Source: Chloroflexaceae bacterium (GTDB lineage Bacteria; Chloroflexota; Chloroflexia; Chloroflexales; Chloroflexaceae). From it: a stretch of 37,327 bases of DNA. Position numbers and translations under genes: made by a program. Below the pieces are notes generated by a model. It made no database searches, was not told where the DNA came from, and saw only the letters and a program-made list of their open reading frames with translations. Below are positions 1-37,327 of the stretch, piece after piece. The DNA is taken from the NCBI GenBank assembly GCA_028282325.1, contig JANQID010000040.1, positions 1 to 37,327 of the forward strand, given 5' to 3'. Each line of letters starts with the position of its first letter. Position 1 is the stretch's first letter.

Positions 1-416
1 GGCGGCGTTTTTCCGCCGTCCTGACCGAAGCGCGCGTTATGACGGCGGCGGCGGTAGTGCTGCTGGCGCTGCTCTGGGGTGGTTTCGGGATTGGCGCACG
101 TTATGTGCTGGATCACCAGCCCGCCGAAGAAGTAGCGGCGGTTCGGCTGACCCTGGCGACGCTCGATGCCGACGATCGTTTGATCGCGCGGGTTTCGGTG
201 CGAACGCCGATCGCTAAGTACTCGGCGCTGGCCCATCACGTTGCACCCTGGCCGGACGCCGCCGATGATCGTGCGGCGCTGGCGCTGGCCCACGAGGAAG
301 GGATTGGTTATTTGCTATGGGATGACGATACTGGCGCGCCGCCGCTGGCCGATCTGTCGGCGCGCCGGGTCGCGGGAACCGATCGCTATGGGTTGTATCG
401 TCTGGTTGCACCGTAG
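1..416 (+). CDS. C-terminal end of a membrane protein, possibly a GT39-type glycosyltransferase (5' partial)
   Basis: The frame is open to the window edge, so this is the 3' part of a longer gene; the ATG at 39 is probably internal. The visible part has a short basic/polar stretch, one strongly hydrophobic segment (about residues 3-25 after that ATG, rich in A, V, L, W and G) and then about 100 soluble residues. This fits the last membrane helix and extracytoplasmic C-terminal domain of a multi-pass protein such as a dolichyl-phosphate-mannose-type mannosyltransferase. In that family a small soluble domain often follows the last helix, and phrases such as 'GIGYLLWDD' and 'YGLYRL' are typical of it. 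The family assignment is an inference from layout and style. The gene converges on the minus-strand peptidase gene, and the palindromic repeat at 451-483 lies between the two stops. Confidence 0.45.
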   Translation, partial: RRFSAVLTEARVMTAAAVVLLALLWGGFGIGARYVLDHQPAEEVAAVRLTLATLDADDRLIARVSVRTPIAKYSALAHHVAPWPDAADDRAALALAHEEGIGYLLWDDDTGAPPLADLSARRVAGTDRYGLYRLVAP

Positions 417-450
417 CACGATAACGATCACTGCGCCAAGTCATATACAA

Positions 451-483
451 AGAGCTGACAGGTTTTCAAAACCTGCCAGCTCT
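451..483. repeat. Palindromic REP-like repeat, copy 1; probable bidirectional terminator
   Basis: The arms AGAGCTGACAGGTTTT (451-466) and AAAACCTGCCAGCTCT (468-483) are inverted repeats of 16 bp with one mismatch and a single-base loop. The element sits between two convergent stop codons (416 and 510). A decayed copy lies at 2196-2228, with the same upstream CAAAGAGCT context. A role as a dual terminator is inferred from position and structure. Confidence 0.65.
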
Positions 484-509
484 GATGTCTTATTAGAACG
501 AACCTCGCG

Positions 510-1964
510 TCAAACCCAGAACTCGGCCTCTTTCCGGCGCGACCAGCGCAGCCCCAGACTCGATACCGCCCCGACCAGACCGAGTGCAATTAGCGTCACG
601 CCGACAAACTGCTGGCGTGTATCGAGTTCGCGGCGCAACACCAGCGCCCTATTCAGGCGCGTCTCGTCGCCCAAAGCTGCAAATTCCGCCGCGGCGACAT
701 CGACCTGCGCGCGCGCCTGTGGGATCTGGAAGCGTTGCACCAGAACTGCGGCCTGATCCAGCGTCTGCATTGCACTCATCCCGCGCACCGCGTGTTCGTC
801 GTAAGTATCCATCACATCGTTCCGGCGCGTGTCGCCCAGCGCTGTGTAGACCGCGCGCGCCTGGGCGACGAGTTGTTGGGCGCGTTCGTATTCGGTGTGT
901 TCCAGGGCAGTGCGGGCGGCTCGCGCCATCCGCTCGGCGCGCGATCCTTCGCGGCTGTATTCCAGCAACGCTTCGGCTTCGGCCAACACCTCCGGCCCAT
1001 TCGCCGTCGCGTTGTTCGCGAGCCATTCCAGCGCCTGCTCAAGCTCGGCGGTCGCCGCTTCGTACTGGCCTTGCTCCAGCAACTGGCGCGCGTGCGAGAA
1101 GTCGTAGCTTCTCAGTGCGTTGAGATTATACCCGCCGGCGATATAATCGGGCAGCCAGGCATTCCACTGCTGCTCCAGGTCGGTAGACGCGACGGCGTAC
1201 GTTTGTTGCAACGCCGAGCGATAGCCGCTGCTGGAAGCGCTGACGGCCAGGAATTCGCGGAACTTCTCGAACCCATAGCGCTCAACGAGAAACGCCACGA
1301 TCGACAACGATTGCGGATAGCCGATCTGCGGCTCGCCGTAGATCTTCTCGCGGTCGTCTAGTTCGCTCCACGTCATCAGCGATCCCTGGTCGCGGGCGGC
1401 GCGCAGCATCGCAATGGTGCGTTCGAGGTTGGGCGAGGGGTGTTCGATATACTGGGCGATGCCTTCCTGAAAGCCGACGTTAAGCTGGTTGACGGTGATC
1501 TCGGCGGCGATAATGTGGGTCAGTTCGTGACGGATGTTGTTTTCTACCTCGACCGGCGTCTGGTTGATCGTGCGGGGCAGAATCACGACCACCTCGCGGC
1601 GGCGGAAATCGGCGTGGGCGACGATGCCGGGGATGTCGCGGGCCAGCGGGTTGACCTGCTCGTAGGCTTCCTGAGTTGGATAGAGTCGCAGAGTGATCGG
1701 CGCGGCGGCGCGGTGGTTGAAGACGACGGCCATCTCATCGTAGATGCTGTCAACGAACCCGGCGTATGTCTCGGCATCGGCTTCGTTGCCGGCGGTAAAC
1801 AGAATGACAAAATACGTTGTGCGCTGCTCGCGCCACGCTGTTTCCTGGGCCAGGGTTGGCGCGGCCCCGAACAGGGCGCCGATCAGCGTCAGCATAACTC
1901 CGGCGAGAACGGTGATCAGGCGGATCAGGGCGCTGCGTTGTGTGGATTGCGGTGGATGGGCCAT
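510..1964 (-). CDS. Secreted, membrane-anchored zinc metallopeptidase (peptidase MA-like)
   Basis: The chosen start is the ATG at 1962-1964, preceded by GAGGTG five bases upstream; an upstream in-frame ATG at 2066 would bury the signal peptide. The 484-residue product has an N-terminal signal peptide (hydrophobic about residues 14-36, likely cleavage after 'TLA' near residue 39). The zinc motif HELTH is at 146-150, with a downstream glutamate in 'GFQEGIAQY' (about 167) as the likely third ligand. A long alanine/glutamate-rich helical region (about 290-440, TPR-like) follows, then a C-terminal membrane helix (about 450-470) and a basic tail. HExxH with a Gxx(Q/E)E-type downstream ligand is the pattern of the peptidase MA group of gluzincins. 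The substrate is unknown. The enzyme probably acts outside the membrane, held by the C-terminal anchor. No partner gene is evident. Confidence 0.75.
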   Translation of the reverse strand: MAHPPQSTQRSALIRLITVLAGVMLTLIGALFGAAPTLAQETAWREQRTTYFVILFTAGNEADAETYAGFVDSIYDEMAVVFNHRAAAPITLRLYPTQEAYEQVNPLARDIPGIVAHADFRRREVVVILPRTINQTPVEVENNIRHELTHIIAAEITVNQLNVGFQEGIAQYIEHPSPNLERTIAMLRAARDQGSLMTWSELDDREKIYGEPQIGYPQSLSIVAFLVERYGFEKFREFLAVSASSSGYRSALQQTYAVASTDLEQQWNAWLPDYIAGGYNLNALRSYDFSHARQLLEQGQYEAATAELEQALEWLANNATANGPEVLAEAEALLEYSREGSRAERMARAARTALEHTEYERAQQLVAQARAVYTALGDTRRNDVMDTYDEHAVRGMSAMQTLDQAAVLVQRFQIPQARAQVDVAAAEFAALGDETRLNRALVLRRELDTRQQFVGVTLIALGLVGAVSSLGLRWSRRKEAEFWV

Positions 1965-2195
1965 TGATACACCTCGGTGCAATAGCGGACGGACGGTATC
2001 AGTGTACCATGCCCGACGGGGCGGCAGCGCGGCAATGTGATGTTCGGTTGTCGCAATCAGTCGCAATCAATGGTTGGTGGTGATTCGATGATAGACTCCG
2101 ACGCGGACTATGACGACACTGACGAGATGTTATGGAGTACGGATGGCAATCAGGCGCGAATGAGGCGCATACGGCGACAGGGAATCGTATGACAA

Positions 2196-2228
2196 AGAGC
2201 TAACAGATCTCCAAACCCTGCCAGCTCT
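2196..2228. repeat. Palindromic REP-like repeat, copy 2 (degenerate)
   Basis: AGAGCTAACAG ... CCTGCCAGCTCT matches the repeat at 451-483 in length and outer arms but has several changes in the inner stem. It lies 11 bases beyond the stop of the class II aldolase gene (2240), again at a gene 3' end. Confidence 0.55.
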
Positions 2229-2239
2229 CCGGCTGCGTC

Positions 2240-3004
2240 CTAACTCAGCTTCTCACGTCGATAGCGCTCGTCGGGGCGAGTGTAGATGCGCTCGACATCG
2301 GCGGCGCTCAGGAAGCGCGGACCGCCGAGCAGATAGGTTCCCAGCAGAATACGCGCGGCTTTGACGCACATCGCGGTGATATTCTCCACCTCCGCTGCGC
2401 TCTTGCCCAGGGCGATCAGGCCGTGGTTTTGCAGCATAATCACACGCGGCGGCTCATTATAGGCGTCGATGTAGTCGAGCATCGCCGTTTTGACTGCGCG
2501 CGCCAGCGGCAGGCCGGGGTCGGCATAGGGCACGAACGCCGGTTCCGGCCCGCAATAGAGGATCTGCTCGGTGAAAATGTTGCTGCTCAACGCCTCGCGC
2601 GCCTGCTGCGAGCACAGGATCGCGTTCAGCGCCGTCGGGTGGGTGTGACCGACGAAGATCGCGCCGCAGATCGTATAGGCCAGGGTGTGAAAACTGGCCT
2701 CGATCGACGGGCGATTCGGATTGGCCGGATCAACCTTCGCCCCGGCCAGATAGCGTGCGATCTCGGCGTCGGAAAGCGTTTTCTGCTCCAGCATCTCCAA
2801 TACCTTGTCGATCGCCACTTCGACAAACTCGTCGGGCCGGATCTGGTGCAACTGCGAGCCGCTGGCTTTGATCCAGAACGAGCCATCGTCGATGCGCGCC
2901 GATGTGTTGCCGTCGCCGAGAATCACATAATCGCGTTCGGGCAAGCCCAGGTTGCGCGACATCGCAACCAGCCGGCCGAGTATCTGTTCTTTGTTGCTGG
3001 TCAT
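2240..3004 (-). CDS. Class II aldolase/adducin family protein
   Basis: A 254-residue protein of the zinc-dependent class II aldolase family (relatives: L-fuculose-phosphate aldolase, L-ribulose-5-phosphate 4-epimerase). Family hallmarks are all present: the phosphate/substrate loop GDGNTSARI (30-38), a glutamate in 'SIEASFH' (about 102) in the position of the catalytic acid, the zinc motif HTHPTALN with H120 and H122, and the third zinc histidine in QNHGL (H194). It should cleave a keto-sugar phosphate into DHAP and an aldehyde; the exact sugar cannot be told. Its ATG shares one base with the TGA of the upstream SDR fusion (TGATG at 3006-3002), so the two are translationally coupled. It supplies the intact aldolase site that the fusion protein appears to lack. 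Confidence 0.85.
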   Translation of the reverse strand: MTSNKEQILGRLVAMSRNLGLPERDYVILGDGNTSARIDDGSFWIKASGSQLHQIRPDEFVEVAIDKVLEMLEQKTLSDAEIARYLAGAKVDPANPNRPSIEASFHTLAYTICGAIFVGHTHPTALNAILCSQQAREALSSNIFTEQILYCGPEPAFVPYADPGLPLARAVKTAMLDYIDAYNEPPRVIMLQNHGLIALGKSAAEVENITAMCVKAARILLGTYLLGGPRFLSAADVERIYTRPDERYRREKLS

Positions 3005-4914
3005 CAGATAATCCTATCGCTTCCGCCGTCTACGGCGATCTGCGCTCCGGTAATCTTGCCAAACAGCGGGCCGAGCATTTCGGCGACCAGTTCGGCCACA
3101 TAACGGCTGTTCAACTCCACCCCCAGCACGTTGCGCGTTTTGTACTGCTGAACGGTCATACCATAGTGCGCCGCGCGCGCCTGCAGCACATCCTCGGTCC
3201 AAATGCCGGTGTCGAACACCGCATCGGGATGCACCATATTGACGCGGATGCGATTCTTTCCCCATTCCAGCGCCGCTACGCGCGCCAGTTGGGTCACAGC
3301 GGCTTTCGCGGCTGAATAGGCCGCCGCCCCGGCGCCGGGAGCAAGCACATTCTTCGAGGCGTTGAGCACCACGCGCCCGTCGCCCGGCGCATGCTTGAGC
3401 AACGGATATGCCTCGCGCAAGATGACGACGTTGTGATCGAGGTTGATCCGCATCACTTTTTGCCACAAGGCCGTCTCGAGCGCCTCAACCCGCACGCCTT
3501 GCGGGAAGATGCCCGCGTTGAGCACGATCATATCCAGGCCGCCAAAGGTGTGCGCGGTCGTCTCGAAGGCGGCAAGCACCGCCGCCTCGTCGGTCAAATC
3601 GCAATGAATGCCGAGGTAGCCGGGTTGGTCGAACAGCGTCTCGACCGCCGGGTTGATGTCGAGCGAGACCACCGACGCCCCGCGTTCAAGCAGTGCGGCG
3701 ACGCAGGCTTTGCCGATTCCCGACGCGCCACCCGTCACCATCGCCACCTCGCCGTCGAACACACGCCGTGGCGCGGCGCACGCAAGCATCGCACGCGCTT
3801 CGGCGTCGGTGTAAGCTTTGTCGGGCAGCGGTTCGTAGCCGCCCAGCGCCAGCGCCCGAATGATGACTTCGACGGAATGGCGATAGCAGGCGGCGATGCG
3901 CGCTGACTCGCTAGCCGTGCGTCCCATCGCGCACACGCCCAGGTCGGGGTCGAGCACGATGCGGGGGGCATGTTTATGGGCGGCGTAGTAGGATTCGATG
4001 TCACGACCAAGCATTGGCACGCACCCGATCAGCGCGGCTTGCGCGATCAGCGGTGGGTGGTCGGCAATCACGGCGACATTGGCATGCCGGACCAATCCCA
4101 GGCTCCAGACGTTGCGGCGGAGGGTCATCGTCATCGGCGCGCCGGCAATATCTGAGACGGATTTGCGCACCTCGGCCAGATCGGCGCGGATCGGCGGATC
4201 GACGGCGTCGCCGATATCAATCGACAGATCCATGTCCAGTACATTGTGTTCGTCCAGATAGGCTTCGGCCCGGCTGACCAGTTCGATCGCCTGCTCGTAC
4301 GCCGCCTGCGCGCTGTCGGCAAATACCGCCAGCCCGTGGCCGCGCAGCAATATGCCTTTGACCTCGCGCGGGTCGCGGTCGCGCAGGGTGCGATTGCAGG
4401 CGCGGGCCAGCGGCAGACCCATAGTAGCATACTCAACGACCGGTAGGGCGTCGCCATAGATAGAACGCAGGCGCTCTTCACCCTGGACGGCACTGACGAT
4501 AGCAAGCAAAGCGACGGGTTGAATGAGTAGGGTATATGCGCCGGGCAATGCTGCGTAGAGCAATATATCGGTCGGCGGAATCGGCGCATCGGCGTTCAGC
4601 CGGCTCACGGCGATCTCATTCATCAGACGTGTGTTACCGATCACATCGAGGTCGAGCAAGCGCTTCACCGCCGGTAAGCGCAGGGCGATCAGATCCTCGG
4701 CGGTAAGCGCGGCGAGATCCTGGTCGCACAACGTCACAGCGATGACCGGCTCGGCTTCACCATAGAGATTCGGCGTGCTCGTTTTCACCGCTGCGCCGCC
4801 GAGACTGGGCGCGACCAGATGCGGACCCTGGCCGAGCAGGCGGGCGGCATAGGCGCAGCGTGCGCGATCAGTGTTAAGTTGCGAGGCTTCGTCCTCGCGC
4901 CACAAGCTTTTCAT
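3004..4914 (-). CDS. Aldolase/short-chain dehydrogenase fusion with a degenerate aldolase half
   Basis: This resembles the bifunctional rhamnulose-1-phosphate aldolase/SDR (YuxG/RhaE-like) family. I start at the ATG at 4914 because family members begin near 'M-x-SLW'; an ATG at 4935 and a TTG at 4944 are in frame. Residue numbers here count from the TTG. The C-terminal SDR half (about 397-646) is complete: TGGASGIG at 404-411 for NAD(P), NAG at 476-478, catalytic S530, and Y543/K547 in YSAAK. The N-terminal aldolase half (about 11-380) keeps 'RGHGLAVF' (H203). However, the usual GGNTS(V/C)K loop reads 'LGGAAVK' (48-54), and no His-x-His zinc pair is seen where 'HTHADA' normally stands; the region reads 'LIQPVALLAI'. 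It is probably catalytically dead as an aldolase. The dehydrogenase likely oxidises a hydroxy-aldehyde or sugar. It is coupled to the intact class II aldolase downstream. Confidence 0.8.
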   Translation of the reverse strand: MKSLWREDEASQLNTDRARCAYAARLLGQGPHLVAPSLGGAAVKTSTPNLYGEAEPVIAVTLCDQDLAALTAEDLIALRLPAVKRLLDLDVIGNTRLMNEIAVSRLNADAPIPPTDILLYAALPGAYTLLIQPVALLAIVSAVQGEERLRSIYGDALPVVEYATMGLPLARACNRTLRDRDPREVKGILLRGHGLAVFADSAQAAYEQAIELVSRAEAYLDEHNVLDMDLSIDIGDAVDPPIRADLAEVRKSVSDIAGAPMTMTLRRNVWSLGLVRHANVAVIADHPPLIAQAALIGCVPMLGRDIESYYAAHKHAPRIVLDPDLGVCAMGRTASESARIAACYRHSVEVIIRALALGGYEPLPDKAYTDAEARAMLACAAPRRVFDGEVAMVTGGASGIGKACVAALLERGASVVSLDINPAVETLFDQPGYLGIHCDLTDEAAVLAAFETTAHTFGGLDMIVLNAGIFPQGVRVEALETALWQKVMRINLDHNVVILREAYPLLKHAPGDGRVVLNASKNVLAPGAGAAAYSAAKAAVTQLARVAALEWGKNRIRVNMVHPDAVFDTGIWTEDVLQARAAHYGMTVQQYKTRNVLGVELNSRYVAELVAEMLGPLFGKITGAQIAVDGGSDRII

Positions 4915-5050
4915 CGGTTTTCGTCTTACTCTCATATCGGGCAAAGCCTGCCGGGTGTGTTCGCGCTGTTTGGCGTCGCATCGGTCAGGTTTGCCAGTCT
5001 ATCGGCTACGTTGAAAAAGGGTCATACATAGGAAGGTCGCAGCGTTCCGA

Positions 5051-5120
5051 GACCTGTCAGGTGCGACGGTCATCAGACCTTCGCCGTCCAGCAGCCGTTT
5101 GACGCCGCACCTGACAGGTC
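5051..5120. repeat. Perfect 15-bp inverted repeat in the gap between two catabolic genes
   Basis: GACCTGTCAGGTGCG (5051-5065) and CGCACCTGACAGGTC (5106-5120) are exact reverse complements with a 40-base loop that can itself pair (CGACGG with CCGTC). It lies in the roughly 300-bp gap between the LsrF-like gene and the SDR fusion gene. The same core, 'gccgcacctgac', recurs at about 35724-35735, so this is probably a dispersed element. It could also end or process the upstream transcript. Confidence 0.55.
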
Positions 5121-5215
5121 TTCGCTGGCCGAGCGCGCGACGGGATGCGCTTCGCCAGTCTCCCCTTTTTCATTCGCTCTGGCGCGCCGCAGGCGCATAA
5201 TGCGCATATCGGCTA

Positions 5216-6022
5216 TCAACTATTCCCTATGGTGAGATACAGATCGTGCGCTTGATCGGGCGTGAGATTCTCGTGAATGACGCCCTGGAGTGCGCGAGCC
5301 ATTGCGACCGGGTGCTCGTTCTGCCAGATATTCCGGCCCAGGTTGACGCCGGCCGCGCCCTGCTGAATACCGTCATACACAAATTGCAACACTTCCAGTT
5401 CGGTCTCCGTCTTGGGGCCGCCGGCGATAACCACCGGCACGGGGCACCCTGCGGCCACCTTCTCGAAATCGTCGCAATAGTAGGTCTTCACCACATGCGC
5501 GCCATGCTCAGCGCAGATGCGGCAAGCCAGCGCCAGGAAGCGCGGCTCAAGCTTTTCTTTCAACTCGCGTCCGACCGCCGTCACCGCCATCACCGGGATG
5601 CCGTAAGGTGCGCAATTGTTGACCAGATTGGCCAGCGCCATCAATGTGCGATGCTGGAAATCAGAACCGATGTAGGTCGACATACCGACAGCGGCGGCGT
5701 TGATGCGGATGATCTCATCGATCGAGACGGTAACATCCTCATCGGCCAGGTCGCCGATGGCCATACTGTTGCCGCCCGACACGCGCAGAATCAACGGCGT
5801 CTCCATAGCCGGATCGAGCGTGGAACGCACGACGCCGCGGGTCATAAACAGGCCGTCGACGTAGGGGAGCAGTGGTTTCGCCGCCTCGCCGGGTCGTGCC
5901 AACCCGTGGGTCGGTCCCTGGAAGTAGCCATGGTCCATCGCCAGATAAAAACAGCGTCCATCCGGCTTGATCAGCTTTGACAGGCGGTTGGCCAGTCCCC
6001 ATTCCATTCCGGTCCAATTCAT
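5216..6022 (-). CDS. lsrF: LsrF-like class I aldolase/thiolase (DeoC/DhnA fold)
   Basis: The start is fixed by GGAGGTG five bases before the ATG at 6022; the longer upstream frame lacks family similarity. The 268-residue product follows E. coli LsrF closely. It has 'MEWGL.NRLS', AMDHGYFQGPT (about 28-38), 'TRGVVRS', 'SGGNS', 'YIGS', VVKTYYCDDFE with a candidate Schiff-base lysine at K179, CPVPVVIAGGPK (K204) and 'GVNLGRNIWQ..HPVAM'. LsrF is the 3-hydroxy-5-phosphonooxypentane-2,4-dione thiolase that degrades phosphorylated AI-2. No lsrK, lsrR or lsr transporter gene is present here, so AI-2 processing is not supported by context, and a related sugar-phosphate cleavage is equally possible. It is the first gene of a same-strand cluster with the SDR fusion and the class II aldolase, about 300 bp upstream of them. 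Confidence 0.8.
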   Translation of the reverse strand: MNWTGMEWGLANRLSKLIKPDGRCFYLAMDHGYFQGPTHGLARPGEAAKPLLPYVDGLFMTRGVVRSTLDPAMETPLILRVSGGNSMAIGDLADEDVTVSIDEIIRINAAAVGMSTYIGSDFQHRTLMALANLVNNCAPYGIPVMAVTAVGRELKEKLEPRFLALACRICAEHGAHVVKTYYCDDFEKVAAGCPVPVVIAGGPKTETELEVLQFVYDGIQQGAAGVNLGRNIWQNEHPVAMARALQGVIHENLTPDQAHDLYLTIGNS

Positions 6023-6374
6023 AGTGTCACCTCCACATAACCTGTAAGCGCAACCTGACCACAGATTGATTTTCATACATACCCGTTCGCGGATATGCCG
6101 GGTGAGCGCAACGATGCATATAGATTCCCCAGGCGGCGGGCTTGCGCCATGATAACAGATTTTCGGCGCGACTCTTCCGACTCGCGGCACAAGTTTCTTA
6201 TGCATAATTGCCTCTGTATCGGCGCAGAGCGCTGAGTATGCGCGTGCGATGGCAATGACGGCGACGTTGTCTCCGGGGACAGAGGACAGATGGGAAATGC
6301 GACGCATACCCGTACGATAAGGGTTTATGAAATGTCAAGATCGCGCCGGAGAGCATCATATCGCCATCTACTGA
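6023..6374. other. Intergenic stretch between divergent genes, no gene seen
   Basis: This separates the minus-strand LsrF-like gene from the promoter of the plus-strand jacalin gene. Minus-strand frames here are weak and lack ribosome-binding sites apart from the GGAGGTG of the LsrF-like gene at its edge. It presumably holds the promoter of that gene, but I could not pick one out with confidence. Confidence 0.4.
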
Positions 6375-6404
6375 TTGACAAGCTATTTCCGAGTGCTGTA
6401 TACT
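6375..6404 (+). promoter_or_regulatory. Near-consensus sigma-70 promoter for the jacalin-HhH gene
   Basis: A perfect TTGACA (6375-6380) is followed after 18 bases by TATACT (6399-6404). The predicted start is near 6411, giving a leader of about 100 nt before the ATG at 6510. It is among the best promoter matches in the window. Confidence 0.65.
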
Positions 6405-6509
6405 GCGCGCGATTTCACGATCACGTAATACTGCGTGAGAAACGGTACAAGATGGCTTATCCGTTTACGATATGACATACGGATGCGCGAGAGTTGAGGA
6501 GGAATGTGT

Positions 6510-7298
6510 ATGGCAGACGTTACCTTTGGCCCATCGGGCGGCCTGGGAGGCCAGGAGTTCAACAACTATACTTTGCCGGAAGGCACCATAATCAAAGAAG
6601 TTCGCGTATTTAGCGAGCGCTTTGTCGATGCGATCCAGCTTGTGTATATGGATGCTGCGGGAAGCTTGATTGAACTGCCCCGGATCGGCGGCCTCGGCGG
6701 TGCGGTTCAAGCGTTCACGCTGGACGACGATGAGCATATCACGGGCATAAGCGGGTTGTATGACTGGTACATCGATAGTGTGCGCTTTCATACGAACAAG
6801 CGCGTTTCTGAGAGCTTCGGCGGTATAGGCGCTGCAAATGAATTCCGCCACGATGTCCCCGAAGGATACGCGGTCGTCGGCCTGATCGGTCGTTATGATT
6901 GGTTCATCGATGCGATCGGCGTCGTTGCGCGTGAGCATACCGTTTCCGCAACTACACCCGCTCCGGTCGAAGCCGCTGCGCCGGTCGAAGCTGCGCCAAT
7001 CAAGGAGAAGCCCGCTGCTTCCAAATCTACAAGCAAATCGAAAACCGGGAACCTGGAGAAGATCGAAGGGATTGGGCCGAAGATCGCCGGCATTTTGATG
7101 GAGAACGGCATCCCCGATCTTGAGGCGCTGGCTCATACATCGGTTGAACGGCTGAAGGAGATTCTCCAGGCGGCTGGCAAGCGCTATGCGCTGGCCAATC
7201 CCGAAACCTGGCCTGAGCAGGCGGCGCTGGGGGCCGCTGGCGATAGGGAAGGTTTGAAGGCGTTGCAAAAGAAGCTTGACAAAGGCCGGAAAAGCTAG
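6510..7298 (+). CDS. Jacalin-like lectin domain fused to a helix-hairpin-helix (COG3743-type) domain
   Basis: I start at the ATG at 6510 because GAGGAGGA (6496-6503) is correctly spaced for it, while it abuts the ATG at 6504. The 262-residue protein has no signal peptide. Residues 1-143 look like one jacalin fold: 'GPSGGLGGQEF' at the start, 'GGLGGAVQAFTLDDDEHITGISG' (given here as the motif around 60-82), 'FHTNKR', 'SFGG' and 'VVGLIGRYDWFIDAIGV', the sugar-site end of the fold. Residues 144-180 are an Ala/Pro/Glu then Lys/Ser linker. Residues 181-262 match the flap-endonuclease-like HhH domain: 'LEKIEGIGPKIAGIL' at 182-196, then 'VERLKEILQAAG' and 'NPETWPEQAAL'. Jacalin domains bind mannose- or galactose-type glycans; this HhH type is presumed to bind nucleic acid or protein. 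The joint function is unknown. It is transcribed alone from a strong promoter. Confidence 0.8.
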   Translation: MADVTFGPSGGLGGQEFNNYTLPEGTIIKEVRVFSERFVDAIQLVYMDAAGSLIELPRIGGLGGAVQAFTLDDDEHITGISGLYDWYIDSVRFHTNKRVSESFGGIGAANEFRHDVPEGYAVVGLIGRYDWFIDAIGVVAREHTVSATTPAPVEAAAPVEAAPIKEKPAASKSTSKSKTGNLEKIEGIGPKIAGILMENGIPDLEALAHTSVERLKEILQAAGKRYALANPETWPEQAALGAAGDREGLKALQKKLDKGRKS

Positions 7299-7325
7299 CA
7301 ATCAAGCATATATTCGGTTGATTCG

Positions 7326-7374
7326 CAAACACCGCGTCAGGTACGTCGCTATGACATACTCGGCGCGGTGTTTG
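7326..7374. terminator. Long-loop inverted repeat between convergent genes, possible terminator
   Basis: CAAACACCGCG (7326-7336) pairs perfectly with CGCGGTGTTTG (7364-7374) across a 27-base loop, just past the stop of the jacalin-HhH gene and before the convergent redoxin stop. The stem carries A-rich and T-rich outer ends on the two strands, so it could act in both directions. The loop is long for a classical terminator. Confidence 0.45.
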
Positions 7375-7460
7375 TTGTTGGGCGAGTGCGGCGGTTATGC
7401 CCGTGATACGGCTTATGCGCTCCAGGAGACGACTTGCCGGGACCAGCTCATTCCTGGCGT

Positions 7461-7928
7461 CTATCCGCCGATGGCGCTTATCAGCTCGGCGGCCTGTGAC
7501 GCATCGTAGCCGCCCTTGCCGCGCCAGAGAATATGTCCCGAGCGATCAACCAGCATTGGTACGATGGTCTCAGTGGTAGGAATTTGCAGCTCAGTCATTG
7601 TGCGCTGCAGGTCGGTGTACACGGTCAGCGTGCGCTCGCGTACGGCTTTGTTGGTGATGATGGCCGCCATTCTGCCATCGATAAACGGACGCGCCAGCGT
7701 GTATATCGAGGACAACATCGGCAATTCATAGGCGCGTACATCGGGACGGCGCTCCATCAGCGGCTCTAACCAGGACATCCACGAGTTGACGAGGCTTTGG
7801 TGCCAGCGTTGGAACGCAAAAATCGCCACAGTGTAATCGCCCGCGAAATCGTCGGGAACGACGATCTCGCTCCCCTCCAGGTTGCGTGCGTGCAAGCGCG
7901 GCAACGTGACGAAAACCGTTTGATTCAT
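7461..7928 (-). CDS. Thioredoxin-fold protein lacking CxxC, resembling ATP10-family redoxins
   Basis: A 155-residue soluble protein. The early beta strand 'YTVAIFAFQRWHQSLVNSW' (about 32-50) stands where a thioredoxin would carry CxxC, but no cysteine is present anywhere. The pattern 'FQRWHQ..VNSW', then 'AYELPML', a basic/hydrophobic stretch, 'VYTD', and 'PMLVDRSGHILWRGKGGYD' resembles the mitochondrial ATP10 assembly-factor family and bacterial proteins of similar type. ATP10 helps assemble the Fo part of ATP synthase; whether this protein does is unknown, though an atp operon lies 10 kb away. It has an AAAGG nine bases before the ATG. It appears monocistronic, converging on the jacalin gene. 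Confidence 0.6.
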   Translation of the reverse strand: MNQTVFVTLPRLHARNLEGSEIVVPDDFAGDYTVAIFAFQRWHQSLVNSWMSWLEPLMERRPDVRAYELPMLSSIYTLARPFIDGRMAAIITNKAVRERTLTVYTDLQRTMTELQIPTTETIVPMLVDRSGHILWRGKGGYDASQAAELISAIGG

Positions 7929-8066
7929 TGCAACAGACCTTTCACTCTATCAGTTAAGCGCCGGAGCGCAGAGAGTAGTGAACATTTTTCGTTCTGATGG
8001 TAGTATGCCGACGAGCGAAAAGAAAGTCAAGGCAATGCTGTGCATACATTGTGCAACGCGGTACGT

Positions 8067-8822
8067 TCACACCTCCAACACCTGGAATTCGCGCCCAATT
8101 TCGGCTTGGCCGCGAAACCCGCTGGCGCGCGTCTCTTCGAGCGCCTCGGCTTCGGGCATTGTCCAGTGCGGGCTGAAATGCACCAGCACCAGACGATCGG
8201 CGTTCGCGCGGGCCGCGACCTCTCCAGCTTGCCGCGGCGAGGTGTGGCCGACCAATGGTTCAGGGGTGGTCGCCTCGTGGATCAGGATTGCCGCCCCATG
8301 CGCAAGATCGCTCACCGCCGGGCATGGAGCAGTGTCGGCGGAGTAAACGAGCGCCCGTCCGCTAGCGGCGTTGGCAAATCGCAGCGCCAGGCATGGGCGC
8401 GAGTGGTCGGTCAGCGCCGTATACAGCGTCCAGTCGTTGTCGAGCGGCAGGATTGCGCCCGCTGTGAGCGGCTTCCAATCCGCCGACGCGGCGTAGCCTT
8501 CGAGGTTGAAGGCGACCAGGACGTTTTGCACCAGATTCAGGGTTGGTTCCAGCCCATAGATCGGCAATGGATCGCGGCGGCCTGCCAGATAGAGGCTGAA
8601 CAGCAACACGGGCAAGCCGTTGATATGATCGGCGTGCGAGTGGGTAAGCACAATCCCGCGCAATGTCTGCGGATCGATTCCTGCTCGTAACAGGCGCTGA
8701 TACGTGCTGCCGCCAGCGTCGATCAACAACGGCCCGCCCGGCCCATCCCATACCATATGTGTATTTTCACGGTCGATATCCGGAACGCCCGTTCCGACGC
8801 CAAGTAAAATCATTCGCGCCAT
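8067..8822 (-). CDS. RNase Z-like MBL-fold metallo-hydrolase
   Basis: A 251-residue metallo-beta-lactamase-fold enzyme. It carries the dinuclear zinc set of the RNase Z/arylsulfatase branch: HSHADH at 61-66, H140 in 'TDHS', D163 in 'YSADTAP', the GHTSPRQAGEVA motif (H193) and H215 in 'VHFSPHW'. The ELAC-type exosite arm is not evident, so a phosphodiesterase or arylsulfatase-like role is as likely as tRNA 3' processing. It is a soluble cytoplasmic protein. GGAG seven bases before the ATG overlaps the end of the response-regulator gene, whose stop lies only four bases upstream. It is thus the last gene of an operon with a NarL-type two-component system. Confidence 0.82.
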   Translation of the reverse strand: MARMILLGVGTGVPDIDRENTHMVWDGPGGPLLIDAGGSTYQRLLRAGIDPQTLRGIVLTHSHADHINGLPVLLFSLYLAGRRDPLPIYGLEPTLNLVQNVLVAFNLEGYAASADWKPLTAGAILPLDNDWTLYTALTDHSRPCLALRFANAASGRALVYSADTAPCPAVSDLAHGAAILIHEATTPEPLVGHTSPRQAGEVAARANADRLVLVHFSPHWTMPEAEALEETRASGFRGQAEIGREFQVLEV

Positions 8823-8826
8823 GGGT

Positions 8827-9474
8827 CTACTCCATCGGCACCAGGCGCTGGCGCAGAGCGTAAATTGCCGCCTGCGTACGATCGGCCAGGTGCAGCTTGC
8901 TGAGGATATTGCTCACGTGCGTCTTCACCGTCTTCTCGCTGATGACCAGCGTGTCGGCGATTTCCTTGTTACTCTGTCCGCGTGCTATCAGCCGTAGCAC
9001 ATCCATCTCGCGCTCGGTAAGCTGATCGATCGGCGCCTCGCTGGTTTTGGGCGTGCTGAACTCTTGCATCAGCTTGGCGGCGACCTCCGGATGCAACACG
9101 GCTTCGTTGCGCTGGGCGGCGCGAATGGCGTGAGCCAATTCCTCCGGCGAGACATCCTTGAGCAAGTATGAAATCGCGCCGGCTTTGATCGCCGGAAACA
9201 CCTTGTCATCGTCGGCGAAACTGGTGAGCACAATAATTCGCGTGCTAGGGCTGACCGCCTTGATGCGACGGGTCGCCTCGACGCCGTCGATCCCCGGCAT
9301 CACCAGATCCATAAGCACTACGTCGGGCAAAAGGTCATGGGCGAGTTGAACGCCCTCTTCACCGCTGCCGGCTTCGCCGATCACGTCAATATCGTCTTGC
9401 ATATCCAGAAAGTCGCGCAGGCCCTGCCGCACAACGCGATGGTCATCAATCAGAAGAACGCCGATGGTTTCCAT
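8827..9474 (-). CDS. NarL/FixJ-family response regulator
   Basis: I start at the ATG at 9474 (METIGVLLIDDH), which has AAGGAG seven bases upstream; the frame extends further to 9504 without support. The receiver domain (about 1-120) has the acidic pair in 'LIDDH', the phospho-acceptor aspartate in 'DVVLMDLVMPGIDG', 'VLTSFADD' and the lysine in 'YLLKDVSPEEL'. The C-terminal LuxR helix-turn-helix (about 150-210) has 'LTEREMDVLRLIARGQSNKEIA' and 'ISEKTVKTHVSNILSKL'. It is a DNA-binding transcription regulator, very likely phosphorylated by the HisKA_3 kinase encoded just upstream. The 95-base gap between the two genes contains an AGGAGC...GCTCCT hairpin at 9507-9528. Confidence 0.92.
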   Translation of the reverse strand: METIGVLLIDDHRVVRQGLRDFLDMQDDIDVIGEAGSGEEGVQLAHDLLPDVVLMDLVMPGIDGVEATRRIKAVSPSTRIIVLTSFADDDKVFPAIKAGAISYLLKDVSPEELAHAIRAAQRNEAVLHPEVAAKLMQEFSTPKTSEAPIDQLTEREMDVLRLIARGQSNKEIADTLVISEKTVKTHVSNILSKLHLADRTQAAIYALRQRLVPME

Positions 9475-9506
9475 ACGCCTGCTCCTTATAACGGTTAGAT
9501 ACATTC

Positions 9507-9528
9507 AGGAGCGCGGGAGCAAGCTCCT
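9507..9528. repeat. Short hairpin between kinase and regulator genes
   Basis: AGGAGC (9507-9512) and GCTCCT (9523-9528) flank a ten-base loop containing a second GGAGC. It lies in the intercistronic gap about 30 bases upstream of the regulator start, where it could modulate expression or simply be a dispersed REP-type element. Confidence 0.4.
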
Positions 9529-9569
9529 ATGTCGCCCCGCCCCTCCGACGGCGCAACTGCCGCGCTCCG

Positions 9570-11831
9570 CTAGTCGCGGTCGCCGGGCGAGCGCGGAATA
9601 GTTACCGTCACCTCTGCGCCGCCGCCGATGGTCGAGCGGATATGCATCGTACCACCGATTTCGGCGGCCCGTTCGCGCATGCTAATCAATCCGAGATGTC
9701 GTCCGTTGCCGTCCGGCGGTGCGTGCGGATCAAAGCCCTGCCCGTCGTCAACGACGCTGACGCGCACGCATTCAGAACTGAACTCCAGCGCCACGCGGAC
9801 AACGGTCGCCCTGGCATGCTTGACGACATTGTTGAGCGCCTCCTGGGCGATGCGATAGAGTGGCTGCTCGATGCCGCGGGCGTAACGTTCGTCGCCAACA
9901 ACGCTCAACTCGATGCGCAAACCCTCGCGGCGGCTCAAGCTGCTGGTGTGCTGTTGCAATGCCGCCGTCAACCCCTGATCGGCGAGCGCCGGCGGGCGTA
10001 ATTGAGAGATCAAAGCGCGCATCTCGGCCAGCGCGGTTGTGGCGGTTTCTTGCAACCGTTCGAGTGTGGCATTCAGGCGTTGCGGGGATTTGGCCGCCTG
10101 GGTGCGAGCGGCCTGGGCAGTCAAGACAATACTGAACAACTGTTGGGTCACGCTATCGTGCAATTCGCGCGCCAAACGATTGCGCTCTTCTAATGCGGCG
10201 GCTTCCTGAGCGCGTTTGTACAGGCGGGCGTTGGAAATAGCGCCCGCCAGCATATCCGCAGCTATCTTGAGCGCCGCCACATCCTCGCCGGTAAACGCTC
10301 CGGTTTGCGCCGACTCAAGGTTGAGTACGCCCAGGACATTGCCGCTCGAAACAATCGGCACACAGAGTTCAGAGCGCGTATCGGTATGATCACTTCGCGG
10401 CAAATACTCGGTGTCGAGTTGCACATCATTGACTTGTTGCACATCCGCGGTGCGCACAGCCCGCCCCAGCAAACCGGCGCTGATCGATTGACGATAACCG
10501 ATGGTGATGGCGTCTGACCGATAGCCGTCGATCGCAGCCAACTCCAACTCGCTGCTCTCATCTTTTACCAGAAATAGCTCGACGTGGCTATAGCCGAACC
10601 CGCGTCGGATGTGGCGCGTCGCGTCGTTCAGAATCGTGCTCAGGTCAAGGGTAGACGTGACAAAACGAGCCAGCGTATTCAGAACGGTCAACTGCTCGGC
10701 CCGCCGCTGAATCTGGGCGGTGAGGCGTTGCGATTCGTGATACAGCCGTGCGCTGGTGATCGGCCCGCCGACCTGCGCTGCAATAGCCTCCAGCAGATCG
10801 ATATCGTCGTAGGAAAGCGCTTGCGGCTGCGGGTTGCCGACATTCAGCATTCCGATCACCTGCCCGCCGCTCCGGAGCGGGGCGATGATGCACGACCGGT
10901 AGACGAGATCGGGCGGCGTTTCATCATCGTGCAGCGCAAGTTGCAGGCGCTGATTATGCTCCGCGATGATGTCGTTGATGATGTCGTTGGAGAAATAGGT
11001 CTGTCCGCTCTGTTGCACCCAATCGATAACTCGTCGGCACAGGATGCTCCAGACGTCGCATATTGCGGCATTTTCAGGATCGACCGCGGCGACCAGCGTC
11101 GGCTCGCCGTCGTCGTTCAATAGCATAATGGCGCCATTTTGGAACGCCACATCCAAACGCTCCACTGTGCGTTCCAGAATGGTGTCGAGTTCGAGGGTGG
11201 CGCTGACATCGCGCCCTAGATCGACCAGCAGCTGCTCCTTCGCCAGCAGGCGCGCGCTGCGATCGGCAAGGCGCGCGTTCTCCAGCGCCAGCGCCGCCTG
11301 GCGCGCAATGGCTTCAAGCACTCGGATGCTGGCGAGGATTAATCGGTTTGAGTGCGGCGGAGTCGCAGTGTAGATGATGCCGATGAGGCGCTCGCCGCGC
11401 CCGCGCAACGGCGTCAGAAGCCAGTCGGTTGCGGTGATCGCCGCATCATCGGCGCCTACATCTGAGGGCTCGCATGCCACGCCCTGATCGGCGGGCAGCA
11501 GAAACGAATCGCTGATCCGCGCATGCGGTTGGAGCAGCGATTGATAGAATGACGGTACGACGGCGGTTGCCCGGATCTTCGCTTGACGATCCGCCGGAAC
11601 GCCGGCGAACGCCACCGCTTCCAACTCGTCGGTGTCGGGGTTGCGCAAGCGCACATGCACCGCCGCCCCTTGCAGCATATGGTGTATCGTTTCGGTGGCT
11701 TCATGCAGCAGGCTGGACGGAGTAATGTCGGCGCGAATCTGAGTGCCGAGCGCGAGCAGATCACCGATCGGCAAGCTGCGCTCAAGTTCAGGAGCATGAA
11801 ATGCCGGTTGATTGGACTCATCAGCGGTCAT
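9570..11831 (-). CDS. Triple-GAF sensor histidine kinase (NarX-type HisKA_3)
   Basis: A 753-residue cytoplasmic kinase with no membrane helix. There are three GAF-like sensor domains (about 25-190, 205-365 and 380-540), each starting with a helix of the type 'LL..AT..I' or 'LDTIL..TVERL'. A HisKA_3 dimerisation/phospho-acceptor helix follows, with 'EERNRLARELHDSVTQQLF' and H558. The HATPase_c domain (about 650-747) has N667 in 'ALNNVVKHA', DDGQGF (695-700) and 'GRHLGLISMRERA'. It should phosphorylate the NarL-type regulator encoded next. GAF domains bind small ligands or redox cofactors; the ligand is unknown. The ribosome-binding site is weak (GAG ATAGTGT ATG). It is the first gene of the kinase-regulator-hydrolase operon. 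Confidence 0.92.
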   Translation of the reverse strand: MTADESNQPAFHAPELERSLPIGDLLALGTQIRADITPSSLLHEATETIHHMLQGAAVHVRLRNPDTDELEAVAFAGVPADRQAKIRATAVVPSFYQSLLQPHARISDSFLLPADQGVACEPSDVGADDAAITATDWLLTPLRGRGERLIGIIYTATPPHSNRLILASIRVLEAIARQAALALENARLADRSARLLAKEQLLVDLGRDVSATLELDTILERTVERLDVAFQNGAIMLLNDDGEPTLVAAVDPENAAICDVWSILCRRVIDWVQQSGQTYFSNDIINDIIAEHNQRLQLALHDDETPPDLVYRSCIIAPLRSGGQVIGMLNVGNPQPQALSYDDIDLLEAIAAQVGGPITSARLYHESQRLTAQIQRRAEQLTVLNTLARFVTSTLDLSTILNDATRHIRRGFGYSHVELFLVKDESSELELAAIDGYRSDAITIGYRQSISAGLLGRAVRTADVQQVNDVQLDTEYLPRSDHTDTRSELCVPIVSSGNVLGVLNLESAQTGAFTGEDVAALKIAADMLAGAISNARLYKRAQEAAALEERNRLARELHDSVTQQLFSIVLTAQAARTQAAKSPQRLNATLERLQETATTALAEMRALISQLRPPALADQGLTAALQQHTSSLSRREGLRIELSVVGDERYARGIEQPLYRIAQEALNNVVKHARATVVRVALEFSSECVRVSVVDDGQGFDPHAPPDGNGRHLGLISMRERAAEIGGTMHIRSTIGGGAEVTVTIPRSPGDRD

Positions 11832-11921
11832 ACACTATCTCGATCACTATGGAACGGATGAGATGCAAGGTGTATGGCTTGGATTAGCGCTATTGTACAA
11901 CGGAATAGCGCTCGATATGCG

Positions 11922-12686
11922 CTACGCGACGCCGCCGCTTTTCATTTGCGCCAGAATAACGGCGAAATTCCCGCCGCGCACGATCTGGATCACGCCGAAC
12001 AACGCGGCTTGCTCGACATTAATTGCCCGTTGTTTGAGCAATTCAAGCACGGCCCAGAATGTGACAATCACTTCCTGGCGACCGGTCATTCCTGACACAA
12101 TGTCTTCGAAGCTAATCCATTCGCGGATTTCCAGGCGTTCGCCGATGCGACTGATCGCGTCGGCAACCGTAAAACATGGGGCAAGCGGCAGCGAGTTCGC
12201 TTCCTCCAGAGGCAACGATAATTGAATCCGCCGTTGAACAGCAGCCGCTAACTCGGCCAGCGTGTGATCAAGCCGGTCGGCGCGATGACCGTTGGGAATC
12301 GGCGGCGGCGCCATGCGCAGAAACGTGCGTCGTCCTTGAGCTTGCCACGCGCGCAAGATCGTCGCCGCTTGCTTATAGCGCTGGTACTCGCGTAACTGGC
12401 GCGCCAGCGTCTCGGCATCATCATCGGCGTTGGCTTCGTCGTCGGCCGCCGCCGGAGTTGGACGCGGGAGCAAAGCGCGTGATTTAATAAGCAGGAGACG
12501 CGAGGCAAGCGCCAGAAAGTCCGCCATCGAACGCGGATCGGGGAATTCACGCGTGCGCACATAGGCAAGATACTGGTCGGCGACTTGCGCCAGCGCGATC
12601 GCGGTGATGTCAAGCTCGGCGCGCTCGACAAGCTGGAGTAGCAGATCAAGCGGACCTTCAAAAGCTGGCAACGTTACCGTATGCAT
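11922..12686 (-). CDS. scpA: Segregation and condensation protein A
   Basis: I start at the ATG at 12686, with GGGAG seven bases upstream; this removes an 18-residue extension not seen in the family. The 254-residue kleisin begins with the ScpA signature 'FEGPLDLLLQLVERAELDITAIALAQVADQYL', shown here only by its key parts: FEGPLDLLL (about 9-17) and DI..I.LA..ADQY. It continues with 'ASRLLLIKSRALLP', an acidic linker (about 85-100) and a winged-helix C-terminus. It bridges the SMC heads in the bacterial condensin that compacts and segregates DNA. scpB, the usual partner, is not in the window. The gene follows the HD-domain gene by 63 bases and probably shares its promoter. Confidence 0.92.
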   Translation of the reverse strand: MHTVTLPAFEGPLDLLLQLVERAELDITAIALAQVADQYLAYVRTREFPDPRSMADFLALASRLLLIKSRALLPRPTPAAADDEANADDDAETLARQLREYQRYKQAATILRAWQAQGRRTFLRMAPPPIPNGHRADRLDHTLAELAAAVQRRIQLSLPLEEANSLPLAPCFTVADAISRIGERLEIREWISFEDIVSGMTGRQEVIVTFWAVLELLKQRAINVEQAALFGVIQIVRGGNFAVILAQMKSGGVA

Positions 12687-12749
12687 TGATACGCTCCCGC
12701 GATCATTGTCAGCCTCGGTTCGAGCGTCACAACGCGGCATTCGCAGCGG

Positions 12750-13286
12750 TCAATTTTGATCGTCGGCCCACTGAAGCAACAATACATTGGCATACACATC
12801 ATGATCCGCGCTGAAGCGCAAGATTTTGACGAGCTCGGTCGGACTCCCGGCAGCCGCAGCCATCCGCGCTCCGCGCTGCTCGTGCTCGGCATAGACTCGG
12901 AGCGGGCGCAGCCAGGGCCAATCATTCGTTGCCGCGAGACGGAAGAGAGACGGCGCGCGCCTGAGCAATGTCGCCAACACATACCATCCCAACGCCGTCG
13001 GGCGCCCATCATCATCAACTTTTCCGCAATCATGGATCAACGCTGCACGGAGCAAAATAGCGTCGTTATACCCGGCTTGCTGCAATGTATGGAAAACATC
13101 AAGGCAATGGCGCTGGTCATAGCGCGACATCGCCTCGAACAACGCTTGTTCGCCGGGGGCGAGCAACCGGTACGCAGAAGCGCGCTCGGATGCGCTTACC
13201 TGCGCATTTACAGCTGCACGAAACTGCTGAACTCGATAGCGGAGTCGGCGCATCGCTCGCTGCGCTATCGAAAAAATATGCTGCAT
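12750..13286 (-). CDS. HD-domain protein of the HDIG type, function unknown
   Basis: I prefer the ATG at 13286 (MQHIFSIAQRA), giving 178 residues; the frame continues upstream to 13394 but the predicted promoter at 13353-13358 excludes the longest start. HD-type metal ligands are visible: H60 in 'YDQRH', H85-D86 in 'LIHDCGKVD', H135 in 'AEHEQRGA' and an aspartate near the C-terminus (175/176). The phrase 'LLRAALIHDCGK' is typical of small HD phosphohydrolases related to the HDIG group. The substrate is unknown. It lies directly upstream of scpA on the same strand. No good ribosome-binding site is visible for any start. Confidence 0.65.
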   Translation of the reverse strand: MQHIFSIAQRAMRRLRYRVQQFRAAVNAQVSASERASAYRLLAPGEQALFEAMSRYDQRHCLDVFHTLQQAGYNDAILLRAALIHDCGKVDDDGRPTALGWYVLATLLRRAPSLFRLAATNDWPWLRPLRVYAEHEQRGARMAAAAGSPTELVKILRFSADHDVYANVLLLQWADDQN

Positions 13287-13352
13287 AGGTGCATAAGGTT
13301 GCCACATCAGGCATTGACAGAGAATGCATCGAATATTTCGTCTTTCATAGAT

Positions 13353-13361
13353 ATTATACCA
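13353..13361 (-). promoter_or_regulatory. Extended -10 promoter for the HD/scpA operon
   Basis: On the minus strand the sequence reads TGG-TATAAT (13361 to 13353), a perfect -10 with an extended TG. The -35 region is poor. Initiation would fall near 13346, about 60 nt before the proposed start of the HD gene. It is divergent from the promoter candidate at 13428-13436. Confidence 0.55.
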
Positions 13362-13427
13362 GTTTCGTTTGATGACAAATCTATTATTTGCCATCTGCTA
13401 TTATGCATAACTAAAGGATATGTGGTA

Positions 13428-13436
13428 TGCTATAGT
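13428..13436 (+). promoter_or_regulatory. Possible extended -10 promoter for the 13473 gene
   Basis: TGC-TATAGT at 13428-13436 resembles an extended -10, and the start site would be about 30 nt before the ATG at 13473. No -35 match is present, so this is tentative. Together with the minus-strand TATAAT it marks an AT-rich divergent promoter region. Confidence 0.35.
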
Positions 13437-13472
13437 TCCTTAAAACTGCGAATATGAAAGGCGCCACGCGAT

Positions 13473-14624
13473 ATGTCGCTTTATATACCCGAAGGCACGC
13501 CGCCACTTATATCTAGTTCAGTGGCGCGTGTTGAACGTCGATTGCCCCAGGCCGGTAATGTGCGCGCGCGTACGGGCGGACAAGTGGAGCCGGACGATGT
13601 CGTCGCCGAAGGCGTTATACTCCCGCCGCCCCGAGTTATCAATGTTGCGCGCGCATTGAGCATACTGCCGTCTCAGGTCGAGCGCGCAATGCGCCTTGAG
13701 ACAAAGAATAAAGTTGCCGAGGGTCAGGTTCTCGCTCAGACGGGACGTATTGGCGGGCGGACGTGCATTGCTCCGGTTGGAGGGATCATTGCACGTATCG
13801 ATACAGGGACCGGTTACGTTACCATTTTACCCGACGGCATAGAAGAGAAGCTGCCAGCCGCAATTCGCGGCGTTGTTATGGAAACGATCCCAAATCACGG
13901 GGTCATTCTCGAAACAACGGCTACTCAGATCTACGGCGCTTTCGGCATTGGCAACGATCAACACGGGGTCTTGCGCCTGCTTGTCACCGACCCGTCAGAA
14001 GTCGTGACCGCCGATCTTATTGATGCGCGCAGCTCGTTTGCCATCTTGATCGGCGGCGCGGGGATAACGGCGGCAGCGCTTCGACGCGCGGTGCAAGAAA
14101 ATGTCCGCGGCATCGTGGTCGGCGGCATTGACGAGCGCGAGTTGCGTACGTTTCTCGGATGGCGCGATCACGCGCACTGGGCAGTTGGAACAGGCAACTG
14201 GCGCTTTCCGAACACACGGCGTATCAAGGCGCCCGCGTCCAGTTTGACGATCCTCGTAACCGAAGGTTTTGGACAGCGGCCAATGTCCCTCCCTATTTTT
14301 GATCTCCTCAGCGCCCAGGATCGTCAGGAATCTTTTATCGAGGGAACGAGCCGATTGCGTTATCCGCTTCAGCGACCGCGCGTTATCATACCGCTTACAC
14401 GCGGGCACAGCGCTCAGATTGAACCATCGCGACCGCAACTGCGCGCGGGTTCCACCGTGCGATTGCTTGATTCAGAGAATCTGGGCCGAATTGGAAAAAT
14501 TCGGGCGACGTCCTCATTGCCTCGCGCCGTGCAATCGGGTATCCGTGTAGCGGCGGTCGAAGTGACCGTGGACGACAAACCGCCATTCTGGACTCCGCGC
14601 ACATCTGTTGAAGCGCTCGATTGA
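13473..14624 (+). CDS. Unrecognised protein with sandwich-type repeats and a C-terminal KOW-like domain
   Basis: A 383-residue soluble protein that I do not recognise. The N-terminal third has two segments in the style of lipoyl/barrel-sandwich domains: 'ARTGGQVEPDDVVAEG' (about 32-47) and 'KVAEGQVLAQTG' followed by 'CIAPVGGIIARIDTGTGYVTI' (about 80-118). There is no biotin/lipoyl lysine motif. A middle alpha/beta part (about 150-265) has Rossmann-like 'FAILIGGAGIT' and 'VRGIVVGGIDERELR'. The C-terminus (about 320-365) resembles a KOW/SH3-like barrel: 'LRAGSTVRLLDSENLGRIGKIR'. It is not membrane-bound. It starts a same-strand trio with a receiver-kinase and a receiver-roadblock protein, 81 bases before the kinase, so a role in that signalling unit is plausible but unproven. 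Confidence 0.7.
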   Translation: MSLYIPEGTPPLISSSVARVERRLPQAGNVRARTGGQVEPDDVVAEGVILPPPRVINVARALSILPSQVERAMRLETKNKVAEGQVLAQTGRIGGRTCIAPVGGIIARIDTGTGYVTILPDGIEEKLPAAIRGVVMETIPNHGVILETTATQIYGAFGIGNDQHGVLRLLVTDPSEVVTADLIDARSSFAILIGGAGITAAALRRAVQENVRGIVVGGIDERELRTFLGWRDHAHWAVGTGNWRFPNTRRIKAPASSLTILVTEGFGQRPMSLPIFDLLSAQDRQESFIEGTSRLRYPLQRPRVIIPLTRGHSAQIEPSRPQLRAGSTVRLLDSENLGRIGKIRATSSLPRAVQSGIRVAAVEVTVDDKPPFWTPRTSVEALD

Positions 14625-14705
14625 ATGATCAATTGATCGATACGAGCACGAATACTGGCACCAGCCGAATTAACCGAATCAGACGCACAGCACGACCTAC
14701 CCGGC

Positions 14706-16460
14706 ATGATCAAGGTTCCAACTTTAACCGATCAACACACACTGGCGAAAGCCGATGCAGAGACACACATTCTGATTGTCGACGACGAGCAGCTTATGTG
14801 TGATATCTGTTCGCGGGCGTTAGAGAGCAGCCCTTATAAGGTCACGTCTACAACTGATGTGCATGTGGCGCTGCGCAAGTTGTGCGACGATCAGCCTTTT
14901 GACCTGTTGATTGCGGATATTCAGATGCCGCATATGAATGGCCTAGAATTAGCTCAACACGCTCGCGAAATTCACCCGTCGATTGTCATTATCATCATCA
15001 CTGGCCATGCCTCGATCGAAAACCTCCAGCAAGCTGTACGCAGCGGCATCGCCGATTTTCTTACCAAGCCGTTTGAAATAGACGAGTTGCGCCTGGCTAT
15101 CGACCAGGCATTGAGTAAGCGCCGCTTGCTTCAGGATAGTATCCGTCTTCGTGCGATTGAACAACTGCTTGCAAGCAGCGAGGCCATTAATGCGACCCTC
15201 GACTGTGCAGTCTTGAATCGTATTATCCTGCAACACGCGATTGCGCATGTTCCCTGCACGGCGGGTTTTCTGTTTCTCAGCAATCAACAGTGCGCTCCAC
15301 ACAATTTGTTGGCCTTGCCGGACGGATGGTCACTGCTGGAAGCCGGGCGCGCCGCGATTAATCTGACCTATCGCGATGGAGTTACCCGGCTTATCGACCA
15401 GCAAAACATCCTTTGCAAGAACGGCGAGCAATGCATTCGCCGCGGAATAGCCGTGGCTATCCGAGCGCAAGGCGAAGTGATCGGAATATTGCTCTTATGC
15501 GATAATCAAGCGGCCATTGACCAACCAGGCGTTCAAGAGACAATCACGCTACTGTCCAACTATGCCGGAACAGCTCTGCGCAACGCACACTTCTATAGTC
15601 AATTGCAGCAAACGTATCACGACTTACAAGAACTGGATCGCCTCAAAAGCGAGTTCATCGCGATTGCCTCGCATGAATTGCGCACCCCGCTCGCAATTGT
15701 TCTGGGGTACGCGACGATGTTCTATGATCAGAGCTCCGGCGCGCAGCGCGCCTATGTCCAGCGACTGGTCGAAAGCGCCCAACGCATTAAAAATATCGTC
15801 GATGATATGGTAAGCTTACGTCACATGGAGTTGCGCGAAACGAACGTATATATTGAGAACGTGTCGTTGCAAAGCCTGGTAGACTTCGTAGTTGAACTTA
15901 TCACGCCGGCGGCTCAACAGAAAAACCAACATCTGATCATCCAGATTCCCGATCCGACAGTGATGCTTACGACTGATCGCGAGAAGGTGGTATTGATCCT
16001 GGGAAACTTGCTTTCCAATGCCATCAAGTTTACACCCGAGCATGGCACGATTGAAGTCAGCGCCGGGATATGGGCGCATCGCTGGCGAGCGGATTTGCCG
16101 CATGCCCCGCTGTCCTACATCAATGGCGAGTGGATCAGGCAACATGCCGCGGATGCATCGCTGGACGATGATGATACGGCCTGGGTCGTGTTTCACGTTC
16201 GCGATAATGGCATCGGCATCCCTAAACAGGAACAGGGACGCATCTTTGAACGCTTCTATCAAGTGGCCGATTCGTTAACGCGGGAGTACGGCGGTACCGG
16301 TCTGGGCTTAGCCATTGCGCGAGATCTTATTAACTTGCTGGGTGGATTGATTGTTGTAGAAAGCGCGATACATCATGGCAGCACGTTTTCTTTCGCGTTG
16401 CCGTACTATAAAGGCGAAGGGGGTCCGAGCGACCCATACAGTGATGTAGTTTATGAATAA
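14706..16460 (+). CDS. Receiver-GAF-histidine kinase (hybrid signalling protein)
   Basis: A 584-residue cytoplasmic protein with an N-terminal receiver (about 20-140): acidic pair in 'LIVDDEQ', phospho-acceptor D71 in 'LLIADIQMPHMNG', T99 and K121 in 'FLTKPFE'. A GAF-like domain (about 155-295) follows, then HisKA with H323 in 'IASHELRTPLAIVLGY', and HATPase_c with 'NLLSNAIKFTPE', 'VRDNGIGIPK', 'IFERFYQ' and 'GGTGLGLAIARDL'. All catalytic boxes are intact. With the receiver at the N-terminus, it probably accepts a phosphoryl group from another kinase and passes the signal on, or is itself tuned by it. It is followed after 14 bases by the receiver-roadblock gene, its likely partner. The ribosome-binding site is weak. 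Confidence 0.9.
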   Translation: MIKVPTLTDQHTLAKADAETHILIVDDEQLMCDICSRALESSPYKVTSTTDVHVALRKLCDDQPFDLLIADIQMPHMNGLELAQHAREIHPSIVIIIITGHASIENLQQAVRSGIADFLTKPFEIDELRLAIDQALSKRRLLQDSIRLRAIEQLLASSEAINATLDCAVLNRIILQHAIAHVPCTAGFLFLSNQQCAPHNLLALPDGWSLLEAGRAAINLTYRDGVTRLIDQQNILCKNGEQCIRRGIAVAIRAQGEVIGILLLCDNQAAIDQPGVQETITLLSNYAGTALRNAHFYSQLQQTYHDLQELDRLKSEFIAIASHELRTPLAIVLGYATMFYDQSSGAQRAYVQRLVESAQRIKNIVDDMVSLRHMELRETNVYIENVSLQSLVDFVVELITPAAQQKNQHLIIQIPDPTVMLTTDREKVVLILGNLLSNAIKFTPEHGTIEVSAGIWAHRWRADLPHAPLSYINGEWIRQHAADASLDDDDTAWVVFHVRDNGIGIPKQEQGRIFERFYQVADSLTREYGGTGLGLAIARDLINLLGGLIVVESAIHHGSTFSFALPYYKGEGGPSDPYSDVVYE

Positions 16461-16474
16461 AGTGAGACAAGGTG

Positions 16475-17491
16475 ATGTCCTATCGACTCATTGTAGTTTC
16501 TTCGGGAAACAATCCGGCCTTACGAGCGTTGCCGGAGCAATTCGACGAGAATGTAGAAGTAAAAGTTTTTGACACGGCCAACGACGCTTTATGGGAGGTT
16601 CGGTCGAATCCGCCCGAAGCGGTGATTGCCGATGTCGATCTGCCTGGGATGAGCGGACTGGAGTTTGCAGAAATTTTACCCAATTTTGATGTGCCCACGC
16701 GTCTTGTACTCTGGAGCCAGACATCGACCCCGGCGGTTCGCCAACAAGCCGACGAGTACGGGGTATATAGCTTGCTGCAAAGCTCGACTTCTATGGAGGA
16801 TCTGCGAACGACATTGATAGAAGCGATGCAAGCCGGGGCTTCAGGCACGGCCATAGAGGAAGGTCAGACGCCGGAAACAGTTGAAGTGACTGAAGCGCCC
16901 GCTCCAGAGCCTCCCCTTGAACCTGCCGCGCAAACCGCTCCGGAAACGAAGCGATTCACCCCGGCGCGTATCCGCCTTCCCTCGCGCAACGAACGCGCGC
17001 GCAAGCCTGCGCAAGCAGATGTCGCATCACAGGAGCCTGCTTCGCCTTCGCATCCGGCACCTGCTCCTACAGCGCCGAAACGCCAGCGTGGCGGAACGCT
17101 GGTGTTAACGGAGGACAAGTTTGCCCCAATTCGCACGATTATGAGCCAGCTCTCGCAAGAACTGGGCGCCCAATGCACGTTGCTTACCGATCGGGCTGGC
17201 CTGGTGTTGGCCGAAGATGGCAGCACGGCGGACTTGCCCACGATGGTGCTCTTGCCGCTACTCTCGACCAGCTTCTCGACGGCTGGCGAAATTGCGCGAC
17301 AACTCCACGAGGAAGATGCGACAAACCTCTATATTCATGAAGGTCATAACTACGACATCTACTGCTTTAATATCCTCCAGCAGTATTTGCTTGTCTTGAT
17401 CTTCAACAAGAAGGTTGCCAGCTCGAAAATTGGCGCCGTGTGGGTGAATGCCAAGCGCTCGATTCGTGAGTTGCGTGAGAAATTGGGCTAA
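16475..17491 (+). CDS. Degenerate receiver domain fused to a roadblock/LC7 domain
   Basis: I start at the ATG at 16475; a GTG at 16472 is adjacent. The 338-residue product has a receiver-like domain (about 1-120) that keeps the acceptor D53 in 'VIADVDLPGMSGLEF'. It lacks the N-terminal acidic pair (it reads 'VVSSGNN') and the conserved lysine (it reads 'LLQSSTSMEDL'), so it is probably a pseudo-receiver. A Pro/Ala/Glu-rich linker runs over about 125-205. The C-terminal part (about 206-338) looks like roadblock/LC7: 'FAPIRTIMSQLSQELGAQCTLLTDRAGLVLAEDG', shown here as its key phrase 'TLLTDRAGLVLAEDG'. It ends with 'LLVLIF' strands and a helix. Roadblock proteins bind or regulate small Ras-like GTPases such as MglA. 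No GTPase gene is in the window. It is co-transcribed with the kinase upstream. Confidence 0.78.
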   Translation: MSYRLIVVSSGNNPALRALPEQFDENVEVKVFDTANDALWEVRSNPPEAVIADVDLPGMSGLEFAEILPNFDVPTRLVLWSQTSTPAVRQQADEYGVYSLLQSSTSMEDLRTTLIEAMQAGASGTAIEEGQTPETVEVTEAPAPEPPLEPAAQTAPETKRFTPARIRLPSRNERARKPAQADVASQEPASPSHPAPAPTAPKRQRGGTLVLTEDKFAPIRTIMSQLSQELGAQCTLLTDRAGLVLAEDGSTADLPTMVLLPLLSTSFSTAGEIARQLHEEDATNLYIHEGHNYDIYCFNILQQYLLVLIFNKKVASSKIGAVWVNAKRSIRELREKLG

Positions 17492-17492
17492 T

Positions 17493-17521
17493 TTGCGCAC
17501 TGTGCGGAGCTATGCTATACT
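17493..17521 (+). promoter_or_regulatory. Predicted promoter of the ATP synthase operon
   Basis: TTGCGC (17493-17498) and TATACT (17516-17521) are 17 bases apart, and TGC precedes the -10, making an extended -10 (TGCTATACT). It starts two bases after the stop codon of the roadblock gene. Transcription would begin near 17528, giving a leader of about 145 nt before atpB that contains the hairpin at 17543-17614. Confidence 0.55.
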
Positions 17522-17542
17522 CCTCCGCGGTTGCGCGCGAAG

Positions 17543-17619
17543 AATACACATAAAGACTGCTCTGAAGGTCGGATTGTGAGCTTCCCTCAGACGTTTGTCT
17601 TTAGTATGTGTATTTTTTT
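17543..17619 (+). terminator. Long stem-loop with U-tract in the atp leader: terminator or attenuator
   Basis: AATACACATA (from 17543) pairs with TATGTGTATT (ending at 17614), and inside it AAAGAC pairs with GTCTTT; a further internal stem (CTGAAG/CTTC..CAG) can form. A run of seven T follows (17613-17619). It ends 53 bases before the atpB start. It may simply end the upstream signalling operon. Because a promoter lies just before it, it may also sit in the atp leader and act as an attenuator. Confidence 0.6.
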
Positions 17620-17672
17620 GCGCTTATTTGTGAAAGTGTTCTCAAATTAAATTTGCGAGAGGCTGACGTTCC

Positions 17673-18710
17673 ATGCGCAATCGGATCCTTATCGTACTGG
17701 GGGTGCTCCTGGTAGTAGGCTTTGTGCTCTATTTCCTGGGCTTCAAGATGAGCAAGGCCGATCTCCACATCTCCGCTGCCGCCGAACCGTTGGCATGCAT
17801 CGGCGGCCAACTTGAGGGTGAATTCTGTTCTGCTGACACTATTCTCCCAATTACCAATGCGTTCATTACGACCATCCTGGTTGATCTTGTGTTAGCGCTG
17901 ATGATCTTCGTCGGCGCACGCAATATGCAACTGGTGCCGAAAGGTCTCCAGAACCTGATCGAGGTTGTGATTGAAGCATTATACAACTTCGCGTTGGGCG
18001 TCGATCGGAAGAATGTTGCAAAATTTTTCCCCTTGCCGGCGACGATCTTCATCTTCTTTTTGGTTGGCAACCTGGCGGGACTCTTACCAGGCTTCGGCAG
18101 TATTGGCGCATGTATGCCGAGTGAAGGAGAGCACGGCGCTGCAGTTGTCACGGTTGCAAGTCTAAATTCGTCCCCTGCTGATGCGATCGCGCCGATTGCC
18201 GCCGAAGGTGCAGCAGCCGAAGAAACGCTTTTCACAGGCTGGCCAGCTTCTTGCGCGGATGGACGCATTGTTCCATGGTTGCGCGCTCCGGCGGCCGATC
18301 TTAATGTAACTTTCGCCGTCGCGATTGTTGCTGTATTTATGGTAGAGTACTACGGCTTCCAGGCACTTGGATTCGGGTATCTTGGGAAATTCTTCATCAA
18401 TCCCTTTAAGGAAGGTGCGATTATGACGTTTGTGGGCATAATCGAGCTTTTCTCAGAGATTATGCGCATTGTCGCTTTCGCCTTTCGTATTTTTGGCAAC
18501 ATCTTCGGTGGTGAAGTCATCCTCGTTGTGATGGCATTTCTCTTCCCGTACATTTTACCGCTGCCTTTCTACGCCTTCGAGGTGTTTGTGTCCTTTATTC
18601 AGGCAGTTATTTTTGCGGTTCTGACGCTGGTGTTCTTTAGCCTGGCAGTGCAGGAGCATGGCGGCCACAACGACCATGATGGCTCCGCTGTGCCGGCGCA
18701 AGGCCATTAA
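17673..18710 (+). CDS. atpB: ATP synthase Fo subunit a
   Basis: The membrane stator half of the proton channel. The 345-residue protein is longer than most (usually about 240-290). It has an N-terminal helix (about 4-24) and then the usual core: 'NAFITTILVDLVLALM', 'FPLPATIFIFFLVGNLAGLLPG', 'MRIVAFAFRIFGNIFGGEV' with the essential R272, and 'FVSFIQAVIFAVLTLVFF' with Q310. An extra segment (about 142-203) between the second and third core helices, rich in Ala/Gly, has cysteines at 147 and 194. Two more cysteines are at 42 and 52, outside the N-terminal helix. The C-terminus is His/Asp-rich. It opens the atp operon. AGAGG lies ten bases before the ATG, and a weak hairpin at 17641-17659 overlaps it. 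Confidence 0.93.
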   Translation: MRNRILIVLGVLLVVGFVLYFLGFKMSKADLHISAAAEPLACIGGQLEGEFCSADTILPITNAFITTILVDLVLALMIFVGARNMQLVPKGLQNLIEVVIEALYNFALGVDRKNVAKFFPLPATIFIFFLVGNLAGLLPGFGSIGACMPSEGEHGAAVVTVASLNSSPADAIAPIAAEGAAAEETLFTGWPASCADGRIVPWLRAPAADLNVTFAVAIVAVFMVEYYGFQALGFGYLGKFFINPFKEGAIMTFVGIIELFSEIMRIVAFAFRIFGNIFGGEVILVVMAFLFPYILPLPFYAFEVFVSFIQAVIFAVLTLVFFSLAVQEHGGHNDHDGSAVPAQGH

Positions 18711-18723
18711 TATAGACGACCAC

Positions 18724-18756
18724 AACCGTTTCTGGCAACCGGCCTGCGAAACGGTT
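18724..18756 (+). promoter_or_regulatory. Intercistronic hairpin between atpB and atpE
   Basis: AACCGTTTC (18724-18732) pairs perfectly with GAAACGGTT (18748-18756) around a 15-base loop, followed by CATCTTTTA. It is 14 bases past the atpB stop. It may be a partial terminator or an RNA-processing/stability element that separates expression of subunit a from the abundant c subunit. Confidence 0.5.
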
Positions 18757-18879
18757 CATCTTTTACGCTCAGGGCTGCCCGAAGCCATATATACGGAGTG
18801 GTTCGAGCGCGTATAAAGAGATTATCTGGATATTTTTGCGTACAGTATTCGGAAGCTTGCTCTAAGGAGGGAATTTGTT

Positions 18880-19113
18880 ATGACGGACGCTGGTCTGCGA
18901 CTGGTTGCTATGGCTTTGGCGATTGGCCTCGCTGCAATTGGCCCGGGCGCCGGTATCGGAATCGTCTTTAGTGGCGCTGTTCAGGCAATGGGCCGCAATC
19001 CAGAAGCTGAGGGCTTGGTGCGAACCTATATGTTCCTGGGCTTCGCTTTGACCGAGGCGCTGTTCATCTTCGGTCTGGTGTTCGGTCTGCTGATCGGTTT
19101 CGGTATCATCTAG
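18880..19113 (+). CDS. atpE: ATP synthase Fo subunit c
   Basis: A 77-residue proteolipid forming two membrane helices: the first with the glycine motif '[23 protein letters not shown]', the second with the ion-carrying E59 in '[11 protein letters not shown]'. The residues around E59 (TEAL) do not show the polar set of Na+-binding rings, so a proton-type ring is likely. A strong AAGGAGGG eight bases before the ATG fits the need for many copies per enzyme. It sits about 170 bases after atpB, a larger gap than between the later genes. Confidence 0.95.
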
Positions 19114-19174
19114 TCAGCCGTCTTTGGCAAATGCCGATGATGAGCTAAGATCGAAGATCGACGAGGAGAACAGA

Positions 19175-19669
19175 ATGGAGCAGTTGGGAATTAACTGGCC
19201 GTTGTTGATCGCGCAGATCTTCAACGTCATCCTGCTGGTCTGGCTTCTAACAGCTTTTCTCTATAAGCCAGTGCTGAAATTGCTCAATGAGCGTACTCAG
19301 CGCATTCAGGAAAGCCTGAGCCAGGCCGATCAGGTAAAGCAGCAGCTTGCCAACGCAAAACGCGATTATGACGCCGAGATTGCCAAGGCGCGCCAGGAGG
19401 CGGCTGGTATTCTCGCGCAGGCGCAGGAGCGTGCTAAAGCCCAGGAAGCCGAAATTATCGCCCAGGCCCGTCAAGAAGGTGAGCGCATTCGCGTCGAAGC
19501 GCGCGAGCAGTCGCTCCAGGAACGCGACCAGATGTTGCGTGAGCTGAAAAACCAGCTTGCTGATCTCGTCACAATGACCGCCAGCCGCGTGCTTCAAGCT
19601 GAGCTCAAGGCTAAGGGTCATGACAAATTAATTGATGAGTCGCTAGCAGAATTGGGACGACGGAACTAA
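19175..19669 (+). CDS. atpF: ATP synthase Fo subunit b
   Basis: I start at the ATG at 19175, with GAGGAG six bases upstream; the longer in-frame ATG at 19124 lacks such a site. The 164-residue protein has one N-terminal membrane helix ('[25 protein letters not shown]', about 5-29) followed by a long charged coiled coil rich in Gln, Ala, Glu and Arg. It forms the peripheral stalk linking subunit a to the delta-alpha/beta head. There is a single b gene and no b' gene in the operon, so a homodimer is expected. atpH starts six bases after its stop. Confidence 0.94.
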
Positions 19670-19674
19670 ATGAT

Positions 19675-20169
19675 ATGGCGACAACACCTGATGCACGCAC
19701 GTTTTCTCGTGCGCTTTATGAAACATTGATTGGCGTAGCGCTCGATCAGTTGCGCGAAGCGGCGCCGAAGCTGGCTGGTCGCAATGGTGCCGACCCGGAA
19801 ATTGAGCGTCAAGTCAATGCGGTTCTTCCCGCAAACGCATTTCCTGAAGTTCGCAACTTCTTGCTTGCGCTGGCTCAGGAAAACGCCCTGGATCGCCTTC
19901 CCGAGATCGTGCAAGCGTTCGAGGGATATGTCCAGGCGGGATCGCAGGCGGTAAGCGCCGAGGTTGTGAGCGCTGTAACTCTGGACGATGCGCAGCGTGA
20001 TCGCATAGTAAGTGATCTGCGCCAGAAGTACGGCACCGAAGTCGATGTTCGTTTTGCAGTGGACGAGTCGATCATCGGCGGGCTGGTTATTCGCGTCGGC
20101 GATCAGGTGCTTGATAACAGCTTGCGCACACGCCTGAGCGAAGTCCAGCGCGGTATGTTGTCGAGTTAA
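19675..20169 (+). CDS. atpH: ATP synthase F1 subunit delta
   Basis: A 164-residue OSCP/delta subunit, slightly shorter than the common 175-180. It has an N-terminal helical domain ('ARTFSRALYETLIGVALDQL') and the conserved C-terminal phrase 'VDESIIGGLVIRVGDQVLDNSLRTRL', recognised by 'GGLVIRVGD..LD.S'. It joins the b stalk to the tip of the alpha subunits. It is close enough to atpF for translational coupling, and no clear ribosome-binding site is seen. Confidence 0.93.
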   Translation: MATTPDARTFSRALYETLIGVALDQLREAAPKLAGRNGADPEIERQVNAVLPANAFPEVRNFLLALAQENALDRLPEIVQAFEGYVQAGSQAVSAEVVSAVTLDDAQRDRIVSDLRQKYGTEVDVRFAVDESIIGGLVIRVGDQVLDNSLRTRLSEVQRGMLSS

Positions 20170-20183
20170 CGAGCAAAAGGTTG

Positions 20184-20263
20184 ATCAGTGGTCAGCTCTC
20201 TGTCGTCAGCTTTGTGTAGTCTGTATGGCGCTCAAAGCTGAATATTGATCGCTGACCGCTGAT
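20184..20263 (+). repeat. Two-part inverted repeat between atpH and atpA
   Basis: An outer pair, ATCAGTGGTCAGC (20184-20196) with GCTGACCGCTGAT (20251-20263), has one mismatch. An inner pair, CAGCTTTG (20207-20214) with CAAAGCTG (20233-20240), is perfect. It lies within the operon and has the 'ctgac/gtcag' flavour of a dispersed repeat; a similar one follows atpC. Confidence 0.55.
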
Positions 20264-20283
20264 ATTTATATGCGGAGGCACCG

Positions 20284-21858
20284 ATGACGATTGAAGCAGA
20301 TCAACTGCTTTCACGACTCAAATCAGCCATTACGAGCGGAGTCGAATTTGCTCCACGCCAGGTGAATGTCGGTACGGTCATTACGACAGGCGATGGCGTC
20401 GTCCGTATCGAAGGCCTGGATCAGGTGATGGCGTCAGAGCTTCTGGAGTTTCCCGTCAAGGCTGGTCGTTCTGAGCCGATTTATGGCATCGCTCTGAACC
20501 TTGAGAGTTCGGCGGTTAGCGCGGTTATTCTGGGCGACTACTTGAGCATTGAAGAAGGCGATCAGGTTAACTCGACCGGTCAGGTCATGTCAGTGCCTGT
20601 CGGACAGGAATTGGTCGGTCGCTTGGTTAACCCGGTCGGACAGGCGCTTGATGGCAAGGGGCAGATAGCGACCGCCAGACGACGTCTGATCGAGCGCATC
20701 GCGCCGGGCGTGATTACGCGCAAGTCGGTGGATACGCCGGTTCAGACGGGTATCGCCGCCATCGACGCTTTGATCCCGATTGGCCGCGGGCAGCGCGAGC
20801 TTATCATTGGCGATCGCCAGACGGGCAAGACGACCGTTGCCATTGATACGATCATCAACCAGAAGGGCAAGGGGATGATCTGTATCTATGTCGCCATCGG
20901 TCAGCGCCGCGCTCAGGTGGCGCAGGTTATTGCGACGCTGGAGAAGCACGGGGCGCTTGAGCATACCATCATCGTGTCGGCGACTGCTTCTGAATCGGCA
21001 GCGTTGCAATTTATCGCTCCATACGCCGGTTGTGCGATTGGCGAAGAGATTATGGAAAATGGCGTCGAGCTGAATGGCCAGCTCATCAAGGATGCGCTGA
21101 TCGTCTACGACGATCTCTCCAAGCACGCGGTCGCGTATCGGCAGGTGTCATTGCTGTTGCGCCGACCTCCAGGTCGCGAGGCGTATCCCGGCGACGTGTT
21201 CTATCTCCACTCGCGTCTTTTGGAGCGCGCGGCGCGCCTGAACGAAGACTTCGGCGGTGGCTCGCTCACCGCACTGCCGATCATCGAGACGCAGGCGAAC
21301 GACGTGTCGGCCTACATCCCCACCAACGTTATTTCGATTACTGATGGCCAGATTTACCTTGAGGCTGACTTGTTCAACGCCGGTCAGCGCCCGGCCTTGA
21401 ACGTCGGCATCAGCGTGAGCCGCGTGGGAAGCTCGGCGCAAACGCGGGCGATGCGTTCGGTCGCCGGTCGCTTGAAGCTGGAGCTGGCGCAGTTCCGTGA
21501 GCTTGCTGCGTTCGCTCAGTTCGCGAGCGACCTGGATCCGGCGACGAAAGCCCAGATCGATCGCGGACAGCGCATGCAAGAGCTTCTGAAGCAGCCGCAA
21601 TATCAGCCGTTCCCGGTGGAAGATATGGTCGCCTTCCTGTTCGCCGCAAATAACGGCTATCTGGAAGATGTGCCGGTGAGCAAGATTGTCCAGTGGCGCG
21701 ACGACTTCATCGAGTTCATGAAGACCGCGCATCCCGAAGTGCGCAAGATGATCTTTGAGAACCGGCTGGATAAGAAGTTCCCGCCGCCGGACGTCAAGAG
21801 CGCATTGGAAAGCGCGATCAAAGAGTTTAAGCAGACGAGCGACTATAGCGAAGAGTAG
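20284..21858 (+). CDS. atpA: ATP synthase F1 subunit alpha
   Basis: A 524-residue non-catalytic nucleotide-binding subunit. The Walker A motif GDRQTGKT is at 176-183, Walker B-like '[12 protein letters not shown]' is at about 270-280, and the signature '[22 protein letters not shown]' is recognised by 'PGREAYPGD' and 'HSRLLERAA'. The length matches the family (500-525). A GGAGG five bases before the ATG is strong. It forms the alpha3beta3 head with AtpD and contacts delta. A hairpin follows its stop. Confidence 0.97.
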
Positions 21859-21866
21859 CATACCAG

Positions 21867-21898
21867 GGGAAGATGTGTACAACCGATAGCATCTTCCC
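21867..21898 (+). promoter_or_regulatory. Hairpin between atpA and atpG
   Basis: GGGAAGATG (21867-21875) pairs perfectly with CATCTTCCC (21890-21898) around a 14-base loop, eight bases after the atpA stop. A short T-containing stretch follows, not a full U-run, so it may be a partial terminator or a stability element. The rest of the 218-base gap to atpG holds no gene. Confidence 0.5.
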
Positions 21899-22076
21899 TT
21901 GCATTCGTTGTAATTCGTATGCCGCGTTGTTACAGCGTGGCGGCGGATCTTCACCGGGGAATGCCCGCGCCGATTGGCGCCGAAGCGATGGTATGCACTC
22001 CCGGGTTGCGCGACTAAGCATTCTACACATAGAGCATTGTTCGGGAGCGGAAACCCGATACAGTTAGGAGAGAGCG

Positions 22077-24402
<2,326 letters not shown>

Positions 24403-24491
24403 GCTTTATCCTGAGAATGAGGCCTATTCGCCATATACCGGCTGGCTCGCGAGTTCTCTGAAACGGGAGAAGTTGGCGAAGGGACGACAGT

Positions 24492-24905
24492 ATGCCAATT
24501 CAGTTGGAAATCGTAACCGCTGAACGCGTTGTGTACTCCGACCAGGTGGATCAAGTAAACGTGCCGACCAAGGATGGGCGCGTCGGTATCCTGCCGCGGC
24601 ACGCGCCGCTCTTGACAATCCTGGATATAGGGGAAATGACAATCATCAAAAGCGGTGAGCGAACGCCGTACGCCTTGTTCGGTGGGTTTATGGAAGTGCT
24701 GCCAAACCGGGTCACTATCCTGGCCGACACGTGCGAGCGGGCTGACGAGATTGACGAGGCTCGCGCTGAACGGGCGCGTATCAACGCCGAAGAGCGCTTG
24801 CGCCAGCGTCAGAGCGATCAGGACTTAGCGCTGGCCGAAGCTGAGCTTCGTCGAGCGATGATCCGCCTACGAGTGGCGCAGATTCAGAAGATGCGTCGTC
24901 AATAG
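24492..24905 (+). CDS. atpC: ATP synthase F1 subunit epsilon
   Basis: A 137-residue subunit with an N-terminal beta sandwich ('VPTKDGRVGILPRHAPLLTIL', 'GGFMEVLPNRVTILAD') and a two-helix C-terminus. The helix start carries 'IDEARA' (about 85-90), which fits the I(L)DxxRA motif linked to ATP binding in some bacterial epsilon subunits. The C-terminal helices can block rotation, so this may let the cell limit ATP hydrolysis when ATP is low. The ribosome-binding site (AAGGG, nine bases before the ATG) is weaker than those of the other atp genes. Last gene of the operon. Confidence 0.94.
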   Translation: MPIQLEIVTAERVVYSDQVDQVNVPTKDGRVGILPRHAPLLTILDIGEMTIIKSGERTPYALFGGFMEVLPNRVTILADTCERADEIDEARAERARINAEERLRQRQSDQDLALAEAELRRAMIRLRVAQIQKMRRQ

Positions 24906-24925
24906 GAATGATCTTTAAAGGTGCG

Positions 24926-24968
24926 GAAGTCAGTAGCCGGGGTTGTATGTTCGCCGGCTGCTGACTTC
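24926..24968 (+). terminator. Hairpin after the atp operon
   Basis: GAAGTCAGTAGCCGG (24926-24940) pairs with CCGGCTGCTGACTTC (24954-24968) with one mismatch and a 13-base loop. It lies 20 bases after the atpC stop and 27 bases before the mreB start. It lacks a long U-tract, so termination may be partial, allowing some read-through to mreB. It also has the 'ctgac' style of the repeat at 20184-20263. Confidence 0.5.
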
Positions 24969-24995
24969 TGACTCATGTCATCATGTGAGGAACGT

Positions 24996-26006
24996 ATGGC
25001 GCGGAAGATCGGCATTGACCTGGGAACAGCAAACGTTCTTGTCTACGTTAAAGGAAAAGGTATTGTGCTTTCCGAGCCGTCGGTCGTAGCGCTCTCGAAG
25101 CGCACCGACGAAGTCAAAGCAGTGGGCGCCGAAGCGCTAGCGATGCTTGGTCGCGAGCCGGAGAGCATTGAGGTGGTACGCCCAATGCGCAACGGCGTCA
25201 TCGCCGATTATGTCGTCACGCAGGCGATGTTGAAATATTTCATTGGCCGCGCCACCGGTCGGCTTCGGATGAACAAGCCGGATGTGATGATCTGCATCCC
25301 AGCCGGCGTGACAAGTGTGGAGATGCGCGCGGTGCGCGACGCGGCCTTAACAGCCGGCTCGCGCCGGGCATGGCTCATTCGCGAGCCGCTGGCGGCGGCC
25401 ATCGGGGCGAACATTCCGGTGAATCAGCCGTCCGGCACCTTGATCGTTGACATCGGCGGCGGTACCTCCGAGGTCGCAGTTATCTCGCTCAACGATATTG
25501 TGGTGAGCAACTCGGTGCGGGTGGGCGGCAACAAGTTTGATGAGGCGATCGCGGCGTATATCAAGCGCAAGTACAATATGGTAATCGGTGAACGCACCGC
25601 CGAAAGCGTGAAGATCGAGATCGGCTCGGCGCTTCCGCTCGATCCGCCATTGACGATGCAGGTTCGCGGGCGCGATCAGGTAGCCGGTTTGCCGCGCATC
25701 ATCGAAGTGTCGTCGAACGAAATCACCGAAGCCATTCAGGAGCCGCTCGAAGCGATTATCAATGCAGTGCGCGCGGTGCTGGTGGAAACGCCGCCTGAGT
25801 TGTCGTCCGATATCATCGACAAAGGCATGGTTATGACCGGCGGCGGTTCGATGCTCCGAAGGATTAACGAGTTGCTCACCGAGGTCACCGGCGTGCCATG
25901 CTACGTCGCCGATCAACCCGCCAGTTGCGTGGCGATTGGCACCGGGCTGGCGCTGGAAAATCTGGAAGTTTTGCGTGATAGCCTGAGCGGGGATGAGTTG
26001 AACTAG
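24996..26006 (+). CDS. mreB: Rod shape-determining protein MreB
   Basis: I start at the ATG at 24996 ([14 protein letters not shown]), with GAGG five bases upstream. The 336-residue actin-fold protein has the phosphate-1 motif GIDLGTANV (6-14), '[12 protein letters not shown]', the phosphate-2 motif [12 protein letters not shown] (151-162), 'GGNKFDEAI' and the adenosine motif 'MTGGGSML'. It polymerises under the membrane and guides cell-wall synthesis in elongated cells. mreC, mreD and rodA are not in the window; stand-alone mreB/mbl genes downstream of atpC are known from other bacteria. The length matches the family. Confidence 0.94.
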
Positions 26007-26078
26007 CGGTTGGCGCGACGATCAGGCTCGTTTCAGTCTCCGATCTCTGATCGTGCCGCCACGCCACTCTCTGAACGT

Positions 26079-26771
26079 ATGCAGCAAAAACTCAATCCGC
26101 CCGCAACCGGCCTGGTTCTGGAAATCGGCAGCGGCGATAATCCCAATCCCCGCTCCGATATCCTGGTCGATCGTTTCATCGGCGATAATACCGAACGTGG
26201 CGGCGATATCGTCATTGATCGCCCGCTTGTGGTTGCCGATGCGCACCATCTCCCCTTTCGCGATGATGTGTTCGCATATATTATCTGCTCGCACATCCTG
26301 GAGCATATGGATGATCCGCCGCAGTTTGCGCGCGAGTTGATGCGCGTCGGTGCGGCAGGCTACATCGGTTCGCCGAGTGAGATAGCCGAGCGGCTGTTTC
26401 ACTGGTCATTCCATCGCTGGTACGTTAACCTCATCGACGATACGCTCATATTGCATCCCAAAGAGCCGGATGAGCCGTTCGGCGAATTGTTCGACTACCT
26501 CTACGAATACAATCCGATGTACTACCTCTTTCAGCGGAGCATGCCCGATCTCTTCTGGATCGAGAAAGAATGGCACGGGTCATTCAAGCTTCAGATGGCC
26601 GGGTCATCGCCGCTGCCTCTGCAAGATCCTCAGGCATTGCGCGATCTTGTGCGACCACGATTTGCGCTGCCGCGGCTTCTGGCGCTTTTTGCCGCAGCGA
26701 TCGCCTCCCGCTTGCTGCGCTCGCGTACCCGCAACCTCCTCCGCCGCTTGATCGGGCGCAGCTATATCTGA
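26079..26771 (+). CDS. Class I SAM-dependent methyltransferase-like protein
   Basis: I favour the ATG at 26079 (MQQKLNPPATG), 230 residues; a TTG at 26010 is in frame, and neither has a good ribosome-binding site. Motif I reads 'GLVLEIGSGDNPNPRSD', motif II has an acidic end at 'VDRFI', and 'VADAHHLPFRDDVFAYIICSHILEHMDD' holds the motif III/post-I pattern of Methyltransf_11 enzymes. The C-terminal half has many aromatic residues and a hydrophobic, arginine-rich end (about 190-230) that may lie on the membrane. The substrate is unknown; the family often acts on sugars, lipids or small molecules. It follows mreB closely and may share its transcript. Confidence 0.75.
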   Translation: MQQKLNPPATGLVLEIGSGDNPNPRSDILVDRFIGDNTERGGDIVIDRPLVVADAHHLPFRDDVFAYIICSHILEHMDDPPQFARELMRVGAAGYIGSPSEIAERLFHWSFHRWYVNLIDDTLILHPKEPDEPFGELFDYLYEYNPMYYLFQRSMPDLFWIEKEWHGSFKLQMAGSSPLPLQDPQALRDLVRPRFALPRLLALFAAAIASRLLRSRTRNLLRRLIGRSYI

Positions 26772-26776
26772 TACGA

Positions 26777-26850
26777 GTGACGAGTAACAAGCGCCGGCCA
26801 GGGATAGGCGTGCAAGCCGCCCTGACCGGCGCTGCGGTATCGTACGTCAC
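26777..26850. terminator. Large bidirectional hairpin between convergent genes
   Basis: AGCGCCGGCCAGGG (26790-26803) pairs with CCCTGACCGGCGCT (26820-26833) with one mismatch, and an outer pair GTGACG (26777-26782) with CGTCAC (26845-26850) extends it. It lies between the stops of the methyltransferase and epimerase genes, so a two-way terminator is likely. The outer 'acgagtgacgagta' recurs inverted near 35780. Confidence 0.6.
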
Positions 26851-26886
26851 GCCCGGTTGCATAGCGTGCGGGCGCTCAGGCGTTTG

Positions 26887-27294
26887 CTAGTCCTGGTGTT
26901 GCACTAGCTCGACGAGCACGCCCTGAGAACCGGCCTTGGGATGCACAAAGGCAACGAGGGTGTTGTGAATGCCGGGGCGAGCTTCTTGATCGATCAGAGG
27001 GACCCCGCGCGCGCGAAGTTCGTCGAGCGACGCGGCGATATCGTCAACACGATAGGCGATATGATGCATACCTGGGCCGCGTTCGCGCAGATATTTCGCA
27101 AAACTCGCCTCTTCAGAGGTCGGCACAATCAATTCCAGCAGCACATCCCCCATCCGCGCTACCGCAACAGCGGTATGGCGTTCGGGGAGTTCAATGCGTT
27201 CCCATTCGTCAATGTTGAACGCGCTGGAGTAAAACGCTACCGACTGATCGAGATCACTGACCGCAAACCCAAGATGATCGACATGTGTAAACAT
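26887..27294 (-). CDS. mce: Methylmalonyl-CoA epimerase
   Basis: A 135-residue VOC-fold protein of typical length. The metal ligands expected for this enzyme are visible: H7 in 'VDHLGFAV', E54 in 'LLELIVP', the histidines in 'GPGMHHIAYRV' (77/78) and E129 in 'VLVELV'. The phrase 'GMHHIAYRVDDI' is a strong family mark. It interconverts the R and S forms of methylmalonyl-CoA in propionate metabolism; in some phototrophic Chloroflexi it also belongs to the 3-hydroxypropionate bi-cycle. No mutase or carboxylase gene is in the window. A GGAGG four bases before the ATG is strong. It appears to be transcribed alone. Confidence 0.9.
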   Translation of the reverse strand: MFTHVDHLGFAVSDLDQSVAFYSSAFNIDEWERIELPERHTAVAVARMGDVLLELIVPTSEEASFAKYLRERGPGMHHIAYRVDDIAASLDELRARGVPLIDQEARPGIHNTLVAFVHPKAGSQGVLVELVQHQD

Positions 27295-27420
27295 ACATCC
27301 TCCCTTCTTCTACGTTCCGAAGCAACGGTTCGCCCGCACACGCCGCGACGTTTCAATGGCGTTCTCTATGGCGGTTGCGTTTGATACCGGTATTTACATT
27401 ATAAATCACGCGGCGTGATA

Positions 27421-27448
27421 TTGACAGCGCCAGTTGATAAGCTACAAT
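27421..27448 (+). promoter_or_regulatory. Sigma-70-type promoter upstream of the histidine kinase gene
   Basis: A perfect TTGACA (27421-27426) and TACAAT (27443-27448) are 16 bases apart. Initiation near 27455 leaves a leader of about 85 nt before the ATG at 27541. It is divergent from the epimerase gene. Confidence 0.6.
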
Positions 27449-27540
27449 AACCGTACATCGGCGTACCTTCGCTCCACGTTGAGCTTATCGGCAGAAACGC
27501 CTGACGATACAAGCTTGTACAGATTGGTTTAATCATCCGC

Positions 27541-29658
27541 ATGGCTTTGCCGCACATGCATCCAACCACATCTGAAACGCTGACGTTGCTCGTCGAAATC
27601 ACACGGAGCTTGCACGACGAGCGACCCTTAGCGGTGCGTCTACAAACCCTGTTCACGCTCTTACGCACCACAGCAGATTATCGCGATGCTCGGCTGACGT
27701 GTTGGGGCCAGGCGTATAGCGCACAAGAGCAATTTTTCTCATCTGAAGATCGCGCCATTCCCTGGGACGACGCGTTGATGATGCGCATTGCACAGAATAG
27801 CCAGGCGGAACAGCGCGGGCCGGATAGCAGGGGGATTGTCTACTTCGGCGCGCCCGTTCGATGGGTTGACCAGACGTGGGGTGTGTTCGAAATTCGTTTT
27901 GACGACTATTTCCCAACACATGTGCAGGAACTGGCGCTGGCGATCATACCCCAGCTTGCCGCTGCCATAGCGAACGAGCAGCATCGCCAACAACACGCTT
28001 CGATCATCATTCACAGCAATGCATCGGTCATTGCTGATCCCCATTTGAGCGAGCCGCAAGCGCTTCTGCTGACCGCGCTGGGGCGGCAACTTGACGCGCC
28101 GCTGAACTTGAACAGCCTGTTGCCATTATTGCTTCGCTGGGCGCTTGATACAACTCGCGCAGAAGCCGGCGCAATCTGCCTTGTAGATCACCGGCACGGT
28201 GAACTGGTTACGCAAGTCTACGAAGGGTATTTTGTAACCCCAGATTTGCAGAACCACGGCAGACCACGCTGGAGCTGGAATGTCGGGCTTGCCGGACAAG
28301 TTGCCCGCAGCGGACGCGCAATGCTGGTGCGCGACATCACGCAGGATCCCTCCACGCGCGTCAGCGGTACAGGCATACGCGCCGAGTTGGCTTCCCCAAT
28401 CAGCGAGGGCGGTCAGACGCTGGCTGTGCTGGTACTCGATAGCCCGCGCCCTGCCGCCTTCGGCGAGAGCGAACTGGCATTTGTCACTGCGTTGTGCGAC
28501 CGGGCGGCCCAACCGTTGCGTCGGGCTCTGGTCTACCAGGAGTCGTTGGAAAATAGCACGCAGTTGGAGCAGGTGTTTACCGGCCTGCCCACCGGCCTGG
28601 CGCTCCTTGATGTAAACGGATATGTGTTGCGCGCCAATCCCTCATGGGGGCAGATCTGGGGCTTGCCCATTCAGGAATCGCGAACGCCTTTTCATGTGCC
28701 CCTCGATCTAATAGACGCGCTTTTGCCGCGCCTGAATGAGCCGATGCACATTACGGAATTTTGCGCCCGAGGCCAGCAATCACTCGACGAAGAGCATACG
28801 ACCGCCATTCGTTTGAAAAATCCGACCCAGGAACTACGGGTGCTGTCGTTGCCATCGCGCGATAGTCAGGGCGTATTGACCGGTCGGCTCTGGGTGGTCA
28901 GCGATGTGACGCGCGAGCGGGAAGTGGATCGGCTCAAGGACGAGTTTGTCTCGATTGTCTCACACGAGTTGCGCACGCCGCTTACGTCGATCCTCGGATA
29001 TACCGAACTCTTGCTGGCGCGCGAGTTTGATCCAGCGGATCGGCGCCAGTTTGTTCAGACGGTCTATGATCAAGCGACTCATCTTTCCGTACTCGTCGAG
29101 GATCTTCTGGGAATTTCCCGGCTGGATGCGGGCAAAGTCAAACTCAACCGCTGGGTCGTTGCCCCGCGCCAGATCATTACCGAGTTGACCAATCAGCTTA
29201 ACGCCCAGATTGAGCGACACCGGGTCGTGATTCGTATGGGAGAGTCGTTGCCGCCGGTGTACATCGATCGTGATAAAGTGAAGCAGATTCTGTTTAATTT
29301 GCTGACGAATGCGATCAAATATAGCCCCGAGGGCGGCGAGATTGAGTTGCGTGTCCACGATGCAGACAAGGGGAAGGATCTACCGCCGGATCACCCGCGC
29401 GGTCGGTGGATCGTCATCAGTGTTCGCGATCAGGGTATCGGCATCAGCCGTGAAGATCTGGAGCGAATATGGAAACGTTTCTACCGCGTTGACAATACGA
29501 ACACGCGGCGGATTGGCGGAACGGGCCTGGGACTAAGCATCACTCGCTCGTTAGTCGAGTTGCACGGCGGGCGGATCTGGGCGGAAAGCAAACTCGGCGA
29601 GGGCAGCGTCTTCACATTCACGCTGCCGTTTGCCACCGATGCGATTGTGCGCGAGTAG
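27541..29658 (+). CDS. GAF-GAF-PAS sensor histidine kinase
   Basis: A 705-residue cytoplasmic kinase. There is a weak GAF-like domain (about 10-150) and a clearer one (about 175-330, with 'LNSLLPLLLRWALDTTRAEAGAICLVD'). A PAS domain (about 335-455) carries 'FTGLPTGLALLDVNGYVLRANPSWGQIWG'. HisKA has H475 in 'SIVSHELRTPLTSILGYTELL', and HATPase_c has 'NLLTNAIKYSPEGGEI', 'VRDQGIGISREDL', 'IWKRFYRVD' and 'GGTGLGLSITRSLVELHGG'. All boxes are intact. No response regulator is adjacent, so it is an orphan here. It ends three bases from the convergent asparaginase stop. Confidence 0.92.
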   Translation: MALPHMHPTTSETLTLLVEITRSLHDERPLAVRLQTLFTLLRTTADYRDARLTCWGQAYSAQEQFFSSEDRAIPWDDALMMRIAQNSQAEQRGPDSRGIVYFGAPVRWVDQTWGVFEIRFDDYFPTHVQELALAIIPQLAAAIANEQHRQQHASIIIHSNASVIADPHLSEPQALLLTALGRQLDAPLNLNSLLPLLLRWALDTTRAEAGAICLVDHRHGELVTQVYEGYFVTPDLQNHGRPRWSWNVGLAGQVARSGRAMLVRDITQDPSTRVSGTGIRAELASPISEGGQTLAVLVLDSPRPAAFGESELAFVTALCDRAAQPLRRALVYQESLENSTQLEQVFTGLPTGLALLDVNGYVLRANPSWGQIWGLPIQESRTPFHVPLDLIDALLPRLNEPMHITEFCARGQQSLDEEHTTAIRLKNPTQELRVLSLPSRDSQGVLTGRLWVVSDVTREREVDRLKDEFVSIVSHELRTPLTSILGYTELLLAREFDPADRRQFVQTVYDQATHLSVLVEDLLGISRLDAGKVKLNRWVVAPRQIITELTNQLNAQIERHRVVIRMGESLPPVYIDRDKVKQILFNLLTNAIKYSPEGGEIELRVHDADKGKDLPPDHPRGRWIVISVRDQGIGISREDLERIWKRFYRVDNTNTRRIGGTGLGLSITRSLVELHGGRIWAESKLGEGSVFTFTLPFATDAIVRE

Positions 29659-29661
29659 TCG

Positions 29662-30600
29662 CTACACGCCCCAGCGCTCTTCACCATTCACCGTTCGATA
29701 GGCGTAGGCCATCCGGTGCGTATTCCAGGCCAATCCGATCTGACCATACGAATCGAGAATAATGCATCCGGCTTTGCTGCCCGGCACACGCCGCGACAAG
29801 AACTTGATGGCGTATTCAGCCGCCGATTGCGGCGGCAGCCCGCGTTCGAGCAATTCTACAGCCCGCCGAGCCAGCGTTGTACGCACGATGGACTCGCCCG
29901 CGCCTGTACAAATACACGCACCGACTGACTCATCAGCATACAGCCCACCGCCGATCAACGGCGCCCCGCCAACGCGTCCCGGCAGCTTGAATGGCATTCC
30001 GCCGGTCGAATTTGCCGCCGCCAGATTTCCGGTGTGATCGAGCGCAATGACGCCCACGGTATCATGGCTGACGCTGCAACTGTGTTCTTCGGCATAGTTG
30101 AACGACGCATCAGACGCAGCATATGAAGATGCAGCCTCTGACTGGCTGGCATACCACCGTTGCCATCGATGCAACTCGCGTTCGACTATCAGGTCACGAT
30201 TTTTGCACAGCGGCAATGCGCACGCGGCTGCGAAGCGCTCAGCGCTCTCACCGACAAGGGCCGTCGCCGGGCCTTCCAGCACGCGCCGTGCCAGCGTTAT
30301 CGGATTCCGAAGGCGTCGGAGGTTTGTCACAGCGCCATAGGCCAGTGTACGGCCATCCATCAATGCGGCATCCAGTTCGACTTCGCCGTTGATGTTCAGC
30401 ACTGCGCCTGTTCCTGCATTGAAGGTCGGATCGTCTTCGAGTATCGTGATCGCAACTTCGGCTGCGTCGATAGCCGTGGCATACGCCGTCAAACGCTCCC
30501 ATCCGGCGCTGATGGCCGAACGACATCCATTGATATGCGCATCGATCTGGTTGTCAGGAACTGTCCAGGCACCACCGTGAACGATTAATGCAATAGGCAT
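29662..30600 (-). CDS. Isoaspartyl peptidase/L-asparaginase (Ntn-hydrolase, T2)
   Basis: A 312-residue precursor of the plant-type asparaginase family (relatives: IaaA, aspartylglucosaminidase). It has 'IVHGGAW' at the start, 'FNAGTGAVLN', and the autocleavage site with nucleophile T181 in 'HDTVGVIALD'. 'ANSTGGMPFKLPGRVG' and 'STGAGE'-type 'CTGAGE' close the active site. Self-cleavage before T181 gives an alpha and a beta chain. It cleaves isoaspartyl dipeptides and L-asparagine in the cytoplasm (no signal peptide seen). The ribosome-binding site is poor. It stands alone. Confidence 0.9.
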   Translation of the reverse strand: MPIALIVHGGAWTVPDNQIDAHINGCRSAISAGWERLTAYATAIDAAEVAITILEDDPTFNAGTGAVLNINGEVELDAALMDGRTLAYGAVTNLRRLRNPITLARRVLEGPATALVGESAERFAAACALPLCKNRDLIVERELHRWQRWYASQSEAASSYAASDASFNYAEEHSCSVSHDTVGVIALDHTGNLAAANSTGGMPFKLPGRVGGAPLIGGGLYADESVGACICTGAGESIVRTTLARRAVELLERGLPPQSAAEYAIKFLSRRVPGSKAGCIILDSYGQIGLAWNTHRMAYAYRTVNGEERWGV

Positions 30601-31015
30601 AGTAGTTGGCGACTCTCAACGGCGCCTCTTGCGGCTCGACCCGGCATTTGTCTGTGCGATGAGCGAGCTATCGCGCAACAGTTTTTTAGCTCGGCGCAGC
30701 GTTACACTGGGCGTTGAGGGAGGCGGCGTATCGATTGTGGATTTGTGATTAGTGATAAATGCTACTGTACCACACGGATGCGTACAGTGCAACTACATAC
30801 CATCATAGCAACGCCAGGGGCGCTCTAAACGCCGATATGTCGCGGATGCGCTTCCATATACTGAGTCGCCGCAAAGTTTATGGTATACTTCTTCTATTAT
30901 TTTATAGACAAGTGACTCCGCAATAGCGCGAAACCCAGAACAGATTTAGAGATTTAGATCGATGGGCGACAATGCGCATTCCGCTGGCCACTGCTATTTG
31001 GCACTATATACATCT
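30601..31015. promoter_or_regulatory. Divergent intergenic region with an extended -10 promoter
   Basis: The gap of about 415 bases contains TGG-TATACT at 30881-30889, an extended -10 for the plus-strand lipid kinase gene; its -35 is weak. A short CGAGCTA/TAGCTCG inverted repeat lies at 30664-30693. No gene is seen. A promoter for the minus-strand asparaginase must also lie here but was not identified. Confidence 0.4.
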
Positions 31016-31999
31016 ATGCGTGCGACGATTATCTTTAATCCCGGTGCAGGACAAGCCGGTGCTTTGGAGCATGAGCTTCGCGCCGCCGCCGATGTCTGGG
31101 CGGCACGGGGATGGCAAATCGATCTTAGCCCTACAAGCAAGCCGGGAGACGGTACGATCCTGGCGTGTCAGGCTGCCGAGCGTCGTTTCGATGTCGTTAT
31201 CGCGGCGGGCGGCGACGGCACGATTAATGAAGTCGTGAATGGATTAGCCGGAAGCAAAACGGCCCTCGCGACGCTTCCGCTTGGAACGATGAACGTCTGG
31301 GCGCGTGAATTGGGTTTGCCATTGCATCCGCGCGCGGCTGCCGAGGCGCTGCTCAATTGGGAGGTGCGTACTATCGATCTGGGCAAAGCCGATGACCGGT
31401 ATTTCCTGCTAATGGCGGGCATTGGCTTTGATGCCGCCATCACCGCCGGAATCCAACCGGCGTTTAAGCGCCGCCTGGGAGCGTTGGCGTATGTCGTGCG
31501 CGGGATCGAGATTGCGCTCCGTATCCGCGGATCGCGCACCAAGCTCATCCTCGACGGCAAAGTTGTTATCGGGCGCGTGTTGATGGTTGTGGTGGGCAAC
31601 AGCCAGTTGTATGGCGGCCTGGTGAAGATTACCAAGCGTGCCAGTATCGATGATGGGTTGCTTGACGTCTGTGTGATCAAAGGCGACAGCTTTGGCAGTG
31701 CGCTGCGGCATGTCGTCGCGATTTTGCGCCAACGCTACAGCCACGATCCCGATATCGAGTATTATCGCGCCCGTTCAATCCGCGTTGCTGCACGACCGGC
31801 GCTGCCTGTACAAGTCGATGGCGATTCGTTGGGGCATACGCCAATGTCGTTTCATGTTGTTCCCGGCGCGCTGTGCGCTTTTATGCCCCATCAGTTGCCA
31901 GCCGCCGATTTATTGCAACAGCCCGCGATCATGCTGCCGCAGGCGGCTCGCAGTTTCCATCGCGTGCTGGGGCACGCTGCTCGCCACGACAAATCGTAA
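31016..31999 (+). CDS. Diacylglycerol kinase-family lipid kinase
   Basis: I start at the ATG at 31016 because the family begins 'MRAxxIxNPxAG'; an ATG at 30962 adds 18 residues without similarity. The 327-residue protein has 'IIFNPGAGQAG', the catalytic loop 'AAGGDGTINEVVNGL', 'LATLPLGTMNVWARELGLP' and 'MAGIGFDAAI', which are DAGK_cat hallmarks (YegS/DgkB type). The C-terminal half is the beta sandwich with 'IDDGLLDVCVIKG' and 'VQVDGDSLG'. It phosphorylates diacylglycerol or a similar lipid at the inner membrane face. The last 30 residues are an unusual Ala/His-rich tail. The ribosome-binding site is weak. Confidence 0.85.
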   Translation: MRATIIFNPGAGQAGALEHELRAAADVWAARGWQIDLSPTSKPGDGTILACQAAERRFDVVIAAGGDGTINEVVNGLAGSKTALATLPLGTMNVWARELGLPLHPRAAAEALLNWEVRTIDLGKADDRYFLLMAGIGFDAAITAGIQPAFKRRLGALAYVVRGIEIALRIRGSRTKLILDGKVVIGRVLMVVVGNSQLYGGLVKITKRASIDDGLLDVCVIKGDSFGSALRHVVAILRQRYSHDPDIEYYRARSIRVAARPALPVQVDGDSLGHTPMSFHVVPGALCAFMPHQLPAADLLQQPAIMLPQAARSFHRVLGHAARHDKS

Positions 32000-32075
32000 T
32001 TCAGGCATATAATCAACCAATCGCACGGAAGTTCACGCCCTACGCATAATGTAAAAATGACCTCGTGCTGGTGTT

Positions 32076-33161
32076 ATGTCGCCCTCATTTTATTGCTCTT
32101 TGTGTGTCAAGTGGATAGGTATGCTACTGATCGGTCTGGCGCTTGTCGCCTGCGGATCTGACCCCATACCGTCCGACGCAGCGCAACCAAGCCAAGGCGG
32201 GGCAGCGAGCGAACTGCCGGCGGAGCAAGCGGAAATGGCCAGCGTTCAGGGCGAGGCGCTCCCCGGTCGGCTTCTGTTTGTACAGAATGGCGCGATATGG
32301 CTCTGGCAGGATCGCCAGGGGCGATCGTTGATCGGCGACGGTAATGTTGGGCAGCCCTCCTGGTCGCCGGATGGCTCGCGGATTGCGTATATCGAGTACG
32401 GCGACAGTTATAGCGATCTGATGCTGGCCGATTCGAACGGCGTGCATCTCGATCAGCTCACCTTCAACGGATCCAATCAGCCACTGCATAGCCACGAGCG
32501 GATTTATGACAGCATCTGGGCGTTTTATCCGGCCTGGGCGCCGGAGGGCGACAGTATTGTCGTCGCATCGCAATATGCGCCGCCGGTTGGATCGCCGGCG
32601 GTCGAATATCATGTGGCGCTATTTACACTGCCTTCCGTCGGCGGCGCGCGCCAGATAATTCACGCTAGCGAAGAGGGGCATTGCGGGCGCGCCGCTTTCG
32701 CGCCCGACGGGACGTATCTCGTTTACACGCACGCCGCGACCGGGAATGATGGTGAGCAACATCTCCATCGCCTTGATGTGGTCGGCGGCGCGGATAGTCC
32801 GTTCCCCGGCGCGCCGCCGCAGAGCTACGATCCGGCATTGTCCCCCAGTGGTCAGTGGCTCGCCTTCGCGGCCAGCGCTGATGGGCGCACCGACATTTGG
32901 GTGTTGCCCGCGAACGCCACCGCCGGCAGCGCCCCCTTGCCGCAGCGGCTGACCAATCTGGGGCGCGCCCGCTCGCCCGTATTTTCGCCCGATGGGGCAA
33001 TGCTTGCCTTTCTGGCGATTCCCGAAGGGCAGGGGCAATTTGAGTTGTGGGCGGCCGATCTCAGCCTCGATGACACAGGTATGCTGCGCGCTGTCAACCC
33101 GCGCCAGATTACGCACGATCTGGGGCTTGACGCGGATTCGGGGCTGTCCTGGGCACCTTGA
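32076..33161 (+). CDS. TolB-like beta-propeller lipoprotein
   Basis: A 361-residue protein. The N-terminus has a lipoprotein signal with lipobox 'LALVAC' (cysteine near residue 26), so it is probably anchored to the outer face of the membrane. After a Ser/Pro/Gln-rich linker come several PD40-type repeats: 'QPSWSPDGSRIAYIEY', 'YPAWAPEGDSIVVAS', 'RAAFAPDGTYLVYTH', 'DPALSPSGQWLAFAAS' and 'SPVFSPDGAMLAFLA'. This is the propeller of TolB and related sensors. No Tol/Pal genes are near. A shorter start at 32121 is possible but would leave no basic residue before the lipobox. Confidence 0.8.
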   Translation: MSPSFYCSLCVKWIGMLLIGLALVACGSDPIPSDAAQPSQGGAASELPAEQAEMASVQGEALPGRLLFVQNGAIWLWQDRQGRSLIGDGNVGQPSWSPDGSRIAYIEYGDSYSDLMLADSNGVHLDQLTFNGSNQPLHSHERIYDSIWAFYPAWAPEGDSIVVASQYAPPVGSPAVEYHVALFTLPSVGGARQIIHASEEGHCGRAAFAPDGTYLVYTHAATGNDGEQHLHRLDVVGGADSPFPGAPPQSYDPALSPSGQWLAFAASADGRTDIWVLPANATAGSAPLPQRLTNLGRARSPVFSPDGAMLAFLAIPEGQGQFELWAADLSLDDTGMLRAVNPRQITHDLGLDADSGLSWAP

Positions 33162-33197
33162 CGACGCTACCAAACGAATTTGGATCTACCGCAAGCG

Positions 33198-33306
33198 GTC
33201 ATTCTGAGCGCAGCGAAGAATCTCAAATTCCCACAACGTCGAGACCCTTCACGCTGCCTGCGGCTCCGTTCCGGGTGACATGCGGCCTGTTCATTATTGT
33301 TTGGTA
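33198..33306 (-). repeat. Dispersed 'CHPERSEG'-type repeat, copy 1
   Basis: From the right end the minus strand reads TACCAAACAATAATGAACAG, then 'gccgcatgtcacccg', then a variable part and 'gaagggtctc', ending 'gattcttcgctgcgctcagaatgac'. It matches the element at 37231-37327 in inverse orientation, with an extra stretch of about 12 bases in the middle (around 33250-33265). It lies between the lipoprotein and HD genes. Elements of this sort are known as non-coding dispersed repeats that yield spurious 'HPERSEG' peptides. Confidence 0.75.
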
Positions 33307-33362
33307 GCGACGTGGAGATCTTTGGTCTTGAGAGTGAACAATTAAAGATTAGGGAGTTGCAT

Positions 33363-33995
33363 ATGCTTGAAGAACAGGCCCGCACCATGCTGTACGAGTG
33401 GGTTAAATCCGACAGTCTGCGCAAGCATTGCGAAGGGGTTGCCGCGTGTATGCACCATTTCGCCCGCCTCCAGGGCGCCGATGCGGATCTGTGGTCGGCG
33501 GTCGGCTTGCTCCACGATATGGATTACGAGCGCTATCCTGATATGCCGGAGGGCGCGGATCTCGCCGCGTTGTCGCAGTCGATCATTGACGGGGCGACGC
33601 CGTCTGAGGGATTGCCCGGCCATCCGTTTTACGGCGTCGTGCATCTGCGCGAGCAAGGCTGGAGCAACGAAGTCTGCCGCGCGATTCTCAGCCACGCCGA
33701 CTACAGCGGCATCGAGCCGGTAACGCCGATGGAGAAGACGCTCTACGCAGTCGATGAACTGAGCGGGTTTGTCGTCGCGGTAGCGCTGGTGCGCCCGGAC
33801 AAGAGCATCCACAGCGTCAAGGTTTCGTCGGTTCGCAAGAAGATGAAAGATAAAGCCTTCGCGGCCAAAGTCAGCCGTGAGGGGATTATCCACGGCGCGG
33901 AGAAGCTGGGTCGCCCGCTGGAGGATGTGATCCAGGACGTGATCGCCGCGTTGCAAGCCGATGCAGAGCGCCTGGGATTGGCAGGGGTTGGATAG
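33363..33995 (+). CDS. HD-superfamily hydrolase
   Basis: I start at the ATG at 33363, with GGGAG six bases upstream; the frame extends to 33297 into the repeat. The 210-residue protein has HD ligands H22 ('RKHCEGVA'), H51-D52 ('LLHDMDYERYPD'), H111 ('LSHADYSG') and D132 ('AVDELSGFV'). This matches the COG2316-type hydrolases, whose substrate is not settled; a nucleotide or tRNA-related phosphoester is possible. The C-terminal part is helical and basic. A terminator follows at 34094-34116. Confidence 0.85.
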   Translation: MLEEQARTMLYEWVKSDSLRKHCEGVAACMHHFARLQGADADLWSAVGLLHDMDYERYPDMPEGADLAALSQSIIDGATPSEGLPGHPFYGVVHLREQGWSNEVCRAILSHADYSGIEPVTPMEKTLYAVDELSGFVVAVALVRPDKSIHSVKVSSVRKKMKDKAFAAKVSREGIIHGAEKLGRPLEDVIQDVIAALQADAERLGLAGVG

Positions 33996-34093
33996 CGAGT
34001 TGGGGGCGGCTGGTTTCTGCTGAGCCGTTGACGAGGCCGCTCCGCCGCGTTGGGTATCGGCTAAGCAGCGCCCGGTGTGTTCAACCGGGAATG

Positions 34094-34116
34094 CGAAGCT
34101 GCACGCTTCGGTTTTT
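34094..34116 (+). terminator. Rho-independent terminator
   Basis: CGAAGC (34094-34099) and GCTTCG (34105-34110) form a six-base stem with a five-base loop, followed by GTTTTT (34111-34116). It lies 99 bases after the HD hydrolase stop. The rest of the gap to 34331 shows no gene; frames there are short and lack ribosome-binding sites. Confidence 0.65.
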
Positions 34117-34331
34117 CCGATGAAGGGTGTGAATTGGAGTTCGGCCAAAGACGCTTGGTCAACACTGGCGAACATAACATCGAACGCAATGTGTATAATC
34201 CCTATCCATCGGCGTGCGGGTGGTTTCCAACGGAGGTGGAGGAAGCGACAAATATGCGCCGCCAACAATAACCCCGCGCGACGAAGACGCTCGGACGGCG
34301 TACGTTTGCTGGAGCGCCGCATAGGGCGGGT

Positions 34332-35114
34332 TTATTGCGGCATATCGAGAGTCTGCTGCGGCGTCGCCGGTCGAATGGGGTTTTCAAATCCGCTATCCGG
34401 GGGGAGATCCGGTTGTTGCGCGGCGGCAACAGCAAGCTGATCGCACCGTTCGTTATCCTCAATTCCTGCGTGGCCCGGAATGCGCACGAACGTCGCATCA
34501 TAGCGTTCATACAACGTTAGCAGCGTATCCCACAAATCAGCATTCTTTACCGGGACCAGCTCCGCGCCTGCTTTCCGCTGCCACGCCTGGGACTGCCACG
34601 CGCGCGCCCATCCCTTTTGTATACCATCAACAACGTACCTCGAGTCGCTGTAGACGATCACCGAAGGCGCGCCTTTGAGCGTTTGCAAAGCAACAATCGC
34701 GGCTTGCAGCTCCATACGATTGTTGGTTGTCCGGGCGAAACCGCCCGAAAGTTCCTTCACGCTGTTCTGGTAGCGCAAGACAACCCCGTAGCCGCCGGAG
34801 CCGGGATTGCCGTCGCATGCGCCGTCGGTAAAGATAATGACTTTACCGGCCTGGAGCGCTGTTTCAGGCTGCAACTCGACCGGCAGGTCAAGCGTCTGAG
34901 CAGGGGCGTCCGACTCGGCGCGGGCATAGGAAACAGGCGTTTCTCCGGTATGCTCTCGATACCACCTTTCGGCGTCGGCGCGAACCGCAAAGCCTTTATA
35001 GACGGCGCCGCGAAAGCCTTTGATGTTCAACTCCGCGCCGTTAGGGCCGAACCATTTGTCGTAGATGCCGGGTTGGACGCCTTTGACGACCGCGTAAAAC
35101 TTGCGTTTGCTCAT
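34332..35114 (-). CDS. rnhA: Ribonuclease HI with N-terminal viroplasmin/hybrid-binding domain
   Basis: I start at the ATG at 35114 (MSKRKFYAVV); AGGAG lies 12 bases upstream. The 260-residue protein has an N-terminal hybrid-binding domain (about 4-50: 'KFYAVVKGVQPGIYDKW', 'FKGF'-type 'IKGFRGAVYKGF', 'AERWY') as in eukaryotic RNase H1. The catalytic domain (about 90-232) has D97 in 'FTDGACDGNPG', E135 in 'NNRMELQAA', D157 in 'YSDSRYVVDG', H215 in 'IPGHAG' and D225 in 'NERCDQLA'. It cleaves RNA in RNA-DNA hybrids. A Pro/Gln-rich tail of about 25 residues follows. It is transcribed alone. Confidence 0.93.
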   Translation of the reverse strand: MSKRKFYAVVKGVQPGIYDKWFGPNGAELNIKGFRGAVYKGFAVRADAERWYREHTGETPVSYARAESDAPAQTLDLPVELQPETALQAGKVIIFTDGACDGNPGSGGYGVVLRYQNSVKELSGGFARTTNNRMELQAAIVALQTLKGAPSVIVYSDSRYVVDGIQKGWARAWQSQAWQRKAGAELVPVKNADLWDTLLTLYERYDATFVRIPGHAGIEDNERCDQLAVAAAQQPDLPPDSGFENPIRPATPQQTLDMPQ

Positions 35115-35820
35115 ACGATACGGTTGCTCCTGACCAGAGTGTGCGCGTGAAAAGTTTGCGTGATAGCTGGCGAGCACAACCAGAAGTGTATCACATTGTC
35201 ATTCCGTTATGAAATCCTCCAGCCGTTCTTGACAGATCGGCTACGCTCACCGAAAATTCCGCGCGGCTGTGCGCCGCCGCAATCCCTAAAAGATCCCGGT
35301 TCGGCCAATAGCTCGTGCCGCATGGTGCGTAGGCGACAGTGAGGATACGCCGCATGGTGCGTAGGCGGCAGCCGTATCGAACCGGCGGCGCGCCAGAGTG
35401 GATGAAAAAGGGACGAATGAGGAACGCAAAGCTGTTTGCGGCGTGCGGGCTGGTACGTTGCGACCAGTCTCGGCCCGCTGCGACCTTCTCACGTATTCCT
35501 CTTATTCAGCGGAGCCGACAGGTCGATTGCGCCGCAGAGAACGCAGAGGAACGCAAAGATGGTCGCGGATTGCGCCGGGCAGATCGGGGCGAATACGGAC
35601 GGTTGGGATGGCGGGGCGATGGTGTGCTCTCGATCGACAACAAATACATGTCAGGCATCAACCACCCCGCCGTCAATTGCCCGCCCTATCGGCTATCGTT
35701 ATATCGGATATCGGCTATGTTGCCGCCGCACCTGACCAGTCTCGGCCCGTACTCCGCACTATGATGCGGAAGGTACGACTCGTCACTCGTCATTCGTATT
35801 GTTTCTGAAAGGACCACGTG
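35115..35820. repeat. Gene-free stretch made of short repeat fragments
   Basis: No convincing gene lies here although several frames are open. It holds a direct repeat of 23 bases (GCCGCATGGTGCGTAGGCGR at 35317 and 35349, period 32). A 16-base direct repeat, GACCAGTCTCGGCCCG, is at 35462 and 35734. Two 'gaggaacgcaaag' copies lie near 35420 and 35560. 'gccgcacctgac' near 35724 is shared with 5104-5114, and 'actcgtcactcgt' near 35780 is shared with 26773-26786. AAAGG eight bases before the otsB ATG lies at its right end. Confidence 0.6.
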
Positions 35821-36594
35821 ATGCAAAGGCTCAACCCGGCAGTCGATGTCGAAGGGTATATGCGCCGGATTCCCGCTGCGCCGCAGCGCGTGCTGATGCT
35901 CGACTACGACGGTACGCTGGCACCGTTTCGCATCGAACGCGATCAGGCCGTTCCCTACCCCGGCGTACGCGAGGTTTTGGCAGCGATCATCGCCAACGGC
36001 AATACGCGGCTCGTGATTGTTAGCGGTCGTCCCGTTCGCGACCTGTTGCGGCTGCTGGCGTTGGAGCAAACCCCGGAAATCTGGGGCTCGCACGGCTGGG
36101 AGCATCGCCACGTGGATGGCCGGGAGGAGCCTCTCGCGATGCCGACGGAGGCGCTGGCGGGACTCGACGCCGCAGCGCGATGGGCCGAGGAGCGCAATCT
36201 GCAGGCGCGCATCGAAGAGAAGCCGAGCAGCCGGGCACTGCACTGGCGGGGTATGGACGCCGCCGGCATTGCCGAGCTGCGCGCAGCGGCCCTCGCGGCC
36301 TGGGAGCCGATTGCCCGCGCCTATCGCCTGATCCTGCATCCCTTCGACGGCGGGCTTGAGCTTCGCGTTCCCGGTCGGGACAAAGGCTACGCCGTGGACC
36401 AGGTGCTGCACGCCACGCCTCCCGACGCTGCGGTCGCCTTTCTGGGCGATGATCGCACCGATGAGGATGGCTTTTGCGCATTGCAGGGCCGCGGCCTTGG
36501 GGTGCTGGTGCGCGCGGAACACAAAGCAACCGCCGCCGACCTGTGGCTCAAGCCGCCCGAAGAGCTGCTGGAGTTTTTGCGGCTGTGGCGTTAG
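35821..36594 (+). CDS. otsB: Trehalose-6-phosphate phosphatase
   Basis: I start at the ATG at 35821, with AAAGG eight bases upstream; a GTG at 35818 is adjacent. The 257-residue HAD-fold enzyme has motif I DYDGTLAPF (D28 and D30), motif II 'LVIVSGRP', 'GSHGWEHR' (the family's 'GNHGxE'-like loop), 'GGLELRVPGRDKGYAV' with the motif III lysine, and motif IV 'AFLGDDRTDEDGF'. It removes phosphate from trehalose-6-phosphate, making the stress solute trehalose. otsA is not in the window; a short 37-codon frame follows instead. Confidence 0.88.
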   Translation: MQRLNPAVDVEGYMRRIPAAPQRVLMLDYDGTLAPFRIERDQAVPYPGVREVLAAIIANGNTRLVIVSGRPVRDLLRLLALEQTPEIWGSHGWEHRHVDGREEPLAMPTEALAGLDAAARWAEERNLQARIEEKPSSRALHWRGMDAAGIAELRAAALAAWEPIARAYRLILHPFDGGLELRVPGRDKGYAVDQVLHATPPDAAVAFLGDDRTDEDGFCALQGRGLGVLVRAEHKATAADLWLKPPEELLEFLRLWR

Positions 36595-36611
36595 GCGGGG
36601 ATCGGGGGCGA

Positions 36612-36725
36612 ATGAATCAGGACAGCCGCCTGCTCTTCGCGGCTGACTTTGATCGCCACAACGCCTTCCACGTCAACGCCTGGCCGGAGTTGCGGGAGCT
36701 GTGGCGCGGCTGGAGACAAATCTAA
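36612..36725 (+). CDS. Small ORF or gene remnant after otsB
   Basis: A 37-codon frame, ATG at 36612, follows otsB by 17 bases with GGGGG three bases before it. The peptide is rich in Arg, Trp and Ala ('RHNAFHVNAWPELRELW') and resembles no family that I know. It may be the stub of a deleted downstream gene or chance. Confidence 0.2.
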   Translation: MNQDSRLLFAADFDRHNAFHVNAWPELRELWRGWRQI

Positions 36726-36732
36726 TAGAGAA

Positions 36733-36762
36733 AAAGCGGCTGTAGGACTGCCAGTCCTCTAC
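36733..36762. repeat. Short palindrome upstream of the toxin-antitoxin pair
   Basis: GTAGGACTG and CAGTCCTCTAC almost meet in a near-perfect palindrome (one unpaired base) within 36740-36761. Further on, TACAAT (36792-36797) and TTGACA (36817-36822) are promoter-like but do not combine into a correctly spaced pair. The palindrome could be an operator or a small repeat. Confidence 0.35.
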
Positions 36763-36882
36763 GATCTGCCGCCGTCTCATAGCAAGGGTGATACAATGAG
36801 GATAGCGCTACAAGGGTTGACACACATCTACTGCAGAACGCGATGTTCGGGCGTGACAGGAACATAGCTGAAGGGAGCGGGT

Positions 36883-37119
36883 ATGGCAGACATACACGGC
36901 CTTGAACAGACGGTACTCGACAAGCTGCGCCATCTTCCGCCTGAGGAGCAGCGTGAAGTGCTCGACTTCGTCGAGTTTCTGCACGAGCGGCGCCGACAAA
37001 CGCCGTTTCGTGGCGTCAAAGGGCTGTGGGCCGACTTGGACGTCCAGATCGGCGCCGACGAGATCGACGAAGCGCGGCGCGAGATGTGGGGCCGTTTTCT
37101 GCGTGAGGATATCGTATGA
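36883..37119 (+). CDS. Antitoxin-like protein (DUF2281/VapB type)
   Basis: A 78-residue protein with the N-terminal pattern 'LEQTVLDKLRHLPPEEQREVLDFVEFLHERR', recognised by 'LPPE.Q.EVLDFVEFL', and a C-terminal toxin-binding tail ('GLWADLDVQIGADEIDEARREMWGRF'). This DUF2281 type pairs with PIN-domain toxins. Its TGA overlaps the ATG of the PIN gene (ATGA at 37116-37119), the usual toxin-antitoxin layout. GGGAGCGGGT lies before its ATG. The antitoxin is intact, though its partner is not. Confidence 0.78.
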   Translation: MADIHGLEQTVLDKLRHLPPEEQREVLDFVEFLHERRRQTPFRGVKGLWADLDVQIGADEIDEARREMWGRFLREDIV

Positions 37120-37298
37120 CCGCGGTGCTAGCCGATACCCACACCATCGTCGGGTATCTTGCCCCACCCGGCAATCTGAGCGCCAGCGCAGTGCAGGCGT
37201 TGGATGGTGCGACACAGGCAGGTGATCTGATACCAAACGATAATGAACAGGCCGCATGTCACCCTGAGCGGAGCGAAGGGTCTCAGCGTCCCCGATAG
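37116..37298 (+). pseudogene. PIN-domain toxin (VapC-like) interrupted by a dispersed repeat
   Basis: The first 38 codons read as a PIN toxin: 'VLADTHTIVGYLAPPGNLSASAVQALDGATQAGDLI' (key parts 'LADTHTIV.YL' with the first catalytic aspartate D7, and 'LS..A..AL..A...GD.I'). From 37231 the frame enters the repeat and reads 'NDNEQAACHPERSEG', ending at 37298. A full toxin is about 125-135 residues with three more acidic residues; these are missing. The gene is thus most likely inactive here. The window ends at the end of the repeat, so the rest of vapC may lie beyond it. Confidence 0.7.
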
Positions 37299-37327
37299 CC
37301 GGGATTCTTCGCTTTGCTCAGAATGAC
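37231..37327 (+). repeat. Dispersed 'CHPERSEG'-type repeat, copy 2, reaching the window end
   Basis: It starts TACCAAACGATAATGAACAG, continues 'gccgcatgtcaccctgagcgg' (first part only) and 'gaagggtctc', and ends 'gattcttcgctttgctcagaatgac' on the last base of the window. It is the inverse of 33198-33306. The left edge is inside the PIN toxin gene. The match to the other copy's end suggests that the window stops exactly at the element's boundary. Confidence 0.78.

Follow-up and report, generated by a model that had tools for sequence, protein, structure and literature searches.

A jacalin-family domain joined to a mobile helix-hairpin-helix module in Chloroflexota, a possible two-headed cytosolic adaptor

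The window, by which we mean the whole stretch of 37,327 nucleotides analysed here, comes from a Chloroflexota bacterium and carries, at positions 6510–7298 of the plus strand, an open reading frame for a protein of 262 residues (the window protein). A ribosome-binding site, GAGGAGG, can be read at 6496–6502 (+), 7 nt before the ATG at 6510; an alternative in-frame ATG at 6504 is too near to it. Further upstream, at 6375–6404 (+), lies a sigma-70-like promoter sequence, TTGACA-18-TATACT, which agrees with the consensus at 11 of 12 positions. The initial annotation called this promoter near-perfect. The pattern is indeed real, but it is a consensus match only, and a scan of this region would by chance alone turn up one promoter-like site that scores 9/12 or better. 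The gene stands alone. Its upstream neighbour (5216–6307), which encodes a DeoC/LacD aldolase, is divergent and its downstream neighbour (7461–7928) is convergent, so that the transcript is probably monocistronic. Between the two convergent genes there is a strong terminator-like hairpin at 7326–7374 with a T-rich stretch directly after it; the stretch 7300–7395 folds at −43 kcal/mol (z −5.1). The opposite strand over the same DNA holds an open reading frame of 278 aa. It is the plus-strand frame, however, that contains both of the Pfam domains described below and is conserved in other genomes.

A 17-nt stretch within the frame (6737–6753) has an inverted copy just past the terminator hairpin, at 7392–7408, which matches at 16 of 17 positions; shuffles of the window lead us to expect zero such copies by chance. 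The gene also adjoins a cluster of sugar-aldolase genes on the minus strand (2240–6307) consisting of a class II aldolase, an aldolase/short-chain dehydrogenase fusion and the DeoC/LacD aldolase. A Deinococcus jacalin gene likewise lies near oxidoreductase and gluconolactonase genes, and other carriers of the gene have no sugar-gene neighbours. No conservation of the neighbourhood is found between the window and the loci in genomes G012, G372 or G144. The G372 and G144 loci have several neighbours in common, with each other only.

The window protein consists of two domains joined by a linker, and both domains score above the curated Pfam cut-offs. Residues 7–138 (6528–6923, +) match the jacalin family PF01419 by sequence profile over nearly its full length (profile positions 2–135 of 136; E 1.6e-24, 87.3 bits against a cut-off of 22). 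Solved jacalin lectins also match by sequence, the best of them being Ipomoelin (3r50, 2.9e-09). An Ala/Pro/Lys-rich linker of low pLDDT follows (residues 144–177; 6939–7040, +). The remainder, residues 178–262 (7041–7295, +), is a helix-hairpin-helix (HhH) module resembling COG3743, with an EGIGPK hairpin and a conserved second half of the form TWPEQA..LQ..L..GR; within it, residues 182–218 match PF14520 (HHH_5; E 1.7e-07, 32 bits against a cut-off of 27). The fusion of a jacalin domain to a COG3743-type HhH domain across such a linker, as originally described, is thus borne out. The Pfam search found no nuclease domain and no phasin domain in the window protein; where a phasin would have its granule-binding head there is a jacalin domain. 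No signal peptide is evident by eye (the N-terminus reads MADVTFGPSGG), as the first reading had it. Its absence suggests a cytosolic location, and nothing contradicts this.

Our survey of 400 evenly drawn Chloroflexota genomes found a jacalin domain in four, joined in each of them to the HhH module. Closer searches, in 41 genomes of the window's family and 56 of the order around G372, brought the number of Chloroflexota genomes with a jacalin domain to 14. In 13 of these, from two distant families, jacalin and HhH share a single open frame. This answers the original suggestion that the pair be sought in other Chloroflexota. It also excludes the possibility that two genes were joined by a sequencing error, because 12 other genomes have the same single-frame pair. 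A Pfam scan of 12 members matched both domains in every one, with HHH_5 at E ≤ 0.01; the thirteenth, in G450, has some bases left unresolved and was assessed by eye. The sole exception, in G459, has a weaker jacalin domain behind N-terminal repeats and no HhH module.

The relatives are 40–57% identical to the window protein. Their linkers are between 22 and 323 residues long, with net charges between +13 and −75. The jacalin and HhH ends are thus conserved as a pair, and the linker between them is free to vary. The linker in G425 has a net charge of +13 and AAKP-like runs. The G372-type members have an acidic insert between the two domains, and their linkers have a net charge of −44 to −75. 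This insert is about 200–320 residues long (L048:1504-2793, L046, L056, L057, L058 and L059) and resembles two copies of one alpha/beta unit; in G372 it has no Pfam match.

In a tree of HhH modules, 12 of the 13 jacalin-type modules form one clade (99/98) together with the module of a DUF1350 protein from the window's own genome; the G425 module sits on a very long, unreliable branch. One ancestral jacalin-HhH fusion would be the simplest history. We found no phage or viral relatives of the protein. A phage or plasmid origin was rejected, as plasmids yielded only the Deinococcus jacalin, a Sphingosinicella jacalin without HhH and a Riemerella L21-HhH protein. The pairing of jacalin and HhH was not found in the literature searched, whose coverage is incomplete. 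Our surveys centred on Chloroflexota, and the pair may occur outside the phylum. What is new is the architecture; both of its parts were already known.

The jacalin head preserves the features expected of a sugar site. Asp89 and Asp134, which belong to the second and third pseudo-repeats, are invariant across the family alignment. Trp131 and most Gly-rich loops are invariant or nearly so, which leaves the Asp with its adjacent aromatic residue and the GG loops in place. The corresponding position of the first pseudo-repeat varies between Asp, Asn, His and Tyr. In a two-site lectin such as BanLec, the expected pattern is that the Asp of the second and third repeats is kept and that of the first is variable. 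Sugar binding by the head is nevertheless a prediction, because in the window protein the C-terminal GxxxD motif starts with Asp instead of Gly.

A structure model had been proposed as a check on both halves of the protein, and it was informative for one of them. The jacalin half was modelled without relatives and for this reason came out poorly, with pLDDT mostly below 70, strands only and no confident fold. The HhH module, in contrast, shows confident helices, with a block-mean pLDDT of 83–97 in the full-length model (last residues excepted) and a mean of 83 when modelled alone. HhH folds head its list of structural matches at Z 8–10: the HhH region of Pol-theta (Z 9.7, rmsd 3.4, 75 aligned residues), the N-terminal domains of RadA/Rad51 (Z about 8) and NusA AR2 (Z 7.8, rmsd 2.3, 61 aligned residues), with the HhH domains of Hel308 and Pol iota also among the nearest folds. 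Small helical domains often reach scores as high as these, and Foldseek gave no significant match (best E-value 0.18).

The module is a promiscuous C-terminal segment found on many unrelated proteins. Among its carriers are the ribosomal proteins L20 (L017), L21 (L029, L038), L30 (L032), S1 (L003) and S6 (L012), the ATP synthase gamma subunit (L040, recognised from its sequence by eye), a ferredoxin of the 2Fe-2S type (L042), a DUF1350 protein (L002) and many proteins with a membrane anchor. A Burkholderiales membrane protein (L019:5401-6675) has two copies in one chain. In Riemerella anatipestifer, plasmid records (L068) hold rplU with the module together with rpmA and murB, genes that are normally chromosomal; a contig may have been wrongly assigned here, or the replicon may carry core genes. 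The NCBIfam models of L21, PhaH and NuoE match the window protein weakly through the module, which aligns with their C-terminal regions and with that of protein-O and may therefore be homologous to COG3743. Protein-O of the Dinoroseobacter shibae RC-LH1 complex ends in such a domain, and its authors call its function obscure (PMC12079452). Nearly all copies of the module contain the EGIGPK hairpin, and the full signature is EGIGPK followed by TWPEQA...LQ...L.GGR. Its net charge averages +0.5 in copies joined to jacalin and −1.6 in copies on other proteins, and most copies are neutral or acidic.

At the search threshold, only two proteins of the window's genome carry the module. The second is the DUF1350 protein (contig C35; L066:6421-8663), in which a very long Pro/Glu linker precedes the module; its gene lies just upstream of an Esterase_PHB-family gene. 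This neighbourhood, and the presence of the module on the phasin PhaH and on some PhaC2 enzymes, hint at a link between the module and PHA granules. PhaC_N matches were discarded as evidence on a PHA link, as they are mostly weak and near universal in the family and hence uninformative.

How might the two ends work together? We tentatively favour, at somewhat less than an even chance, a cytosolic two-headed adaptor with a lectin fold, the HhH module of which docks onto a macromolecular partner. The N-terminal head, a predicted beta-prism, would bind a ligand that carries or resembles a sugar, probably through two sites centred on Asp89 and Asp134, and the flexible linker would allow the C-terminal module to reach its partner. 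The docking surface would most likely be a protein, as it is for NusA AR2, a dual HhH domain with SuhB and alpha-CTD as its protein partners (PMC6614801). The different carriers of the module may then share one kind of partner. A module attached to L20, L21, L30, S1, S6, AtpG, ferredoxin, DUF1350 proteins and membrane anchors would have the look of a docking tag. Judged from its sequence, its charge is unlike that of a simple DNA binder. The mostly neutral or acidic charge of the module and the likeness of its predicted fold to NusA AR2, RadA/Rad51 and Pol-theta make docking to a protein no less likely than binding to DNA. The label "DNA-repair-type", which the initial annotation gave to the HhH domain, finds no support: the module is mobile, occurs on unrelated proteins, has a charge of about zero or below in most copies, and the folds nearest to it include the protein-docking NusA AR2. 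Several points speak against the docking adaptor. A number of the carriers are RNA-binding ribosomal proteins, a general partner is not evident with only two carriers in the window's genome, and the fold matches have the limited significance given above.

The main competitor is a nucleic-acid tether. The HhH module, helped in some members by a basic linker, would bind DNA or RNA, and the jacalin head would keep its cargo, a glycan or a glycosylated molecule, at the nucleoid, as PhaM and PhaF do with PHA granules. We consider this somewhat unlikely but far from negligible. The EGIGPK hairpin is typical of HhH motifs in contact with the phosphates of DNA, which counts for the tether and against the docking adaptor, and the HhH domains of RadA/Rad51, Pol theta, Hel308 and Pol iota among the structural matches favour the tether too. 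So do the basic G425 linker with its AAKP-like runs and the Deinococcus plasmid jacalin WP_239048523.1, in which a Lys/Pro/Ala tail (+8 over 71 residues) takes the place of the HhH module and which has no signal peptide by eye. In Halomonas, PhaC2 enzymes show the same exchange, with a COG3743 domain in some and an H1-like tail in others (PMC8686332), and PhaM tethers granules to DNA and the nucleoid (PMC3556143). However, most orthologues have an acidic or neutral module, linkers of the G372 type are strongly negative, and a DNA-binding test of the module was not found in the literature searched. The original interpretation, a link from a glycan or glycosylated target to nucleic acid or else a pair of protein-binding adaptors, is partly supported: the adaptor version fits at least as well, and the nucleic-acid version keeps the G425 linker and the Deinococcus tail in its favour.

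The remaining explanations are less probable still. The HhH segment could have landed once behind a jacalin gene and been carried along without any joint function. The module is clearly mobile, and the jacalin-type copies group with the DUF1350-type copy of the same genome. Yet a useless tail would often have been lost, and the pair has been kept in 13 of 14 genomes from two distant families despite the divergence of its members and the great variation in linker length; we regard a neutral fusion as rather improbable. A lectin in the cytosol must find its glycan inside the cell, where glycogen is the obvious candidate, and the module matches the phasin PhaH in NCBIfam, so the head might coat alpha-glucan granules as phasins coat PHA granules. 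The distribution of GlgA gives this idea no support. In the window's family, GlgA exceeds its curated cut-off in 0 of 5 carriers and 8 of 36 other genomes, a difference quite possible by chance with 8 of 41 positive, and in the order around G372 it is found in 48 of 56 genomes, whether or not they carry the pair. Since carriers live without GlgA, GlgA-made glycogen is not a required cargo, and a glycogen-granule organiser is quite improbable. Finally, the lectin could read glucosylated phage DNA while the HhH module holds the helix. Nothing recommends such a sensor except that a sugar-binding fold and an HhH stand side by side in one protein. There is no PADLOC match, on which ground a defence role was rejected, nor is there an effector domain, a conserved set of defence neighbours or a phage or viral relative, and we consider it very improbable.

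Jacalin-HhH is a small and probably soluble protein that could serve as a handle on both the lectin ligand in a bacterium and the partner of the HhH module. Cytosolic lectins have scarcely been described in bacteria, and the role of the COG3743-type HhH on ribosomal, respiratory, photosynthetic and storage-granule proteins is unexplained. A bolder version, which we think unlikely, is that the shared HhH tag ties jacalin heads to the transcription or translation machinery or to the nucleoid, where they position or sense an internal glycan or glycosylated molecule. In that case the fusions to HhH in Chloroflexota and to a Lys/Pro/Ala tail in Deinococcus would be convergent and serve one and the same task.

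Each part of the protein has known counterparts. With jacalin-related lectins (Ipomoelin, BanLec and griffithsin-like beta-prisms) it shares the full-length PF01419 profile, the Gly-rich loops and aromatic-x-x-D motifs at the predicted sugar sites; it differs in being bacterial, in its lack of a visible signal peptide, in the fusion to HhH, in the Asp at the first GxxxD position and in the unconserved Asp of the first repeat. The module resembles NusA AR2 and the N-terminal HhH of RadA/Rad51 in predicted fold and in its HHH_5 match, but it adds the conserved TWPEQA...LQ half and moves between proteins as a C-terminal tag instead of belonging to a single enzyme. The plan of the protein recalls the PhaM/PhaF tethers, with a cargo-binding head, a flexible Ala/Pro/Lys linker and a putative nucleic-acid-binding tail, although no homology is detected, the head is a lectin fold, and linker and tail are often acidic. 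A further counterpart is the group of COG3743 "predicted H3TH" modules of protein-O (8yy9), NuoE, PhaH and extended L21, apparently homologous C-terminal modules that likewise sit behind a flexible linker. What sets the window protein apart from these carriers is its N-terminal partner, a lectin fold.
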